DNA of 61,359 bases, from NCBI GenBank assembly GCA_030538415.1, contig JAUNTY010000012.1:1-61359 (forward strand), in the 5' to 3' direction. The notes under the pieces are model-generated. The model ran no database searches. It worked only from the letters and a program-made list of their open reading frames with translations, and was not told the DNA's origin. The stretch's first letter is position 1. Each line of letters opens with the position of its first letter. Positions 1 to 61,359 of this stretch are shown here, piece by piece. Both the position numbers and the translations under genes were made by a program. The stretch is from Neisseria sp. (GTDB taxonomy: Bacteria; Pseudomonadota; Gammaproteobacteria; Burkholderiales; Neisseriaceae).

Positions 1-227
1 GCTTTTAATTTATATTGTGTTTTGAAATTTAAACCATGAGCGGACAAGCAAAGCCCAGTTTTGCTTGTCTGTCTATTTTTCTGATTCTTGAAATCCAATA
101 TAAATCATAAGGTTGTGCATTTTCAGGGCCGGTAAGTTTGAGCTGAAGCGTTGCTTCAGACTGGGCACCCGCCTGCGCGGGTGCGACGAGTGGGGATTTT
201 GCAAAGGTCTCGGCCTTGTCGCTACGG
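1..227. other. Intergenic stretch at window start
   Basis: No convincing gene is seen here. The stretch carries the small inverted repeat annotated at 165-184 and lies downstream of the minus-strand exporter gene that ends at 228. An open frame on the minus strand crosses it, but it lacks a ribosome-binding site and is read through the repeat. Confidence 0.6.
165..184. repeat. dRS3-like 20-bp inverted repeat
   Basis: Arms GCACCCGC and GCGGGTGC flank CTGC. Read on the minus strand it is GCACCC, then GCGCAGGC, then GGGTGC. The known neisserial dRS3 repeat is ATTCCC-N8-GGGAAT, and GCGCAGGC is a common spacer in it. The core is therefore shared and the arms differ. The family assignment is inference. 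Confidence 0.5.
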
Positions 228-1244
228 TCAAATCCAGCCTTTTCCCGCCAAAACATGCTTGATTTGCGCATAGATAATCGGCGCGCTCACCAAACCGGCC
301 AGTCCGAACAGCGCTTCCATCGTCAGCATGGCAATCAGCAATTCCCAGGCGGCGGCCTTGATTTTGTGGCCGATGATGTGGGCGTTGAGGAAGTATTCGA
401 GCTTGTGGATGGCGATGAGCCAGGCCAGCGACAGGGCGGTGGTGGCGAGGCTGTCGGAAAGGCTCAATATCACGATAAAGAAATTGGAAATCAGGTTACC
501 CACCACCGGAATCAGCCCGGCAAAAAAGGTAACGGCCAAAAGCATGCCCGACATCGGCAGCGGTTTGCCCATCAAGGGCAGGATGCCGAAAAGATACACG
601 GCGGTGAGGGCGGTGTTGATGAGGGCGATGCGGGCTTGGGCAAAGAAAACGTGGTTGAAGCTGTCGGTCAGGTTTTCAAAATTGCGATAGAGCGCGGCGG
701 CAATCGGGCGGGCTTCTGCAGGTGCGGCAGCGGGCAACTGCACCGCCATAAAGCCGCCGATAACCACACCGGCCAGCGCATGGCCGAAACCGCGCACGGT
801 ATGCGCCCCCGCCGTTTGCAGCGCCGCGCCGTGGCTTTTGAGGCCTTGCGAGAGCGCTTCGCGCAGGCCGTCGGCGGAAAGCGGAATATAGTGGGCGATA
901 TTGGGCGGCAGTTTGGCATGCAGTTGGTCGAGCACGGCGGCGGTGTGCGCCAGCAGCGCACCGAATGTGTAGCCGTCGGCCTTGCTGTCAAGCCAGGCGG
1001 CCAGTGTCCAGATGCACAGCCCCAGCAACACGACGAACAATAGCAAGGCCAGCAGCTCGGCATGGCGCAGATATGGCGCGATGCGGCGCAAGCGGCCGGC
1101 AAAAAAGCGGGTGGCGGAATAGGTAATCAGCGCGGCAAACAAGGCGGCAACCAGATGCAGCGCCAATACCGGCAGCCACAGCAGCCATACGCCTGCCAAT
1201 GCGGCGAAGAAGCTGGTAAGAGTGGGTTTTTCGAGGGTGTTCAT
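228..1244 (-). CDS. AI-2E family transporter (PerM/YdiK-like)
   Basis: This 338-residue inner-membrane protein belongs to the AI-2E exporter family (formerly UPF0118). Members have about eight membrane segments and are linked to export of small molecules or to ion antiport; the substrate here cannot be told. Two hydrophobic segments near residues 10-45 and one near 65-85 are followed by a soluble stretch (about 90-145). A membrane-rich C-terminal half then carries the typical GLIPVVGN segment. The ATG at 1244 gives a normal family length, but the ribosome-binding site is weak. A DUS at 1259-1270 lies just upstream. It is divergent from the LysR gene, and the roughly 215-bp gap must hold both promoters. 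Family assignment is firm; the role is not. Confidence 0.85.
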   Translation of the reverse strand: MNTLEKPTLTSFFAALAGVWLLWLPVLALHLVAALFAALITYSATRFFAGRLRRIAPYLRHAELLALLLFVVLLGLCIWTLAAWLDSKADGYTFGALLAHTAAVLDQLHAKLPPNIAHYIPLSADGLREALSQGLKSHGAALQTAGAHTVRGFGHALAGVVIGGFMAVQLPAAAPAEARPIAAALYRNFENLTDSFNHVFFAQARIALINTALTAVYLFGILPLMGKPLPMSGMLLAVTFFAGLIPVVGNLISNFFIVILSLSDSLATTALSLAWLIAIHKLEYFLNAHIIGHKIKAAAWELLIAMLTMEALFGLAGLVSAPIIYAQIKHVLAGKGWI

Positions 1245-1459
1245 GAGGGCAAACAGCTTTCAGACGGCCTGAAGGGAAACGGCGCAAAATGCCAAGCATA
1301 CGCCTACTTTTGCGTATTGGCGAATTTTGCGGAATCAGGCGTCGGGTGGGTGCGGGTGCGGGTGAAATTTGCTTGAAGATTGGCTAATCCGGTTATTTCG
1401 GCTATATCATGGGCATCTGCCTGTTTGTTGAATGTTGTTTTGTGAAAGGAATGCAGCTG

Positions 1460-2356
1460 ATGCGCCATGATTTGACCAGTTTGAAATTATTTGTGGTGGT
1501 TGCGGAGTGCGGTAATCTGACCCGAGCGGCGGAGCGCGAGCATCTGGCCGTGTCGGCGGTGAGCAAGCGTATAACGGATCTGGAGGAGCAAATCGGCTCG
1601 GTGCTGCTGCAACGCCATGCCCGCGGCGTGAGCCTGACGCCTGCCGGGCATTCGTTGCTGCAACATGCCAGACAGATTTTGCAGATGTTGCAGCGTATGG
1701 ATGCGGATATGGGGGAATATGCGCAAGGTGTGAAAGGCAATATCCGCCTGCATGCGGTGGCTTCGGCATTGATGCAGTTTCTGCCTGAAGAGATTGAAAC
1801 CTTTCTGGACAAACATCCCTTGGTGAATATCGGGCTGGTTGAGCAAACCGGGCCGATGGTGGTGCAGTCGGTGTTGGATGGCGGTGCCGATTTGGGTATC
1901 GTGGTGGGGCAAACGCCGGTGAGCGGCGTTTCATTGTTTCCATACCGGCGCGACAGGTTGGTGTTGGGCGTGCCGTTGGGGCATCCGTTGGCAGGGCGCA
2001 AAAGCGTTCGCTTTCACGAGTTGGCGGAATTTCCGTTTATCGGCCCGCATGCGGGCAGCTCGTTGGCGGTGTTGCTGGCCGCTGCGGAGAAAAGCGGCAA
2101 CATCACACTCAAGCAGCGTGTACAGGCCAGCAGCTTCGATGCCATGTGCCGGTTGGTGGAAATCCGCCTCGGGCTGACCATCTTGCCCGACGGCGTGCTG
2201 GCGCCTTATGTCAAAACAGGCCGCTTGGGTATGGTGACGCTGAAAGAGGCGTGGGCAGTGAGGCAGCTGCATCTGGTGGTGCGCAATCCCGAGCAGCTGA
2301 ATCCGGTGGCAGGCGTCTTGTTGGCGCACTTGGGTATTTCGATGGAAAGCAGTTGA
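1460..2356 (+). CDS. LysR-family transcriptional regulator
   Basis: A 298-residue DNA-binding regulator. The N-terminal winged helix-turn-helix (about residues 1-60, with LKLFVVVAECGNLTRAAE and SAVSKRITDLEEQIG) is followed by a LysR substrate-binding domain from about residue 90. The ATG at 1460 is preferred because GAAAGGA (1443-1449) is well spaced before it; the ATG at 1451 is too close to that site. A terminator follows at 2397-2431, so it is probably transcribed alone. It is the natural candidate regulator of the catabolic operon starting at 2887, because a LysR-type dyad (2581-2597) lies between them. Which metabolite it senses is unknown. Confidence 0.88.
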   Translation: MRHDLTSLKLFVVVAECGNLTRAAEREHLAVSAVSKRITDLEEQIGSVLLQRHARGVSLTPAGHSLLQHARQILQMLQRMDADMGEYAQGVKGNIRLHAVASALMQFLPEEIETFLDKHPLVNIGLVEQTGPMVVQSVLDGGADLGIVVGQTPVSGVSLFPYRRDRLVLGVPLGHPLAGRKSVRFHELAEFPFIGPHAGSSLAVLLAAAEKSGNITLKQRVQASSFDAMCRLVEIRLGLTILPDGVLAPYVKTGRLGMVTLKEAWAVRQLHLVVRNPEQLNPVAGVLLAHLGISMESS

Positions 2357-2396
2357 GGCGTGGAGCCAAACCAAGCCAAAACAAACCATTATTGTG

Positions 2397-2431
2397 AACA
2401 TCAGCGGCCATTTGTGCCGCTGATGTTTTTT
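2397..2431 (+). terminator. Rho-independent terminator after LysR gene
   Basis: A perfect 12-bp stem (AACATCAGCGGC with GCCGCTGATGTT) and 7-nt loop are followed by a T run. It is not built from DUS words, unlike most terminators in this window. Confidence 0.85.
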
Positions 2432-2440
2432 GATGCGGGA

Positions 2441-2547
2441 TATAGCGAAATAAAATAAGAAATCTACTGCGTTAGCTGCGCCTTGCCGTACTGTTTGTAC
2501 TGTCTGCGGCTTGCCGCCTTGTATCTTTCTTATTTTATTTCGCTATA
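2441..2547. mobile_element. Correia-like element, TATAGCGAAATAAA type
   Basis: A 107-bp element with perfectly matching ends (TATAGCGAAATAAAATAAGA and its complement). The core contains GTACTGTCTGCGGCTTG, which is shared with all other Correia-like copies in the window. This is the only copy here with this end type. A DUS (2551-2562) follows directly. Confidence 0.85.
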
Positions 2548-2580
2548 TTTTTCAGACGGCCTCTATCGATAAAATCGAGT

Positions 2581-2597
2581 GTTCTCTTTTTGAGAAC
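2581..2597. promoter_or_regulatory. Candidate LysR-type operator
   Basis: GTTCTC-TTTTT-GAGAAC is a perfect dyad that contains the LysR-type spacing T-N11-A (T2583 to A2595). A second small palindrome, ATTCTCAGAAT, lies at 2618-2628. It sits between the LysR terminator and the lactonase operon, as expected for an operator of that operon. No clear -35/-10 pair was found next to it. Confidence 0.5.
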
Positions 2598-2760
2598 GAT
2601 ATCGTGATAATTGTTCAATTCTCAGAATGATTTGCTCTCAAGTAAGATGCTTCGACGACATCGAATGGTGCATGGCAGCACCGGAAGGGCTGCCGTGCGC
2701 TCGGTGTCGGATTCAAAACAATCGGGCGGGCCGGGCTTCGGTACTGGCGGCACCGATGGA

Positions 2761-2862
2761 TATCGTCGTTTCGTTAGATTGAGACAAGGCAGCAAGCCGC
2801 AGACAGTACAGGTAGTACGGCAAGGCGTAGCAACGCTGTATCAATCTAACGGAACGACTATA
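2761..2862. mobile_element. Correia-like element, TATAGTCGTTCCGTTAG type
   Basis: A 102-bp element whose right end complements the left with one mismatch in the TATA and one in the arm. The core has the usual GCAAGCCGCAGACAGTACAG and GGCGTAGCAACGC words. It ends 12 bp before the ribosome-binding site of the lactonase gene, so it forms most of that gene's proximal leader. Confidence 0.85.
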
Positions 2863-2886
2863 ACAACGAAGCAAAGGAGAATATCT

Positions 2887-3996
2887 ATGCAGGAGCATAT
2901 CTATGCCTATGCAGGCAGCCGTACCACCAAGGAGCGGAATGCGCGCGGCGAAGGCATTTCCGTATTCCGTATGTCGGTGCGGGATGCGCGTTTGGAGCGC
3001 ATTCAGTTGGTGGGCGGTATCATCAACCCCTCTTATTTGGCCTTGTCTTCAGATGGCCGCTGTCTTTATACCGTGCATGGCGACTGCTCGGAAGTGAGCG
3101 CTTATGCGGTTGACGGCAATACGGGCGAGCTGCGTTTTTTGAACCGGCAAAACAGCGGCGGCAAAAATCCGGTACATCTGGCTGTCAGCCCGGAAGGCGG
3201 CGAATTAATTGTGACCAACCATATCGGCGCCAGCATTGCGGTGTTGCCGTTGGCGCAAGACGGCAGTTTGCAGCCGTTGGTGCAACTCGAAATTTTGTCG
3301 GGCACAACAGGGCCGCACCGCATCGAGCAAACCCAGTCCAAGCCGCATTTCAATCTGTTGTCGCCGTCGGGTCGTTATGTGATTGTGCCCGATAAGGGGC
3401 TGGATTGTATTTTCAGTTTCCGTTTTGAGGGTGGGCGCTTATTACCGGCGGCAGAGCCGGTGGTGGCCACGCGTGAAGGCGCAGGGCCGCGCCATGCCGT
3501 GTTTCATCCGGAAAAGCCGCTGCTTTATGTGGTCAACGAGTTGGATTCGACCGTTACCACCTACCGATACCGCGAAGCCACGGGCGGCTTGAGCCCTGTG
3601 CACATCGTTTCCTGCCTGCCGCCGGTTTTTACGGGCAACAGCCGGGCAGCGGGCATTGCCGTGGATGCGGCAGGCCGTTTTCTGTATGCCTCCAACCGGG
3701 GGCACGACAGCATCGCGGTGTTTGCCCTCGATTCCGAAAGCGGTTTGCCGCGTTTTGTGGCAGCGGAGCCGAGCCGGGGAAAAACGCCGCGCTTTTTCAC
3801 GCTTACGCCAGACGGCAGGCATATGCAGGTGCTCAATGAAGACAGCGACACCATCGTTACGTTTGCCGTTGATGAAAAGAGCGGCAGATTGACGCCGTCT
3901 GAAGGGGGCATAACCTCAGCAGGCAGCCCCGTCTGCATGATTTTTGCCGCTCAGGCCGCCGGTTTTTCTTCCCATTTACCGTTTCAGGAGTCTTGA
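2887..3996 (+). CDS. Lactonase family protein, seven-bladed beta-propeller (YbhE/Pgl-like)
   Basis: A 369-residue protein of the lactonase family (COG2706 type). The family includes 6-phosphogluconolactonase YbhE and the carboxy-cis,cis-muconate cyclase fold. Repeated blade motifs are visible, such as PSYLALSSDGRCLYTVH, PVHLAVSPEGGELIVTN, PRHAVFHPEKPLLYVVNE and GIAVDAAGRFLYASNRG. There is no signal peptide, so it is cytoplasmic. The start at 2887 is set by AGGAGA (2875-2880); in-frame codons further upstream run through a Correia-like element. It is the first gene of a tight operon with an MFS permease, an aconitase and a binding-fold protein. It therefore more likely opens a lactone of a di- or tricarboxylic acid than serves the pentose pathway. 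That role is inference. Confidence 0.8.
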   Translation: MQEHIYAYAGSRTTKERNARGEGISVFRMSVRDARLERIQLVGGIINPSYLALSSDGRCLYTVHGDCSEVSAYAVDGNTGELRFLNRQNSGGKNPVHLAVSPEGGELIVTNHIGASIAVLPLAQDGSLQPLVQLEILSGTTGPHRIEQTQSKPHFNLLSPSGRYVIVPDKGLDCIFSFRFEGGRLLPAAEPVVATREGAGPRHAVFHPEKPLLYVVNELDSTVTTYRYREATGGLSPVHIVSCLPPVFTGNSRAAGIAVDAAGRFLYASNRGHDSIAVFALDSESGLPRFVAAEPSRGKTPRFFTLTPDGRHMQVLNEDSDTIVTFAVDEKSGRLTPSEGGITSAGSPVCMIFAAQAAGFSSHLPFQES

Positions 3997-3998
3997 TT

Positions 3999-5312
3999 AT
4001 GTCTGCCATCAATGAAGCCCGTGAAAAACAGATTGTCCGCAAGGTGACTTTGCGCATTATTCCTTTTGTGTTTTTGCTTTATATTATTTCGTATCTCGAC
4101 AGAGCCAACATCGGCTATGCCGCTTTGCAGATGAATGCGGAGCTGGCGCTGACCAGCGAGGTGTTCGGCTTTATTTCGGGTGTGTTTTTTATCGGCTATT
4201 TCTTGTTCGAAGTGCCGAGCAATGTGATGCTCAACAAATATGGCGCACGTGTCTGGATTGCCCGTATTTTGGTCACGTGGGGTTTATTCGCCACGCTGAC
4301 CGCATTTGCCCAAAATGCCATGCAGCTCTATATCCTGCGCTTTTTGCTGGGTGTGGCGGAGGCGGGCTTTTTTCCGGGCATTATCGTTTATCTGACCAGC
4401 TGGTTCCGCAACAAGGAAATCGCCACCACCGTGTCGTTGTTTACGGCCGCCATTCCCGTGTCTTACATCATCGGCGCGCCCTTGAGCACCTGGATTATGG
4501 ATCATATCCATTGGTTTGGCTGGAGCGGCTGGCGCTGGATGCTGTTTCTGGAAGGGCTGCCGGCAATTATTCTCGGCGTGGTGTGTTTTTTCCGCCTGAC
4601 CGACAAGCCGGAGCAGGCCAAATGGCTGACGCCGGAAGAAAAAAGCTGGCTGACGGGCGAGCTGGCGCGGGATTTGGCCGCCCGCAAGAATGTGAAGCAT
4701 CTGAGCGTATTCCAAGCCATGCGTAACGGCAAAATCCTGTATTTGTCATTCATCTATTTTGTTTACCAGTGCGGCAGCTTGGGCGTCGGCTACTGGATGC
4801 CGCAAATCTTGCAGGGCATGGCCAAAGAAGCCAGCCATTTTCAAATCGGCCTGATGGCGATGATTCCCTATATCGTGGCCACCATCGCCATGATTGCATG
4901 GTCGAGAAGCTCGGATTTGCGCAATGAGCGCAAGCTGCATTCCGCCATTCCGCTGGCGGTGGCCGCTGTTGCCCTGTATGCGGCGGGCTCGGTGTCGCAC
5001 GCGATGTCGGCGCTGGCTTTGATTAGTGTGGCGCTGGCGGGGCTTTATGCGTTCAAATCACCGTTTTGGTCGCTGCCGACACTGTTTTTGTCGAAGGAAA
5101 CGGCTTCTATTTCCGTAGCGGTCATCAATTCCATCGGTAATTTGGGTGGTTTTGTCGGCCCTTATATGCTCGGTGTGATTGCAGGCTCGCAGAAATCGGC
5201 CAATACCGGCGGGCTGGTGTTTTTGAGCGGGCTGCTGGCGATTGCTTTCTTTATGACTCTGTTTATGCGCACCAAATACACAACCAAAGAATTGGATGCC
5301 GCAGGCCAGTAA
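3999..5312 (+). CDS. MFS transporter, anion:cation symporter (ACS) family
   Basis: A 437-residue, 12-segment major facilitator. The N-terminal signature (LRIIPFVFLLYIISYLDRANIGYA), then GVAEAGFFPGIIVYLTSWF and FGWSGWRWMLFLEGLPAI, are typical of the ACS family, which carries organic anions such as phthalate, tartrate, galactonate or 4-hydroxyphenylacetate. ATG 3999 follows CAGGAG with good spacing and begins 2 bp after the lactonase stop, so the two are translationally close. In this operon it is presumably the importer of the acid that the aconitase and lactonase process. The exact substrate cannot be read from sequence. Confidence 0.85.
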   Translation: MSAINEAREKQIVRKVTLRIIPFVFLLYIISYLDRANIGYAALQMNAELALTSEVFGFISGVFFIGYFLFEVPSNVMLNKYGARVWIARILVTWGLFATLTAFAQNAMQLYILRFLLGVAEAGFFPGIIVYLTSWFRNKEIATTVSLFTAAIPVSYIIGAPLSTWIMDHIHWFGWSGWRWMLFLEGLPAIILGVVCFFRLTDKPEQAKWLTPEEKSWLTGELARDLAARKNVKHLSVFQAMRNGKILYLSFIYFVYQCGSLGVGYWMPQILQGMAKEASHFQIGLMAMIPYIVATIAMIAWSRSSDLRNERKLHSAIPLAVAAVALYAAGSVSHAMSALALISVALAGLYAFKSPFWSLPTLFLSKETASISVAVINSIGNLGGFVGPYMLGVIAGSQKSANTGGLVFLSGLLAIAFFMTLFMRTKYTTKELDAAGQ

Positions 5313-5327
5313 AATCAGGATAGAAAC

Positions 5328-7961
5328 ATGAACACAAATTACGAAAAATATTCGGAAAGCCCGCCGCCGACCGCAAAATTACTGTTTGGCGATGCAACGC
5401 TGTCTTTTGTCGATTTGCCTGCGCTGCTGGGCAAACGCCTGCCCGACATGCCGGTGGTGTTGCGGCTGCTGTTGGAAAATGTGGTGCGCAACATGCAGGG
5501 CGACGAACAGGCGCGGGCTATAACCGCATTATTGGCTTGGTTGGATACCGGCAGCAGCGAGGCTGAAATCGACTATCAGCCCGATCGCGTACTGATGCAC
5601 GATACCACCAGCACACCGGCGCTGGTGGATATCGCGGGTATGCGTGATGCATTGGCCGAGGCAGGACAAGATCCCGCCTTGCTTAATCCGGTATTGCCGG
5701 TGGAGGTGTCGGTAGACCATTCGCTGGCCGTGGAAGTGTTTGGCAGGCCGGATGCGGTGCCGGTTAATCTGGATTATGAAATGCGCCGCAACCACGAGCG
5801 TTACTGCTTTTTGCGTTGGGCGACCAAAGCCCTGCGCGGGGTGCGGGTGAATCCGCCGGGCACCGGCATCATGCACACCATCAATCTGGAGCAGCTGGCC
5901 ACAGTGGTGACTCGGCAGGAGCGGCAGGGCGTGCAATGGGTGGTGCCCGACATGATGTTGGGCACCGACAGCCACACGCCGATGATTAACGGCATCGGCG
6001 TATTGGGTTGGGGCGTGGGCGGGCTGGAGGCGCAAACCGTGATGTTTGGTATGCCCACGGTATTGCGGATTCCCGATGTTATCGGGGTGCGGCTTACCGG
6101 CGCGCTGCCGCCGGGCGTAACGGCCACCGATTTGGCGCTGACGGTAACCAAACGGCTGCGCGATTTGGGGGTGAGCGGCGAATTCGTGGAATTTTTCGGT
6201 GAAGGGGTCGCCACGCTGAGTGCAGCCCAGCGTTGTGTGATTGCCAATATGGCGCCGGAATACGGCGCCACCACCGGTTTTTTCCCGATTGACGGTGCCA
6301 CACTGGCCTATCTGCGCAGCACCGGCCGCGATGATGCGCATATCGGCCTGGTCGAGCAATATGCACGTCGTGCGGGGCTGTGGTTTGATCCGCAGGCGCA
6401 GCCCCGCTTCACGCAAAGTATTACCATTGACTTGAGCGCCGTCGGCCTGCAGGTTGCCGGGCCGCGTCGCCCGCAGGATTTGCTGCCGCTGGCTGGAATG
6501 CAGGCGGTATTGGCTGCCGAGGCATTCGTGCCTGCCGCCGACAGCAGTCTGCCGCGCCATCCGGTGGCGATTGCCGCCATCACCAGCTGCACCAATACCA
6601 GCGACCCGGCTTTGCTGATTGCGGCAGGTTTGTTGGCACGCAATGCGCATGCACGCGGTTTGCGGGTGCCGGAATGGGTGAAAACTTCGTTGAGCCCGGG
6701 CTCGCCGGCTGCCGGGCTGTATCTGGCGCGGGCAGGCGTACGTGATGCGCTGGCTGCGGTTGGTTTTGATGTCGTCGGTTACGGTTGCGCCACTTGCATC
6801 GGTAATTCGGGCAGCCTGCCGCCGGTCATCCGGCAGGCGATGTCTGAACGGCTGGTGCGGCCGGTGGCGGTATTGTCGGGCAATCGCAATTTTACCGGCC
6901 GCGTGCACCCCGATTTGGATTTGGGCTTTCTGATGTCGCCGCCGATGGTGGTGGCCTTTGCGCTGGCGGGCGATGCGGCGCGCAATCTGAGTTGCGAACC
7001 GGTGGGCACGGATAAGCAGGGTGTGCCGGTTTATCTGCATGAATTGTGGCCGAAACAAGAAGAAGTGCAGGCGCTGGCCGGGAGTAGTACGCGCCCGGCC
7101 GAATTCAGGCAGGCTTTTCAGACGGCCTCTGAAAACCCGGCATGGCACCAACTACCTGCACCGGATACGGCGCGCTTTCCCTGGAATCCTGATTCGAATA
7201 CGCTGAGGCGGCCGCCGTTTGCCTCGGCAGACGAAGGCTCGCAACTCGGTCACTACACGGCGTGGCCGCTGATGGTGTTGGGTGATGATGTCACCACCGA
7301 CCATATTTCTCCGGCAAGCGCTATTCCGCCCGATAGCCTGATAGCGGATTATCTGGTGGCGCGGGGCGAAAACCGCAATGATTTAAACGTATTCGCTTCA
7401 AGGCGCGGCAATTGGGAAGTGATGATGCGCGGCACGTTTTACAGCAAATCGTTGCGCAACCTGATTCAGCCGGATTTGCCGGTGGGGCAGACGCTGTATG
7501 TACCCGATGGCGAGATACTGCCTATTTGGGAGGCCGCAGAGCGCTATCGCCAGGCGGGGCAATCGGTTGTGATTGTGGCCGGAGCGCGCTACGGCACAGG
7601 TTCTTCGCGCGATTGGGCGGCCAAGGGGCAACGTTTGCTCGGTGTGCGCGCGGTATTGGCCAACAGCTTCGAGCGTATTCACCGCTCCAACTTAATCGGC
7701 ATGGGCATTCTGCCGCTGCAACTGCCTTCTGCATACCATCCTGAAATATTGGCCTTGCAACCGGGCGACCGCATCGAAGTGGCGGCGGAGGCTGCCGTGT
7801 TGGGCGTGCGCGCGGCGGTGCCGGTGAAGATTTTGCGTGCAGACGGCCATGTGGAAATCATCAACACGACGGCAGCCGTGGAAACCCTGCTGGATTTGGC
7901 CCTGTTGCGCCACGGCGGCGTGATGCCTTATATTCTTCAGCAACATTTAAATAAGGTGTGA
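5328..7961 (+). CDS. Aconitase family hydratase (AcnA type)
   Basis: An 877-residue aconitase/IRP family enzyme. The three [4Fe-4S] ligands are present as C421 (ITSCTNTSDP), C487 and C490 (GYGCATCIGNSG), with the spacing seen in AcnA. Other family motifs are GTDSHTPMINGIGVLGWGVGG, LSGNRNF, GDDVTTDHISPAS and GTGSSRDWAAKG. It is therefore expected to be active. It differs from ordinary AcnA around residues 525-545 (GRVHPDLDLGFLMSPPMVV). It sits 15 bp after the permease and 1 bp before the binding-fold gene, so it is part of a substrate-induced operon rather than the housekeeping aconitase. The substrate may be aconitate or a related tricarboxylate. AcnD (2-methylcitrate dehydratase) is less likely because no prp genes are nearby. 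Confidence 0.85.
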   Translation: MNTNYEKYSESPPPTAKLLFGDATLSFVDLPALLGKRLPDMPVVLRLLLENVVRNMQGDEQARAITALLAWLDTGSSEAEIDYQPDRVLMHDTTSTPALVDIAGMRDALAEAGQDPALLNPVLPVEVSVDHSLAVEVFGRPDAVPVNLDYEMRRNHERYCFLRWATKALRGVRVNPPGTGIMHTINLEQLATVVTRQERQGVQWVVPDMMLGTDSHTPMINGIGVLGWGVGGLEAQTVMFGMPTVLRIPDVIGVRLTGALPPGVTATDLALTVTKRLRDLGVSGEFVEFFGEGVATLSAAQRCVIANMAPEYGATTGFFPIDGATLAYLRSTGRDDAHIGLVEQYARRAGLWFDPQAQPRFTQSITIDLSAVGLQVAGPRRPQDLLPLAGMQAVLAAEAFVPAADSSLPRHPVAIAAITSCTNTSDPALLIAAGLLARNAHARGLRVPEWVKTSLSPGSPAAGLYLARAGVRDALAAVGFDVVGYGCATCIGNSGSLPPVIRQAMSERLVRPVAVLSGNRNFTGRVHPDLDLGFLMSPPMVVAFALAGDAARNLSCEPVGTDKQGVPVYLHELWPKQEEVQALAGSSTRPAEFRQAFQTASENPAWHQLPAPDTARFPWNPDSNTLRRPPFASADEGSQLGHYTAWPLMVLGDDVTTDHISPASAIPPDSLIADYLVARGENRNDLNVFASRRGNWEVMMRGTFYSKSLRNLIQPDLPVGQTLYVPDGEILPIWEAAERYRQAGQSVVIVAGARYGTGSSRDWAAKGQRLLGVRAVLANSFERIHRSNLIGMGILPLQLPSAYHPEILALQPGDRIEVAAEAAVLGVRAAVPVKILRADGHVEIINTTAAVETLLDLALLRHGGVMPYILQQHLNKV

Positions 7962-7962
7962 T

Positions 7963-8703
7963 ATGAAAAACATCAATTTCGACATCAAGGATTTGGCGCC
8001 CGAGGGGTATCTGCGTGCCGCCATCAATTTGGGTAATCCTATTTTGGCCGCTTATGATGAAGCCGGCGGCCAGCCTTGCGGCGTATCGGTGGATTTGGCA
8101 CGGCGGCTGGCCGAGCAGGTAAACATGGAGTTGCGGCTGGTGGTGTATGATGCCGCCGGAAAATCTGTGGCCGGAGTGGCTGCCGGCGAAGCGGATTTCG
8201 GTTTTTTCGCCGTCGATCCGCAGCGCGGCCGCGACATCGCGTTTACCGAGCCATATGTGTTGATTGAGGGCTGCTATCTGGTGGCGGATGCATCACCGAT
8301 TACCCGCAATGAGCAGGTGGATCGGGATACGCACACGGTGGTGGTGGGCAAGGGCAGCGCTTATGATTTATTTTTGTCGCGCGAGCTGAAGCATGCCGAA
8401 ATTGTGCGTTCGCCCACATCGCCCACGGTGGTGGATACGTTTATCGAACGGCAGGCGGATGTGGCCGCCGGTGTGAAGCAGCAGTTGGAGGCAGACGCAA
8501 AACGCATCGGCGGTTTGCGCCTCTTGGACGGTCATTTCATGGTCATCCGACAGGCGATGGGCACAGCCAAAAACCGGGGTGCGCAAGTGGCGGAATTCTT
8601 GGCCGATTTTGTGGAAGCCGCCAAAGCTGACGGTTTTGTAACCGAAGCCTTGGTGCGGCACGGTATTCAGGGTGCTGCGGTAGCGCCGCCCGCCGGAAAA
8701 TGA
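7963..8703 (+). CDS. Solute-binding-fold protein without signal peptide
   Basis: A 246-residue protein resembling family 3 (amino-acid type) extracellular solute-binding proteins: GVSVDLARRLAEQVNMELRLVVYDAAGKS, ADFGFFAVDPQRGRDIAFTEPYVLIEGCYLV and VVGKGSAYDLFLSREL. It starts MKNINFDIKDLAPEG, with no hydrophobic signal sequence or lipobox, and no ABC permease or ATPase is adjacent. It is therefore probably cytoplasmic. The start is 1 bp after the aconitase stop. Known precedent: a Pseudomonas aconitate isomerase is a protein of the periplasmic-binding fold. By analogy this one could be an isomerase or a metabolite sensor in the operon, but that is inference. It ends at a strong DUS hairpin. Confidence 0.75.
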   Translation: MKNINFDIKDLAPEGYLRAAINLGNPILAAYDEAGGQPCGVSVDLARRLAEQVNMELRLVVYDAAGKSVAGVAAGEADFGFFAVDPQRGRDIAFTEPYVLIEGCYLVADASPITRNEQVDRDTHTVVVGKGSAYDLFLSRELKHAEIVRSPTSPTVVDTFIERQADVAAGVKQQLEADAKRIGGLRLLDGHFMVIRQAMGTAKNRGAQVAEFLADFVEAAKADGFVTEALVRHGIQGAAVAPPAGK

Positions 8704-8716
8704 TTGCAAGAATCCG

Positions 8717-8764
8717 ATATCAACCGAGGCCGTCTGAAACTTTTCAGACGGCCTCGGTTGATAT
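8717..8764. terminator. Bidirectional DUS terminator
   Basis: A 23-bp stem ending in the two DUS copies (ATATCAACCGAGGCCGTCTG and its complement), with only a few loop bases, lies between the convergent catabolic operon and prmB. Confidence 0.85.
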
Positions 8765-8772
8765 GAGCTACG

Positions 8773-9672
8773 TTATGCTTCGCCCAATAATTGCTCGCGC
8801 GTGAGCAAGAACACAAAGCCGTCGCCGCCGCTGGTTTCCAGCCAGGTGAAGGCCAATTCGGGATAGGCGGCTTCGAGTACGTCGCGGTTGTGGCCGATTT
8901 CCACCAGCAGCACGCCTTTGGGGTTGAGGAATTTGGCGGCCTGCAAGATGATTTGGCGGGTGGCGTCGAGGCCGTCTTCGCCGCTGCCGAGGGCAAGCGC
9001 CGGCTCGTGCAGGTATTCTTCGGGCAGGGCATCGACCGATTCGGCATCGACGTAGGGCGGGTTAGAAACGATTAAGTCGTAAGTGCCTTCCAGCCCTTCA
9101 AACAAATCGGTGTGAATCAGGTTGATCCGCTCTTCGAGGCCATAGCTTTCCACGTTGACGGCGGCGACTTCCAGCGCATCAAGGCTCAAATCGACGGCAT
9201 CAATTTCGGCGGCGGGGTAGTGGTGTGCCATCTGAATGGCGAGGCAACCGCTGCCGGTGCACAAATCGAGGGCGCGGTGAACGAGCTCATCGTGCTCAAT
9301 CCACGGCGCAAGCGGTTCGCCCAATAATTCATACACAAACGAACGCGGCACAATCACGCGCTCATCGACATAAAAATCAAAGTCGCCCTGCCAGGCCTGA
9401 TGGGTGAGGTAGGCGACGGGCAGGCGCTCGGTGACGCGGCGTTCGATTAATTCGAGTACATCGGTTTTTTCAGACGGCAATAATTTTGCGTCGAGATACG
9501 GATCCAGCATGTCGAGCGGCAGGTTGAGGGTGTGCAGAATCAGATAGGCGGCTTCGTCGTGAGCGTTGTCGCTGCCGTGGCCGAAAAACAAATCGGCTTC
9601 GTTGAAGCGGCTGACGGCAAAGCGCAACAGGTCGCGCACGGTGTGGAGTTCTTTGGCGGCTTCGGCAAACAT
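8773..9672 (-). CDS. prmB: Ribosomal protein L3 N5-glutamine methyltransferase
   Basis: A 299-residue SAM-dependent methyltransferase of the HemK/PrmB class. The SAM motif LDLCTGSGCLAIQMA (about residues 135-150) and the amide-methylating signature NPPYVDAE (about 205-212) are intact. The N-terminal helical domain and the length match PrmB, which methylates a glutamine of L3, rather than the shorter PrmC. It is monocistronic, faces the catabolic operon, and shares a terminator with it. A partial DUS word lies inside the gene near 9470. No odd features. Confidence 0.9.
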   Translation of the reverse strand: MFAEAAKELHTVRDLLRFAVSRFNEADLFFGHGSDNAHDEAAYLILHTLNLPLDMLDPYLDAKLLPSEKTDVLELIERRVTERLPVAYLTHQAWQGDFDFYVDERVIVPRSFVYELLGEPLAPWIEHDELVHRALDLCTGSGCLAIQMAHHYPAAEIDAVDLSLDALEVAAVNVESYGLEERINLIHTDLFEGLEGTYDLIVSNPPYVDAESVDALPEEYLHEPALALGSGEDGLDATRQIILQAAKFLNPKGVLLVEIGHNRDVLEAAYPELAFTWLETSGGDGFVFLLTREQLLGEA

Positions 9673-9867
9673 GCTGGCTCCGGATAAAAGATATGAGAAG
9701 GCGATTATAGCGGATATGCCGCGGTCGCGCTCTTTTTCAGACGGCCTTGTTGATGTGTATGAATGAGCTTGTTTTAGATGTGCAAATTTTTCATGAAATT
9801 TGAAAAATACAATATATGGATTTCATTTATACTTAAACCATTATGAATGCCGAATAAGGAAACCATC

Positions 9868-10959
9868 ATGAGCCAAACCCTGCCTTTACGCGCCGATACC
9901 GTCGGCAGCTATCTGCGCACCGCCGCGCTGAAACAAGCCCGCGCCGACTTTGCCGAGGGCAAAATCAGCCGCGACGAACTGACCCGCGTGGAAGACGAAG
10001 AAATCGCCAAATTGGTCAACGACCAATTGGCGGCCGGCATTCAAGTGATTACCGACGGTGAATTCCGCCGCTCGTGGTGGCACATCGACTTTTTGGAAAA
10101 CCTCGACGGCATCGAAGGCTTTGTGCCGGAGCAGGCGTATGCGTTCAAAGGCACCGAAGTGCGCCGCTACAACACCCGCTGCAACGGCAAAGTGGCCTGG
10201 CCGCAAAACCATCCCTTTATCGCCCACTATCAAGCGCTGGCGCAAATCGTCGGCGACCGCGGCATCGTCAAATACACCATTCCCAGCCCCAACCAATTGA
10301 TGTATCCGTTTATCTGGGACACCGGCGTGTATGCCGACAAAGCCGCGTTTGCCGCCGATGTGCAACAGGCTTACAAAGATGCGATTGCCGCCTTTTACGC
10401 AGCGGGCTGCCGCTATCTGCAAATCGACGACGTGTATTGGGGCAGCCTCTGCAACAACCACGAAGCGCCCGAATTTGCCGAAAACAAACGCTATGCGCTG
10501 GCAAACATTCAAGCGATTCTGGCCGACAAGCCCGCCGATATGTGCATCACCACCCACGTTTGCCGCGGCAACTACAAATCGTCTTACCTGCTCACCGGCG
10601 CGTATGACCCCGTGGCGCCGGAGTTGTTCGGCCAAACCGCGTTTGACGGCTATTTCCTCGAATACGACAACGAGCGCTCCGGCGATTTCTCGCCCTTGAA
10701 ATATTTCAACGACAATCCGCATAAAGGCCGCATCGTATTGGGTTTGATTACGTCCAAATTCCCCGAGCTGGAAAGCAAAGATGCGATTAAAGCGCGCATC
10801 GCCGAAGCCGCTGAAATCGTGCCGCTGGATCAGTTGGCGCTGAGCCCGCAATGCGGTTTTGCCTCCACCGAAGAAGGCAACATCATGACCGAAGCCGAAC
10901 AATGGGCGAAAGTGCGCCTGGTGGAAGAAATCGCCGCCGAGGTGTGGGGCGAAGACTGA
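9868..10959 (+). CDS. MetE C-terminal-like methyltransferase (YxjG/YxjH type)
   Basis: A 363-residue protein resembling the catalytic half of cobalamin-independent methionine synthase. Candidate zinc ligands are seen in THVCRGN (His, Cys), FLEYDNERSGDF (Glu) and LSPQCGF (Cys). It lacks the N-terminal MetE domain, like Bacillus YxjG/YxjH. It probably moves a methyl group from a small donor, such as methyltetrahydrofolate or a thiol-methyl compound, to homocysteine; the donor is not known. ATG 9868 is chosen because AAGGA ends 7 bp before it; an in-frame ATG at 9847 has no site. The 195-bp upstream gap holds the dyad ATTTTTCA-N7-TGAAAAAT near 9787-9809, a possible operator. A DUS terminator follows. 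Confidence 0.82.
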   Translation: MSQTLPLRADTVGSYLRTAALKQARADFAEGKISRDELTRVEDEEIAKLVNDQLAAGIQVITDGEFRRSWWHIDFLENLDGIEGFVPEQAYAFKGTEVRRYNTRCNGKVAWPQNHPFIAHYQALAQIVGDRGIVKYTIPSPNQLMYPFIWDTGVYADKAAFAADVQQAYKDAIAAFYAAGCRYLQIDDVYWGSLCNNHEAPEFAENKRYALANIQAILADKPADMCITTHVCRGNYKSSYLLTGAYDPVAPELFGQTAFDGYFLEYDNERSGDFSPLKYFNDNPHKGRIVLGLITSKFPELESKDAIKARIAEAAEIVPLDQLALSPQCGFASTEEGNIMTEAEQWAKVRLVEEIAAEVWGED

Positions 10960-10979
10960 TTGCGCTGATATGAATGAAG

Positions 10980-11017
10980 AAGGCCGTCTGAAACGATGCA
11001 GTTTTCAGACGGCCTTT
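10980..11017 (+). terminator. DUS terminator
   Basis: AAGGCCGTCTGAAA and its complement form the stem, followed by TTTATTATT. A further single DUS lies at about 11031-11045. Confidence 0.85.
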
Positions 11018-11082
11018 TATTATTGGGCATGTTTTCAGACGGCCTATCGACAAATCAACGATAACGATATGGAATCTGCAAA

Positions 11083-11188
11083 TATAGTGGGAAAACTTAC
11101 TCTAATACAAGGCAGCAAGCCGCAGACAGTACAGCTAGTACGGCTAGGCGCAGCAACGCCGTAGTAGGAATTAAGTTTTTCCACTATA
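11083..11188. mobile_element. Correia-like element, TATAGTGGAAAAACTTA type
   Basis: A 106-bp element with ends TATAGTGGGAAAACTTA and TAAGTTTTTCCACTATA (one mismatch) and the common core. It lies between the MetE-like gene and the 3' end of marC. TATAGTGG matches the start of classical neisserial Correia ends, but the following bases do not. Confidence 0.85.
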
Positions 11189-11244
11189 GATGTTTGCTTG
11201 CTGTTGAATGCTTGGTTTCGTTATCGAGGCCGTCTGAAAAGTTT

Positions 11245-11904
11245 TTAGCTCATCAGCTGCGGAAACAGGTTTTTCAAACCGGCCACGATGATTTCAACGG
11301 ATACCGCCGCCAGCAGCATGCCCATGATGCGGTTGAGAATGGTGAGGCCGGTGTCGCCCAATACTTTGCTCACTTTGGTGGCGGCCAGCAGCGTGGCGTA
11401 GCAAATCAGGCTGATAATCAGGCCTGCGGCCAGAATGGATAATTTGTCCCAATAATTGCGGGCAGACGAGGCGTAAATAATCACGGTGGAAATGCCGCCC
11501 GGGCCTATCATCATCGGAATCGCCAGCGGCACCACGGCCACGGCGGCGATGCTTTGGCTCGGCTTGGGCTGCTGGATGGTAATTTCGTTGCTTTCTTCCG
11601 TGCCCACATCCGGTTTGGCGGGGTTGTTGTTGCCGTTCATCAGGGAAATGGCAATCAGCAGCACCAAAATGCCGCCACCCACCTGAAACGCGCCCACGCT
11701 GATGCCGAGTAGCTTCAGCAGCCAGCCGCCGCTGAGGGTAAACAGGGTGATGGCAATCAACACGGTTACGGCGGCGATTTGGGCAACTTTTCGGCGTTCG
11801 CGGCTGCTGTGGTTGCGGGTCAAATCCAGGTAAATGGCCAAGGCGCCGAAAGGATTGATCAACACCATAAAAGCCAAGATGATTTTGCTGACTTCCATTC
11901 CCAT
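11245..11904 (-). CDS. MarC family integral membrane protein
   Basis: A 219-residue protein with about six membrane segments, of the MarC/YchE family: FMVLINPFGALAIYLDLT near the N-terminus and PLAIPMMIGPGGISTVI in the middle. Despite the name, the family has no proven role in drug resistance. A hydrophilic loop around residues 90-115 (NGNNNPAKPDVGTEESNEI) separates the two halves. It lies 12 bp downstream of rodA on the same strand and is probably cotranscribed as the last gene of the cell-shape cluster. Nothing suggests that it takes part in wall synthesis. Confidence 0.85.
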   Translation of the reverse strand: MGMEVSKIILAFMVLINPFGALAIYLDLTRNHSSRERRKVAQIAAVTVLIAITLFTLSGGWLLKLLGISVGAFQVGGGILVLLIAISLMNGNNNPAKPDVGTEESNEITIQQPKPSQSIAAVAVVPLAIPMMIGPGGISTVIIYASSARNYWDKLSILAAGLIISLICYATLLAATKVSKVLGDTGLTILNRIMGMLLAAVSVEIIVAGLKNLFPQLMS

Positions 11905-11916
11905 TATCGGATTTCC

Positions 11917-13026
11917 TTAGTTGCGGCGTTGGTTGGCAATGCCCATCAGGAGCGCCAGAATCACCATAATCGATAGCGTGGCCGTGCCGCCGTAGCTCAC
12001 CAGCGGCAAAGGCACGCCCACTACCGGTAGAATGCCGCTGACCATACCCATGTTTACAAACGCGTAGCAGAAGAACGTCATGGTGAGCGCGCCTGCGAGC
12101 GTGCGGCTGTAGAGTGTGGGCGCTTTCGAGGCGATATAGAGGCCGCGCCCCAGAATCAATAAATAAATCGCCAGCAGCAACACATTGCCGATAAGGCCGA
12201 ATTCTTCACCGTAAACGGCAAAGATGAAGTCGGTGTGCGCCTCGGGAATGTAGTCGAGATGGGTTTGGGTGCCGTTGAGCCAGCCCTTACCCCAGATGCC
12301 GCCCGAGCCAATGGCAATCATCGACTGGATGATGTGGTAGCCTGCGCCGAGAGGATCTTTGGTGGGGTCGAGCAGGGTCATCACGCGGGTTTTTTGGTAA
12401 TCGTGCATGCCGTAGTTCCAAATCAGCGGCAGCGCGGCGGCAAAGCCCACCAACGCGGCAAAAATCGCTTTCCAGGAAAGCCCGGCAAAAAAGATGACGA
12501 ATAACCCGGATGCCATAATCAGCGTGGCGGTGCCGAGGTCGGGCTGCTTCAGAATCAATGCACCGGGCACGATAACCAGTGCAATCGCCACAAGATAGTG
12601 ATACCAGCGCAACGACATTTCGTATTTCTGGAAATACCAGGCCACCATCATCGGCAGGGCGATTTTCATGATTTCAGACGGCTGGATGCGGGCGATACCG
12701 ATATTGAGCCAGCGTTGAGAGCCGTTGACGGTGATGCCGAAAAAGTGCACGCCCAGCAGCAGCAATACGCCGACGATATACATCGGCGGGGCAAAGTTGG
12801 CGATAAACTGCGGCCGCGCGCGGGCGATAAACCATAACAGGATAAACGCCAACACGGTGTGCAGGGTTTTGTTTTCCAGTTGGCCGATTTGCTGGCCGTC
12901 GGCGGAGTAGAGCAGAAACAGGCTCATGATGTAAATCGCCAGCATGGCGTAAAACAGCCACGAATCCATCGGATCCCAAACAATCTGCTTGATTTTGTGA
13001 AACAGGGTATCGCTGTTATCTTGCAT
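11917..13026 (-). CDS. rodA: Rod-shape peptidoglycan glycosyltransferase RodA
   Basis: A 369-residue SEDS-family polytopic protein that polymerises lipid II during cell elongation, in complex with PBP2. The typical signature PVVGVPLPLVSYGGTATLS (about residues 330-350) and the internal LVAIALVIVPGALILKQPDLGTA are visible. The ATG at 13026 overlaps the end of the PBP2 gene by 11 bp and gives MQDNSDTLF as start, the normal RodA length. A longer frame starting at 13086 only extends into PBP2 sequence. It belongs to the mreB-mreC-mreD-mrdA-rodA cluster. A partial DUS word lies near 12672. Confidence 0.93.
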   Translation of the reverse strand: MQDNSDTLFHKIKQIVWDPMDSWLFYAMLAIYIMSLFLLYSADGQQIGQLENKTLHTVLAFILLWFIARARPQFIANFAPPMYIVGVLLLLGVHFFGITVNGSQRWLNIGIARIQPSEIMKIALPMMVAWYFQKYEMSLRWYHYLVAIALVIVPGALILKQPDLGTATLIMASGLFVIFFAGLSWKAIFAALVGFAAALPLIWNYGMHDYQKTRVMTLLDPTKDPLGAGYHIIQSMIAIGSGGIWGKGWLNGTQTHLDYIPEAHTDFIFAVYGEEFGLIGNVLLLAIYLLILGRGLYIASKAPTLYSRTLAGALTMTFFCYAFVNMGMVSGILPVVGVPLPLVSYGGTATLSIMVILALLMGIANQRRN

Positions 13027-15094
13027 GATCGGCTCCTGAGGCGGAGAGGTCGGCTGCCTGTCCGGGGGCGATGCGTGCGGCTTCATAGGCCGCCTGAAAC
13101 GGTGAGACCGCGTGGGTAGGGGCGGCGGAAGTGCTGCCTTCCAGCAGCGGATTGCCGGCTGTTTCAGCGCCGCTTGGGGTTTGTCTGCCGGTTGGGGTGT
13201 CGGTGCCGCCCTTCAGCTTGAGCAGATAATAATCGCTCAACTGGCGGGCAAGCGGTGCGGCAGTTGCGCCCCAACCGCCGTTTTCCAGAATCACCGCAAT
13301 GGCAATCTGCGGTTTTTCAACCGGCGCAAACGAAATAAACCAAGCGTGGTCGCGGTGTTGTTCGGCCAGCGCAGCCGCGTTGTAAGACTGCCCCTGTTTG
13401 ATTTGCACCACTTGCGCGGTGCCGGTTTTGCCGCCCATGCTGTATTGCAGGTTGGCGCCCACGCGCCAGGCCGTACCGCCCGGGCGCAATACTTTCACCA
13501 TGCCTTGCTTGACGTATTCGAAATTGCCATGCTTGAACGGAATCTGGCGTGTGGGTTTGGGCTCGATAACAGTCATCTGGCGGCGCTCGTGGTCGAGCAG
13601 CTCTTTGACCATGTGCGGGCGGTATACCACGCCGTCGTTGGCGAGCGAGGCGGTGGCGTGTGCCATTTGCAGCGGGGTGTAGGTGTTATAACCCTGGCCG
13701 ATGCTGACGGACACCATTTCCGCCGCATGCCATTCGCGCGCCGACGGATTTTTGGATTTGGCAAAACGGCGTGCTTTCCATTCGCGCGAAGGCAATACGC
13801 CGCGGTATTCGTTGGGCAGGTCGATGCCGGTTTGCTCGCCAAGGCCGAATTCGGCCAGATAAGGCGCAGTTTTGTCGATGCCCAATTCATAACCCAGGCG
13901 GTAGAAAAATGTGTCGGAAGAGACTTGAATTGCCTTGCTCAGATTGGCCGAGCCGTGGCCGCTGCGCACCGAATCGCGGAACATATGGCGCGAACCGGGG
14001 ATGTTCCAGGCGCCGGGCGCGGGAACCACTGTGTTTTGACCGATTTTGCCGCTTTCGAGCAGCGCCATACCCATAAACGGCTTGAAGGTGGAGCCGGGTG
14101 GGTACAAACCCTGGGTGACGCGGTTGATGAGCGGGCGTTGCCAGTCTTCGTTGAGGCTTTTCCAGGTTTCGCTGTCGATGCCGTCGATAAACAGATTCGG
14201 ATCGAAAGAGGGCTTGGAAACGAAGGCCAATACGCCGCCGGTTTGCGGGTCAATCGCCACCATCGCGCCACGGCGGCCGTTCATCAGGCGGTCGGCTTCC
14301 TGTTGCAGGCGGATGTCCATGGCCAGGCGCAGCGTTTGCCCGGTTTTGGCGGGCATGGTTTTCAATACGCGCACCACATTGCCGTAAGCATCTTTTTCTA
14401 CTTCCTGATAGCCGGGCGCCCCATGCAGTTGGCGTTCGTAAAAGCTCTCCAGACCGGACTTGCCGATATGGGTGCTGCCGCGGTAAAGCGAGGTGAGATT
14501 GTCTTCATCCAGCTTTTTCTGGTCGCGGTCGCTGATGCGGCCGATATAGCCGAGAAAATGGGCGGTCAGCTGGCCGTAAGGGTATTCGCGGAAGGTGCGC
14601 GCATTGATTTCTACGCCTTTGAAGCGGTAGAGCTGGGCAGCGAGACGGGCGGCTTCGTCGGGCGCGAGCTTGAGCTTGAGCGGGATTTTTTCATATGAGC
14701 GGAATTCGGCGCGGAATTTTTTAAAACGGCGCAAATCGGCTTCGCTGATGTTGACATAAGAACGCAGGGCTTCGATGGTGTCGTCCACCTTGTTTTCCAG
14801 GTTGCTGGGCACGAGTTCGAGCGAATAGGCCGGATAATTGTGCGCCAGCACCACACCGTTGATGTCGGTTATTTCGCCGCGCGTGGGCGCGGTGGGAATC
14901 AGCGAGATGCGGTTGCTGGTGGCTTTGGCGACAAATTCATCGTGTTTGATGACCTGCAGGTAGATAAAACGGCCGAGCAGGATCGAGAAAAAAATGAAAA
15001 TCAACACAAAAGCCACCACCAGCCGCAGCAGGAAGTCTTTCTGCTGGGCTGCCTGGTCGTGGGCGGTCTGGCTGTATTGACGGGGTGTTTTCAT
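13016..15094 (-). CDS. mrdA: Penicillin-binding protein 2, elongation transpeptidase
   Basis: A 692-residue class B PBP. One N-terminal membrane anchor (about residues 23-48, LRLVVAFVLIFIFFSILLG) is followed by the dimerisation domain and the transpeptidase domain. The catalytic motifs are STFK (serine nucleophile), SSD and KTGTAQV. The start at 15094 overlaps the mreD stop in a TGATG arrangement; longer frames run into mreD. The tail beyond the catalytic domain is rich in Thr, Ser and Pro. It works with RodA and MreCD in side-wall synthesis. This is PBP2 of the elongasome, distinct from neisserial PBP2/PenA (FtsI type). Confidence 0.93.
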   Translation of the reverse strand: MKTPRQYSQTAHDQAAQQKDFLLRLVVAFVLIFIFFSILLGRFIYLQVIKHDEFVAKATSNRISLIPTAPTRGEITDINGVVLAHNYPAYSLELVPSNLENKVDDTIEALRSYVNISEADLRRFKKFRAEFRSYEKIPLKLKLAPDEAARLAAQLYRFKGVEINARTFREYPYGQLTAHFLGYIGRISDRDQKKLDEDNLTSLYRGSTHIGKSGLESFYERQLHGAPGYQEVEKDAYGNVVRVLKTMPAKTGQTLRLAMDIRLQQEADRLMNGRRGAMVAIDPQTGGVLAFVSKPSFDPNLFIDGIDSETWKSLNEDWQRPLINRVTQGLYPPGSTFKPFMGMALLESGKIGQNTVVPAPGAWNIPGSRHMFRDSVRSGHGSANLSKAIQVSSDTFFYRLGYELGIDKTAPYLAEFGLGEQTGIDLPNEYRGVLPSREWKARRFAKSKNPSAREWHAAEMVSVSIGQGYNTYTPLQMAHATASLANDGVVYRPHMVKELLDHERRQMTVIEPKPTRQIPFKHGNFEYVKQGMVKVLRPGGTAWRVGANLQYSMGGKTGTAQVVQIKQGQSYNAAALAEQHRDHAWFISFAPVEKPQIAIAVILENGGWGATAAPLARQLSDYYLLKLKGGTDTPTGRQTPSGAETAGNPLLEGSTSAAPTHAVSPFQAAYEAARIAPGQAADLSASGADHAR

Positions 15095-15594
15095 CAGCGT
15101 AAACGGCGGGAATTCAGGATGGTGAGCATGATTTTGCTCAACAGCGGCCACAACAGCGCGCCGACAAAAGGCGCGCTAAAGCCGAGCCAGTCGTTGAAGC
15201 GGTGGTCGTGCATCAGCCTGACCAGCATCAAAACCAGCTGGTTGCACAATAATGCGCCCAATACGGCTACGGCCTGGAAGCCGTAGCTGTAGAGGATAAT
15301 CTGCCGCTGTTGCTGCAAAATTAAAAAAACAATCAGCATATACGACAAGGCGTGTTGCCCCAAAGGCGCCGCCGTGCCGATATCGACCAACAGACCGATG
15401 ACAAACGCCCAGCCGACGCCGATGCTCTGCGGGCGGTTAATCGCCCAGTAGAGCAGAATCAAGGCCGTGAATTCGGGCAACCAGAAAAAGGTTTCTGCGG
15501 GAAAAGGCATGAAATCCAGCAGCATGGCCAAAATGAAGCTGGATACGATAATGCGTTTGGGCACCCGGTTGTGGAAATCTTCAAAATCGGTCAT
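15094..15594 (-). CDS. mreD: Rod shape-determining protein MreD
   Basis: A 166-residue integral membrane protein with about five segments. It matches MreD in length, hydrophobic profile and position between mreC and the PBP2 gene. Recognisable stretches are MLLDFMPFPAETFFWLPEFTALILLYW and GVGWAFVIGLLVDIGTAAPLGQHALSY. It links MreC to the elongation machinery. It overlaps mreC by 4 bp and mrdA by 1 bp, indicating translational coupling in the operon. Confidence 0.92.
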   Translation of the reverse strand: MTDFEDFHNRVPKRIIVSSFILAMLLDFMPFPAETFFWLPEFTALILLYWAINRPQSIGVGWAFVIGLLVDIGTAAPLGQHALSYMLIVFLILQQQRQIILYSYGFQAVAVLGALLCNQLVLMLVRLMHDHRFNDWLGFSAPFVGALLWPLLSKIMLTILNSRRLR

Positions 15595-16460
15595 GGGCGG
15601 GGCGGATTCGGAGGGGCAGAGGCGGTCGCAGGCGCGGCTTTTTGCGGCAGCGTGAGCACGTATTTGCTGCTGCGGAAGGCGGCAAACGGCTCCAGCTCGA
15701 CGCGATAGTAAGGTGTGCCTGCGGAGCGGGTCGCACCGGTGATTTTGGCAACGGGAATGCCTTCGGGGTAGATGCTGTCAAGGCCGGAAGTGAGCAATAC
15801 ATCAGACGGGCGTAAATCGGCATCCGCAGGAAAGTAACGCAGGCTGACTGCGCCGCCGCTGCCGTAGAGCAGGCTGCGCACGCCGGTGCGCGCCACCATT
15901 ACGGGCACCACGGTCTGGCTGTTGGTAATCAGGGTCAACTCGGCGCTAAACGGCTGCACCTGAGTAATCTGACCAATCAGGCCATATTGGTCGAGCACGG
16001 CGTCGCCGGTTTTCAGGCCGCTTTGGCTGCCTTTATTGATGATCAATTTGTCGGACAAAGGGTCTTTGCCGTTGGAAATCACCTCTGCGCTACCGGTGGC
16101 CGCAATGCCGCCGCTTTGCAGCGATTGCAGCGTTTTGAGCTCGTTCATTTCGCGCTGCAGCCGTTCGGTTTGTTGGGCAAGAGCGTTCAGACGGCTGTTT
16201 TCCGTGTGCAGGCGTCGGTTTTCGCCCAGCAGCGAAGATTGCGACTGCATGAAGCCGCTTGTGTATTCATACAACCGTACCGGCTGGTTGGCCAGCCATT
16301 GCAGCGGATACAGCGCGGTGGCGGCGTAGCCCTTGGCGTGTTGCACGGCGGAATAGCGGTTGTCGAGCATCATCAGGGCAAGGCTGACAATCGAGAGGAT
16401 AATCAGCTTGCTGCCCGGCTTGATGCCCTTGCGCGCAAAATTCAAAGACTGTTCGGCCAT
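15591..16460 (-). CDS. mreC: Rod shape-determining protein MreC
   Basis: A 289-residue bitopic protein. A membrane anchor (about residues 18-34) is followed by a predicted coiled coil (about 75-115, ENRRLHTENSRLNALAQQTE) and the beta-domain with GLIGQITQVQPFSAELTLITN. The C-terminus is Ala/Pro rich. It is a periplasmic scaffold that binds PBP2. It lies 24 bp after mreB and overlaps mreD by 4 bp. Length and order match the family. Confidence 0.93.
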   Translation of the reverse strand: MAEQSLNFARKGIKPGSKLIILSIVSLALMMLDNRYSAVQHAKGYAATALYPLQWLANQPVRLYEYTSGFMQSQSSLLGENRRLHTENSRLNALAQQTERLQREMNELKTLQSLQSGGIAATGSAEVISNGKDPLSDKLIINKGSQSGLKTGDAVLDQYGLIGQITQVQPFSAELTLITNSQTVVPVMVARTGVRSLLYGSGGAVSLRYFPADADLRPSDVLLTSGLDSIYPEGIPVAKITGATRSAGTPYYRVELEPFAAFRSSKYVLTLPQKAAPATASAPPNPPRP

Positions 16461-16484
16461 AGCGGTAACACAAATGCAGTCGGG

Positions 16485-17654
<1,170 letters not shown>

Positions 17655-17687
17655 TTATAATTCGGCAATTAAACGAATTAACGCGCA

Positions 17688-17716
17688 ATGATACCCTAGA
17701 TTGGGCAATTTGCTAA
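17688..17716 (-). promoter_or_regulatory. Candidate promoter of the mre cluster
   Basis: On the minus strand TTAGCA and TATCAT are separated by exactly 17 bp. They lie about 160 bp before the mreB start, in the mreB-gatC gap. The matches to sigma-70 consensus are 4/6 and 5/6, so this is only a candidate. Confidence 0.45.
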
Positions 17717-17735
17717 TCAAATTTAAGGATTTTTT

Positions 17736-18026
17736 ATGGCACTGACTTTATCCGATGTGGAGAAAATCGCCAGACTGTCGCGCCTCTCGCTGACAGACGC
17801 CGAAAAAGCGCAGAGTTTGCAGGAATTAAACGATGTTTTTGCCTTGGTGGAGAAAATGCAGACCGTGGATACAGACGGCATCGAACCGATGGCGCACCCG
17901 CATGAAGTGGCTTTGCGTCTGCGTCAAGATGCGGTTACCGAAAGCGACAAGGCCGTGGAATACCAAGCGGTTGCCCCCGAAGTGCGCAACCGTTTGTATA
18001 TCGTGCCGCAAGTGATTGAAGAATAA
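17736..18026 (+). CDS. gatC: Asp-tRNA(Asn)/Glu-tRNA(Gln) amidotransferase subunit C
   Basis: A 96-residue subunit that stabilises GatA in the GatCAB amidotransferase, which makes Asn-tRNA or Gln-tRNA by amidating mischarged tRNA. The family pattern [17 protein letters not shown], then LRQDAVTE, is present. The ribosome-binding site AAGGA precedes ATG 17736. It leads a gatC-gatA-(dehydrogenase)-gatB group, with 64 bp holding an imperfect DUS pair before gatA. Confidence 0.93.
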
Positions 18027-18090
18027 TTTTCAGGCGGCCTCTATCTGATATGGAAAAGGCCGTCTGAAAACCAATGGAAAAGCCGTCAAC

Positions 18091-19539
18091 ATGACCTCGT
18101 ATACTTTGAAACAAAGCAGCGAAATGCTGCAAGGCAAACAGATTTCCGCCACCGAATTGGCGCAGGAATACCTCGCTGCCATTGATGCCAAAAATCCCGC
18201 CATCAATGCCTATGTTCATCTCAATGCAGAAGCAACGCTGGCCGAAGCCAAAGCCGCCGATGCCCGCATTGCCGCAGGCAACGCTGCCGCGCTCACCGGC
18301 GTGCCGATTGCCTATAAAGATATTTTCTGCCAGCAAGGTTGGCAAAGCGCCTGCTCGTCGAAAATGCTCGACAATTTCGTCGCCCCCTATACCGCCACCG
18401 TGGTGCAAAATCTGCTCAACGAAGGCATGGTCACGCTCGGCCGCGTCAATATGGACGAATTCGCCATGGGTTCGACCACCGAAACCTCGTTTTACGGCAT
18501 CACCCGCAATCCGTGGAACGGCGAACACGTTCCCGGCGGCTCATCCGGCGGTTCGGCAGCCGTAGTAGCCGCGCGCCTGGCGCCCGCCGCATTGGGCAGC
18601 GACACCGGCGGCTCCATCCGCCAACCCGCCTCGCATTGCGGCATCACCGGCCTCAAGCCCACTTACGGCGTGGTATCCCGTTTCGGCATGGTGGCTTACG
18701 CTTCCAGCTTCGACCAAGCCGGGCCGATGGCGCAAACCGCCGAAGACTGCGCCTTGCTGTTGAACGCGATGGCGAGTTTCGACGAGCGCGACTCCACCAG
18801 CTTGGAGCGCGAAAAAGAAGACTACGCCCGCGATTTGAATCAGCCGCTCAAAGGCCTGAAAATCGGTTTGCCGAAAGAATATTTCGGCGACAGCAACAGC
18901 GCCGACGTTCAGACGGCCTTGCAAAGCGTGATTGATTTGCTCAAACAACAAGGCGCGGAAATGGTGGAAGTGAGCCTGCCGCAAACCGAGTTGTCGATTC
19001 CCGCCTATTACGTGCTCGCGTCCGCCGAAGCCAGCACCAACCTGTCGCGTTACGACGGCGTACGCTACGGCCACCGCGCCGAAAAATTCAGCGACCTTGA
19101 AGAGATGTACAGCAACACCCGCGCCGAAGGCTTCGGCAGCGAAGTGAAACGCCGCATCATGATGGGCACTTACGTATTGAGCCACGGCTATTACGATGCC
19201 TATTATTTGAAAGCGCAAAAACTGCGCCGCCTCGTCGCCAACGATTTTCAGACGGCCTTGAAAGACTGCGACCTGATTCTCGGCCCCGTCGCCCCGACCG
19301 CCGCGCCCAAACTCGGCAGCGACATCCACGACCCCGTGCAGATGTATCTCTCCGACATCTACACCATCGCGCTTAACCTCGCCGGTTTGCCCGGCATGAG
19401 CCTGCCCGCCGGTTTTTCTTCAGACGGCCTGCCCATCGGCGTGCAACTGATTGGTAACTATTTTGCCGAAGCGAAATTGTTGAACGTGGCGCATCAGATT
19501 CAGTTGAACAGCGATTGGCACGAGAAAGCGCCGGAATGA
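18091..19539 (+). CDS. gatA: GatCAB amidotransferase subunit A (amidase)
   Basis: A 482-residue amidase-signature enzyme that releases ammonia from glutamine for tRNA amidation. The Ser-cisSer-Lys triad is set by PIAYKD (Lys near residue 76) and the glycine/serine-rich [15 protein letters not shown] and [12 protein letters not shown]. Three DUS words fall inside the coding region (18908-18919, 19247-19258, 19419-19430), encoded in frame as FQTAL or SDGL. The gene is complete and of usual length. Confidence 0.94.
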
Positions 19540-19547
19540 TATAGCCG

Positions 19548-19567
19548 TAGCGCGGGCTCTGCTCACG
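19548..19567. repeat. 20-bp near-palindrome, copy 1
   Basis: TAGCGCGGGCTCTGCTCACG resembles the reverse complement of 55821-55840 (TAGCGTGGGCTCTGCCCACG), with two differences. Both lie in intergenic DNA. Its nature is unknown; it may be a small neisserial intergenic repeat. Confidence 0.45.
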
Positions 19568-19727
19568 GAAGAATGGTTGAACATACTTAAAAGTGGGCAA
19601 AATCCACGCCATTGCCGTCTGCTTGAAACACAGCCTGCCATTCCCTGGCTAACCTCTGATGTTTGTTATCGGGATGAGTAGCCAATCTATTGAGCAACCT
19701 ATGCCATCTGAAAAAAGGAGCCATGCC

Positions 19728-20939
19728 ATGAAAAACACGCGCCAACTTTTCAAACGCAGCCGTTTGGCTTTACCGCTGCTACTGGCATTCAGCGCCGCCG
19801 CTTGTGCCGAAAATACACAAAATGCCGTTCAGACGGCCTCTGCCGCATCGCAAAACAGTGTAGCTTCGACAGTGCGCGCGGCGGTGCAGGCGAACCCTCA
19901 AGATGCGGCGCAACGTTGGCAATGGCAAACCGTTGCCCAAGGTTTGAATCACCCGTGGGGCTTGGCGTTTCTGCCCGATGGCGGGTTTTTGGTGACCGAG
20001 CGCAGCGGCAATTTGCGTGTAGTCAATGCAGACGGAAAGATTTCCGAGCCGGTAAGCGGCTTGCCCGAAATCGATGCGGGCGGGCAGGGCGGCTTGCTGG
20101 ATGTGGCGCTCGACACCGATTTTGCCCAAACGCGCCGCGTGTATTTCTGCTTTAGCGAACCTGGCCGCAGCGGCAACAGTACGGCGTTGGCCGAAGGCAT
20201 TTTATCGGCAGATAGCCGCAGCCTTGGCAACGTGAAAACCTTGTTCAGCCAGCAGCCGAAAGTTGCCAGCCGCAACCATTTCGGCTGCCGCATCGTGCTG
20301 ACGCCCGAGCATATTTATCTGAGCATGGGCGACCGCTACAGCCGCCGCGATGATGCGCAAAACCTGGGCAACCATATCGGTAAAATCGTGCGCCTGAAGC
20401 GCGATGGCAGTGTGCCTGCGGATAACCCGTTTGCCAAACAAAACGGCGCCCGTGCCGAAATCTGGAGCTACGGCAACCGCAATGTGCAGGGGCTGGCGCT
20501 GGATACGCAAGGCCGCTTGTGGGCTAATGAGCACGGCGCGCAAGGCGGCGATGAAATCAACCTGATTGGGCCCGGCAACAATTACGGCTGGCCGGTGATT
20601 TCATACGGCACCGATTACGGCGGCGGCAAAATCGGCGAAGGCACGGCCAAAGCGGGCATGCAGCAGCCCGTGTATTATTGGGATCCGTCTATCGCGCCCT
20701 CGGGCATGACGTTTGTCGGTGAAAATCCCTACGGCAGCGACTGGCGCGGCAATTTGCTGGCGGGCTCGCTCAAATTCGGCTATGTTGCCCGCCTCACTCT
20801 GGACGGTGAGCGCGTGCTGCGCGAAGAAAAAATCGAGGTGGGTGAGCGCGTGCGCGATGTGCGCCAGTCGCCCGACGGCGCGGTGTATATCCTCACCGAC
20901 AGCAGCAACGGCAAATTGATGAAGCTGTTGCCACAATAA
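19728..20939 (+). CDS. PQQ-dependent aldose sugar dehydrogenase-like protein, exported
   Basis: A 403-residue protein of the glucose/sorbosone dehydrogenase beta-propeller family (YliI/Asd-like). These are periplasmic PQQ enzymes that oxidise aldoses. Motifs are GLNHPWGLAFLPDGGFLVTE, LLDVALDTDFAQTRRVYF, SRNHFGCRIVLTPEHIYLSMGDR, EIWSYGNRNVQGLALD and WANEHGAQGGDEINLI. The N-terminus (KRSRLALPLLLAFSAAAC) is a signal sequence; the Cys after SAAA could be a weak lipobox, or type I cleavage could occur just after it. ATG 19728 fits GGAG best; the ATG at 19723 is too close. A low-complexity Ala/Gln/Ser linker with an in-frame DUS follows. It lies between gatA and gatB and has no functional link to them. 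Confidence 0.85.
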   Translation: MKNTRQLFKRSRLALPLLLAFSAAACAENTQNAVQTASAASQNSVASTVRAAVQANPQDAAQRWQWQTVAQGLNHPWGLAFLPDGGFLVTERSGNLRVVNADGKISEPVSGLPEIDAGGQGGLLDVALDTDFAQTRRVYFCFSEPGRSGNSTALAEGILSADSRSLGNVKTLFSQQPKVASRNHFGCRIVLTPEHIYLSMGDRYSRRDDAQNLGNHIGKIVRLKRDGSVPADNPFAKQNGARAEIWSYGNRNVQGLALDTQGRLWANEHGAQGGDEINLIGPGNNYGWPVISYGTDYGGGKIGEGTAKAGMQQPVYYWDPSIAPSGMTFVGENPYGSDWRGNLLAGSLKFGYVARLTLDGERVLREEKIEVGERVRDVRQSPDGAVYILTDSSNGKLMKLLPQ

Positions 20940-20941
20940 AC

Positions 20942-20979
20942 GTTCAGACGGCCTGAATATGCCAAGAGGCCGTCTGAAC
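20942..20979 (+). terminator. DUS hairpin before gatB
   Basis: GTTCAGACGGCCT pairs with AGGCCGTCTGAAC over a 12-nt loop. No T run follows, so it may only attenuate, or it may simply be a paired DUS. Confidence 0.55.
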
Positions 20980-21016
20980 CCCGCAATAAACAAAACTTGT
21001 GTAAGAAAGACCTCAA

Positions 21017-22447
21017 ATGACTTGGGAAACCGTAATCGGACTGGAAATCCACGTCCAATTAAACACCGAATCCAAAATTTTCAGCGGCGCGTCAACGGCT
21101 TTCGGCGCAGAGCCGAATGCGCACGCGAGCGTGGTGGAATGCGCGTTGCCGGGCGTGTTGCCGGTGATGAACCGCGAAGTGGTGGGTAAAGCCATCAAGC
21201 TCGGTTTAGCGCTGGATGCGAAAATCAATCAGAAAAACGTGTTTGACCGCAAAAATTATTTCTATCCCGATTTGCCCAAGGGCTACCAAATCAGCCAGCT
21301 CGATTTGCCGATTGTCGAACACGGCAAGCTGGAAATCGTGGTGGGCGATGAGGTGAAAACCATCAACGTCACCCGTGCGCACATGGAAGAAGATGCGGGC
21401 AAATCGGTGCATGAAGGCTTGAACGGTGCGACCGGCATCGACCTCAACCGCGCCGGTACGCCTTTGCTGGAAGTGGTATCGGAGCCGGAAATGCGTTCGG
21501 CGGCGGAGGCGGTGGCTTATGCCAAAGCTCTGCACGGTTTGGTAACTTGGCTGGACATCTGCGACGGCAATATGGCCGAAGGCTCTTTCCGCATCGATGC
21601 CAACGTGTCCGTGCGCCCGCAAGGCCAGGCCGAATTCGGTACGCGCCGCGAAATCAAAAACCTCAATTCGTTCCGCTTTTTGGAGCAGGCGATTAATTAC
21701 GAGGTGGAAGCGCAAATCGAAATCATCGAAGACGGCGGCAAGGTGCAGCAGGCGACCATGTTGTTCGACCCCGACAAAGGCGAAACCCGCGTGATGCGCT
21801 TAAAAGAAGACGCACACGACTACCGCTATTTCCCCGACCCGGATTTGCTGCCGGTGATTATTTCAGACGGCCAGATGCAAAAAGCGCGTGACGACATGCC
21901 GGAATTGCCGAAAGAAATGGCGGCGCGTTTCGTGGTCGATTTCGGCGTGAGCGATTACGACGCCCGCCTGCTCACCGCCAGCCGCGCCCAGGCCGAATTC
22001 TTTGAAACCGCCGCAGTTGCCAGCAAACAGGGCAAATTGGTGGCAAACTGGATGAACGGCGAATTGGCCGCTACTTTGAATAAAGAAGGTGTGGAGCTGG
22101 CCGACAGTCCGATTACAGCGGCACGTTTGGCTGCGTTGGTCGGTAAAATCGCCGACGGCACTTTGAGCAACAAACTGGCAAAACAGGCGTTTGAAGCGAT
22201 GTGGGCAAACGCGGAAGCCACGATTGAGCAGATTATTGCAGAAAAAGGCTTGCAGCAAATCACCGACACCGGCGCGATTGAAGCCATGATTGACGAAGTG
22301 TTGGCCAACAATGCCAAAGCGGTCGAGCAATTCAAAGGCGGTAACGAGAAAGCACTCAATGCCTTGGTCGGCCAGGTGATGAAGGCCAGTAAAGGCAAGG
22401 CGAATCCCGCGCAGGTGCAGGAATTGATGAAAGCCAAGCTGGGCTGA
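21017..22447 (+). CDS. gatB: GatCAB amidotransferase subunit B
   Basis: The 476-residue subunit that binds and phosphorylates the mischarged tRNA end. The family start [20 protein letters not shown], the [20 protein letters not shown] motif and the C-terminal YqeY-like tail (residues about 330-476) are intact. It is separated from gatA by the dehydrogenase gene and a DUS hairpin, so it may have its own promoter. The family needs all three subunits, which are all present in this window. Confidence 0.94.
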
Positions 22448-22466
22448 AACATGGCTTGAAACAAGG

Positions 22467-22643
22467 CATAGCCGAAGAAATGAGTTTCTGCTACGGCGTT
22501 GGCTCGCCTTGTATCCGAATCTATAGTGGCTAAACTTAATATTTGATACAAGGCAGCAAGCCGCAGACAGTACAGATAGTACGGCAAGGCGCAGCAACGC
22601 CGTAGCAGATATTAAGTTTAGCCACTATACATCTCCGATTATA
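22467..22643. mobile_element. Correia-like element, TATAGTCGRAGAAAT type (short form), split by insertion
   Basis: Left part 22467-22521 and right part 22630-22643 join to a 71-bp short-form element whose ends are degenerate copies of TATAGTCGGAGAAATGAG. Comparison with the intact 72-bp copy at 41695-41766 shows the break inside the right arm, where another element (22522-22629) sits. Confidence 0.8.
22522..22629. mobile_element. Correia-like element, TATAGTGGCTAAACTTAA type, nested
   Basis: A 108-bp element with perfectly complementary ends (TATAGTGGCTAAACTTAATA) and the common core. It is inserted in the short element above; removing it with one TA restores the outer copy. The arm differs from the TATAGTGGAAAAACTTA copies at the same bases on both sides. 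Confidence 0.85.
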
Positions 22644-22693
22644 GAGGCCGTCTGAAAGCCGCACGGGTTTCAGACGGCCTCTCGACTGCAAAA

Positions 22694-22723
22694 CTGACAA
22701 TACCGTAAAGCCTGCGTTATAAT
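22694..22723 (+). promoter_or_regulatory. Probable sigma-70 promoter of lptE
   Basis: CTGACA (22694-22699) and TATAAT (22718-22723) are separated by 18 bp, about 30 bp before the lptE start. The matches are 5/6 and 6/6. Confidence 0.7.
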
Positions 22724-22753
22724 GCAAGACGCTTTTATTCCCAAGAATAGACC

Positions 22754-23230
22754 ATGAAAAAATTCTTTTTACTGGCCTCGCTGCTGGCACTTTCGGCTTG
22801 CGGTTTTCACCTCAAAGGCCACGGCAATATTCCCGATGCGCTGCCTTATCAGGCTTGGCACGTGGATGGCGCAGCGCTTCAGCAAGCGCTTGAAAACGCA
22901 TTGCGCAATGCCGACGGCCGCCCGGTGGATGCGCCGCAGGCGCAGGCGACCATCCGGGTAAACAGCATCGACACCCGCAAAGACATCTACACCATCACCC
23001 GCGCTGCCGAAATCAACGAATACCTGCTGATTTTGCGTGTGGAAGCCCAAGCTTACCGCAACGGCGACCCGCTGGGCGCACCGATGGTGATTCTGGTGCA
23101 GCGTCCGATGGAATATGCCGACAGCGAAGTGCTGGGCAAGCAGGAAGAAGAAGCCACTATTTGGGCGGAAATGCGCACCGATGCGGCCGAGCAGATTGTA
23201 CGCCGCTTGGCTTTCCTGAAGGCCAACTGA
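22754..23230 (+). CDS. lptE: LPS-assembly lipoprotein LptE
   Basis: A 158-residue outer-membrane lipoprotein that plugs LptD for LPS insertion. The signal MKKFFLLASLLALSAC has a clear lipobox LSAC, with the lipidated Cys at residue 16 and GFHLKG after it, as is usual in LptE. A family-typical C-terminus (EEEATIWAEMRTDAAEQIVRRL) follows. The stop is 1 bp before holA, the same order as in many proteobacteria. Confidence 0.92.
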   Translation: MKKFFLLASLLALSACGFHLKGHGNIPDALPYQAWHVDGAALQQALENALRNADGRPVDAPQAQATIRVNSIDTRKDIYTITRAAEINEYLLILRVEAQAYRNGDPLGAPMVILVQRPMEYADSEVLGKQEEEATIWAEMRTDAAEQIVRRLAFLKAN

Positions 23231-23231
23231 T

Positions 23232-24236
23232 ATGGCGGCCATGGCGATAGAGGAGTTGTCGGCCGATTTGCCGCTGCGCCCTCTATACGTAATATACGGC
23301 GAAGAAGATTTGCTGCGCGTAGAGGCGCTGGATACGTTGCGCGCGGCGGCAAAACAGCAAGGCTATCTCAATCGCGAGGTTTATACCGCCGATTCGGCAA
23401 GCTTTGATTGGAACGAGTTGCTACAGGCCGCGGGCAGCGTAGGCTTGTTTGCCGATTTGAAGCTGTTGGAAATCCATATTCCGGGCGGCAAGCCCGGCAA
23501 AAACGGCGGCGATGCGCTGCAAACACTGGCCGAGCGCCTGCCGGAAGACACTGCTGCCGTCATCATGCTGCCAAAGCTGGAGCGGGCGCAAACGCAGGCC
23601 AAATGGTTTACGGCGCTGGTGAAACACGGCGTGATGCTGGAGGCCAAAGCGGTTGGCGGTGCAGCGCTGGCGCCGTGGGTGCGCAAACGCCTGCAACAGC
23701 AGAACCTTGATATCGAGGCCGATGCGCTGGCGCTTTTTGCCGAGCGGGTAGAAGGCAATCTGCTGGCGGCGAAGCAGGAAATCGACAAGCTGGCGCTCTT
23801 GCATCCGGCAGGGCATATCGTCAACATGGCCGATGCCGAAGCGGCGGTGGCCAATGTGGCGCGTTTTGATGTGTTCCAACTGGCAGGCGCATGGATGAGC
23901 GGCGATTCTGCCCGCGTATCCCGCTTGCTGGAAGGCTTGGAGGCAGACGGCGAAGAGCCGGTGCTGCTGTTGTGGGCGGTGGCGGAAGACATCCGCACGC
24001 TGATTCGGCTCACCGCCGCGCTCAAGCAAGGGCAGAGCGTGCAGGCCGTGCGCAACAGCCTGCGCCTGTGGGGCGACAAGCAAACTTTGGCGCCGATGGC
24101 GGTGAAGCGCATCAGCATCGCCCGCCTGCTGGCCGCACTGCAAGATTGCGCCAAAATCGACCGTATGATTAAAGGCGCGGAAGAGGGCAATGCCTGGGCT
24201 GAATTTAAACACCTGGTGAGCGGTTTGGCCGTATAA
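23232..24236 (+). CDS. holA: DNA polymerase III subunit delta
   Basis: A 334-residue clamp-loader subunit that opens the beta clamp. The family start PLRPLYVIYGEEDLLRVEALDTLR, the GVMLEAKAV and RVEGNLLAAKQEIDKLALL segments, and the LLLWAVAEDIRTL helix are recognisable. ATG 23232 begins 1 bp after lptE; a second in-frame ATG at 23241 is possible. Translation is probably coupled to lptE. Length is normal. Confidence 0.93.
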   Translation: MAAMAIEELSADLPLRPLYVIYGEEDLLRVEALDTLRAAAKQQGYLNREVYTADSASFDWNELLQAAGSVGLFADLKLLEIHIPGGKPGKNGGDALQTLAERLPEDTAAVIMLPKLERAQTQAKWFTALVKHGVMLEAKAVGGAALAPWVRKRLQQQNLDIEADALALFAERVEGNLLAAKQEIDKLALLHPAGHIVNMADAEAAVANVARFDVFQLAGAWMSGDSARVSRLLEGLEADGEEPVLLLWAVAEDIRTLIRLTAALKQGQSVQAVRNSLRLWGDKQTLAPMAVKRISIARLLAALQDCAKIDRMIKGAEEGNAWAEFKHLVSGLAV

Positions 24237-24271
24237 TACGCGCTTTGCCTACCATTTTGATTATCAAGCAT

Positions 24272-24306
24272 GGCCGTCTGAAAGCGGTTGGTTTTTCAGA
24301 CGGCCT
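24272..24306 (+). terminator. DUS terminator after holA
   Basis: GGCCGTCTGAAA pairs with TTTCAGACGGCC over a 10-nt loop. The tail is CTCAAAATC, without a T run on the plus strand. Confidence 0.6.
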
Positions 24307-24338
24307 CAAAATCATAAAACCGAAGGAACCCGAACATT

Positions 24339-24764
24339 ATGGATAAAAAAACCAAAATCCGCCTGGCAGGGCTGATTATTCTGGCCACCGCCGTTTTGAG
24401 CCTGATTCTCGTGCTGTTTACCGATTCGTGGCCGATTGCGATTGCAATCGCCGTGGTGATTATGGCGGCAGCCGCGGGTGGCTTTTACTGGTATTCGGGC
24501 CGCCAGCAGCGCCAGTTTATCGAACGCCTGAAAAAATTCGACATCGACCCGGAAAAGGGCCGCGTCAACGAAGCCAATTTGCGCCGCATGTACCACAGCG
24601 GCGGCCAGGCGCAAAAAGATGCGGTGACCATCATCTGCATGTCGCAACAATGTTCGCAGGCCGAAGCGCATGCCATGTTCAAAAAACGCCCGACCAAACA
24701 AGAGCAAATGCAGCAGATGCGCGAAATGCAAAAAGGCATGCGCCAGCCGCGTATGCGCCGCTGA
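24339..24764 (+). CDS. Small membrane protein of unknown function
   Basis: A 141-residue protein not recognised as a named family. Two adjacent membrane segments (about residues 8-27 and 31-52) are followed by a basic cytoplasmic part. That part has FDIDPEKGRVNEANLRRMYHSGGQ, a CMSQQC pair of cysteines, and a Met/Gln-rich tail (QEQMQQMREMQKG). It starts at ATG 24339 after AAGGAACC. DUS hairpins on both sides suggest a single-gene unit. The role cannot be told. Confidence 0.75.
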   Translation: MDKKTKIRLAGLIILATAVLSLILVLFTDSWPIAIAIAVVIMAAAAGGFYWYSGRQQRQFIERLKKFDIDPEKGRVNEANLRRMYHSGGQAQKDAVTIICMSQQCSQAEAHAMFKKRPTKQEQMQQMREMQKGMRQPRMRR

Positions 24765-24792
24765 TGGTGCGGCACTGGGCAAACAGTTTGCC

Positions 24793-24822
24793 AGGCCGTC
24801 TGAAGCGTTTCAGACGGCCTTT
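24793..24822 (+). terminator. DUS terminator
   Basis: AGGCCGTCTGAA and TTCAGACGGCCT with a 4-nt loop and a TTT tail. The tail runs straight into the next Correia-like element. Confidence 0.75.
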
Positions 24823-24926
24823 TATAGTGGAAAAACTTACTCTACTACAGCGTTGCTGCGCCTGGCCGTACTATCTGTACTGTCTGCGGCTTGCTGCCTT
24901 GTATTAAAGTAAGTTTTTCCACTATA
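24823..24926. mobile_element. Correia-like element, TATAGTGGAAAAACTTA type
   Basis: A 104-bp element with perfect ends (TATAGTGGAAAAACTTACT) and the common core. It lies 75 bp before the TetR gene and may supply or disturb its promoter. Confidence 0.88.
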
Positions 24927-25000
24927 CCGCTTGCTCTTTGGCGAAGCGGTGGGTTGTGATAAATTATGGCAAATGAAATTTCAGGATTGGTAAATATTTT

Positions 25001-25573
25001 ATGAATATGGAAAGCGCGGTGCGCGAAAAGCTGGTGGCTGCGGCCACCGATTTGTTGTGGCGCGGCGGCGTGCGGGCATTGAGCGTGCGCTCGCTGGCCA
25101 GGCATGCCGACGCGCCGTTGGGCTCTACCTACCATTATTTTCCCGGCGGACGCCAGCAGCTGTTGGCCGAGGCGCTCGCTTTTTCCGACAGGCATGTGTG
25201 CGGGCAGATTCATGCTGCGCTGGCCGACGGCGTGGCAGGCTCTTGGGAGCGCATGGTGGAAACATGGCGGCGGCTGATGCAGGCTGAAAATTTCAGCGTG
25301 GGCTGCCCGGTTATTGCGGTGATTGCCGGTAATGAGGGTGAAGAGCACGTTATCGCCGCAGGCAGGATTATCGAGGGCTGGGTGGGGATATGGTCGGATG
25401 CGCTGACGCAGGCGGGTGTGGCGGCAGAGGAAGCTGCGGCATTGTCTGCACTCGCCATCTCCTCGCTGCAGGGCGCCATCCTGCAGTGTCGCGCACGTGC
25501 GGACACGACGGCGCTTGATCAGATGGAAAAGTTGGTCGGCGGCTTGTTTGGGCGGGTGTTGCGCGGGCTTTGA
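25001..25573 (+). CDS. TetR-family transcriptional regulator (LmrA/YxaF-like)
   Basis: A 190-residue repressor-type protein. The N-terminal helix-turn-helix (about residues 8-55, GGVRALSVRSLARHADAPLGSTYHYFPGG) and the following GCPVIAVIAGNE stretch match the LmrA/YxaF branch, which often controls drug efflux. No efflux gene is adjacent, so the target is elsewhere or unknown. The ribosome-binding site is weak; ATG 25007 is an alternative start. It lies just downstream of a Correia-like element. Confidence 0.82.
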   Translation: MNMESAVREKLVAAATDLLWRGGVRALSVRSLARHADAPLGSTYHYFPGGRQQLLAEALAFSDRHVCGQIHAALADGVAGSWERMVETWRRLMQAENFSVGCPVIAVIAGNEGEEHVIAAGRIIEGWVGIWSDALTQAGVAAEEAAALSALAISSLQGAILQCRARADTTALDQMEKLVGGLFGRVLRGL

Positions 25574-25643
25574 GGCATCAGGAAGCCCCGGCGCAGCCTG
25601 CAGTTTGGGCGCTCCAATGCTCGAAGCGGGCGGTGTTTTCGTT

Positions 25644-25649
25644 TATAAT
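25644..25649 (+). promoter_or_regulatory. Candidate -10 box of ratA
   Basis: A perfect TATAAT lies about 30 bp before the ratA start, but no good -35 hexamer lies 16-18 bp upstream. Confidence 0.4.
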
Positions 25650-25677
25650 AACGCCTTTTCCGCCTGCCGGACAGATT

Positions 25678-26109
25678 ATGAAAACCGTTGAGAAAAACGT
25701 ATTGGTGCTGCACAGCGCCGGGCAGATGTTTGAATTGGTTGACCGCGCCGAGGATTATCCGAAATTCCTGCCGTGGTACAGCAAAACCGAAATCATCGAG
25801 CGCACCGACACCGAATTGAAAGCGCGGCTGTTTATGGACTACATGCGCGTGCAGCAATCGTTTGCCACACACAATCACAATATTCCCGGCCGTGAAATCC
25901 GCATGGATTTGCTCGAAGGCCCGTTCAAGGCTTTGAACGGCACCTGGAAATTTATTCCGCTGGGCGATGATGCCTGTAAAATCGAATTCAAGTTGCAATA
26001 TGAATTTTCCAGCAGCATTTTGTCGAAGCTGATTTCACCGGTGTTCAGCCATCTTTCCGGTGCGTTAGTGGATGCGTTTGTGAAAGAAGCGGATCGGCGC
26101 TATGGTTAA
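25678..26109 (+). CDS. ratA: RatA family protein (START-like, coenzyme Q-binding type)
   Basis: A 143-residue polyketide cyclase/START-like protein, with EKNVLVLHSAGQMFELVDRAEDYPKFLPWYSKTEI and the C-terminal SKLISPVFSHLSGALVDAFVKEA. The family includes E. coli RatA, reported to interfere with ribosome subunit joining, and mitochondrial Coq10. A quinone-lipid role is an equally good guess here. The start at 25678 gives MKTVEKNV; longer frames read through the upstream region. It overlaps rnfH by 8 bp, the conserved ratA-rnfH pair. Confidence 0.85.
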   Translation: MKTVEKNVLVLHSAGQMFELVDRAEDYPKFLPWYSKTEIIERTDTELKARLFMDYMRVQQSFATHNHNIPGREIRMDLLEGPFKALNGTWKFIPLGDDACKIEFKLQYEFSSSILSKLISPVFSHLSGALVDAFVKEADRRYG

Positions 26110-26380
26110 GATTGAAGTTGCCTACGGCACGGCGGAAAAGCAGCTGTTGCAACAGATGGAAGTGGCAGACGGCACTACTGCGCGCGAGGCGGCGCGGCAA
26201 AGCAGGGTAAGAGAGGCGTTTCCCGATGCCGATGTCGACAAGGCGCCGCTGGGCATTTTCGGCAGGGCGGTGAAAGACGATACCGTGCTGCGCGATAAAG
26301 ACCGCGTGGAAATCTACCGCCCGCTGCTGGTCGATCCGAAAGAAGCACGCCGGTTGCGGGCGCAGGCCGAGCAGGAGTAA
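26102..26380 (+). CDS. rnfH: RnfH family (UPF0125) ubiquitin-like protein
   Basis: A 92-residue protein of the RnfH/UPF0125 family with a beta-grasp fold: KIEVAYGTAEKQLLQQMEVADGTTAREAA and LGIFGRAVKDDTVLRDKDRVEIYRPLLVDPKEARR. It was called RatB when paired with ratA, but no antitoxin function is established. It overlaps ratA by 8 bp, so the two are translationally coupled. The role is unknown. Confidence 0.88.
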   Translation: MVKIEVAYGTAEKQLLQQMEVADGTTAREAARQSRVREAFPDADVDKAPLGIFGRAVKDDTVLRDKDRVEIYRPLLVDPKEARRLRAQAEQE

Positions 26381-26419
26381 GAATAGCAGCAGGCCGTCTG
26401 AAACAGGTATAGAATCATC

Positions 26420-26581
26420 CATAGTCGGAGAAATGAGTTTCTGCTACGGCGTTGGCTCGCCTTGTCGTACTATATATAGTCGTTTTAATTTAGTTTGATA
26501 CATCGTTGCTGCGCCTAGCCGTACTATCTGTACTGTCTGCGGCTCGCCGCCTTGTATCAGAAGCTCATTTCTCCGACTATA
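26420..26581. mobile_element. Chimeric Correia-like element
   Basis: The outer ends are TATAGTCGGAGAAATGAG type. From 26475 the sequence switches to the left half of a TATAGTCGTTTTAATTTAG type copy, then returns to the outer type in the shared core. The right half of the inner copy is missing. The 408-bp gap between rnfH and pth holds this element, DUS words and no gene. Confidence 0.8.
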
Positions 26582-26788
26582 CTTACTTTGTGTTTCAGAC
26601 GGCCTCATGGAAAAGTATCGTCAATTAAAATAAAAATACATCGGCGTTATCCCCTCTTGGCTCCAAGAGTGAAGAAGGCTTTGCTGCCAAAGCAGCAAGT
26701 CCGCCGGATCCGTACCAGATGTATTGCCTTCGACTCGCCGCCGCGGATTGTTTTATGTTGATTGGCTCTAAAATAACTGAAGAAAAAC

Positions 26789-27364
26789 ATGGCAGCGATT
26801 AAATTGATTGTCGGCCTGGGCAACCCGGGCAAGGAATACGAGCAAACCCGCCACAACGCGGGCTTTTGGTTTGTAGACGAATTGGCGTGGGCATGGAAGG
26901 CCACGCTGAAAGACGAAAAGAAATTTTTCGGTGAAGCGGCGCGGGTTGCCCGGCCTGAAGGCGATGTGTGGCTGCTGAAACCCACCACGTTTATGAACCG
27001 ATCCGGCCAGGCAGTGGCGGCGCTGGCGCAGTTTTACAAAATCAAACCGGCAGAAATCATGGTGGTGCACGACGAGCTGGACCTTGCCTGCGGGCGCATC
27101 AAGTTCAAGCTCGGCGGTGGCAACGGCGGCCACAATGGCCTGAAAGACATTCAGGCGCGGCTGGGCACGCCGGATTTCTACCGCCTGCGTCTGGGCATCG
27201 ACCATCCCGGCGACCGGAATCTGGTGGTGGGCTATGTGTTGAACAAGCCCGGCGCGGAAGACCGCGAAAAGATTGACGACAGCATTGCCAAATCGCTGCG
27301 CGGCATGCCGAAGATTATGGCCGGTGAGTTTGATGAAGCCATGCGCGAATTGCATGGCAGGTAG
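26789..27364 (+). CDS. pth: Peptidyl-tRNA hydrolase
   Basis: A 191-residue enzyme that recycles peptidyl-tRNA by cleaving the ester bond. The family motifs [21 protein letters not shown] (with the catalytic His), [41 protein letters not shown] and [12 protein letters not shown] are all present. The start at 26789 gives [12 protein letters not shown]. It stands alone between Correia-like DNA and a DUS terminator. Nothing odd. Confidence 0.95.
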
Positions 27365-27374
27365 GTTTTTTTGC

Positions 27375-27404
27375 AGGCCGTCTGAAAGCTTTTCAGACGG
27401 CCTT
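27375..27404 (+). terminator. DUS terminator after pth
   Basis: AGGCCGTCTGAAA and TTTCAGACGGCCT with a 3-nt loop, 10 bp after the pth stop. Confidence 0.75.
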
Positions 27405-27506
27405 GGTTATGGGGGCTGGTTTGCCGCGCTTGCTTGCCGTGTGCCTATCAGTTTATCCGCAATAAGGTACGGGCAAACTCCGTATCTTCTGTTCAGACGG
27501 CCTTTG

Positions 27507-28403
27507 ATGATGAATACGCCCGAATCCCGCAAAGACCCGCTCGGCTCCGGCTGGATGGTGATTGCCGCTTTCTGTTTCACGCTGATGAATTTGTGGGTGA
27601 AGGAAGCGGGCAACCGTTTTGCGTTCGGCTCGGGCGAATTGGTGTTTTGGCGCATGGGTTTTGCGGCGCTGGTGTTGGGCATGCTGGCGCGCGCGCAGGG
27701 TAAAACCTTTGCCACGCCGCATTGGAAAGCGCATCTGAGCCGCAGTGTGTCGGGCACGCTCGGCATGTTTTGCATTTTTTACGCGGTGGTGCATTTGCCG
27801 CTGGCGACGGGGGTGACGCTCAGCTATACCTCGTCGATTTTTCTGGCGGTGTTGTCGATTGTCGTTTTACGGGAAAAATTATCGCGATACAAGGAGCTGA
27901 TGGTGGTGCTCGGTTTTGTCGGCGTGATGGTGCTGTTGCGGCCTTCCTTGGGCAGCGGTCAGGAATGGCCGGCACTGGTGGGCTTGTGCGGCGGTTTGCT
28001 GGCCGGTTGGGCGTATATGCAGGTGCGCGAATTGTCGCTCTTGGGTGAGCCGGGCTGGCGGGTGGTGTTTTATCTCTCGGTAGTGGGCATGATATTGGGC
28101 GCGGTGTGGGCCACATTCACCGGCTGGCATCCGCTTACACTGCAGGCGTTGCCGTATCTTTTCGGTATCGGTGCTTCGGCGCTGGTGGCGCAACTCTGTC
28201 TGACGCGTGCCTACAAGGTGGGCGACAAGCTGACGGTGGCGGCGCTTTCCTATTTGACGGTGGTGTTTTCCAGCGTGGCGGGGATGTGGTTTCTGGGCGA
28301 TAAAATAGGCTGGCAAGAAATGCTCGGTATGGGTATGATTGTTGCCAGCGGCATTTTCAGCAGCTTTAATCCGCGCAGCCTGCTGAAGCGGGTGCGTTAT
28401 TGA
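27507..28403 (+). CDS. EamA/RhaT family transporter
   Basis: A 298-residue, 10-segment drug/metabolite transporter with two EamA repeats (about residues 10-140 and 155-290). Segments such as GMFCIFYAVVHLPLATGVTLSYTSSIFLAVLS and ASALVAQLCLTRAYKVGDKLTVAALSYLTVVFS are typical. The substrate is unknown. The start is at one of two adjacent ATGs (27507 or 27510), directly after a DUS; the ribosome-binding site is poor. The gene ends 40 bp before the STAS-like gene and may be cotranscribed with it. Confidence 0.82.
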   Translation: MMNTPESRKDPLGSGWMVIAAFCFTLMNLWVKEAGNRFAFGSGELVFWRMGFAALVLGMLARAQGKTFATPHWKAHLSRSVSGTLGMFCIFYAVVHLPLATGVTLSYTSSIFLAVLSIVVLREKLSRYKELMVVLGFVGVMVLLRPSLGSGQEWPALVGLCGGLLAGWAYMQVRELSLLGEPGWRVVFYLSVVGMILGAVWATFTGWHPLTLQALPYLFGIGASALVAQLCLTRAYKVGDKLTVAALSYLTVVFSSVAGMWFLGDKIGWQEMLGMGMIVASGIFSSFNPRSLLKRVRY

Positions 28404-28443
28404 ATGTTTGAAATGTATGAATGTGGATAATAAGGGAGCAAGC

Positions 28444-28800
28444 ATGATTTCCATCAGAGAGCAGTCTTACGGCCTGAATGTGGCCTTGTATAACGAATTT
28501 ACCCTGGAAGATTTTCAGGAGTTTGAAGTCGCTGCGCTTAAATGCGCCCAGAAAGTGCACCGCCCGGATATGCTGTTGGACTTATCGCTGCTGAAAGACT
28601 TTACCCTGGATATGGCGGTAGAGCAGCTCAAGTTTATGAGTGAGCATGAAGATGATTTCGGCCGTATTGCCATTGTGGTTGATGATGTGTGGATTAAGCT
28701 GGCCGCGCGTCTTTCCAGCCTGATTACCCAGCAGCATCCGAAATATTTTGAAGAGGTGGGCGAGGCGCAGGCCTGGTTGATGGAAACTCGTTCGGAATAA
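28444..28800 (+). CDS. STAS/SpoIIAA-like domain protein
   Basis: A 118-residue soluble protein resembling the SpoIIAA-like (DUF3478) family: EQSYGLNVALYNEFTLEDFQEFE, MLLDLSLLKDFTLDMAVEQLKF and FGRIAIVVDDVWIKLAARL. Family members are small alpha/beta proteins of uncertain role, perhaps binding lipids or nucleotides. The start at 28444 follows AGGGAG; an earlier ATG at 28408 is less likely. The stop codon ends exactly where the next Correia-like element begins. Confidence 0.72.
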   Translation: MISIREQSYGLNVALYNEFTLEDFQEFEVAALKCAQKVHRPDMLLDLSLLKDFTLDMAVEQLKFMSEHEDDFGRIAIVVDDVWIKLAARLSSLITQQHPKYFEEVGEAQAWLMETRSE

Positions 28801-29012
28801 TATAGTCGCTCCAATTTAGTTTGATACAGCGTTGCTTCGCCTAGCCGTACTATAGTGAAAAAAACTTAATTTCTACTACGGCGTTGCTGCGCCTGGCCGT
28901 ACTACTTGTGCTGTCTGCGGCTTGCTGCCTTGTATTAAAAATTAAGTTTTTCCACTATAACTGTACTGTCTGCGGCTTGCTGCCTTGTCTCAATCTAATT
29001 TCTCCGACTATA
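28801..29012. mobile_element. Correia-like element split by a second element
   Basis: Outer left half 28801-28850 (TATAGTCGCTCCAATTTAG) and right half 28960-29012 (end CTAATTTCTCCGACTATA) would form a 105-bp copy. The two arms do not match fully, so the outer copy is a hybrid of two end types. The inner element occupies 28851-28959. Confidence 0.8.
28851..28959. mobile_element. Correia-like element, TATAGTGGAAAAACTTA type, nested
   Basis: A 109-bp element. The left end TATAGTGAAAAAAACTTAAT and right end ATTAAGTTTTTCCACTATA match with small differences. It is inserted at the TA of GTACTA in the outer core. Confidence 0.85.
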
Positions 29013-29033
29013 CTTTCAGACGGCCTGAAAGCA

Positions 29034-29064
29034 AAAAAACGACTGCATGAGGCAGTCGTTTTTT
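29034..29064 (-). terminator. Terminator of the polyamine-binding gene
   Basis: The CGACTGC/GCAGTCG stem with a 5-nt loop is flanked by an A run on one side and a T run on the other, so it can act in both directions. It is not DUS-based. Confidence 0.85.
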
Positions 29065-29077
29065 ACGGAAAACCGTT

Positions 29078-30241
29078 TTAGTGGGTGCCCACCTTGATTT
29101 TCTGCCACAGGCTGACAGTCAGTTTTTTCGCATCGTCGCTCATTTGCGGCATCACGAAGCCGTCTTGCATGTCTTGCTCGTTCGGGAAAATCGAACGGGT
29201 GGCCACCAGCGCCGGATCCATTTTCTCGCGGGCAGGCAGGCTGGCTGGGGCGAAAGTCACGAAATCGCCGTTTTTGGCGGCTACGTCGGGATCGAGCGTG
29301 TAGTTGATGTATTTATGGGCGTTCAATACGTTTTTGGCGTCTGCCGGAATCAGCCACGCTTCAATCCAGAAGCCCATGCCTTTCGGGGTGAGCACATCAA
29401 TGCCGATGTTGTTTTTCACTTCTTCCGAGCGGGCTTTGGCCATGTTGAGGTCGCCGCCATTGCCCGCTGCGAGGCAGACATCACCGCGTGCGAGCTCGTC
29501 GATGACCGAGGGGCTGAAGCGTTTTACATCGGGGCGGATGGCCTGCAATACTTCGGCAGCTGCCTTTATGTCGTCGGGATTGCTACCTTTGGGGTCTTTG
29601 CCCAGATAGTTCAAAACGATGGGGAACATTTCGCTCGGGGTATCCCACAGCGCGATGCCGCAGCCTTTGAGCTTGGCGGTGTATTCGGGTTTGAACAGCA
29701 AATCCCAGCCGTTTTCGGGCAATTCTCCGCCCAGCGCTTCTTTGCCTTTGGCGGTAATCGCCAAGGTGTTGACGCCTGAGAAGTAGGGCACGGCGTATTC
29801 ATTACCCGGGTCGGCGGTTTCCATCATTTCCAAAAGTTTGGGGTCGATGTTTTGATAGTTCGGAATCAGGTCTTTGTGGACTTTCTGATAGGCGCCGGCG
29901 CCAATTTGACGCGGCAGGAAGGCGATGCCCGGCACGACCAGATCGTAACCCGATTTGCCGGTCAGCACTTTGGCTTCGAGGGCTTCGTTGTTTTCATACA
30001 AATCGTAGGTCAGCTTCAGGTTGTTGGCTTTTTTGAAGTCTTCTACAGTGCTTTCGTCCACATAGTTGGACCAGTTGTAGATGTTGAGTGTGTCGGTTAC
30101 GGGCAGGCCGTCGGTATTGGCGGCAGCGGCCGATGAGGCGGCACTTGCATCTGCCTGAGGTTGGGCCGGCTTCTGCTCGCTTTGGCCGCCGCAGGCTGCG
30201 AGTGCGAGGGTGGCAAGGGCGGCTAATACTGATTTTTTCAT
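29078..30241 (-). CDS. Polyamine (spermidine/putrescine) ABC transporter substrate-binding lipoprotein
   Basis: A 387-residue PotD/PotF-family binding protein. The N-terminal signal MKKSVLAALATLALAAC has lipobox LAAC with Cys at residue 17. An Ala/Gln/Ser linker follows, then LNIYNWSNYVDESTVEDFKK, the hallmark start of the mature fold. GYDLVVPGIAFLPRQIGAGAYQKV and the C-terminal LVATRSIFPNEQDMQDGF fit PotF more than sugar binders. ATG 30241 has AGGA upstream. No permease or ATPase genes lie nearby, so it must pair with a transporter elsewhere. Confidence 0.88.
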   Translation of the reverse strand: MKKSVLAALATLALAACGGQSEQKPAQPQADASAASSAAAANTDGLPVTDTLNIYNWSNYVDESTVEDFKKANNLKLTYDLYENNEALEAKVLTGKSGYDLVVPGIAFLPRQIGAGAYQKVHKDLIPNYQNIDPKLLEMMETADPGNEYAVPYFSGVNTLAITAKGKEALGGELPENGWDLLFKPEYTAKLKGCGIALWDTPSEMFPIVLNYLGKDPKGSNPDDIKAAAEVLQAIRPDVKRFSPSVIDELARGDVCLAAGNGGDLNMAKARSEEVKNNIGIDVLTPKGMGFWIEAWLIPADAKNVLNAHKYINYTLDPDVAAKNGDFVTFAPASLPAREKMDPALVATRSIFPNEQDMQDGFVMPQMSDDAKKLTVSLWQKIKVGTH

Positions 30242-30554
30242 ACGGGTTGTTTTCCTGATGAAAGGGTTGGCTAAAAATATAAACAGCCGCGCGCCCCATA
30301 TAAACCCCGGCGGCGGCCTGAGGCGCATTGTAATGTATGCGTGATAAAAATCAAAGTGATATGATAATTGAAAGCCTGCCCGACAACCGCAGGCCGTCTG
30401 AAAAGGCCTTGGTCGCCGGCATATGTGGCTTTCCGGAGAAATTTATTGAATAATATGGCGGATTTGTGGTGAAACTACTTGCATGGCAGCGCTTTAATCT
30501 TTAAAATTGCGTGTTTACGAAATTTAGATTTGATTTAATCAGGAGATATCCAAT
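30242..30554. other. Divergent promoter region, potF-like gene and rpsT
   Basis: This 313-bp gap has no gene. It contains a DUS near 30392-30403, the rpsT promoter (30479-30507) and an AT-rich part next to the binding-protein gene. Confidence 0.6.
30479..30507 (+). promoter_or_regulatory. Probable rpsT promoter
   Basis: TTGCAT and TAAAAT are separated by exactly 17 bp, placing the transcript start about 40 bp before the S20 start codon. Confidence 0.68.
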
Positions 30555-30818
30555 ATGGCCAATAGCGCACAAGCCCGCAAGCGTGCCCGCCAAGCAATTA
30601 AAAACCGTGCCCACAACGCCAGCCTGCGTACTGCTTTCCGCACTGCGGTTAAGAAAGTGTTGAAAGCCGTTGAAGCCGGCGACAAAGCTGCCGCCCAGGC
30701 GGTTTACCATGACTCGGTCAAAGTGATGGACCGCATTGCCGACAAAGGCGTGTTCCATAAAAACAAGGCAGCCCGTCATAAAAGCCGTTTGTCTGCCAAA
30801 GTTAAAGCTCTGGCTTGA
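30555..30818 (+). CDS. rpsT: 30S ribosomal protein S20
   Basis: An 87-residue, very basic, helical protein of the small subunit that binds 16S rRNA. The start [23 protein letters not shown] and the end [18 protein letters not shown] are diagnostic. AGGAGA precedes ATG 30555. S20 genes are usually alone, as here. A long open frame on the opposite strand across this gene is a shadow. Confidence 0.97.
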
Positions 30819-30829
30819 TTTTGCGGCTG

Positions 30830-30864
30830 AAGCTTTCCGGCCATTTTGAATGGCCGGAAAGCTT
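30830..30864 (+). terminator. Strong hairpin after rpsT
   Basis: A 16-bp perfect stem (AAGCTTTCCGGCCATT with its complement) and 3-nt loop, 12 bp after the stop. No T run follows, so termination strength is uncertain; it could protect the 3' end. Confidence 0.6.
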
Positions 30865-30880
30865 TGGAGCCGATGGCGAA

Positions 30881-30925
30881 GATGCCCCCGGAGATAAACG
30901 GAATGTTTGTTTCTCCGGGGGCATC
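30881..30925 (+). terminator. Second hairpin between rpsT and pldA
   Basis: GATGCCCCCGGAGA pairs perfectly with TCTCCGGGGGCATC over a 17-nt loop. Only GGTTTGTG follows. It lies about 70 bp before the pldA start and could be a terminator, attenuator or protein-binding dyad. Confidence 0.5.
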
Positions 30926-30992
30926 GGTTTGTGTGGCAAGGCCGTCTGAAAAGCGTACCCTCAGACCGATACGGAATACATGGGATGTGAAG

Positions 30993-32153
30993 ATGATGCA
31001 AAAACATAATGTCATGATACTGGGCGCGTTGCTGACGGCAGGTTTGCCCGCATCGGCTTGGGCGAAAACCGATCCTGCCCTGCAGTGTACGCTGCTGCAG
31101 GACAATGCTATGCGATTGGCCTGTTTCGACCGGGTATATGCCATGCAGTTTCCGCCTCAAAGCCCGCTTCCGGCAGTGGTTGCCGTGGATGGCGGCGATT
31201 CCAAGTCGGTGGATTTGGCGCGCACCATCGATGCCAGCCGTGAAAATCAGGAGCCGACCATCGTGTTTAGCGAAGCGCCGCAGCAATCTGATGATTCGGA
31301 GCAATCTCTGGCGCAAGCGGCCGAGGCTTACACTCCTTTGAGTATGATGTACGATTTGGATCAAAACGATCCGCGCGGCATTCTCACCATACGAGAGCAC
31401 AATCCCATGTATCTGATGCCGGCCTGGTACAACAGCAGCCCCAACCGTTATCCGCATTCGCCTACCCGCGGCGTGGCTAACGATGATGTGTCGATAGATC
31501 AAAAACGGTTGGAAGCGAAAATGCAGGTGTCGTTTAAAACCAAGCTGATGGAAGATTTGTTTAAAACCCGCGCCGATTTGTGGTTCGGCTATACGCAAAC
31601 TTCCAATTGGCAGCTGTGGAACCAAGGCAAGAATTCCGCGCCGTTTCGCAACAATGATTATGAGCCTGAAATTTTCATCACCCAGCCGGTGAAAGCCGAT
31701 TTGCCGGGCGGCGGCAAGCTGCGCGTGTTGGGCTTGGGTTTTGTGCACCAATCCAACGGCCAGAGCCGCCCGATGTCGCGCTCGTGGAACCGCGTGTACG
31801 GTATGGCCGGGATGGAGTGGGGCAAGCTGACCGTTATTCCCCGAGTGTGGGGAACCGTGCTGAACGGCAGCGGTTCGGACAACGACAACCCCGATATTGC
31901 CGACTACATGGGCTATGGCGATTTGAAGCTGCAATACCGCTTCAATGACAAGCAAACCGTTTCCACCACCATGCGCTATAACCCGAAAACCGGCAGAGGC
32001 GCCGTAAAAGCAGGCTATACTTTCCCGCTGAAGGGCAAGCTCAAAGGCTATGTACAGGGCTTCCACGGCTACGGCGACAGCCTTCTGGATTACAACCACA
32101 AGCAAAACGGCATCGGCTTCGGCCTGATGTTCAATGATTGGGACGGCATTTGA
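30993..32153 (+). CDS. pldA: Outer membrane phospholipase A
   Basis: A 386-residue OmpLA-type beta-barrel lipase that hydrolyses phospholipids misplaced in the outer leaflet. The active-site block HQSNGQSRPMSRSWN has the His, Ser (two after His) and Asn (fourteen after His) of OmpLA. A signal peptide (MMQKHNVMILGALLTAGLPASAWA) precedes an N-terminal extension of about 110 residues rich in acidic and Ser residues. That extension starts with CTLLQDNAMRLACFDRVY, which has two cysteines and may form a disulfide. ATG 30993 or 30996 begins the protein. The last residues form the closing barrel strands. Confidence 0.9.
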   Translation: MMQKHNVMILGALLTAGLPASAWAKTDPALQCTLLQDNAMRLACFDRVYAMQFPPQSPLPAVVAVDGGDSKSVDLARTIDASRENQEPTIVFSEAPQQSDDSEQSLAQAAEAYTPLSMMYDLDQNDPRGILTIREHNPMYLMPAWYNSSPNRYPHSPTRGVANDDVSIDQKRLEAKMQVSFKTKLMEDLFKTRADLWFGYTQTSNWQLWNQGKNSAPFRNNDYEPEIFITQPVKADLPGGGKLRVLGLGFVHQSNGQSRPMSRSWNRVYGMAGMEWGKLTVIPRVWGTVLNGSGSDNDNPDIADYMGYGDLKLQYRFNDKQTVSTTMRYNPKTGRGAVKAGYTFPLKGKLKGYVQGFHGYGDSLLDYNHKQNGIGFGLMFNDWDGI

Positions 32154-32237
32154 GCCGATTGTGAAAAACACTCGTTTCTTGACATCCGAGCGCGTATAAT
32201 ACGCCGTTTGGGCATTGCATGGAGTTGGGCGGAAAAC

Positions 32238-32951
32238 ATGGCGAAAAATACAGCCGAAAGCGGCGGGTTGGCAAAAGCGCTGAAAAAATACCTGATTACA
32301 GGAATCCTGGTATGGCTGCCGATTGCCGTGACCGTGTGGGTGATTACCTACATCATTTCCGCTTCCGACCAATTGATCAACCTGTTGCCCGACCATTGGC
32401 AGCCGAAATATTTCTGGGGCTTCAACATCCCCGGTCTCGGCGTCATCATGGCGGTGGTGGTGTTGTTTGTTACCGGTCTTTTCGGTGCCAACGTATTGGG
32501 CAAGCGCATCATCGATGCCTGGGATGCCCTGCTTGGCCGTATTCCGGTGGTCAAATCGATTTATTCCAGTGTCAAAAAAGTATCCGAATCCTTGCTTTCC
32601 GATTCGCGTCAATCGTTTAAAACGCCTGTGTTGGTGCCGTTTCCGCAGCCCGATATCTGGACGCTGGCTTTTGTGTCGGGCAATATTCCGACCGCCGTGC
32701 AGCAGGCGCTGGGTGAGGATGAGTATGTTTCCGTTTACGTGCCCACCACGCCAAACCCTACCGGCGGCTATTATATTATGGTGAAACACAGCGATATCCG
32801 CGAGCTCGACATGAGCGTTGATGATGCGCTGAAATATGTGATTTCACTCGGTATGGTGTTGCCTGAAAACCCATCTGCGCCGATGCAGGCCGTTTTGTTC
32901 GAATCCTTGCCGTCTGAAACGAAGAGCCAATCTTCAGATGGCCTGAAATAA
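32238..32951 (+). CDS. DUF502 family membrane protein
   Basis: A 237-residue protein of the DUF502 family. Two membrane segments (about residues 17-43 and 66-90) are followed by a conserved soluble part: IPVVKSIYSSVKKVSESLL, PVLVPFPQPDIWTLAFVSG and VYVPTTPNPTGGYYIMV. The function is unknown. The start at 32238 follows a GGGCGGA site. A TATAAT lies at 32195-32200, but no -35 is correctly spaced. The last dozen codons (PSETKSQSSDGLK) are read from an imperfect DUS pair, so the C-terminus is encoded by uptake sequence. It precedes aspS, as in several beta-proteobacteria. Confidence 0.88.
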   Translation: MAKNTAESGGLAKALKKYLITGILVWLPIAVTVWVITYIISASDQLINLLPDHWQPKYFWGFNIPGLGVIMAVVVLFVTGLFGANVLGKRIIDAWDALLGRIPVVKSIYSSVKKVSESLLSDSRQSFKTPVLVPFPQPDIWTLAFVSGNIPTAVQQALGEDEYVSVYVPTTPNPTGGYYIMVKHSDIRELDMSVDDALKYVISLGMVLPENPSAPMQAVLFESLPSETKSQSSDGLK

Positions 32952-32999
32952 CTGTTTGAATCCACTTTAAAATCCAAAATACCAAAGGGATGATTTTTT

Positions 33000-34808
33000 A
33001 TGCGTACCAACTATTGTGGCTTGATTAACGAGCAATATCTCGACCAAACCGTGACCGTCAAAGGCTGGGTACACCGCCGCCGCGACCACGGCGGGGTGAT
33101 TTTCATCGACTTGCGCGACCGCGAAGGCATCGTGCAGGTGGTCATCGACCCCGATACGCCCGAAGCCTTTGCCACCGCCGATTCCGCCCGCAGCGAATTC
33201 GTATTGAGTATCAGCGGCCGCGTGCGCAACCGCCCGGAAGGCACCACCAACGACAAAATGGTATCCGGCAAAATCGAAATTTTGGCCAAAGAAATCGAAA
33301 TTCTCAATGCCGCCGCCACGCCGCCGTTCCAAATCGACGATGAAAACATCAGCGAAAACGTGCGCCTGCAAAACCGCGTTATCGACTTGCGTCGCCCGGT
33401 GATGCAAAACAACCTGAAATTGCGCTACAAAGTGGCGATGGGCGTGCGCCGTTACCTCGACGACCAAGGTTTTATCGACATCGAAACGCCGATGCTGACC
33501 CGTTCCACCCCCGAAGGGGCGCGTGATTACCTCGTGCCCAGCCGCGTGCATCCGGGCGAATTTTTCGCGCTGCCGCAATCGCCGCAGTTGTTCAAACAGC
33601 TGTTGATGGTGGCCGGTTTCGACCGCTACTACCAAATCACCAAATGCTTCCGCGACGAAGATTTGCGTGCCGACCGCCAGCCCGAATTCACCCAAATCGA
33701 CTTGGAAACCTCATTCCTCGGCGAAGACGAAATCATGAACATCACCGAAGGTATGGCCAAAAAAGTGTTTAAAGACGCTTTGGGCGTGGATCTGGGCGAT
33801 TTCCCGCGTATGCCGTTCTCCGACGCCATGTTTTATTACGGCTCCGACAAACCCGATTTGCGCGTTGATTTGAAATTCACCGAACTCACCGAGTTGATGA
33901 AAACCGAAGAATTTAAGGTTTTCCGTGGCGCAGCCGACATGAAAGGTGGCCGCGTGGTGGCCTTGCGCGTGCCGGGCGGTGCGAAACTTTCGCGCAAAGA
34001 CATCGACGAATACACCAAATTCGTCGGCATCTATGGCGCCAAAGGCTTGGCCTACATCAAGGTTAATGATGTGACCAATTTGAGCAACGGTGAAGACAGC
34101 GGCCTGCAATCGCCGATTGTGAAATTCCTGTCTGAAAACGCGCTGAAAGAAATCATTGCCCAAACTGCCGCCGAAAACGGCGACATCATCTTCTTCGGCG
34201 CAGACAAAGCCAAAGTGGTCAACGAAGCCATCGGCGCATTGCGCATCAAAATCGGCCACGAACACGGCGCGGCCAACGGCTATTTCACCGACGAATGGCG
34301 TCCGCTGTGGGTGGTGGATTTCCCGATGTTTGAATACGACGAAGAAAACGACCGCTACGCCGCCATGCACCATCCCTTCACCTCGCCGAAGCCCGGCCAT
34401 GAAGACTTGATGGACAGCGATCCCGAAAACTGCCTCGCCCGCGCCTACGATATGGTGTTGAACGGCTGGGAAATCGGCGGCGGCTCAATCCGTATCCACC
34501 GCGCCGACGTGCAGACCAAAGTATTCGCCGCGCTGAAAATCAGCCCGGAAGAGCAGCAAAACAAATTCGGCTTCCTGCTCGACAACCTCAAATTCGGCGC
34601 GCCTCCGCACGGCGGCCTCGCCTTCGGCCTCGACCGCTTGGTCACTTTGATGGCGGGTGCGGAATCCATCCGCGACGTGATTGCCTTCCCGAAAACCCAA
34701 CGCGCGCAAGACTTGCTGGTGGATGCGCCGAATCAGGTCGATGAGAAGCAACTGCGCGAGCTGGGCTTGCGCCTGCGCCAGAAAGCCGCGGAAAATAAAG
34801 AAGCGTAA
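33000..34808 (+). CDS. aspS: Aspartate-tRNA ligase
   Basis: A 602-residue class II synthetase. An N-terminal anticodon-binding OB fold (about residues 1-110, [22 protein letters not shown]) is followed by the catalytic core. Motif 2 lies in [19 protein letters not shown], and motif 3 ([16 protein letters not shown]) is near the C-terminus. The GAD-like insertion lies between. With gatCAB in the same window it may be the non-discriminating form that feeds Asn-tRNA formation; that depends on residues that I cannot judge. It is complete, with AAGGGA before ATG 33000. Confidence 0.96.
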
Positions 34809-34825
34809 TCTTTGTGTTTTGTATG

Positions 34826-34868
34826 AAAAGGCCGTCTGAAAGCATTGGATGCTTTCAGACGGCCTTTT
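34826..34868 (+). terminator. DUS terminator after aspS
   Basis: A 20-bp perfect stem (AAAAGGCCGTCTGAAAGCAT) with a 3-nt loop and an AT-rich tail. Confidence 0.88.
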
Positions 34869-34874
34869 ATATTT

Positions 34875-34982
34875 TATAGTCGAATAAATGAGTTTCTGCT
34901 ACGGCGTTGTCTCGCCTTGTCGTACTATCTGTACTGTCTGTGGCTCGCCGCCTTGTATCAGAATCTCATTTCTCCGACTATA
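34875..34982. mobile_element. Correia-like element, TATAGTCGRAGAAAT type, long form
   Basis: A 108-bp intact copy. The ends match except for one base. It is the best reference for the long form of this type. Confidence 0.88.
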
Positions 34983-35425
34983 GTTATAGGGAAAGACGCA
35001 TTTTATTTCTATATTAACAACATGTTTCACGCAAATATTTTAAATATTTATTGATAAATAACAGATATAAAATTACAGGCTAGATGCAGCAAGGAATAGA
35101 GCGGGGCATTCGCGGTAACAATGAAGGGCAATGCAGCCGAAATGAAACGAGGGGTTACGGCTGTTTTTAATATGAGGCCGTCTGAAAAAGCTTGATTGCG
35201 TTGATTTTAATGATGTTGGCTGACGAAATCGCCAAGATGGCCATGATTTATTCAAAAATAATGAAGTTAAATTACGGAAAATAAAGCGTTAAATCTAATT
35301 ATCTTTCTTGTGATTTTGTTGCACTCCTCAGTTAAAATGCGGCAATCCGGTTTCAATAAATAGCAAAAGAAAGCAATATAAAACTGGTTTTTACTCTGCA
35401 AACAATAAATTCAGGAATGATGATT
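34983..35425 (+). promoter_or_regulatory. AT-rich upstream region of the arabinitol operon
   Basis: No gene is seen in this stretch, which is clearly more AT-rich than its surroundings. It holds the palindrome ATTTAT-TG-ATAAAT (35046-35059), a lone DUS near 35174, and a weak promoter-like pair (TTGTGA at 35308, TAAAAT at 35333, spacing 19). No regulator gene is adjacent. Confidence 0.5.
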
Positions 35426-36793
35426 ATGGCGAAATATACTTGGCTGCATATCGGCTTGGGCTCTTTCCAACGTGCGCATCAGGCGTGGTATCTCAACGAA
35501 TTGATTAAAACGGGCGATGATGATTGGGCGATTGCCGCCGGTAATATCCGCAACGACAGCGAACACACCATCGAAGCGCTGATTGCCCAAAACGGCGAAT
35601 ATGTGCTGGAAACCGTCAGCCCGCATGACGAGCGCGCCTATGAAACCATCAAATCGATTCAAAAACCCATCCGCTGGCAGGCCGATTTGGCGCCTTTGAT
35701 TGAAGAGGGCGCGCAAGCAAACACCAAAGTGATTGCCTTCACTGTTACCGAAGCGGGCTATTATCTCGACAGCCAATACCGCCTCGATCAAGGTAATGCG
35801 AGCATTCAGGCCGATTTGAAAGGCGGCCATGAAACCATCTACGGCATCATCGCCAAAATTCTCAAAAAACGCATGCAGTTGGCCGATGGCAAAGTTACCC
35901 TGCTTTGCTGCGACAACGTGCGCCACAACGGCGAGCGCTTTCACGACGGCCTGGTGGAATTTTTAACCCTGATTGGTTATCTGGACGTGATTGCCTGGCT
36001 GAAAGACAACGCCACCACGCCCAATACCATGGTCGACCGCATCGTACCGCGCCCGGCGGAAGATTTGCCCGCGCGCATTCTGGCAAAAACCGGCATCGCC
36101 GACCAAGCGCCGGTGATGGGTGAAACCTTTATCCAATGGGTGATTGAAGACAATTTCAAAGACAATATCCGCCCGGCGTTGGAAAAAGTGGGCGTGCAGC
36201 TGGTGGATTCGGTGATTCCGTATGAAGAAGCGAAAATCCGCGTGTTGAACGTGCCGCATGCCGCGATTGCCTGGGCGGGCACTTTGCAGGGTGAAGCGTT
36301 TATCCACGACAGCACGTTAAACGAGCGCGTACGCCAAGTGGCCTACGATTATGTGACCCAAGACGTGATTCCGAGCCTCGGCGACAACGGCATCGACTTG
36401 CCGGTTTACCGCGATGTGGTGCTGGAGCGCTTCACCAATCCGCACATCAAAGACACCAACCAGCGTGTGGCCGCCGACGGTTTCTCCAAGATTCCGGCGC
36501 AAATCCAGCCGACGCTGATTGAGCGTTACCGCAGCGGCGTGCGCCCCGAAGCCACCGCTTTATTGCCCGCGCTGTTTTTCGTTTTCATGGAGCAGTGGCA
36601 TCAGGGCAAACTGCCTTATACCTATCAAGACGGCATTCTCGATGAAGCGGCCGTGCACGCCATGTATCAATCTGCCGACCCGGTCAAAGTCTTCGCCCAA
36701 GACAAGGCTTTGTTCGGCGAATTGGCCGACAATGCCGACTTTGAAGCGCTGCTACGTGAAAAAGTGGCAGAAGCCCGCACCTTTTTGGCATAA
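35426..36793 (+). CDS. dalD: D-arabinitol 4-dehydrogenase
   Basis: A 455-residue member of the long-chain mannitol dehydrogenase family, which oxidises a polyol with NAD. The start [20 protein letters not shown] (nucleotide-binding) and [18 protein letters not shown] are typical, and the length equals that of Klebsiella-type DalD. The catalytic Lys/Asn region ([16 protein letters not shown]) is intact. It would turn D-arabinitol into D-xylulose, the substrate of the kinase that starts 11 bp after its stop. ATG 35426 is preferred over ATGs at 35417 and 35420, which crowd the AGGA site. A mannitol or other polyol substrate is possible. Confidence 0.85.
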
Positions 36794-36804
36794 AGGAGCA
36801 GGCG

Positions 36805-38268
36805 ATGTATTTAGGTCTTGATTTTGGCACTTCTGAAATCAAGGCGCTGCTGAGGGATGAGCACGGCAACATCGTGCTCACCCACGGCATGCCCTTGAGT
36901 ATCCAACGGCCTCAGCCGCAATGGTCGGAACAATCCGGCCAGGAGTGGTGGCAGGTGACCAACGATTTGATTCAATATCTGCGCCAACAATGCGGCGCGC
37001 GCTGGCAGCAGGTGAAAGCCATCGGGCTTTCCGGCCAGATGCACGGCGCGGTGTTGCTTGATGCGGCCAATCGGCTCTTGCGCCCGGTAATTCTGTGGAA
37101 CGACACCCGCAGCGCCGCCGAATGCGCCGAGCTGGAAGCCGCCGCGCCCAATCTCCATGCCGTGACCGGCAATCTCGCCATGCCCGGTTTTACCGCGCCC
37201 AAATTGCTGTGGGTGCGGAAACACGAGCCGGAAATCTTTGCGCAAACCGCCAGCGTATTGCTGCCGAAAGACTACATCCGCCTGCTGATGACCGGCCGGA
37301 AAATTTCCGAAATGTCGGATGCGGCGGGCACGTTGTGGCTCGATGTGGCCAAGCGCGACTGGTCGGACGAGATGCTGGCCCAGTGCGGCCTCGACCGCAG
37401 CCATATGCCCGAATTAATCGAAGGCAGCGGCAACAGCGGCACTTTGCTGCCCGAAGTGGCCGAAGCCTGGGGTTTGGGCGCGGATGTCATCGTGGCGGGC
37501 GGCGGCGGCGACAATGCCGCCAGCGCGGTAGGCGTGGGCGCGGTAAAGCCTGGTGACGCGTTTATTTCACTCGGCACTTCCGGCGTGGTGTTTGTAGTGA
37601 ATGAAGCCTACCGCCCCGCGCCCGAATTGGCCGTTCATTGCTTCTGCCATGCTTTGCCCGACCGTTGGCACCAAATGAGCGTGATGCTTTCCGCCGCCGC
37701 CTGCTTGAGCTGGTATTGCAAGCTGGTGGGGGTGAAAGAAGCGGAATTGCTGCAGGAAATCGCCGCCTTGAGCGCGGAAGAAAGAGCCGCCGCGCCGATT
37801 TTTCTGCCATATCTTTCCGGCGAGCGCACACCGCACAACGATGCCGAGGCCAGCGGCAGCTTCCACGGCATCCGCCACAGCGCCAACCGCGCAGTGATGG
37901 GCTATGCCGTGCTTGAAGGCGTGAGCTTCGGCATTGCCGACGGCGTGCGGGTGTTGCAGGAAAGCGGCACGGCAATCAGCCGTTGCTCGCTGCTCGGCGG
38001 CGGGGCGCGCAGCCCTTATTGGGCGCAGCTTTTGGCCGATATTCTGCAACTGGAAATCGTCACCCACCAAGGCGGCGAAACCGGCGGTGCCTTGGGCGCG
38101 GCGCGGCTGGCGGCCTTGGCTTGCGGCCAAAGCGAAGCCGATGTGTGCGGCAAGCCCGAAGTGGATGCGGTTTATCAGCCCGATGCGCAGCGTTTGACAA
38201 TATTGGCGGCGCGTTATCAGACATTCCGGTCGCTGTATCAAAACGATTTGGCATTCCGAAAACAATAG
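36805..38268 (+). CDS. xylB: Xylulokinase
   Basis: A 487-residue FGGY-family kinase that phosphorylates D-xylulose to enter the pentose phosphate pathway. The N-terminal phosphate loop YLGLDFGTSEIKALL, SGQMHGAVLLD, PVILWNDTRSAAEC, ISLGTSGVVFV and the FGGY-like LLGGGARSPYWAQLLADIL are present. AAAGGAG precedes ATG 36805. Between a D-arabinitol dehydrogenase and a polyol permease it plays the part of dalK. A DUS-linked hairpin separates it from the permease. Confidence 0.9.
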   Translation: MYLGLDFGTSEIKALLRDEHGNIVLTHGMPLSIQRPQPQWSEQSGQEWWQVTNDLIQYLRQQCGARWQQVKAIGLSGQMHGAVLLDAANRLLRPVILWNDTRSAAECAELEAAAPNLHAVTGNLAMPGFTAPKLLWVRKHEPEIFAQTASVLLPKDYIRLLMTGRKISEMSDAAGTLWLDVAKRDWSDEMLAQCGLDRSHMPELIEGSGNSGTLLPEVAEAWGLGADVIVAGGGGDNAASAVGVGAVKPGDAFISLGTSGVVFVVNEAYRPAPELAVHCFCHALPDRWHQMSVMLSAAACLSWYCKLVGVKEAELLQEIAALSAEERAAAPIFLPYLSGERTPHNDAEASGSFHGIRHSANRAVMGYAVLEGVSFGIADGVRVLQESGTAISRCSLLGGGARSPYWAQLLADILQLEIVTHQGGETGGALGAARLAALACGQSEADVCGKPEVDAVYQPDAQRLTILAARYQTFRSLYQNDLAFRKQ

Positions 38269-38280
38269 TTGTTGAAACAA

Positions 38281-38314
38281 GGCTTTGTGGGTTATTTTGC
38301 ATAACCCGCAAGCC
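38281..38314 (+). terminator. Intercistronic hairpin, xylB-permease
   Basis: GGCTT...GGGTTAT pairs with ATAACCC...AAGCC with one bulge. A TTTTTT tract follows only about 20 bp later, so it may reduce rather than stop transcription into the permease gene. Confidence 0.45.
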
Positions 38315-38372
38315 TGAGTGCAGTCTTTTTTCAGACGGCCTCTGATGTTTTTCAAGTCAGAAAGGTGTATTT

Positions 38373-39644
38373 ATGAATTCTCCCGCAGTGACCAAACAAT
38401 GGATGGGTCTGCCGCTCAACCTGTTGTGGGGCTACATCGCCATCGCGCTCTTCATGACCGGCGACGGCTTCGAGCTGGCCTTTTTGTCGCACCACATCAC
38501 CAGCCTCGGCTTTTCCCAATCGCAATCTTCGCTGGCATTCTCGATTTACGGCCTGGCCGCGGCTTTGTCGGCCTGGGTGTCGGGCGTGTTTGCCGAGATT
38601 ATTACACCCCGCAAAGCGATGATTATCGGCTTTGTGATGTGGTGTGTGTTTCATACGCTGTTTCTGGTGTTTGGGCTTGGTGATGCCAATTACCCGTTGA
38701 TTCTGCTGTTTTACGGCATTCGCGGTTTTGCTTATCCGCTGTTTCTGTATTCTTTTATCGTGATGATTGTGCAGAATGTGCACAGCTCGCAAATCAGCCC
38801 GGCGATGGGCTGGTTTTGGACCACTTATTCAATCGGCATCGGCGTGGCGGGCAGCTATATTCCCAGCTTCACCATCCCGATGATGGGCGAACGCGGCACG
38901 CTCTGGCTGGCGCTCGTGTTCTGTTTCGCAGGCGGCATGGTGGCGCTGACCATGTTGCGCAACATCAATGCTTCGTCGCATATGCACAATCTTTCCACCA
39001 AGGAAAAATTCACCGAATTGAGCCGCGCCGTCACCCTGCTGGTGAGCAACCGTAACGTGTTGTATGCCAGCATGATTCGGATTATCAATACGTTGTCGCT
39101 GTTTGGTTTTGCCGTGATTATGCCGATGATGTTTGTGGACGAACTGGGCTTTTCTACCCCCGAATGGCTGCAAATCTGGGGCGTATTCTTCGCCACCACG
39201 CTGTTTTCCAACGTATTGTGGGGCATCGTCGGCGAAAAACTGGGCTGGATGAAAGTGGTGCGCTGGTTCGGCTGCATCGGCATGGCGGTTTCCACCTTGA
39301 GCTTCTATTATCTGCCGCAACACTTCGGCCACAATTTCTACATGGCCTGGATTCCGGCGATTTTGCTCGGCACTTTTGTCGCCGCGTTTGTGCCGATGAC
39401 GGCGGTGTTTACTGCGCTGGAGCCGAATCATAAAGGCGCGGCGATTTCGATTTACAACCTCTCCGCCGGTATGTCGAATTTCCTCGCGCCCACCATCGCC
39501 ACCATTCTGCTGCCTTATTACAGCTTTATCGGCGTGGTGTATGCCTATACCGCGCTGTATCTGTTCGCCTTCGTGCTCACTTATCTTTTGAAAGTGAAAC
39601 AGCCGGGCTTTGATGGCGAGCCTGCCGAAGCGCATACCGGTTAG
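38373..39644 (+). CDS. MFS polyol (D-arabinitol/ribitol-type) permease
   Basis: A 423-residue, 12-segment major facilitator resembling the RbtT/DalT polyol permeases: GLPLNLLWGYIAIALFMTGDGFELAFLSHHI, GLAAALSAWVSGVFAEIITPRKAM, GMGWFWTTYSIGIGVAGSYIPSF-like segments and IVGEKLGWMKVVRWFGCIGM. Following dehydrogenase and kinase genes, it completes a dalD-dalK-dalT set. AGAAAGG precedes ATG 38373. A perfect DUS terminator closes the operon. The substrate is inferred from context. Confidence 0.85.
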   Translation: MNSPAVTKQWMGLPLNLLWGYIAIALFMTGDGFELAFLSHHITSLGFSQSQSSLAFSIYGLAAALSAWVSGVFAEIITPRKAMIIGFVMWCVFHTLFLVFGLGDANYPLILLFYGIRGFAYPLFLYSFIVMIVQNVHSSQISPAMGWFWTTYSIGIGVAGSYIPSFTIPMMGERGTLWLALVFCFAGGMVALTMLRNINASSHMHNLSTKEKFTELSRAVTLLVSNRNVLYASMIRIINTLSLFGFAVIMPMMFVDELGFSTPEWLQIWGVFFATTLFSNVLWGIVGEKLGWMKVVRWFGCIGMAVSTLSFYYLPQHFGHNFYMAWIPAILLGTFVAAFVPMTAVFTALEPNHKGAAISIYNLSAGMSNFLAPTIATILLPYYSFIGVVYAYTALYLFAFVLTYLLKVKQPGFDGEPAEAHTG

Positions 39645-39664
39645 ATTTAAAGTAGGGCAATATC

Positions 39665-39704
39665 AATAAGAGGCCGTCTGAAAGCGTTCAGACGGCCTCT
39701 TATT
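39665..39704 (+). terminator. DUS terminator after the arabinitol operon
   Basis: An 18-bp perfect stem (AATAAGAGGCCGTCTGAA and its complement) with a 4-nt loop. Confidence 0.88.
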
Positions 39705-39767
39705 AGTGACGAAACATATCGATAAATCAGGTAAAATAGCGCTTTTCGCCCGTATTCAGACATTCCG

Positions 39768-41690
39768 ATGATAGAAATCAAACAGCTCACCCTCCAGCGC
39801 GGCCTGAAAGTATTGCTCGACAAAGCCAGCCTCACCATCAATCCCAATCAGCGCGTGGGCTTAATCGGCAAAAACGGCAGCGGCAAATCCAGCCTGTTTG
39901 CCCTGATTAAAGGCGAAATCGCGCAAGACGGCGGCGATATTCTGATTCCCAAACATTGGAAACTGGCGGCGGTGGCGCAGGAAACCCCCGCGCTCGATAC
40001 CACCGCGCTCGATTATGTGTTGCAGGGCGACGCGCAATTGCAAGCCTTTCAGACGGCCTTGAATCAGGCCGAAGCCGAAAACGACGGCATGAAGCAGGCC
40101 GAATACCATGCCAAACTCGAAGAAATCGATGCCTACACCGCGCCCGCCCGCGCCGCCAAATTGCTCAACGGCTTGGGTTTTTCGCAAACCGAGCACAGCG
40201 CGCCGGTGAAATCGTTTTCCGGCGGCTGGCGGATGCGGCTCAATCTCGCGCAGGCGCTGATGTGCCGCGCCGATTTGCTGCTGCTTGACGAACCGACCAA
40301 CCACCTCGATTTGGAAACCGTGTTGTGGCTGGAAAACCACCTCGCCAACCTTGCCTGCACGCAAATCATCATCTCGCACGACCGCGATTTCCTCAACGCC
40401 ACCACCACCCAAACGGTGGAGCTCGCCAACCAAAAGCTCACCCAATACGGCGGCAACTACGATTTTTACCAAATCGAGCGCGCCCAGCGTCTCGCGCAAC
40501 AGCAATCGGCCTACCAAAAGCAGCAAACCCAAATCCGCCACCTGCAATCGTTTATCGACCGCTTCAAGGCTAAAGCCAGTAAAGCCGTGCAGGCACAAAG
40601 CCGCATGAAAGCGCTGGCACGGCTGGAACGCATCGCCCCTGCTCATCTCGACAGCGAATTTTCGTTTGAATTCGACCAGCCCGCCCATCTGCCCAATCCC
40701 CTGCTCAAGCTCGACGAAGCCGATTTGGGTTACGGCGACAAAACCGTTATCAGGCAGGTGAATCTGTCGCTCGAAAGCGGCACACGCTACGGCTTGCTCG
40801 GCGTCAACGGCAGCGGCAAATCCACCTTCATCAAAACGCTGGCGGCAGAATTGAAACCTTTGGCCGGGCAGTTGGTGAAGTCCGACAAGCTCAATATCGG
40901 CTATTTCGCCCAGCATCAGCTTGACACCTTACGCCCCGACCAAAGCCCGATTTGGCATATCCAGCAACTCTCGCCCGACGTGCGCGAACAGGAAATCCGC
41001 AATTTCCTCGGCGGTTTCAATTTTGTCGGCGACATGGCGATGCAGAAAATCGAGCCTTTCTCCGGCGGCGAAAAAGCACGGCTGGCCTTGGCCATGATGG
41101 TGTGGCAAAAGCCCAATTTGCTGTTGCTTGACGAACCGACCAACCACCTCGACCTCGATATGCGCCACGCCCTCACTGTTGCGCTGCAAAGTTTTCAGGG
41201 CGCATTGATCGTGGTGTCGCATGACCGCAGCCTGCTCGAAGCCACCACCGATTCGTTTCTGCTGATCAGCGAAGGCCGTCTGAACACGTTTGACGGAGAT
41301 TTGAACGACTACCGCCAATGGCGTTTGGCGCAGGAAAATGCCGCCGCCGTGCCCGCTGCTTCCGCGCAAAGCCAAAACCGCAAAGACACCAAGCGGTTGG
41401 AAGCGCAAATGCGCCAAGAAAGGGCAAAGCGCGGCAAACCTCTGCAGCAGAAAATCGACAAAGCCGAAAAAGAAATCGCCGCGCTCACCGAAAAGCAAAA
41501 CGAATATGAAGCATTTTTGGCACAGGAAAGCGCCTATTCCGATGAAAACAAAGCCAAATTGCAGCAAACACTCGCCGAATTGGCCGAAGTCAAAGTAAAA
41601 TTATCCCAATGGGAAGAGGAATGGCTGGGCTGGCAGGAAGAACTGGAGCATATCCAGCAGCAGATTGACGCCGAGTTTGCCGCTTCCTGA
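39768..41690 (+). CDS. yheS: ABC-F family ATPase YheS
   Basis: A 640-residue soluble protein with two ABC cassettes and no membrane segments. Walker A GKNGSGKSS and GVNGSGKST, signatures SFSGGWRMRLNLAQAL and FSGGEKARLALAMM, and Walker B LLLLDEPTNHLDL (twice) are complete. The linker has the FIDRFKAKASKAVQAQSR stretch, and a charged coiled-coil tail spans about residues 545-635. The overall sequence follows E. coli YheS rather than EttA or Uup. ABC-F proteins act on the ribosome to relieve stalling. One in-frame DUS lies near 40047 and another near 41274. Confidence 0.92.
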   Translation: MIEIKQLTLQRGLKVLLDKASLTINPNQRVGLIGKNGSGKSSLFALIKGEIAQDGGDILIPKHWKLAAVAQETPALDTTALDYVLQGDAQLQAFQTALNQAEAENDGMKQAEYHAKLEEIDAYTAPARAAKLLNGLGFSQTEHSAPVKSFSGGWRMRLNLAQALMCRADLLLLDEPTNHLDLETVLWLENHLANLACTQIIISHDRDFLNATTTQTVELANQKLTQYGGNYDFYQIERAQRLAQQQSAYQKQQTQIRHLQSFIDRFKAKASKAVQAQSRMKALARLERIAPAHLDSEFSFEFDQPAHLPNPLLKLDEADLGYGDKTVIRQVNLSLESGTRYGLLGVNGSGKSTFIKTLAAELKPLAGQLVKSDKLNIGYFAQHQLDTLRPDQSPIWHIQQLSPDVREQEIRNFLGGFNFVGDMAMQKIEPFSGGEKARLALAMMVWQKPNLLLLDEPTNHLDLDMRHALTVALQSFQGALIVVSHDRSLLEATTDSFLLISEGRLNTFDGDLNDYRQWRLAQENAAAVPAASAQSQNRKDTKRLEAQMRQERAKRGKPLQQKIDKAEKEIAALTEKQNEYEAFLAQESAYSDENKAKLQQTLAELAEVKVKLSQWEEEWLGWQEELEHIQQQIDAEFAAS

Positions 41691-41694
41691 ACAA

Positions 41695-41766
41695 TATAGT
41701 CGAAGAAATGAGTTTCTGCTACGGCGTTGGCTCGCCTTGTATCAGAATCTCATTTCTCCGACTATA
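41695..41766. mobile_element. Correia-like element, short 72-bp form
   Basis: The ends are TATAGTCGAAGAAATGAG and CTCATTTCTCCGACTATA. It equals the 108-bp form minus 36 bp lying between two CGCCTTGT repeats. It ends 14 bp before the next gene, so it forms that gene's leader. Confidence 0.88.
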
Positions 41767-41780
41767 AAACGGGATATCAC

Positions 41781-42137
41781 ATGATAAAAACAATCACCGC
41801 CGCCGTGTTATCCGGCATGGCGGTTTCACTGTCTACCGCGCCGGTTTACAACTGCCAAAACAGCGGCCAAACGGTTTACACTTCCGAGCCGAACGGCCAT
41901 TGCAGGATAGACAAATTGCCCGGCATCGGCCGTTATGACGGCGGCGGTTATACGCTGACAGGCAAGGCTGCAAAAAAGCAGCCTCAAAAGGCGGGCAAAT
42001 CTGCCAGGCAACGTCCGAAAAAAACAGCGGACAGTAAGAAAAAAACAACGGAAAAAGCGGCAGCACAAAGCAAGCAGCGTGTGAAAGGCAACGGCTATCG
42101 CGGCTTTCCGACGATGGCACGCAAAGAAGTGAAGTAA
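41781..42137 (+). CDS. Small secreted protein, DUF4124-like, first of tandem pair
   Basis: A 118-residue protein. A short signal sequence (MIKTITAAVLSGMAVSLSTA) is followed by VYNCQNSGQTVYTSEPNGHC and LPGIGRYDGG, then a strongly basic Lys/Gln tail. The two cysteines probably form a disulfide. It resembles the DUF4124 domain often found at the N-terminus of secreted proteobacterial proteins; the function is unknown. An upstream in-frame start at 41727 would lie inside the Correia-like element, so ATG 41781 is chosen. The next gene starts directly after its stop codon and shares the domain. Confidence 0.7.
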   Translation: MIKTITAAVLSGMAVSLSTAPVYNCQNSGQTVYTSEPNGHCRIDKLPGIGRYDGGGYTLTGKAAKKQPQKAGKSARQRPKKTADSKKKTTEKAAAQSKQRVKGNGYRGFPTMARKEVK

Positions 42138-42671
42138 ATGAAAAAATTATCTGTGGTGCTGGCGGCGGTGTGGATGCTTGCCGCCCAGCAAAGTTTTGCC
42201 GCCAAAATCTATACCTGCGTGGTAAACGGCGAAACGGTATATACCTCCAAACCGTCGGGCAACTGCCGCTCCGCCGACCTGCCGCCCATCGGCCGTTACA
42301 GCAGCGCGCGTTATGATGCGCCGCAGCCCGCCGTTGCGCAGCCGCCCCGCGCGGCAGCCCAAAGTCAAAGCAGCGCACCGGCAAGAAGCGGCGGCACAAG
42401 CCGCAATAGTGTGCGGCCGCAGGCAGCGGCTCCGGCGGCAGTGGCAACACCGCCGCGCAATGCCAATACCGGCAGCGGCCGCCGAACCATTCTGGAGCAG
42501 GAGTTGGCGAACGAACGAAAAGCGCTGGCCGCCGACCAGCAAGCGCTGGCAAGCGCCCGTGCAGCCAAAAACGGTGCGGTCAACCAGCAGCTGGTCAGCC
42601 AACTCCAGGGCAGCGTGCTCGATCGCCAGCAGAATATCCAGGCCTTGCAGCGCGAGCTGGGGCGGATGTGA
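42138..42671 (+). CDS. Secreted protein, DUF4124-like with C-terminal coiled coil, second of tandem pair
   Basis: A 177-residue protein. A signal peptide (MKKLSVVLAAVWMLAAQQSFAA) is followed by KIYTCVVNGETVYTSKPSGNC and LPPIGRYSSARY, matching the preceding gene. A Pro/Ala/Gln/Ser linker (about residues 60-110) leads to a predicted coiled coil (LEQELANERKALAADQQALAS to LQRELGRM). It starts on the base after the upstream TAA, implying coupled translation. It is probably periplasmic or envelope associated; the role is unknown. Confidence 0.75.
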   Translation: MKKLSVVLAAVWMLAAQQSFAAKIYTCVVNGETVYTSKPSGNCRSADLPPIGRYSSARYDAPQPAVAQPPRAAAQSQSSAPARSGGTSRNSVRPQAAAPAAVATPPRNANTGSGRRTILEQELANERKALAADQQALASARAAKNGAVNQQLVSQLQGSVLDRQQNIQALQRELGRM

Positions 42672-42795
42672 CGGCATTCAAAAATTATTGAGCCGTTTCA
42701 GTCTGAGGAGGGCGGCTTGGCCGGGGTTTCTGACGATTCGATTGGCAGCTGCTTTTTGCCGCTGAAAACGCAGCAGATGTGAAAAGATGATGATA

Positions 42796-42826
42796 AAGGC
42801 CGTCTGAATGCGTTTCAGACGGCCTT
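42796..42826. terminator. DUS terminator between convergent genes
   Basis: AAGGCCGTCTGAA pairs with TTCAGACGGCCTT over a 5-nt loop between the tandem pair and ypfJ. Confidence 0.8.
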
Positions 42827-42856
42827 CTGAGTTCCTGTGAGCCAATAATCAGCTTA

Positions 42857-43696
42857 TCAGCTAAAAGTGTTGCACTGGTTGATGTCGCCGCTTTGGTAGC
42901 CGCGCTGGAACCAGCTGACACGCTGCTCTGACGAGCCGTGGGTGAAGCTGTCGGGCACGGCATAGCCTTGAGATTGTTTTTGCAGGCGGTCATCGCCGAC
43001 AGAGGCTGCCGAATTGATGGCTTTTTGCAGGTCGCCCTGCTCGAAAATGTTTTCCTGCTCGGCGTGGCGCGCCCAGATACCGGCAAAGCAGTCGGCCTGC
43101 AATTCCAGTTTTACGGAAAGAGCGTTGGCCTGAGACTTACCGGCACTCTGCTGCGCCTGATTGACCTGCGGCAGAATGCCGAGCAGGTTTTGTACATGGT
43201 GGCCGACTTCGTGGGCGATGACATAGCCGAAAGCGGCATCACCGGCGGCGCCGAGCTTGGTGCGCATGTCTTCATAGAAAGAGAGATCGAGATAGATTTT
43301 GCGGTCGCCCGGGCAGTAGAAAGGTCCCATGGCGGCCTGGCCGGTGCCGCAGGCGGTTTGGGTGCCTGCAGTGTAGAGCACCAGCGTGGGCGGGCTGTAA
43401 CGGGCGTTGTTTTGGGCGAAATAATTGCCCCAGGTGGTTTCGGTGTCGGCCAACACCACGCGCGAGAGCTCGTTGAGCTGCGCTTCCTGCGAGGCGGAAA
43501 GGGTAGACTGCTGCGCGGTTTGGGTGCCGATGGCGGGCGTGCCGACCACGCCGGAGAGGTCGACGCCGTAATAGGCACCGATGAGCAATACGATAATGCC
43601 GAGTATGCCGGTGCTTTTGCCGCCGATGCGGCGGCCGCCGCTTTGGCCGCGGCGGTCTTCTACGTTGGAACTTTGTTTGCGTCCTTGCCAGCGCAT
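42857..43696 (-). CDS. ypfJ: Neutral zinc metallopeptidase, YpfJ family
   Basis: A 279-residue protein. A basic N-terminus and one membrane segment (about residues 29-45, STGILGIIVLLIGAYYGV) are followed by a periplasmic domain. The zincin motif HEVGHH and the downstream ELQADCFAGIWA (third ligand region) are present, as is FYCPGDRKIYLDLSFYEDM. The family is annotated as neutral zinc metallopeptidase, but the substrate is not known. It is monocistronic and convergent with the tandem secreted genes. Confidence 0.9.
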   Translation of the reverse strand: MRWQGRKQSSNVEDRRGQSGGRRIGGKSTGILGIIVLLIGAYYGVDLSGVVGTPAIGTQTAQQSTLSASQEAQLNELSRVVLADTETTWGNYFAQNNARYSPPTLVLYTAGTQTACGTGQAAMGPFYCPGDRKIYLDLSFYEDMRTKLGAAGDAAFGYVIAHEVGHHVQNLLGILPQVNQAQQSAGKSQANALSVKLELQADCFAGIWARHAEQENIFEQGDLQKAINSAASVGDDRLQKQSQGYAVPDSFTHGSSEQRVSWFQRGYQSGDINQCNTFS

Positions 43697-43822
43697 GGCG
43701 GGAATCCTTGTGCGAAATTTGATAAACAGGCTGTATTATACGTGAGATTTCCGCAGCTTGAAGCAGCGTGCGCGCAAAGGCGGTATTTGGCCGCGGGCGG
43801 TTGTCGTATTTTTCAGACGGCC

Positions 43823-44224
43823 TTACCAGTCGCCGCGTTTTAGCTTCTCGATGTGGCGGCGGTCACGCTTGGTCGGGCGGCCGTCGGGATAAGCTGCGCT
43901 GGCGCGCCCGGCCTGGTCGAGCAGCTTTTGTTGCTCGCGCCGCTCGGCGGTTTGCGGGTCTTCCTGATACAGCAGGCGCGCTTCCGGGGCAGGGCGGCGC
44001 TGGTGGTTGAGCGCCAGCACCTTGAATTTGTAGGGCAGAGAGTTGAGGGTGAGGTCGATGGTGTCGCCCGCGCTGATGTTTTTGCTGTTTTTCACCTTGG
44101 CGCCGTTGACCTGCACGCGGCCAAGCTCGATGTGTTTTTGTGCCAGCGCGCGGGTTTTGAAAAAGCGGGCGGCCCACAGCCATTTGTCGAGTCGCATGGC
44201 GGTATTGTCGGAAGCTGGTTTCAT
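43823..44224 (-). CDS. hslR: S4-domain RNA-binding heat-shock protein Hsp15
   Basis: A 133-residue basic protein. The S4 domain (MRLDKWLWAARFFKTRALAQKHIELGRVQVNG) and the C-terminal RRHIEKLKRGDW match Hsp15, which rescues stalled 50S subunits carrying peptidyl-tRNA. ATG 44224 (MKPASDN) is chosen; the ATG at MRLDKW is an alternative, and a longer frame to 44263 has no site. It is divergent from accA. A DUS follows the stop codon. Confidence 0.88.
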   Translation of the reverse strand: MKPASDNTAMRLDKWLWAARFFKTRALAQKHIELGRVQVNGAKVKNSKNISAGDTIDLTLNSLPYKFKVLALNHQRRPAPEARLLYQEDPQTAERREQQKLLDQAGRASAAYPDGRPTKRDRRHIEKLKRGDW

Positions 44225-44467
44225 ATTGCTGTCATCTGATTGAATTGTGGGGCAGTTTAGCATAAGATGCGGTTACAGGCGGTTTAGTGTTGGTGCACTA
44301 TTTGCCGCATCTGTTAACAGACAAGCTTTCGGGCGGCTCTTTTCAAAGACAAGGCCGTCTGAAAAACCGATGGAAATTTACCAAATTGATGGTCACAAAT
44401 GCTGCCAAAGCGGCCATCTTCGCGTATGATTACGCACGAATCTTATCTGAATGAGAGCAACAGTTAT

Positions 44468-45427
44468 ATGAAACCTGTCTTTCTGGACTTCGAACAACCC
44501 ATCGCCGAACTGACCAAAAAAATTGACGAATTGCGCTTTGTGCAAGGCGAGTCGGCGGTGGACATCACCGACGAAATCAGCCGCCTGCAAAAGAAAAGTG
44601 CCGACCTGACCAAGTCGATTTTCAGCAAGCTGACGCCTGCGCAAGTATCGCAGGTGTCGCGCCATCCGCAGCGCCCCTACACGCAAGACTATATCGATGC
44701 CATTTTCACCGATTATGAAGAATTGCACGGCGACCGCCATTTTTCCGACGATAAAGCCATTATCGGCGGCTTGGCGCGCTTTGAAGGGCAGAGTGTGGTA
44801 GTGATCGGCCATCAGAAAGGCCGCGACACCAAAGAAAAAATCCGCCGCAATTTCGGCATGCCGCGCCCGGAAGGTTACCGCAAGGCATTGCGCCTGATGC
44901 AGATGGCCGAAAAATTCCACCTGCCGGTGATGACGTTTATCGATACACCGGGTGCCTATCCCGGCATCGGCGCGGAAGAGCGCGGCCAGTCGGAAGCCAT
45001 CGGCCGCAATCTTTACGAGCTGACCCGCCTGCGCGTGCCGGTGTTGTGCACCATCATCGGCGAAGGCGGCTCCGGCGGCGCGCTGGCGATTGCCGTCGGC
45101 GATTATGTGAACATGCTGCAATATTCCACTTATTCGGTGATTTCGCCGGAAGGCTGCGCTTCGATTTTGTGGAAAACCGCCGAAAAAGCCCCCGATGCGG
45201 CGCAGGCTTTGGGCATCACCGCCAAGCGCCTGGCCGAATTGAAGCTGATTGACCGCATCATCGACGAGCCTTTGGGCGGCGCGCACCGCAATCATGCCGA
45301 AATCACCGGCCGCGTGAAAGATGTGTTGAAAGACGAGCTGCATGCCGCGCAGGATATGCCGATGGCCGACCTGCTGACCCGCCGCTTCGACCGCATCATG
45401 GCTTACGGCCAGTTTACCGAGAAATAG
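44468..45427 (+). CDS. accA: Acetyl-CoA carboxylase carboxyltransferase subunit alpha
   Basis: A 319-residue subunit that, with AccD, carboxylates acetyl-CoA to malonyl-CoA for fatty acid synthesis. The start [71 protein letters not shown] and [17 protein letters not shown] are diagnostic. ATG 44468 gives the normal family length; codons upstream at 44399 do not belong to the family. It is followed by an unknown gene and then tilS. Confidence 0.95.
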
Positions 45428-45464
45428 GCAGCGGTTTCTATATCGGCATGATAAAGGTGCCCAA

Positions 45465-46208
45465 ATGACTGAGCGGGTTTTAAAAGATATCCGGTTTTAC
45501 GAAAGCGACAAGCCGAATATTGACGGGCAAAGCCTGCCTGGTGAATTGGGCAAGCTTTTTGTGCCGACAAAAGACACACATTATATCGGCCAGCGGATTG
45601 CCCGCAAATTGAATGAACTGGGTTTTTGTTATGGCGGGTTTGACCATATTTATATCAACCTGACAACGGTTTTGGCTGAGCATGAAATCGTGATTTCAGA
45701 CCGCGATGTCGACAAACGGATTAAATATCTGGATGTCGGCATTCACCCTGAGCGGCTAAACCGGCTGACCGACAGCGAAAAAGATGAATTTACCGTAACA
45801 ACCGTGTTCACATTGCTTGAGCATATCAGCACGGGCAGCCACTTGGAACGGGTCAGGCAGGCAGAGGCGCTGGTTGCAGAATTTGGCGCTGAAATCAAAA
45901 TTCATTTTAAAGCAAAAGAAACCAAAGCCTACAGGATTGACATAGATTATCAAATCGAATCGCCCGCGCACGGCACAAATGCCATCATTGTGTTTACCGA
46001 CAAGCAAACGGATGACCGCCGTTTCATCAGATACAAGCTCCGGTTTTATGATGACCTCTATACGTTGATAAACACAGTCGCGCTTAAAGACGGCGCGATT
46101 ATTTGCCAACCGAAAACATCGTTTAGCGCCGGGCTGAATAACCGTTGCTATCAAACGCCCATCGTCTTGAAGCTGAGCGATTTTGAAAAAACCAACTGCC
46201 ATGAATAA
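45465..46208 (+). CDS. Hypothetical protein of unknown family
   Basis: A 247-residue soluble protein without signal sequence or membrane segments; I do not recognise the family. It has many Asp/Glu/Lys residues, FYESDKPNIDGQSLPGELG at the start, YIGQRIARKLNELGFCYGGFDHIYINL, and a C-terminal half suggestive of alternating beta strands (IVFTDKQTDDRRFIRYKLRFYDDLYTL). Base composition is visibly more AT-rich than accA and tilS on either side, and it is not coupled to either. A non-DUS terminator follows. It could be an acquired accessory gene, for example an immunity-like protein, but nothing proves this. Confidence 0.7.
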   Translation: MTERVLKDIRFYESDKPNIDGQSLPGELGKLFVPTKDTHYIGQRIARKLNELGFCYGGFDHIYINLTTVLAEHEIVISDRDVDKRIKYLDVGIHPERLNRLTDSEKDEFTVTTVFTLLEHISTGSHLERVRQAEALVAEFGAEIKIHFKAKETKAYRIDIDYQIESPAHGTNAIIVFTDKQTDDRRFIRYKLRFYDDLYTLINTVALKDGAIICQPKTSFSAGLNNRCYQTPIVLKLSDFEKTNCHE

Positions 46209-46275
46209 TCAGGGAACATGGCCTGGCAAGACGGCGGTTGACATGCTGCCATGAAATATTGCTGTATTCCACCCG

Positions 46276-46303
46276 CAAGCAGACCGTGAGTCTGCTTGTT
46301 TTT
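46276..46303 (+). terminator. Rho-independent terminator, not DUS-based
   Basis: CAAGCAGAC pairs with GTCTGCTTG over a 5-nt loop and is followed by a T run that leads into the next Correia-like element. Confidence 0.88.
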
Positions 46304-46375
46304 TATAGTCGGAGAAATGAGATTCTGATACAAGGCGAGCCAACGCCGTAACAAAAACTAATTTCTTCGACTATA
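46304..46375. mobile_element. Correia-like element, short 72-bp form
   Basis: A short copy in the opposite orientation to that at 41695. The ends TATAGTCGGAGAAATGAG and CTAATTTCTTCGACTATA differ at a few bases. It lies 43 bp before tilS. Confidence 0.86.
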
Positions 46376-46418
46376 TCGTTCAGACGGCCATTGATGCCAT
46401 TATTTACCGGACAAATTG

Positions 46419-47768
46419 ATGAGTTCCAAACAACATTCCCAATGCCGCGATTTGCCGCAGGCGCTGGCTGCTTCATGGCCGTCTGAAATCGGTGCGGGCA
46501 GCGTGATTGAAGTGGGCTTGAGCGGCGGGCTGGATTCGGTGGTATTGCTGCATGTGCTGGCGGCTCTGCGGGCGCGTTTCGGCTTTGCGTTGCAGGCAGT
46601 GCACGTGCATCACGGTTTGAGCATGCAGGCCGATGCATGGGTGGATTTCTGTCAGGCGTTGTGCCGGCGGCTGGATGTGCCGTTGCGGGTGGAAAAAGTG
46701 CAGGTCAACGCGGCAGGGCTGGGGGTGGAAGCGGCGGCCAGAAAAGCGCGTTATCAGGCGTTTGCCCGCAGCGGGGCGGATGTGTTGGCGCTGGCGCAGC
46801 ATCGCGACGACCAAGTGGAAACCTTCATGCTGGCGGCGGTACGCGGCGGCGGGCTGAGGGCGTTGGCGGCCATGCCGACATGGCGGGATTTGAACGGAAA
46901 TATCCGCATCTGGCGGCCTTTGCTGCCTTGCGGCCGCGCGGATTTGGCGGCTTATGCGAAAACGCACCGGCTTGATTTTGTGGAGGATGCCAGCAATCTC
47001 GACCATTCGTTGTTGAGAAACTGGCTGCGCCGAGAAGCGTTGCCGCCGTGGCGCGAGCGCGTGCCGCATCTGGATGCGCACATTGTGCACAGTGTGGCCG
47101 TCTTGCAGGACGAATTGACGCTTCTGAACGAAGTGGTGGCGGCAGACTGGCAGATGATTCACCGAAGCGGTGAATTCGATGTGTCTGCCTGGCGCAGCCT
47201 GAGCAGCCTGCGCCGCCGCCAACAATTGCTGCGGCTGGCAAAAGTGTATGCCTTGGGCACGCCGACGCATGACAGCGTTGCCGATTTCGAGCGCGTGCTG
47301 TATGCGCTTCAGACGGCCTCTGCGCAATGGCGGCTGCCGCAGGGCTGCGTGCATGCTTATCAAAACCGTTTGTTTGCGGAAGCTGACGGCTGGCAGTCGG
47401 ACTGCCCCTGGCTTGATGAGGGCACAAAACTGAGCGGCCGTCTGAATAATCTCTTAACGGAAAACGGTTTTACCTTGCGCAGACATCCGTTTGGTTTGAG
47501 TGAGGAAGTGTTAAATTCCGTAGGATGTATCCGCAGGGTTGCTACCGCTGACGCTGTTAATTTGACCGTCGGGCGCAAAAATGTAGGGAAAATTTTACAA
47601 GAATGGCGGGTACTACCGTTTGTCAGAAAATATTGGCCGATTGTAACGGATAGTGAAAATCGCTGTCTGGCTATTGCTAATGTGTGGGTAAATGTTCATT
47701 ATGGCTGCCGAAATGGATTCCTGCCGGTTTTTGATAAATTTAACCGATTTATTTTGGAACCAAAATGA
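46419..47768 (+). CDS. tilS: tRNA(Ile)-lysidine synthase
   Basis: A 449-residue N-type ATP pyrophosphatase that makes lysidine at C34 of tRNA-Ile(CAU). The PP-loop SGGLDSVVLLHVLAAL (about residues 34-50), HVHHGLSMQADAW, EAAARKARYQAF, LALAQHRDDQVETFMLAAVRGGGLRAL and the RNWLRREALP region are all present. The last 110 residues (about 345-449) form the TilS C-terminal domain. They are encoded by more AT-rich DNA than the rest, perhaps a recombination mosaic. ATG 46419 is the start; an adjacent TTG is less likely. Two DUS words lie in frame. Confidence 0.93.
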   Translation: MSSKQHSQCRDLPQALAASWPSEIGAGSVIEVGLSGGLDSVVLLHVLAALRARFGFALQAVHVHHGLSMQADAWVDFCQALCRRLDVPLRVEKVQVNAAGLGVEAAARKARYQAFARSGADVLALAQHRDDQVETFMLAAVRGGGLRALAAMPTWRDLNGNIRIWRPLLPCGRADLAAYAKTHRLDFVEDASNLDHSLLRNWLRREALPPWRERVPHLDAHIVHSVAVLQDELTLLNEVVAADWQMIHRSGEFDVSAWRSLSSLRRRQQLLRLAKVYALGTPTHDSVADFERVLYALQTASAQWRLPQGCVHAYQNRLFAEADGWQSDCPWLDEGTKLSGRLNNLLTENGFTLRRHPFGLSEEVLNSVGCIRRVATADAVNLTVGRKNVGKILQEWRVLPFVRKYWPIVTDSENRCLAIANVWVNVHYGCRNGFLPVFDKFNRFILEPK

Positions 47769-47842
47769 AGGTGAAGCGTCATAATACCCATAACACACGC
47801 TTTGCCTACTTACGTTTGTCATCAAGGAACTAAAGGATAGAC

Positions 47843-48442
47843 ATGAACGATCGTCAAATCGATCAGGCATTGGTAGAGCGTGCGCAACAAGGTGACCATA
47901 AAGCATTTGAACTATTGGTGTCGAAATACCAGCGCCGCCTGACCCGGCTGCTGTCGCGTTTTGTCAAAGACGAGCACGAAGTCAACGACGTGGCGCAAGA
48001 AGCCCTGATTAAAGCATACCGCGCACTGCCCAATTTTCGCGGCGAAAGCGCATTTTATACCTGGCTTTACCGCATCGGCATCAACACCGCCAAAAACTTT
48101 CTGGTCACTTCGGGCAAACGGCCTTTTGTAAGCGCCGATGTTGCCAATGATGAAGGGGACATTCTCGATTTGGCAGACCAGCTGGCCGACGACCACACGC
48201 CGGAAGCCGAGATGATGAATCGGGAGATTTTGCAGACGGTGGAGTCTGCCATAGCCAAGCTGCCGGATGATTTGCGGAAGGCCATTACCCTCAGGGAAAT
48301 GGAAGGCTTGTCTTACGAAGAGATTGCTCAGATTATGGATTGTCCGATAGGCACCGTGCGCTCACGCATCTTCAGGGCGCGTGAGGTCATCGCCAAAGAT
48401 TTAAGGCCGCTGTTGGACACGTCCGAAGACCAAAGGTGGTAA
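47843..48442 (+). CDS. rpoE: ECF RNA polymerase sigma factor RpoE/AlgU
   Basis: A 199-residue extracytoplasmic-stress sigma factor. Region 2 (SKYQRRLTRLLSRFVKDEHEVNDVAQEALIKAYRALPNF) and region 4 (LREMEGLSYEEIAQIMDCPIGTVRSRIFRAREVI) are typical of RpoE/AlgU. The stop is 4 bp before an rseA-like anti-sigma gene, the usual pairing. AAGGA precedes ATG 47843. A conventional sigma-E promoter could not be identified in the 74-bp upstream gap. Confidence 0.93.
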   Translation: MNDRQIDQALVERAQQGDHKAFELLVSKYQRRLTRLLSRFVKDEHEVNDVAQEALIKAYRALPNFRGESAFYTWLYRIGINTAKNFLVTSGKRPFVSADVANDEGDILDLADQLADDHTPEAEMMNREILQTVESAIAKLPDDLRKAITLREMEGLSYEEIAQIMDCPIGTVRSRIFRAREVIAKDLRPLLDTSEDQRW

Positions 48443-48446
48443 GGGA

Positions 48447-49073
48447 ATGGATAAGCAAGATAAAGATTTTGAGTTTGTGTCTGCCGTGATGGACGACGAC
48501 GGGCTCTCGGAAGAGACGCTCGACGCATTGTTGTCTGATGCCGACGCACAACAAAAATGGTATGAATACCATCTGATTCGCGATTATCTGCAACATGCGA
48601 AACCGATTGTGGGTAAAGACATCAAAATGTCGGAAACCGGTTTTTCGGCTTCGCTGGCGCAGGTTGCCGCGGAAAACAAACAACGATACGGCAGCAAAAC
48701 GCGCCAAGGCGGCCACACGGCCAATGCGGCAAACCACGCGTTTATGCGCTTTGCCGCCGTGGCCAGCGTGTTGGCGGTGGCGGTGGCGACCTGGCAGCTG
48801 TGGCCGCAGACTTCGGCACACGAAGCGGGCATGGCAGCGGCCGAACAGGCAGCGCCTGCCAGACAGGCCGATTCGGCCATCGTGTCGGTAGGCGGCAATG
48901 CCGCAGCCGTGCAGGCCGATATTGCGCCGAAAAAAGATGTGGTGGTGCCGAACGCAGCGCTGGTCAGCGTGCCGCCGGCAGCGGAAAGCCAGTCGGCAGT
49001 GCGTGTTGAAAAGCGCGCCGACGCGGAGCAGGCCGACATCAAAACCGCCAGCGCCGCGCAAACGGTTCAATAA
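48447..49073 (+). CDS. rseA: Anti-sigma-E factor RseA
   Basis: A 208-residue bitopic anti-sigma factor. An N-terminal RseA domain (about residues 6-75, VSAVMDDDGLSEETLDALLSDADAQQKWYEYHLIRDYL) is followed by one membrane segment (about 105-122, FAAVASVLAVAVATWQLW) and an Ala/Val/Gln-rich periplasmic tail with no recognisable domain. It would hold RpoE at the membrane until regulated proteolysis. No rseB or mucD-like protease follows; instead a terminator and Correia-like DNA. The tail is low complexity. Confidence 0.88.
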   Translation: MDKQDKDFEFVSAVMDDDGLSEETLDALLSDADAQQKWYEYHLIRDYLQHAKPIVGKDIKMSETGFSASLAQVAAENKQRYGSKTRQGGHTANAANHAFMRFAAVASVLAVAVATWQLWPQTSAHEAGMAAAEQAAPARQADSAIVSVGGNAAAVQADIAPKKDVVVPNAALVSVPPAAESQSAVRVEKRADAEQADIKTASAAQTVQ

Positions 49074-49100
49074 CCGGCAGCCAATCTGCTTGTTTATTAC

Positions 49101-49134
49101 AAAAGGCTTTTCCCGCGCGGGAAAAGCCTTTTTG
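49101..49134 (+). terminator. Terminator after rseA
   Basis: A 16-bp perfect palindrome (AAAAGGCTTTTCCCGC with its complement) followed by a T run. A DUS follows at about 49142. Confidence 0.9.
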
Positions 49135-49202
49135 TTGTTTTAGGCCGTCTGAAAAGGCTTGGTGGCATATAGCCGAACAACACATGTTCTGAAGGTTTCA
49201 AG

Positions 49203-49377
49203 TATAGTCGGAGAAATGAGATTCTGATACAAGGCGGCGAGCCAACGCCGTAGCAGAAACTATAGCCGTTCCGTTAGTTTGATACAGCGTTGCTGCGCCT
49301 TGCCGTACTACCTGTACTGCCTGCGGCTTGCTGCCTTGTCTCAAACTAACGGAACGGCTATAATTTCTTCGACTATG
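49203..49377. mobile_element. Correia-like element, short form, split by insertion
   Basis: Left part 49203-49260 and right part 49363-49377 rejoin, with one TA, to a 75-bp short-form copy. It carries one extra GCG triplet compared with the 72-bp copies. The final TATA is changed to TATG. The inner element is 49261-49362. The 306-bp gap between rseA and the Kef gene holds the terminator and these elements only. Confidence 0.85.
49261..49362. mobile_element. Correia-like element, TATAGCCGTTCCGTTAG type, nested
   Basis: A 102-bp copy with perfectly complementary ends (TATAGCCGTTCCGTTAGTTT) and the common core. It is inserted at the TA of AAACTAATTT in the short outer element. Confidence 0.9.
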
Positions 49378-49379
49378 AC

Positions 49380-51269
49380 TTATCTCGTATGCACCGGGTG
49401 CTCGCGGTCGGCATTTTCATCGCCGGGCTGCCAGTCTGCTTTTTCATCACGCAACAGCGCCTGAATCATGGTTGCGGTTTCGGCATCGTCTGCCAGGGCG
49501 ATGGTGCGCATTCGGTCGTTGCCGAAGCGCGGCAGCTCGGGATCGTAGGCATCGGCCATCAGCGCCACGCTGTGGCGATCGCGCTGGGCATAGAAAGTGC
49601 TGATTTCGGCGGCCTTGTCTTTGTCCATGCCCAGCATTTCCAAAGCCATGCGACCGCTGCGGATGGCCGAATCAAAGGTTTCGCGCACAATCGCCTGTGC
49701 GCCTGCACGGTATAAATCGTAGGTGTGGATGCGGTCGTAAGCGCGCACAATCACAGGCAGGTCGGGGCGGATGCGTTTTACATGTTCCACCATGGCAACG
49801 GCCTGCTCTTTGTTGTCGATGGCAATCACCAGCAGTTTGGCTTTGCCGATACCGGCGGTTTCCAGCAGTTCCGGGCGGCTGGCGTCGCCGAAATAGGTTT
49901 TGATGCCGTAGCGCGACATGCCTTCGGCGGTAACCGGGTCGTAATCAATCACGGTGGTTTTGTGGCCGCAGGCCATCAGCAGGCCGACCACCATTTGTCC
50001 GAAGCGGCCGTGACCGGCCACAATCACCGGGTTTTCTTCTTCAATGGTGTCGTCTGCCCGCGTTGCCTTCCGATAGGCGCGCGGCACCAGCAATTTGTCG
50101 TACACGATAAACAGCAGCGGCGTGAGCAGCATCGACAGCGCCACCACCAACAGCAGCCGTTCGGCCGTGGCGGCGGGCATCAGCGCATTTTGCACATTAA
50201 ATGCCAGCAACACAAAACCGAATTCACCGGCCTGCGCCAGGCCGAGCATAAACAGTTTGCGGTCGAGCCCCCTGAGTTTGAAAATGGTGCCCAGCGCAAA
50301 CAATACACCCGCTTTAATCAGCATCACCGCCAGCGTCAGCCCTAAAATCAGCCAGAATTCGCCAAACAGCAAGGCAAAGTTGATGCCCGCGCCCACCGTG
50401 ATAAAAAAGAGGCCGAGCAGCAGCCCCTTAAACGGCTCCAGATTGCTTTCCAGCTCGTGGCGGTATTCACTGTTGGCCAACACCACCCCGGCGAGAAAAG
50501 TGCCGAGTGCGGGTGAGAGACCGATTAACGACATCAGTGCGGCAATGCCCACCACCAGCGTGAGCGCGAAAATGGTGAACACTTCGCGCATGCGCGAAGC
50601 GGCAATAAAACGGAATACCGGCCGCGACAGGAAATGGCCGCCCACCACGATGGCCGCGATGGCCGCCAACGTAATCAGCGCGCGCAGATAGCCGTTTACA
50701 CCTTCAAGCAGATTCAGGCTTTCATGGCCGCCGCCGTGGGCCTGCCCCATCAATTCCGGCAGGGCAATCAGTGGCAGCAGTGCCAGCATCGGAATCACCG
50801 CAATATCCTGAAACAGCAACACCGAAAAGCTGCTTTGGCCGCCGGGGCTTGCAAGCAGGCCTTTTTCACTCAGGGTCTGCAACACAATCGCGGTAGAGGA
50901 AAGCGCCAACACGCAGCCGGCGGCAATCCCCACCTGCCAGGGCTGGCCGACGGCCACGGCCGCCGCCGCAATCACGGCAACGGTGGCCGCCACCTGCAAG
51001 CCGCCCAGGCCGATTAATTTGTTGCGCAGCCGCCAGAGCATGGCGGGCTCCAGCTCCAGGCCGACCAGAAACAACATCATCACCACGCCGAATTCGGCGA
51101 TGCCCTGAATAGATTGGGTTTCGCTGCCGACCAAATGCAGCACGGGGCCTATCAGAATACCGGCCAAAAGATAGCCCAATACTGAGCCCAAACCCAGGCG
51201 TTTGGAAATCGGCACGGCCACTACGGCGGCGAAAAGATAAATAAAAGCGTAAAGAAGGAGGGCGGTCAT
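49380..51269 (-). CDS. Kef-type K+/H+ antiporter with RCK domain
   Basis: A 629-residue CPA2 antiporter. About 12 membrane segments (residues 1-380, with LGYLLAGILIGPVL and GLSPALGTFLAGVVLANSEYRHELESNLEPFKGLLLGLFFITVG) are followed by an RCK_N nucleotide-binding domain (IVAGHGRFGQMVVGLLMACGHKTTVIDYDP). These KefB/KefC-like proteins release K+ in response to electrophile-glutathione adducts; no kefF/kefG partner is adjacent. The start at 51269 (MTALLLYAF) is preferred to a longer frame from 51332. The stop codon is 2 bp from a Correia-like element. Confidence 0.9.
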   Translation of the reverse strand: MTALLLYAFIYLFAAVVAVPISKRLGLGSVLGYLLAGILIGPVLHLVGSETQSIQGIAEFGVVMMLFLVGLELEPAMLWRLRNKLIGLGGLQVAATVAVIAAAAVAVGQPWQVGIAAGCVLALSSTAIVLQTLSEKGLLASPGGQSSFSVLLFQDIAVIPMLALLPLIALPELMGQAHGGGHESLNLLEGVNGYLRALITLAAIAAIVVGGHFLSRPVFRFIAASRMREVFTIFALTLVVGIAALMSLIGLSPALGTFLAGVVLANSEYRHELESNLEPFKGLLLGLFFITVGAGINFALLFGEFWLILGLTLAVMLIKAGVLFALGTIFKLRGLDRKLFMLGLAQAGEFGFVLLAFNVQNALMPAATAERLLLVVALSMLLTPLLFIVYDKLLVPRAYRKATRADDTIEEENPVIVAGHGRFGQMVVGLLMACGHKTTVIDYDPVTAEGMSRYGIKTYFGDASRPELLETAGIGKAKLLVIAIDNKEQAVAMVEHVKRIRPDLPVIVRAYDRIHTYDLYRAGAQAIVRETFDSAIRSGRMALEMLGMDKDKAAEISTFYAQRDRHSVALMADAYDPELPRFGNDRMRTIALADDAETATMIQALLRDEKADWQPGDENADREHPVHTR

Positions 51270-51313
51270 GTGTTTTTTGGGAATGGTGTGGAGATGGGCA
51301 TGAATATACGCCA

Positions 51314-51350
51314 AGGCCGTCTGAAATACCATTGGTTATTCAGACGGCCT
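51314..51350 (-). terminator. DUS hairpin between LysR and Kef genes
   Basis: AGGCCGTCTGAA pairs with TTCAGACGGCCT over a 13-nt loop. On the minus strand the first DUS contains the stop codon of the LysR gene. Confidence 0.7.
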
Positions 51351-52251
51351 CTTTTTTACACCATTGCTGCTGCAACACCTCGACCACGCCCGCCAGCAGC
51401 GGATTGTCGCTATGCTGTTGCCAGGCCGCGGCCACGGTGGTGATGCGGGTTTCTTCGCGCAGGGGCAGCAACACCACATTGGCGGGCAGTTGCTGTTCCA
51501 GCGCGGCGGGCACCAAGGCCACCCCCTGAGCGCAGCCGACAAAAGCAATCTGCAAACTCACCGAGCGCACTTCATGCAGGATGCGCGGTGAAAAACCGGC
51601 CTCAAGACAGGCGGCCATCAGCGCGTCGAACGAAGCCGGGCTGACCCTGCGCTCAAACATCACAAACGCATCTTCGGCAAAATCCGCCAGCGACACCCGC
51701 GCCTGCCCGCTCAAACGGTGGCTTTTCGGCACGGCCAATGCCAGCGGCGTGCGCAGTAAAATCCCGCTGCCGATGTTGTCGCCGAGGTGGCCGTCAAGCC
51801 GCGCAAACGCCACGTCAATCTCGCCCGCCTGCAACAGCGGCACGGCCTCCGCGCTGTCGATTTCGCGCACCCGCACGGTCACATCGGGATGCCGCCGTTT
51901 GATTTCCTCAATCAAAGACGGCAACACTTCCAGCATCGCCAGCGTAATCGCGCCGAAGGTGAGCGTGCCGCGATGCCCCGCCACCGCTTCGGCGACGGCG
52001 GTTTCCAATTGCTGCAACTGCCGCGCAAACTGCCGCACCGCCGGCAAAATCGCCCGACCGACGGGGGTAAGCTGCGTGCCGCGCCGCGAGCGTTCAAACA
52101 ATTTCACCTTTAAGGCATATTCCAATTGCTTGATTTGCTCGGTGAGCGGCGGCTGCGATATGCCGAGTTTTTCAGCCGCGCGGCCGAAATGTTCTTCTTC
52201 GGCCACGGCGAGAAACAGCCACAGGTGGCGGATGAGGCGGAAATTTATCAT
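51340..52251 (-). CDS. LysR-family transcriptional regulator
   Basis: A 303-residue regulator. The N-terminal winged helix (about residues 1-60, FRLIRHLWLFLAVAEEEHFGRAAEKLGISQPPLTEQIKQLE) and a binding domain with FGAITLAMLEVLPSLIEEIKRRHPDVTVRVREIDSAEAVPLLQAGEIDVAFARL match the family, near the CynR/BenM-like branch. It is divergent from a hydrolase-LysE pair that it probably controls. The gene ends KKEAV, with the TGA supplied by a DUS. It is complete. Confidence 0.88.
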   Translation of the reverse strand: MINFRLIRHLWLFLAVAEEEHFGRAAEKLGISQPPLTEQIKQLEYALKVKLFERSRRGTQLTPVGRAILPAVRQFARQLQQLETAVAEAVAGHRGTLTFGAITLAMLEVLPSLIEEIKRRHPDVTVRVREIDSAEAVPLLQAGEIDVAFARLDGHLGDNIGSGILLRTPLALAVPKSHRLSGQARVSLADFAEDAFVMFERRVSPASFDALMAACLEAGFSPRILHEVRSVSLQIAFVGCAQGVALVPAALEQQLPANVVLLPLREETRITTVAAAWQQHSDNPLLAGVVEVLQQQWCKKEAV

Positions 52252-52274
52252 ACGGTTTTCCTATCACAAGGTTT

Positions 52275-52315
52275 CTTAATCGGTATTTTAAGTATTAGGA
52301 GCAGGCGTGTATAGT
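52275..52315 (+). promoter_or_regulatory. Operator-like dyad and promoter of the hydrolase gene
   Basis: CTTAA-N8-TTAAG (52275-52292) lies in the divergent gap. Its right arm overlaps a possible -35 (TTTAAG, 52287-52292), with TATAGT at 52310-52315 and 17-bp spacing. The layout suits LysR control, but the dyad lacks the exact T-N11-A form. Confidence 0.45.
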
Positions 52316-52347
52316 GCCGTCTGAAACCGCCAACAAAGAGATACAAG

Positions 52348-53157
52348 ATGACCCTGCCGCTTTTCCAACACCAAAACCTGCCGCTGACCGTCAACGGTGT
52401 TGCCCTCGACATTGCCGCCATCCACCGCCAAGGCACGCGCGCGCCGGTGCTGTTTTTGCACGGTTTCGGCTCGAGCAAAGAAGATTACGCCGATTGGGTG
52501 TTGCGCCCCGAATTTGCCGACTGCCCGTTTATCGCCTACGATGCGCCGGGCTGCGGCGGGAGCGGATGCGCCGATTTGGGCGCGCTCTCTATTCCGTTTT
52601 TACAGCAAACCGCGCTGGCGGTGCTCGATTATTTTCAGGTCGGCCGCTTTCATCTGGTCGGCCATTCGATGGGCGGTTTGACCGCGCTGCTGCTGGCGGC
52701 GCATTGCGGCGAACGCGTGCTCAGTTTCACCAATATCGAAGGCAATATCGCGCCGGAAGACTGCTTTTTGAGCCGCCAGATTGTCGATTTTGCCGACGAC
52801 GATCCGCAGGTGTTTTTCGACCGGTTTATCGAGCGCACCCGCCAATCGCCTGCGTTTTCCAGCGCCTTGTATGCCGCCTCGCTCAAGCATAAAGTGCGCG
52901 TCGAAGCGGTGAAGCCGATTTTCACGTCGATGGTGGATTTATCGGATCACGGCGGTTTGATGGATCTATTTCTCGGTTTGTCTTGCCCGAAAATGTTGAT
53001 GTATGGCGAACAAAATGCGCATTTGAGCTATCTCGGATATATCGAATCCCACGGCGTGCGCTTGAGCGAAGTACCGCATTGCGGCCATTTCCCGATGTAT
53101 GCCAACCCTGATTTTATGTGGCGCGAAATCGCCGCTTTTCACCGTCAGGCCGTCTGA
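52348..53157 (+). CDS. Alpha/beta-fold hydrolase
   Basis: A 269-residue hydrolase. The oxyanion motif LFLHGFGSSKEDYADWVL (residues about 34-50), the nucleophile elbow VGHSMGGLTALLL (Ser near 109), an acid loop after LMYGEQNAHLSYLG, and the catalytic His in PHCGHFPMYANPDFM are in order. The substrate is unknown. It starts at ATG 52348, with the ribosome-binding site within AAAGAGA. It ends RQAV with the TGA lying inside a DUS. The LysE-family exporter starts 11 bp after its stop, so it may release a product that the exporter removes, for instance an amino acid from an ester or amide. That link is inference. Confidence 0.85.
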   Translation: MTLPLFQHQNLPLTVNGVALDIAAIHRQGTRAPVLFLHGFGSSKEDYADWVLRPEFADCPFIAYDAPGCGGSGCADLGALSIPFLQQTALAVLDYFQVGRFHLVGHSMGGLTALLLAAHCGERVLSFTNIEGNIAPEDCFLSRQIVDFADDDPQVFFDRFIERTRQSPAFSSALYAASLKHKVRVEAVKPIFTSMVDLSDHGGLMDLFLGLSCPKMLMYGEQNAHLSYLGYIESHGVRLSEVPHCGHFPMYANPDFMWREIAAFHRQAV

Positions 53158-53168
53158 AAGGAAAAAAC

Positions 53169-53822
53169 ATGTTCGGCATCACCGATATTGCCGCCTACAC
53201 CTTGGCCGTGGTCATCTTGATTTTGCTGCCCGGGCCGAATTCGATGTTCTGCCTGACCGTGGCCGGGCAATACGGCGCGAAAACCGCCCGCCGCGCGATT
53301 GCGGGCACATTTCTCGGCAACGGCACGCTGATTGCGGCATCTGCTTTGGGCGCGGGTGCTTTGTTGAAAGCCTATCCGTTTTTGTTTGACGCGTTGAAAC
53401 TCATCGGCGGCACTTACCTTGCCTGGCTCGGACTGAAGCTGCTTTACGGCGCATGGCAGGGTTGGCGCAAAGCCGCGCCGCTACCGATGCCGATCCCACA
53501 ACAGAGGCCGTCTGAAAAACCGCCCGCCGTGTTCAAAAAAGCCTTGCTGGTCGCCCTGCTCAATCCGAAAGGTTTGCTGTTTTTCCCGTCGATGATGGTG
53601 CAGTTTGTCGATATTGCTTATCCGCAGCCTTTGGTGAGCTTTTTGGTGTTGGGGCTGATTTTCCAAACCGTCAGCCTGATTTTCCTCAACCTCACCGCCC
53701 CCGTTGCCAACCGCCTCACACAGATGGTGGCGCGTTACCGCAAAGCCGGCGCGGCGGGCAAAGGCGGCGTGGGCGCGGTATTTATTGCGTTTGCGGTGAA
53801 GCTGTGGAGCGCGGCAGTGTGA
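53169..53822 (+). CDS. LysE/RhtB family amino-acid exporter
   Basis: A 217-residue membrane protein with about five or six segments. The family signature LLPGPNSMFCLTVAGQYGAKTARRAIAGTFLGN is near the N-terminus, and VALLNPKGLLFFPSMMVQF is in the middle. Members export amino acids such as leucine, homoserine or lysine. ATG 53169 has GAAAGGA before it, part of which overlaps the DUS ending the hydrolase gene. A DUS falls in frame near 53503 (encoding RPSEK). It is probably cotranscribed with the hydrolase under LysR control. Confidence 0.88.
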   Translation: MFGITDIAAYTLAVVILILLPGPNSMFCLTVAGQYGAKTARRAIAGTFLGNGTLIAASALGAGALLKAYPFLFDALKLIGGTYLAWLGLKLLYGAWQGWRKAAPLPMPIPQQRPSEKPPAVFKKALLVALLNPKGLLFFPSMMVQFVDIAYPQPLVSFLVLGLIFQTVSLIFLNLTAPVANRLTQMVARYRKAGAAGKGGVGAVFIAFAVKLWSAAV

Positions 53823-53840
53823 ATGCATGCGCCTGTCTGA

Positions 53841-53880
53841 AAAGGCCGTCTGAAAGCTGTTTGGCTTTCAGACGGCCTTT
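53841..53880 (+). terminator. DUS terminator after the LysE gene
   Basis: A 17-bp stem (AAAGGCCGTCTGAAAGC and its complement) and 6-nt loop. Confidence 0.88.
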
Positions 53881-53950
53881 ACCTATATTACCTGTTTATG
53901 ACTGCGCGTTAAGCCGCTAAAATAGGGCAGTTTGTTTTCCGGAAACCATT

Positions 53951-55741
53951 GTGAAAATTCCCACTGCAAAATCCCTGGTTATCGGCCTGCTGCTGGCTGC
54001 GCTGGCTTACAGCTTCTGGTATAGCGCGCCGTGGCTGCAGCTCTGCTACGGCCTGGCGCTGTTTTTGTTCGGCATGCAGTGTATCGAAGAAGGGCTGCAC
54101 AACGCTGCGGGCGGCACGCTGGAGCGGCTGATGGCCAAAAGCACGGCCACGCCGGCCAAAGGGGCGCTGTTCGGCATGGGCGCGACGTTTATCCTGCAAT
54201 CGAGCACGCTGGTGTCGCTTTTGACCATCGCTTTTTTGAGCACCGGCCTGATTACGCTGGCGGGTGGTATTGCCGTGATTTTGGGCACTAACCTCGGTGC
54301 GACCAGCGGCATTTGGCTGCTGGCGCTGGCGGGACAGAGCGTGAGCCTCGGTCCGGCGGCGGTGCCGATGTTGGTATTCGGCATTTTGGCAGGTTTTTTC
54401 AAGGGCAAGGCCAAGTTTTTCGGGCGCGTGTTGGTGGGAATTGCGCTGATTTTTATCGGCATCGATGCGATTAAAGACGGCTTTCAAACGGTGGGCGGGC
54501 AGGTGGATTTGGCCGCGCTCCAGTTTGACGGCATTGCCGAAGTCGCCATTTTCTGCGGCATCGGCTTTTTGCTCACCATCGTGTTGCAATCGTCGCATGC
54601 CACGCTGATTCTGACGCTGGCGGCGCTGGCGGGCGGGCAAATCAGCCTGGCGCAGGGTTTTGCCATCGCCATCGGCTCGAATGTGGGCAGTAGCATTTCC
54701 ACCGCCGTGGTGGGCATGCTTGGCAGCGAGCGCAGCGGGCAGCGGCTGGCGCTGGCGCATTTGCTGTTTAACGTGGTGACGGCGGCGTTGACGCTGTTGT
54801 TGTGGCTGCCGCTCACGCGGCTGGTGATGTTGACCGGCATGAACAGTTTGCTGCAGCTGGCGCTCTTCCATACCTTGTTTAACTTGTTGGGGCTGGCGGT
54901 ATTCTGGAAGCTGCAGCAGCCTCTGGCCGCGCAATTGTTGCGCTGGCTGCCCGACAAGCCCGAAAGCGGCAACCTGCTTCCCGAAAGCAACCGCCGTGTG
55001 CGCGCACGCTACCTCAACGACAACGTCTTGCGGGCGGGCGACACGGCGATGCGGGCGGTGTTTCAGGAAATCCGCCATTTGAGCGCATTGAGCATGGAGG
55101 TTATCTGCCACGTGCTGTTTATCCCGGTCGAATGGGTTTATCGGGATGAAGTGAAAGCCAAAGAGCTGCCGCCGCCCAGCCCGCCTTTCGAGCTTGACGC
55201 GCAACAGCTTTATGCGCAGCAAATCAAGCCTCTCTACAGCGATCTGCTCGACTTCACCAGCAGGATGGACATCGACGGCGCCGCCCGGCAACACGAGCTC
55301 ACGACTGCACACATGGCCGCCTTGCAGATGGTGGAAATCGTGAAAGACAGCCAACACCTGCAGAAAAACATGCAGATTTACCTGCAGCAGCCCGATTCGC
55401 CCGTCTACCGCGATTACCTGCGCCTGCGCCGCCACATTTTCAAAACCCTGCGCCTGTTCCGCCGCATGGCCGCCACGCCCACCCATTCCGTCGAGTGGGA
55501 AGAGCGCATGGTCAAACTGAACAAGCATATCGAGGGCATCGAGGTATTTCGCGGGCGGGTGATGGTGAAGCTGCGCAACAGCAAAATCAACGGCTGGCAG
55601 ACTTCTTCGCTGATGAACGACAGCAACTACGCCCGCCGCATCGGCTACGGCGTGATGGAAATCCTGCACATGGCGCAGGTGGAGCTGCCGCCGGATACGG
55701 AAATTTTCGGGCAGGAAGAGGAAACGGTGCAGGCAGATTGA
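53951..55741 (+). CDS. Na+/phosphate cotransporter family protein (NptA/YjbB-like)
   Basis: A 596-residue protein. Two inverted Na/Pi repeats, each with a QSS motif (FILQSSTLVSLL near residue 87 and IVLQSSHATLIL near 216), make up the membrane part (residues about 10-330). A PhoU-like helical cytoplasmic domain follows (about 340-580). Family members move phosphate with Na+; E. coli YjbB works as an exporter, so the direction is not certain. GTG or ATG alternatives upstream are not needed. No phosphate regulon genes are adjacent. Confidence 0.9.
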   Translation: MKIPTAKSLVIGLLLAALAYSFWYSAPWLQLCYGLALFLFGMQCIEEGLHNAAGGTLERLMAKSTATPAKGALFGMGATFILQSSTLVSLLTIAFLSTGLITLAGGIAVILGTNLGATSGIWLLALAGQSVSLGPAAVPMLVFGILAGFFKGKAKFFGRVLVGIALIFIGIDAIKDGFQTVGGQVDLAALQFDGIAEVAIFCGIGFLLTIVLQSSHATLILTLAALAGGQISLAQGFAIAIGSNVGSSISTAVVGMLGSERSGQRLALAHLLFNVVTAALTLLLWLPLTRLVMLTGMNSLLQLALFHTLFNLLGLAVFWKLQQPLAAQLLRWLPDKPESGNLLPESNRRVRARYLNDNVLRAGDTAMRAVFQEIRHLSALSMEVICHVLFIPVEWVYRDEVKAKELPPPSPPFELDAQQLYAQQIKPLYSDLLDFTSRMDIDGAARQHELTTAHMAALQMVEIVKDSQHLQKNMQIYLQQPDSPVYRDYLRLRRHIFKTLRLFRRMAATPTHSVEWEERMVKLNKHIEGIEVFRGRVMVKLRNSKINGWQTSSLMNDSNYARRIGYGVMEILHMAQVELPPDTEIFGQEEETVQAD

Positions 55742-55820
55742 GAAGGATTTGCCATGCTGCCGGTTTTTGTGCATGGCTGTCCAGGCCGTCTGAAATCACG
55801 GTATGGGTGTTGAATCAAAA

Positions 55821-55840
55821 CGTGGGCAGAGCCCACGCTA
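55821..55840. repeat. 20-bp near-palindrome, copy 2
   Basis: CGTGGGCAGAGCCCACGCTA. Its reverse complement differs from 19548-19567 at two bases. It abuts, and shares TA with, the Correia-like element that starts at 55839. Confidence 0.45.
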
Positions 55841-55910
55841 TAGTCGGAGAAATTAGATTCTGATACAAGGCGAGCCAACGCCGTAGCAGAATCTAATTTC
55901 TTCGACTATA
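55839..55910. mobile_element. Correia-like element, short 72-bp form
   Basis: The ends TATAGTCGGAGAAATTAG and CTAATTTCTTCGACTATA match almost fully. It lies between the Na/Pi gene and the glyA terminator. Confidence 0.88.
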
Positions 55911-55920
55911 CAATATAAAA

Positions 55921-55954
55921 AGGCCGTCTGAAAGAAATTGCTTTCAGACGGCCT
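55921..55954 (-). terminator. DUS terminator of glyA
   Basis: AGGCCGTCTGAAAG pairs with CTTTCAGACGGCCT over a 6-nt loop; on the minus strand it is followed by T-rich DNA. Confidence 0.85.
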
Positions 55955-55977
55955 AGCTTTAAAAAAACACAATCAAA

Positions 55978-57228
55978 TCAAGCGCCGTAAACCGGATTTT
56001 TCTCACACAAAGCGGTTGCGGCTTTTGCCACGCGGTTCAGAGTAGCTTCGTCTTCCGGGTTTTCCAAGACGTCGGCCACCAGATTGGCCAATTCGCGCGC
56101 GTCGGCTTCGCTGAAACCGCGGGTGGTCATGGCGGCGGTGCCGATGCGGATGCCGGAGGTGACGAAGGGTTTTTCCGGGTCGTTCGGAATGGCGTTTTTA
56201 TTCACGGTGATGTGCGCTTTGCCCAAGGCTTCTTCGGCGGCTTTACCGGTGATTTTTTTGCTTTGCAAATCAACCAGGAAAACATGGCTTTCGGTGCGGC
56301 CGGAAATGATGCGCAAACCGCGTTTCACCAGCTCTTCGGCCATGGCGGCGGCGTTGATTTTCACCTGTTTGGCATAGGTTTTGAATTCGGGCTCGAGGGC
56401 TTCTTTGAAGGCCACGGCTTTGGCGGCGATGACGTGCATCAAGGGGCCGCCCTGCAGGCTCGGGAAGATGGCCGAATTAAGCGCTTTGGCGTGGTCTTCG
56501 TTGCGGCACAGAATCACGCCGCCACGCGGGCCGCGCAGGGTTTTGTGGGTGGTGGTGGTGACGAAATCGGCAAAGGGTACCGGATTCGGGTATTCGCCGC
56601 CTGCCACCAAACCGGCGTAGTGTGCCATGTCGACGAAGAGGTATGCGCCCACTTTGTCGGCGATTTCGCGGAATTTCGCCCAGTCGATTTCCAGCGCGTA
56701 GGCAGAAGCACCGGCGACGATCATTTTCGGTTTGTGTTCCAAGGCCAAACGCTCGACTTCGGCATAATCCAACACTTCATTCTCATCCAAGCCGTAGGTA
56801 ATCGCGTTGTAGAGTTTGCCGGAAATATTCACCGATGCGCCGTGGGTGAGGTGGCCGCCGTGCGCCAGACTCATGCCGAGGATGGTGTCGCCCGGTTTCA
56901 AAACGCTGGCATACACGGCTTGGTTGGCTTGCGAGCCTGAGTGCGGCTGCACGTTGGCGTAGGCTGCGCCGAAAAGTTGTTTCACGCGGTCGATGGCGAG
57001 TTGCTCGGCCACATCGACGTGTTCGCAACCGCCGTAATAGCGTTTGCTCGGGTAGCCTTCGGCATATTTGTTGGTGAGCTGCGAACCTTGGGCTTCCATC
57101 ACGGCGCAGCTGACGTAGTTTTCAGAGGCAATCAGCTCGACGTGGTCTTGCTGGCGCTCAACTTCGGCGGCGATGGCGGCGGCCAGCTCGGGATCGTATT
57201 TTTCGATGGTCACGCTTTTGGAGAACAT
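55978..57228 (-). CDS. glyA: Serine hydroxymethyltransferase
   Basis: A 416-residue PLP enzyme that interconverts serine and glycine while loading tetrahydrofolate with a C1 unit. [40 protein letters not shown], the PLP-lysine motif [14 protein letters not shown] and [15 protein letters not shown] are intact. ATG 57228 ([15 protein letters not shown]) follows AAGGAAA. A longer open frame runs upstream through a Correia-like element, but that extension is not part of the family. The element (57267-57374) ends 38 bp from the start codon, so it may affect expression. Confidence 0.96.
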
Positions 57229-57266
57229 GTCGGTTTCCTTGTTGACGGGTTTGTATGGGTGGACAG

Positions 57267-57374
57267 TATAGTCGGAGAAATTAGATTCTGATACAAGGCG
57301 GCGAGCCGCAGACAGTACAGATAGTACGACAAGGCGAGCCAACGCCGTAGCAGAAACTAATTTCTTCGACTATA
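57267..57374. mobile_element. Correia-like element, long 108-bp form
   Basis: The ends TATAGTCGGAGAAATTAG and CTAATTTCTTCGACTATA carry the whole core. It lies in the glyA leader. The 334-bp gap between glyA and the next gene holds this element, a DUS and no gene. Confidence 0.88.
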
Positions 57375-57562
57375 GTTTCAGACGGCCTATGTATGCAGAC
57401 AGTCTGAAAGGAAGGGAATCAGAGCAGGCATTGTAACTGAATTTCCAGGCTTGCGGGCATGAAAAACAACGGCATTGTCAACAAAACTGATTCATGCAGA
57501 AACGCCGCCTGCGCAGGATGCCGACGGGAAGGCGGCCTGGGTATTCGGGCTTCGCGCAAAGC

Positions 57563-57928
57563 CTATCTGTATAAATCGTCTTGCCTGAGGTGGCGGTCGA
57601 TGGCTTCAATCAGGGCTTCCAGATCGTATTCGGCTGCGGCGGCGCGCAAATCTTGCGCCAACCCGGCCAGCGCCAGCGCATCAAGACGCCGACGGGCGAT
57701 GGCCTCGGCTTCGGTGCTGAAAACCAGCAGTCTGTCATCGGGCGCTACGGCCGCTGCGGCTTCGTCTGTCAGCGCGTAATATTGTTCGGGGCGGAAAACA
57801 AAGCCGCTGCCCGCGGCGGGGTCGGGCTGCCATTCGGCATCGTTGACGGGCAGCCAGTGGCTGCGTCCTTCAAGTTTGATAAACAGCCCGCCGATGCCGC
57901 TGATGTGGCGGAAGGTACGCGTGTTCAT
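57563..57928 (-). CDS. Hypothetical protein, downstream of nitroreductase
   Basis: A 121-residue soluble protein, not recognised. The N-terminal half is a compact segment with SGIGGLFIKLEGRSHWLPVNDAEWQ, and the C-terminal half is Ala-rich and helical (DEAAAAVAPDD to EALIEAIDRHL). The start codon overlaps the nitroreductase stop by 4 bp, so the two are translationally coupled and probably work together. No signal peptide or metal motif is seen. Confidence 0.75.
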   Translation of the reverse strand: MNTRTFRHISGIGGLFIKLEGRSHWLPVNDAEWQPDPAAGSGFVFRPEQYYALTDEAAAAVAPDDRLLVFSTEAEAIARRRLDALALAGLAQDLRAAAAEYDLEALIEAIDRHLRQDDLYR

Positions 57929-58674
57929 TCGTCGGGCCGGGTGCGGGTGAGCCAGCCCAGCTCCTGCAGGAGCGGGATGTTTTTCGGCGCGTAAGTGCTG
58001 CTGTAATAGCGGGCGAATTTCTGGCGGTAGGGCAGTTTTTCGCGGGCTTCGCCGAATGCGGTCATGGTGCGCTCGTATTGTTCGAGGCCGTCTGAAAGGA
58101 TGGCGTCGTCGGGATAGCGGTTTTCGGCGTACACGGTTTGCTGCGGCAGGCGCGGTTTGAGCTGCATGTCGGTATCGGGGGTGCCGATGCAGAGGCCGAC
58201 GATGGGGAAGGTGTTGTTCGGCAGGCCGAGCAGTTCAACCAGCTGCGGGGCGATGTTGCGGATGCCGCCGGTGAAGCAGGTGGCATAGCCGAGGCTTTCG
58301 ACGGCAACAACGGCGTTTTGCGCGGCCAGGGCGGTGTCGGTGACGGCGGTAATCAGGCTGTCGGGTTCGCCCGCGGCGCTGAATGTGCCTTCGTAGGCGC
58401 GGCCGGCCAAGTCGGCGCGGTGCAGGTCGGCGACAAACACGAGGTAAGTGCTGCAGGTGCCGATTTGCGGGTTGGCCGGTTGCAGCGCGGTGATTTTTTC
58501 GCGCAGCTCGGGCGCGCTGATGTTGATGATGCTGTAGTGTTGGCCGTTCATCCACGAAGGCGCCTGACGGGCGCAGTCGATGATGGTTTGCAGGTCGGCG
58601 GCGGGCAGGGCGGAGCCGCTTTTGAAATGGCGGTAGGTGCGGTGGTTTTTGATGGTGTCGATGGCGGTTTTCAT
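57925..58674 (-). CDS. NADPH-dependent nitroreductase (NfsA/FRP-like)
   Basis: A 249-residue flavoprotein of the nitroreductase superfamily. NHRTYRHFKSG near the start (FMN phosphate contact), CARQAPSWMNGQHYSIINI, AAQNAVVAVESLGYATCFTGGIRN and FPIVGLCIGTPD are family motifs, and the length suits the NfsA/FRP branch. It would reduce flavins, quinones or nitro compounds. ATG 58674 follows AAAGGAAA; a longer frame from 58761 is not needed. A DUS lies in frame near 58087, encoding LSDGLEQ. It is followed by a coupled unknown gene. Confidence 0.85.
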   Translation of the reverse strand: MKTAIDTIKNHRTYRHFKSGSALPAADLQTIIDCARQAPSWMNGQHYSIINISAPELREKITALQPANPQIGTCSTYLVFVADLHRADLAGRAYEGTFSAAGEPDSLITAVTDTALAAQNAVVAVESLGYATCFTGGIRNIAPQLVELLGLPNNTFPIVGLCIGTPDTDMQLKPRLPQQTVYAENRYPDDAILSDGLEQYERTMTAFGEAREKLPYRQKFARYYSSTYAPKNIPLLQELGWLTRTRPDE

Positions 58675-58818
58675 GCGCGGATTTCCTTTGCTGACGATGC
58701 TGGAATTGTATGCTGCAATGTGCGCTGCGTCTAGGTGCAGCGGTGGTTTGTGTTGTATCAAAAAAGTGTGAAGGCAGCGTGAAGGCCGTCTGAAAAGAGT
58801 GGCTAAAAAATGGGGCTT

Positions 58819-58827
58819 TGCTATAAT
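58819..58827 (+). promoter_or_regulatory. Extended -10 promoter upstream of ydcH
   Basis: TGCTATAAT is a perfect -10 with the extended TGn motif, about 145 bp before the ydcH start. The -35 region is poor, as is usual for extended -10 promoters. Confidence 0.6.
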
Positions 58828-58973
58828 GAAATCAAAGCAGAAACTTTACAAAATCGGCCTGATGCGTGCGGGGAATCCCGTCGGCAGCCGGGCAGGAGCA
58901 AGACAATCATCGGCAGGCGGCTTGTTGGCGTTTGCTCAGGTTGTGTGTTTTTTTAATCAAAGAGGATAAGCTT

Positions 58974-59198
58974 ATGTTTCCCGAGTATCGCGAATTAATC
59001 ACCAAATTGAAACAGCAAGATGCACATTTCACCCGCCTGTTCAACGAGCACAACGAGCTTGACGACAAAATCACCGGCTTGGTCAACAACCCGGTTACCA
59101 GCGGTTTGGATGAAATCGAGGAGCTGAAAAAAGAGAAATTGCTGCTGAAAGAAAAAATTTACGAAGTGCTGAAAAAGGCTGAGGCCGAAGGCGTGTAA
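58974..59198 (+). CDS. YdcH/DUF465 family small helical protein
   Basis: A 74-residue, highly charged protein of the DUF465 (YdcH) family: FPEYRELITKLKQQDAHFTRLFNEHNELDDKI and EELKKEKLLLKEKIYEVLKKAE. It is predicted to be almost wholly helical, as two antiparallel helices. The function is unknown. ATG 58974 follows AGAGGA. The leader is about 140 nt from the likely promoter, and a DUS terminator ends the unit. Confidence 0.9.
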   Translation: MFPEYRELITKLKQQDAHFTRLFNEHNELDDKITGLVNNPVTSGLDEIEELKKEKLLLKEKIYEVLKKAEAEGV

Positions 59199-59217
59199 TT
59201 CTTCGGGTTGATGTTGG

Positions 59218-59257
59218 AAGGCCGTCTGAACATTTGGAATATTCAGACGGCCTTTTT
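59218..59257 (+). terminator. DUS terminator between ydcH and radA
   Basis: AAGGCCGTCTGAA pairs with TTCAGACGGCCTT over an 11-nt loop, followed by TTTTG. The genes are convergent, so it can serve both. Confidence 0.88.
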
Positions 59258-59267
59258 GTTTGCCGGT

Positions 59268-60647
59268 TTAATCCGCCGCGCTGCGGCACACATCCACCGC
59301 TTCCTGCAAACTGCTGACGCCGAAAATCTGCAAACCAGGGTATTCTTTGGTGTTGCGCGGCATATTTGCTTTCGGCACGATGGCGCGTTTGAAGCCGAGT
59401 TTTTCCGCTTCTTTCAAACGCTCCTGCCCGCGTGCGACGGGGCGCACTTCGCCGCTCAAGCCGATTTCGCCAAAGGCGACCATTTTTTCGGGCAGGGGGC
59501 GGTTGCGGAAGCTCGAAAGCATGGCGAGAATGATGGCCAAATCGGCGGCGGGTTCGTTGATTTTCACGCCGCCGACCGCGTTCAGAAACACATCCTGATC
59601 AAAGCAGGCAATCCCCGCATGGCGGTTGAGCACGGCCAACAGCATGGCGAGGCGGTTTTGCTCCAAGCCGACTGTCAAGCGCTTCGGCGTGAAGCCGTGC
59701 GCATCGTCCACCAAGGCTTGAATTTCCACCAGCAGCGGCCTTGAGCCTTCCTGCGTCACCAATACGCATGAGCCGGGCACGTCATCGCGGTAGCTGGCGA
59801 GAAAAATCGCCGAGGGGTTGGACACGCCTTTCAAGCCGTGTTCGGTCATGGCAAACACGCCCAATTCGTTGGCCGCACCGAAGCGGTTTTTAATCGCGCG
59901 GATCATGCGGTAGTTGGAATGCTGGTCGCCCTCGAAATAGAGCACGGTATCGACCATGTGTTCGAGCACGCGCGGGCCGGCAATCGCGCCGTCTTTGGTG
60001 ACGTGGCCGACCAGAATCATGCTGATGCCCATCTGCTTGGCCATGCGCGTGAGCTGGGCGGCACATTCGCGCACTTGCGACACCGAGCCCGGCGCAGAAG
60101 TAATCTGGTCGGAATACATGGTTTGAATCGAATCGATCACCACCACGGCAGGTTCGTGCTGCTTCAAGGCCGTCTGAATCGCTTCCATGCGGATTTCGGC
60201 GAGCAGGTTCACGCCCTCGCTCTGCAAGCCCAAACGCTGCGCGCGTAAAGCGACTTGCTGCGCCGATTCCTCACCCGACACATACAGCACCTTGCGGCTT
60301 TGCGCCATCAGCGCGATGGTTTGCAGCAGAAGAGTGGATTTGCCGATGCCGGGATCGCCGCCGAGCAAAATCACCGCACCATTGACCAAGCCGCCGCCCA
60401 ACACGCGGTCGAGTTCGCCCATGCCGGTGGGATTGCGCGGCACTTCGGTGGCAGTAACCTTCGACAAATCCTGCACTTGCGACACATCCGCCGCCCACGA
60501 TTGGAAACGGGCGTTTTTCGGCTCGGGTGCGGCCAGGTTTTCCTGCAAGGTGTTCCACTCGCCGCAATGCGGGCATTTGCCCTGCCATTTCGGTGTGGTG
60601 CCGCCGCATTCGCTGCATTGGTAAATCGTTTTCGGTGCTTTTGCCAT
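59268..60647 (-). CDS. radA: DNA repair protein RadA
   Basis: A 459-residue RecA-like ATPase that promotes branch migration in recombination, relevant to a transformable organism. The N-terminal zinc finger (YQCSECGGTTPKWQGKCPHCGEWNT), Walker A (GGDPGIGKSTLLLQ), the RadA-specific KNRFG motif and the C-terminal Lon-like domain (from about residue 330, LLVEIQALVDDAHG) are all present. The start at 60647 (MAKAPKTIYQC) is the family start; a longer frame runs through a DUS. It is monocistronic. Confidence 0.96.
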   Translation of the reverse strand: MAKAPKTIYQCSECGGTTPKWQGKCPHCGEWNTLQENLAAPEPKNARFQSWAADVSQVQDLSKVTATEVPRNPTGMGELDRVLGGGLVNGAVILLGGDPGIGKSTLLLQTIALMAQSRKVLYVSGEESAQQVALRAQRLGLQSEGVNLLAEIRMEAIQTALKQHEPAVVVIDSIQTMYSDQITSAPGSVSQVRECAAQLTRMAKQMGISMILVGHVTKDGAIAGPRVLEHMVDTVLYFEGDQHSNYRMIRAIKNRFGAANELGVFAMTEHGLKGVSNPSAIFLASYRDDVPGSCVLVTQEGSRPLLVEIQALVDDAHGFTPKRLTVGLEQNRLAMLLAVLNRHAGIACFDQDVFLNAVGGVKINEPAADLAIILAMLSSFRNRPLPEKMVAFGEIGLSGEVRPVARGQERLKEAEKLGFKRAIVPKANMPRNTKEYPGLQIFGVSSLQEAVDVCRSAAD

Positions 60648-60657
60648 GATGTGTGAA

Positions 60658-60708
60658 AGGCCGTCTGAAAGCGCTATTGTAACATGGCGCAATGGTTTCA
60701 GACGGCCT
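60658..60708. repeat. Inverted DUS pair in the radA-lipoprotein gap
   Basis: AGGCCGTCTGAAA and TTTCAGACGGCCT are separated by 25 bp with a short GCGC/GCGC inner pairing. It lies between divergent genes, so a terminator role is unlikely. Confidence 0.6.
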
Positions 60709-60875
60709 GCAAATGCGCGCAGATGTGGGGGATATGCTGCATATTCCCGTTAAGATAAGCAAGATAAAATAAACATACATGCAGGTATGTTGAATCGGGC
60801 GCTGAGTTTCGGCAATATTGCGGCACGCCGTCCGAACCATGCGCCGGCACTTGAACGAATGATGAAAGGAATATC

Positions 60876-61359
60876 ATGAAACGTACCGCCATCTTGCTTT
60901 TGGCTGCCGCCGTCGGCCTTTCCGGCTGCGTGGTTTACGACGATTACGACGGCTACAACCGCGGCGGCTACCGCAGCGGCATTTATTATGACAACGGTGT
61001 GTATTACAACAACGGTATCGCCTACAACCACGATTATTACTACCGCACCAACGATGCTTACCGCCGCATGAACGAGCGCCAGCGCGCACTGTTTATCCGC
61101 GAACAAAACCAGCGCCTGGAGCGCGAACGCCAACTCCGCCTGCGCGAACAACAGCAGCAGCGCAACGAACAAATCCGCCGCCAAAACGAGCGCGAGCGCG
61201 ATCAGCTGCAACAACGCCAGCGCACCGAGCAGCAGCGGCAACGGCTGGAACAGCAGCGCCGTGAACAGCTGCAACGCCAAAACGAGCAACGCCGCGAGCA
61301 GCAGCAGCGTCAGAATGACCAGCGCCGCGAACAGATGCAGCGCCAAAACGAGCAACGCC
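60876..61359 (+). CDS. Lipoprotein with Q/R/E-rich hendecad repeats (truncated by window end)
   Basis: At least 161 residues, with no stop before the window ends. The signal MKRTAILLLAAAVGLSGC has lipobox LSGC (Cys 18). A Tyr/Gly/Asn/Asp-rich segment (about residues 21-62) follows, then a charged helical region. That region ends in an 11-residue repeat of the form RREQxQRQNxQ, seen three times in a row and continuing past the end. AAAGGA precedes ATG 60876. The repeat implies a long, possibly extended coiled coil anchored to a membrane. The family is not recognised, and the full length is unknown. Confidence 0.85.
   Translation, partial: MKRTAILLLAAAVGLSGCVVYDDYDGYNRGGYRSGIYYDNGVYYNNGIAYNHDYYYRTNDAYRRMNERQRALFIREQNQRLERERQLRLREQQQQRNEQIRRQNERERDQLQQRQRTEQQRQRLEQQRREQLQRQNEQRREQQQRQNDQRREQMQRQNEQR

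Follow-up and report, generated by a model that had tools for sequence, protein, structure and literature searches.

The operon and its surroundings

The window, that is, the whole stretch of 61,359 nucleotides of Neisseria sp. DNA that was analysed, carries four closely spaced genes, for a lactonase, an MFS permease, an aconitase and a protein of the SBP_bac_3 fold, together with a LysR-type regulator gene and a dyad containing T-N11-A, all as in the original prediction (Table 1). The intergenic gaps are 2 bp (lactonase–MFS), 15 bp (MFS–aconitase) and 1 bp (aconitase–SBP). In annotations the names are, in gene order, lactonase family protein, MFS transporter, acnA and, for the SBP-fold gene, ABC transporter substrate-binding protein. 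For the lactonase, the mechanical ORF begins at 2611 but reads through a repeat; alignment to relatives and the AAAGGAGA site place its start at ATG 2887. The uptake sequence GCCGTCTGAA occurs at 8729 (+) and 8743 (−), inside the inverted repeat that follows the last gene. The hairpin after the LysR gene is absent from the terminator scan output.

Table 1 Features of the operon and its flanks, with positions in the window
Feature	Position	Strand	Remarks
Segment present here, absent from near relative G046	1245..8772		271 bp between the same flanking genes in G046
LysR-type regulator; probably activates the operon	1457..2356	+	PF00126 and PF03466; longest ORF from 1409
Hairpin resembling a terminator, with T run, downstream of LysR	2399..2431	+	Read from the sequence
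Putative LysR recognition dyad GTTCTC-N5-GAGAAC, sequence GTTCTCTTTTTGAGAAC	2581..2597		Contains T-N11-A
Probable promoter: −35-like TTCTCA (2619-2624), −10-like TAAGAT (2643-2648)	2619..2648	+	
Lactonase, seven-bladed propeller, motif SRTTKERNARGEG	2887..3996	+	PF10282, 337.7 bits (cut-off 21.7)
MFS permease, anion:cation symporter type	3999..5312	+	PF07690, 154.1 bits
AcnA-type aconitase, extra paralogue, probably catabolic	5328..7961	+	PF00330, 475.4 bits; PF00694, 120.7 bits
SBP_bac_3-fold protein, proposed isomerase-like enzyme	7963..8703	+	PF00497, 39.2 bits (cut-off 26.4)
Inverted repeat of two uptake sequences, probable terminator	8717..8764		Read from the sequence

The four proteins

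The family assignments originally made for the four proteins agree with the profile scores. The aconitase exceeds the cut-offs of the AcnA models PRK12881 (1237.9 bits, cut-off 905) and TIGR01341 (964.7 bits, cut-off 945), keeps the Cys motifs for cluster binding (SCTNT and GCATCIGN) as well as the active-site motifs, and falls below the AcnD equivalog (735.5 bits, cut-off 1419.85). Since the host genome also encodes AcnB and AcnD elsewhere, the latter beside prpB and prpC-type genes, the operon enzyme is an extra aconitase. The lactonase scores 134.3 bits against the NCBIfam 6-phosphogluconolactonase model PRK11028, far under its cut-off of 370. Two outcomes were to speak against the original prediction: absence of conserved linkage in other genomes, or a sole housekeeping aconitase together with a lactonase acting on 6-phosphogluconolactone. 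Neither is what the sequences indicate.

The predicted structure of the lactonase (pLDDT 91.9) is nearest in Foldseek to 3scy and other lactonase-like propellers, with the Neurospora 3-carboxy-cis,cis-muconate lactonising enzyme (1jof) at rank 10. A lactone as the substrate would follow from the family name; that 1jof, of the same seven-bladed propeller fold as the PF10282 lactonases, is a lactonising enzyme counts against it. In 13 of 23 lactonases the frame, as we read it, continues upstream and contains an RR motif and a hydrophobic run, which raises the question of Tat export, but most of these 13 have a good ribosome site before the internal start as well; the window lactonase has no upstream stretch of this type. 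The permease scores 329.5 bits with TIGR00893 and 318 bits with TIGR02332, both below their cut-offs, and is 67–77% identical to the permeases of related operons.

The SBP-fold protein (predicted structure pLDDT 94.8) has no N-terminal signal by eye (N-terminus MKNINFDIKDLAPEG), and its gene lies between those for the aconitase and a HemK-like protein; both the signal peptide and the ABC partner genes of an ABC-importer binding protein are missing. Its nearest solved relatives are cyclohexadienyl dehydratases (5jos, E 6.6e-17), enzymes of the SBP fold, but the similarity is low and the window copy differs in having no signal peptide by eye.

Regulator and proposed operator

In the 2.84 Mb host genome there is a single copy of the dyad; for the window, base composition gives an expectation of ~0.003. 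LysR orthologues 48–65% identical to that of the window adjoin module genes in seven loci (L009, L033, L041, L059, L147, L148, L150), and the dyad is found at 0–1 mismatch in 7/7 loci with an orthologous LysR, a count that omits L018, where the LysR match is 37% identical and 8 kb away from the lactonase and the cluster contains a GntR gene. By comparison, only one of 24 GntR-type loci, L018 among them, has the dyad close to its regulator (L027); L119 lies outside this comparison. Exact matches in 2.14 Mb of loci number six, all at module operons, where 0.08 are expected (L009 and L164 being one locus). In Pseudomonas genomes with a lactonase at least 54% identical, the dyad lies within 3.3 kb of the lactonase in 6/6. 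The dyad at one mismatch was rejected as an operon marker: 46 of 119 Pseudomonas genomes have matches at this level, and therefore only position or an exact match is informative. Exact 19-bp matches occur in five Pseudomonas genomes, four at the operon and one (G561) elsewhere. No dyad is found near the LysR of L105, the LysR-type locus of Priestia, which counts against the general reading developed below.

In 8/8 aligned promoters TCAATT stands at a constant distance from the dyad and is followed, by eye, by a TAnnAT-type box. We infer a promoter at 2619..2648 with the dyad centre ~66 bp upstream of the probable transcription start; the consensus promoter scan does not report this promoter (8/12 matches). 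Conservation of the dyad at loci with an orthologous LysR and its uniqueness in the host genome bear out the idea of a dedicated regulator and site.

Linkage of the genes in other genomes

A search with the SBP-fold protein alone yielded 80 loci, 26 with an aconitase (assigned by tblastn similarity, and including the AcnD-like enzyme of L027) and 23 with the lactonase. All 23 lactonase loci also have an aconitase and a transporter gene, which is an orthologous MFS in 17 and a TctC-type tripartite-tricarboxylate receptor in 6 (GntR and benzoate-dioxygenase names in L006–L085 come from sequence reading or similarity to annotated plasmid proteins). The order LysR-Lac-MFS-Acn-SBP is identical in a beta-proteobacterial MAG (L009), and in two Pseudomonas loci the same five genes stand in a different order. 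Among plasmid records, an AcnA gene lies within a few kb in the 11 top-ranked of 19 lactonase matches (8 by region reading, 3 by comparing match positions), with MFS, tripartite tricarboxylate or citrate:proton symporter genes as transporters. Of 119 Pseudomonas genomes, 7 have the lactonase and 20 the SBP-fold gene, and the 7 with the lactonase all carry both within 8 kb (for co-presence, P 1.4e-6 under independence; one of the seven, G465, is the centre genome, chosen for having the SBP gene). Conserved co-occurrence, the check proposed originally, is thus found in other genomes, and judged from these neighbourhoods the linkage is beyond chance. The module extends over beta-, gamma- and alpha-proteobacteria and one Bacillota plasmid, the last lacking both the SBP-fold gene and the dyad.

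Two sets of observations count against the general reading. Lactonase homologues 39–49% identical often lack an aconitase: this is so in four (L107, L117, L118, L119) of the 12 plasmid regions read and in 5/5 distant loci of the order sample (L153–L156, L158); among 398 other sampled genomes of the order there was no lactonase above 50% identity and six at 44–49%. In favour of the reading, on the other hand, the motif G[SCA]RTTxxRxA[RH]G is present in 35/35 aconitase-tied lactonase rows and 1/9 others; the tie to aconitase genes sets the members with this motif apart from other PF10282 lactonases and 1jof. Secondly, in 54 of the 80 loci no aconitase was detected with the SBP-fold gene, some of these loci being short contigs, and in its tree (without L164, L109, L108, identical sequences and matches covering <200 residues) contexts are interleaved, unlinked copies lying close to linked ones. 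The gene is therefore not specific to the proposed route, and was rejected as a pathway marker. PrpF genes stand immediately before or beside it in L106, L114 and L027, and tricarballylate (tcu) genes within ~6 kb in L108, L110 and L112. The SBP-fold family occurs in many Burkholderiales.

Between the window and Pseudomonas the most alike parts are the permease (73% identity) and the lactonase (57%), whereas the lactonase-tied aconitases of Pseudomonas, Priestia, Agrobacterium and Polaromonas are only 41–45% identical to that of the window, a sign that the activity of an aconitase as such is required. In the aconitase tree the Pseudomonas branch stands next to the clade of the window, with a long-branch warning, and therefore the tree does not demonstrate a separate recruitment of the aconitase in Pseudomonas. 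Of five plasmid regions read in the surroundings of related AcnAs, three have a TctC-TctB-TctA-GntR-acnA group.

The operon aconitase has His91 where other AcnA-type enzymes have Gln, a residue that contacts the substrate in mitochondrial aconitase. His is found in 14 of 16 aligned lactonase-linked aconitases (16 of the 35 loci with lactonase and aconitase; L190 and L192 omitted for wrong reading frames) and in five AcnD-type rows; Gln is found in 7/7 other AcnA-type rows, assumed to be housekeeping, and in L106 and L027. His91 is also present in transporter-linked AcnAs without a lactonase (L166, L167).

Probable acquisition by the host

The SBP-fold gene is found in one of 83 Neisseriaceae genomes, the present one, and the segment that carries the operon is missing from G046 (Table 1). 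The genes that flank the segment are apart in G016 and G020, in different places or contigs; the AI-2E relatives of these two genomes are 52–58% identical and may not be orthologues. Speaking against contamination are the uptake sequences within the segment, at 3894 (lactonase) and 7117 (aconitase), the similar G+C and the collinear flanks in G046. The operon appears to have been acquired horizontally by the Neisseria host.

A proposed route for a tricarboxylic acid and its lactone

The reading that we favour, with a probability of roughly 0.55, is that the operon was acquired horizontally, is under LysR control and serves the catabolism of a tricarboxylic acid from outside the cell and of its gamma-lactone. 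The inducer acid would bind LysR at the dyad and switch the operon on; the permease would import the acid or lactone, the propeller open the lactone, the SBP-fold protein act as an isomerase, for example from trans- to cis-aconitate, and the aconitase make isocitrate for the TCA cycle. The dedicated route originally proposed is backed by the linkage, which includes a carboxylate-type transporter gene at 23/23 lactonase loci, by the extra aconitase and by the regulator with its site, but neither the particular acid nor the succession of import, ring opening, isomerisation and hydration has gained support. An isocitrate-type lactone and/or aconitate is a tentative leading guess at the substrate class. 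Against it, simple hydrolysis of isocitrate lactone would leave no need for the aconitase, as the isocitrate could pass directly to isocitrate dehydrogenase.

The operon might instead serve trans-aconitate assimilation like that by the tar system of Bacillus, with the SBP-fold protein replacing the PrpF-type TarA and the propeller as an accessory or clearing a lactone by-product; we consider this somewhat unlikely. An aconitate isomerase of Pseudomonas sp. WU-0701 is reportedly a small protein with a signal peptide, which we count in favour, as we do the SBP-fold gene near PrpF or tricarballylate genes, all aconitate chemistry. That isomerase is mentioned or cited in PMC13188880 and PMC8871043. 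The tar system of B. velezensis consists of TarR, TarA (a PrpF-type isomerase) and TarB, with the operator TTATAA (PMC11495376), and the window shares its layout of a LysR gene beside an operon with an MFS tricarboxylate importer, the likeness to TarR and TarB being one of protein family. However, a Pfam scan finds no PrpF among the window's five proteins, the isomerase role would be doubled where PrpF and the SBP-fold gene co-occur, TTATAA is absent from the 2357-2886 spacer, and lactonase, aconitase and SBP-fold genes are not described for tar in the accessible part of that paper. The tcu system (TcuA, TcuB) belongs to the same metabolic area and has the SBP-fold gene nearby in some loci, but neither TcuA nor TcuB is among the five proteins.

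It is unlikely that this is an ordinary operon for citrate/isocitrate uptake and oxidation, with a redundant aconitase and a gluconolactonase-type propeller as passenger. Tripartite tricarboxylate transporter–GntR–acnA groups without a lactonase exist, solved PF10282 members are mostly named 6-phosphogluconolactonase or gluconolactonase, and no aconitase lies close to the lactonase in the nine distant loci; yet among the 23 loci the lactonase never occurs without an aconitase, it and the permease are the parts that differ least between the window and Pseudomonas, and its score is far below the 6-phosphogluconolactonase cut-off. It is distinctly improbable that the aconitase has a changed specificity and the operon handles a modified tricarboxylate (hydroxycitrate, methyl- or alloisocitrate lactone). 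The His/Gln distribution at position 91 and the AcnD-like enzyme and PrpF of Polaromonas L027 favour this; His91 in L166 and L167 and Gln in L106 and L027 speak against it. The AcnD–PrpF methylcitrate branch similarly has a specialised aconitase-family enzyme with His91 in a catabolic operon, but the window enzyme is under the AcnD cut-off and the host has its own prp-linked AcnD.

Within the favoured tricarboxylate–lactone reading, a long shot is that the propeller is a delactonising enzyme and not a hydrolase, running the reaction type of the Neurospora muconate enzyme backwards. Elimination of the ring oxygen would turn isocitrate-type lactones into aconitate, with loss of the stereocentres; the double bond would be set to cis by the SBP-fold protein (or PrpF), and a modified aconitase would rehydrate the product to D-isocitrate. 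Any stereoisomer of isocitrate lactone could then be used, and the presence of an aconitase in a lactone route would be explained.

As to the system being undescribed, we found no paper on a lactonase–aconitase operon in the literature covered, which lies mostly outside subscription journals; the gene set itself is not unique to the window and occurs also in some soil and plant bacteria. Genes that had been annotated separately now form one testable module with a defined, predicted regulator and operator. If confirmed, it would provide a new carbon-source route and an inducible tricarboxylate sensor, and would give a function to the PF10282 subfamily with the RTTxxRxARG start and to the SBP-fold family.

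Organisation of the operon and its host genome

Near the start of the window, which spans 61,359 bp of contig C32 in a draft genome of 2.84 Mb, open reading frames and profiles identify five genes in one shared direction. The tight run of four genes behind LysR in the original prediction is borne out: the gaps between the lactonase, permease, aconitase and SBP-fold genes are 2, 15 and 1 bp. As read from the sequence, LysR is followed by a hairpin with a T run, and the SBP-fold gene, last in the operon, by two uptake sequences that form an inverted repeat. The lactonase most likely starts at 2887; a longer mechanical open reading frame runs through a repeat. Two related hairpin-forming intergenic repeats flank the operon promoter in opposite orientation, with arms of 56 nt (2475–2530 and 2776–2831) that are 86% complementary. 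The second would fall in the 5' untranslated RNA of the operon, and both resemble Neisseria intergenic repeats.

Features of the operon region (window positions)
Feature	Position	Remark
LysR	1457–2356	same direction as the other four genes
Intergenic repeat 1	2440–2548	
GTTCTC-N5-GAGAAC dyad	2581–2597	sole occurrence in the genome
Intergenic repeat 2	2761–2862	opposite orientation to repeat 1
PF10282 lactonase	2887–3996	same direction
MFS permease	3999–5312	same direction
AcnA-type aconitase	5328–7961	same direction
SBP_bac_3-fold protein	7963–8703	same direction

The sequence GCCGTCTGAA, which we take to be the uptake sequence and to mark a member of the Neisseriaceae, occurs 73 times in the window against 0.07 expected. 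Since the same genome encodes AcnB (1516 bits against a cut-off of 1287) and AcnD (1829 bits against 1420) elsewhere, the latter adjoining genes that match prpB and a bifunctional methylcitrate/citrate synthase, the window aconitase is an extra copy; one more aconitase-family match lies on contig C12.

The SBP-fold protein is above background in one of 83 Neisseriaceae genomes, the window's own, and 20 others have matches at 22–29% identity only. G046, the nearest relative when the HemK-like flank is compared (94%), has the two flanking genes next to each other with a spacing of 271 bp, as against 7,528 bp in the window. In two further genomes, G016 and G020, which carry a relative of the left flank at 52–58% identity, they are not side by side. 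The 7.5-kb segment is cleanly present or absent (window 1245–8772, locus L205 1453–1723) between the HemK-like gene and a gene named AI-2E-type by reading of its sequence. Gain in this genome is the simpler reading, and loss elsewhere the less simple one. Uptake sequences lie close to both ends of the segment, as acquisition by transformation would predict.

Linkage in other genomes

Searching genome contigs with the SBP-fold protein turned up 284 relatives, of which 80, nearly all Burkholderiales, were kept. Aconitase is found in 26 of these loci and lactonase in 23, every one of the latter with aconitase; their transporter is an orthologous MFS permease in 17 and a TctC-type receptor in the other six. 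A beta-proteobacterial MAG locus (L009) matches the window gene for gene. Many Burkholderia-type loci have lactonase and MFS genes that diverge from aconitase, and a GntR gene (so annotated in L101) lies between the aconitase and SBP genes. When the order was sampled evenly with 399 genomes, the SBP-fold protein occurred in 47 and the lactonase was rare (the window's own and six at 44–49% identity). Five of these six were covered together with their surroundings, and a sixth locus through its contig; no aconitase was seen at the distant-lactonase loci L153–L156 and L158, L156 being a short contig.

In an independent set of 119 Pseudomonas genomes, the genus of locus L041, the SBP-fold protein is present in 20 and the lactonase in seven, each with an SBP-fold gene within 8 kb. 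The order is LysR-Acn-Lac-MFS-SBP at two loci (L147, L148) and LysR-Acn-Lac-SBP at a third (L150). Identity to the window is 57% for the lactonase and 73% for the permease, and lower for the aconitase (44–45%), LysR (49%) and SBP protein (46–49%).

The lactonase query matched 19 plasmid records, 15 of which were covered, 12 as regions read and three by comparing the places of the lactonase and AcnA matches. AcnA is nearby in eight of the 12 regions (two of them, L120 and L121, unannotated and read by tblastn) and not in L107, L117, L118 and L119; in the three further records it lies beside the lactonase match. These 11 AcnA-bearing records are the 11 top-ranked of the 19. The order is acnA-MFS-Lac in Roseomonas and LysR, acnA-Lac-citrate:proton symporter in Priestia; in Agrobacterium larrymoorei, a tripartite transporter, Lac, acnA, LysR and a citrate:proton symporter occur together, with PrpF immediately 5' of the SBP gene. 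Plasmids of Agrobacterium and Paracoccus carry separate TctC-TctB-TctA-GntR-acnA groups (L166, L167, L169) that pair aconitase with a tripartite transporter, without lactonase in that stretch.

The putative regulatory site

The exact dyad, a putative LysR site, has six matches in 2.14 Mb of related loci against 0.08 expected, all beside an orthologous LysR (five distinct loci and L164, a repeat of L009). With at most one mismatch it is present in all seven loci where the orthologous LysR adjoins the module, and near the regulator in one of 24 GntR-type loci (L027, Polaromonas, one mismatch); it was not found near LysR in the Priestia locus L105, mismatches allowed. The exact 19-bp form occurs in five of the 119 Pseudomonas genomes, four times at the operon. 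All six Pseudomonas genomes with a lactonase at least 54% identical have the dyad, with 0–1 mismatch, within 3.3 kb of it; the seventh (G538, 46%) has no such dyad by its lactonase. TCAATT follows at a constant distance in 8/8 aligned promoters, with a TAnnAT-type box, seen by eye, beyond it. By inference the dyad centre would lie ~66 bp upstream of the predicted transcription start, the usual position of a LysR activation site.

The proteins

The window aconitase keeps the catalytic motifs and has His91, where IRP1 and all seven other AcnA-type rows have Gln, a residue that we take to contact the substrate. His is found there in 14 of 16 aligned lactonase-linked aconitases (Gln in L027 and in L106, a locus with PrpF beside the SBP gene), and also in five AcnD-type rows and in two AcnAs that are linked to a transporter but lack the lactonase. 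Lactonase-tied aconitases outside the window's own clade are 41–45% identical to it, among them an AcnD-like enzyme with PrpF in Polaromonas; in the tree the Pseudomonas branch stands next to the clade of the window, a placement flagged for long branches. A diverged lineage (L106 11734–14460, L161 4749–7490) has CPDSHT for GTDSHT, GNRNFEAR for GNRNFxGR and GSARDWA for GSSRDWA, all at active-site motifs.

The lactonase motif G[SCA]RTTxxRxA[RH]G stands at the start of all 35 rows tied to aconitase and of one of nine without (plasmid region L119), the rest being mostly YT or FT at the motif position. The top matches of the structure model (pLDDT 91.9) are solved 6-phosphogluconolactonase-like propellers and PpgL, and the carboxymuconate lactonising enzyme of Neurospora (1jof) ranks 10th (TM 0.76).

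The SBP-fold model is also confident (pLDDT 94.8), and a profile comparison gives cyclohexadienyl dehydratases, enzymes on the same fold, as the closest relatives of solved structure. Neighbours of the gene elsewhere include Ldh-family, isocitrate/isopropylmalate-type dehydrogenase, PrpF, tcu and benzoate-dioxygenase-type genes, often none of these, and contexts are mixed in the tree. Some copies begin with a signal-peptide-like N-terminus (L146 8630–9433, L151 8820–9617, L160 8087–8896), so that members of the family may act in the periplasm as well as in the cytoplasm. In seven Paraburkholderia loci (L017, L022, L023, L028, L032, L034, L072) the gene lies 3' of genes read as benzoate-dioxygenase-type, which a role in aconitate use does not explain.

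Proposed function

A literature search for this gene set found no account of it. In the passages covered on tar, the trans-aconitate system of Bacillus velezensis (PMC11495376), LysR and an MFS permease are the sole features shared with the operon. Aconitate is a candidate substrate, in keeping with the PrpF and tcu genes that neighbour the SBP gene elsewhere. Isocitrate lactone, the simplest lactone of a tricarboxylate, is another candidate; because its simple hydrolysis would need no aconitase, we keep a delactonising enzyme rather than a simple hydrolase as a bold alternative of low probability. The dedicated regulator with its site, the permease and lactonase as the steadiest pair, and the aconitase in each copy point, at the level of sequence, to the operon as a candidate route for a tricarboxylate that has a lactone form.
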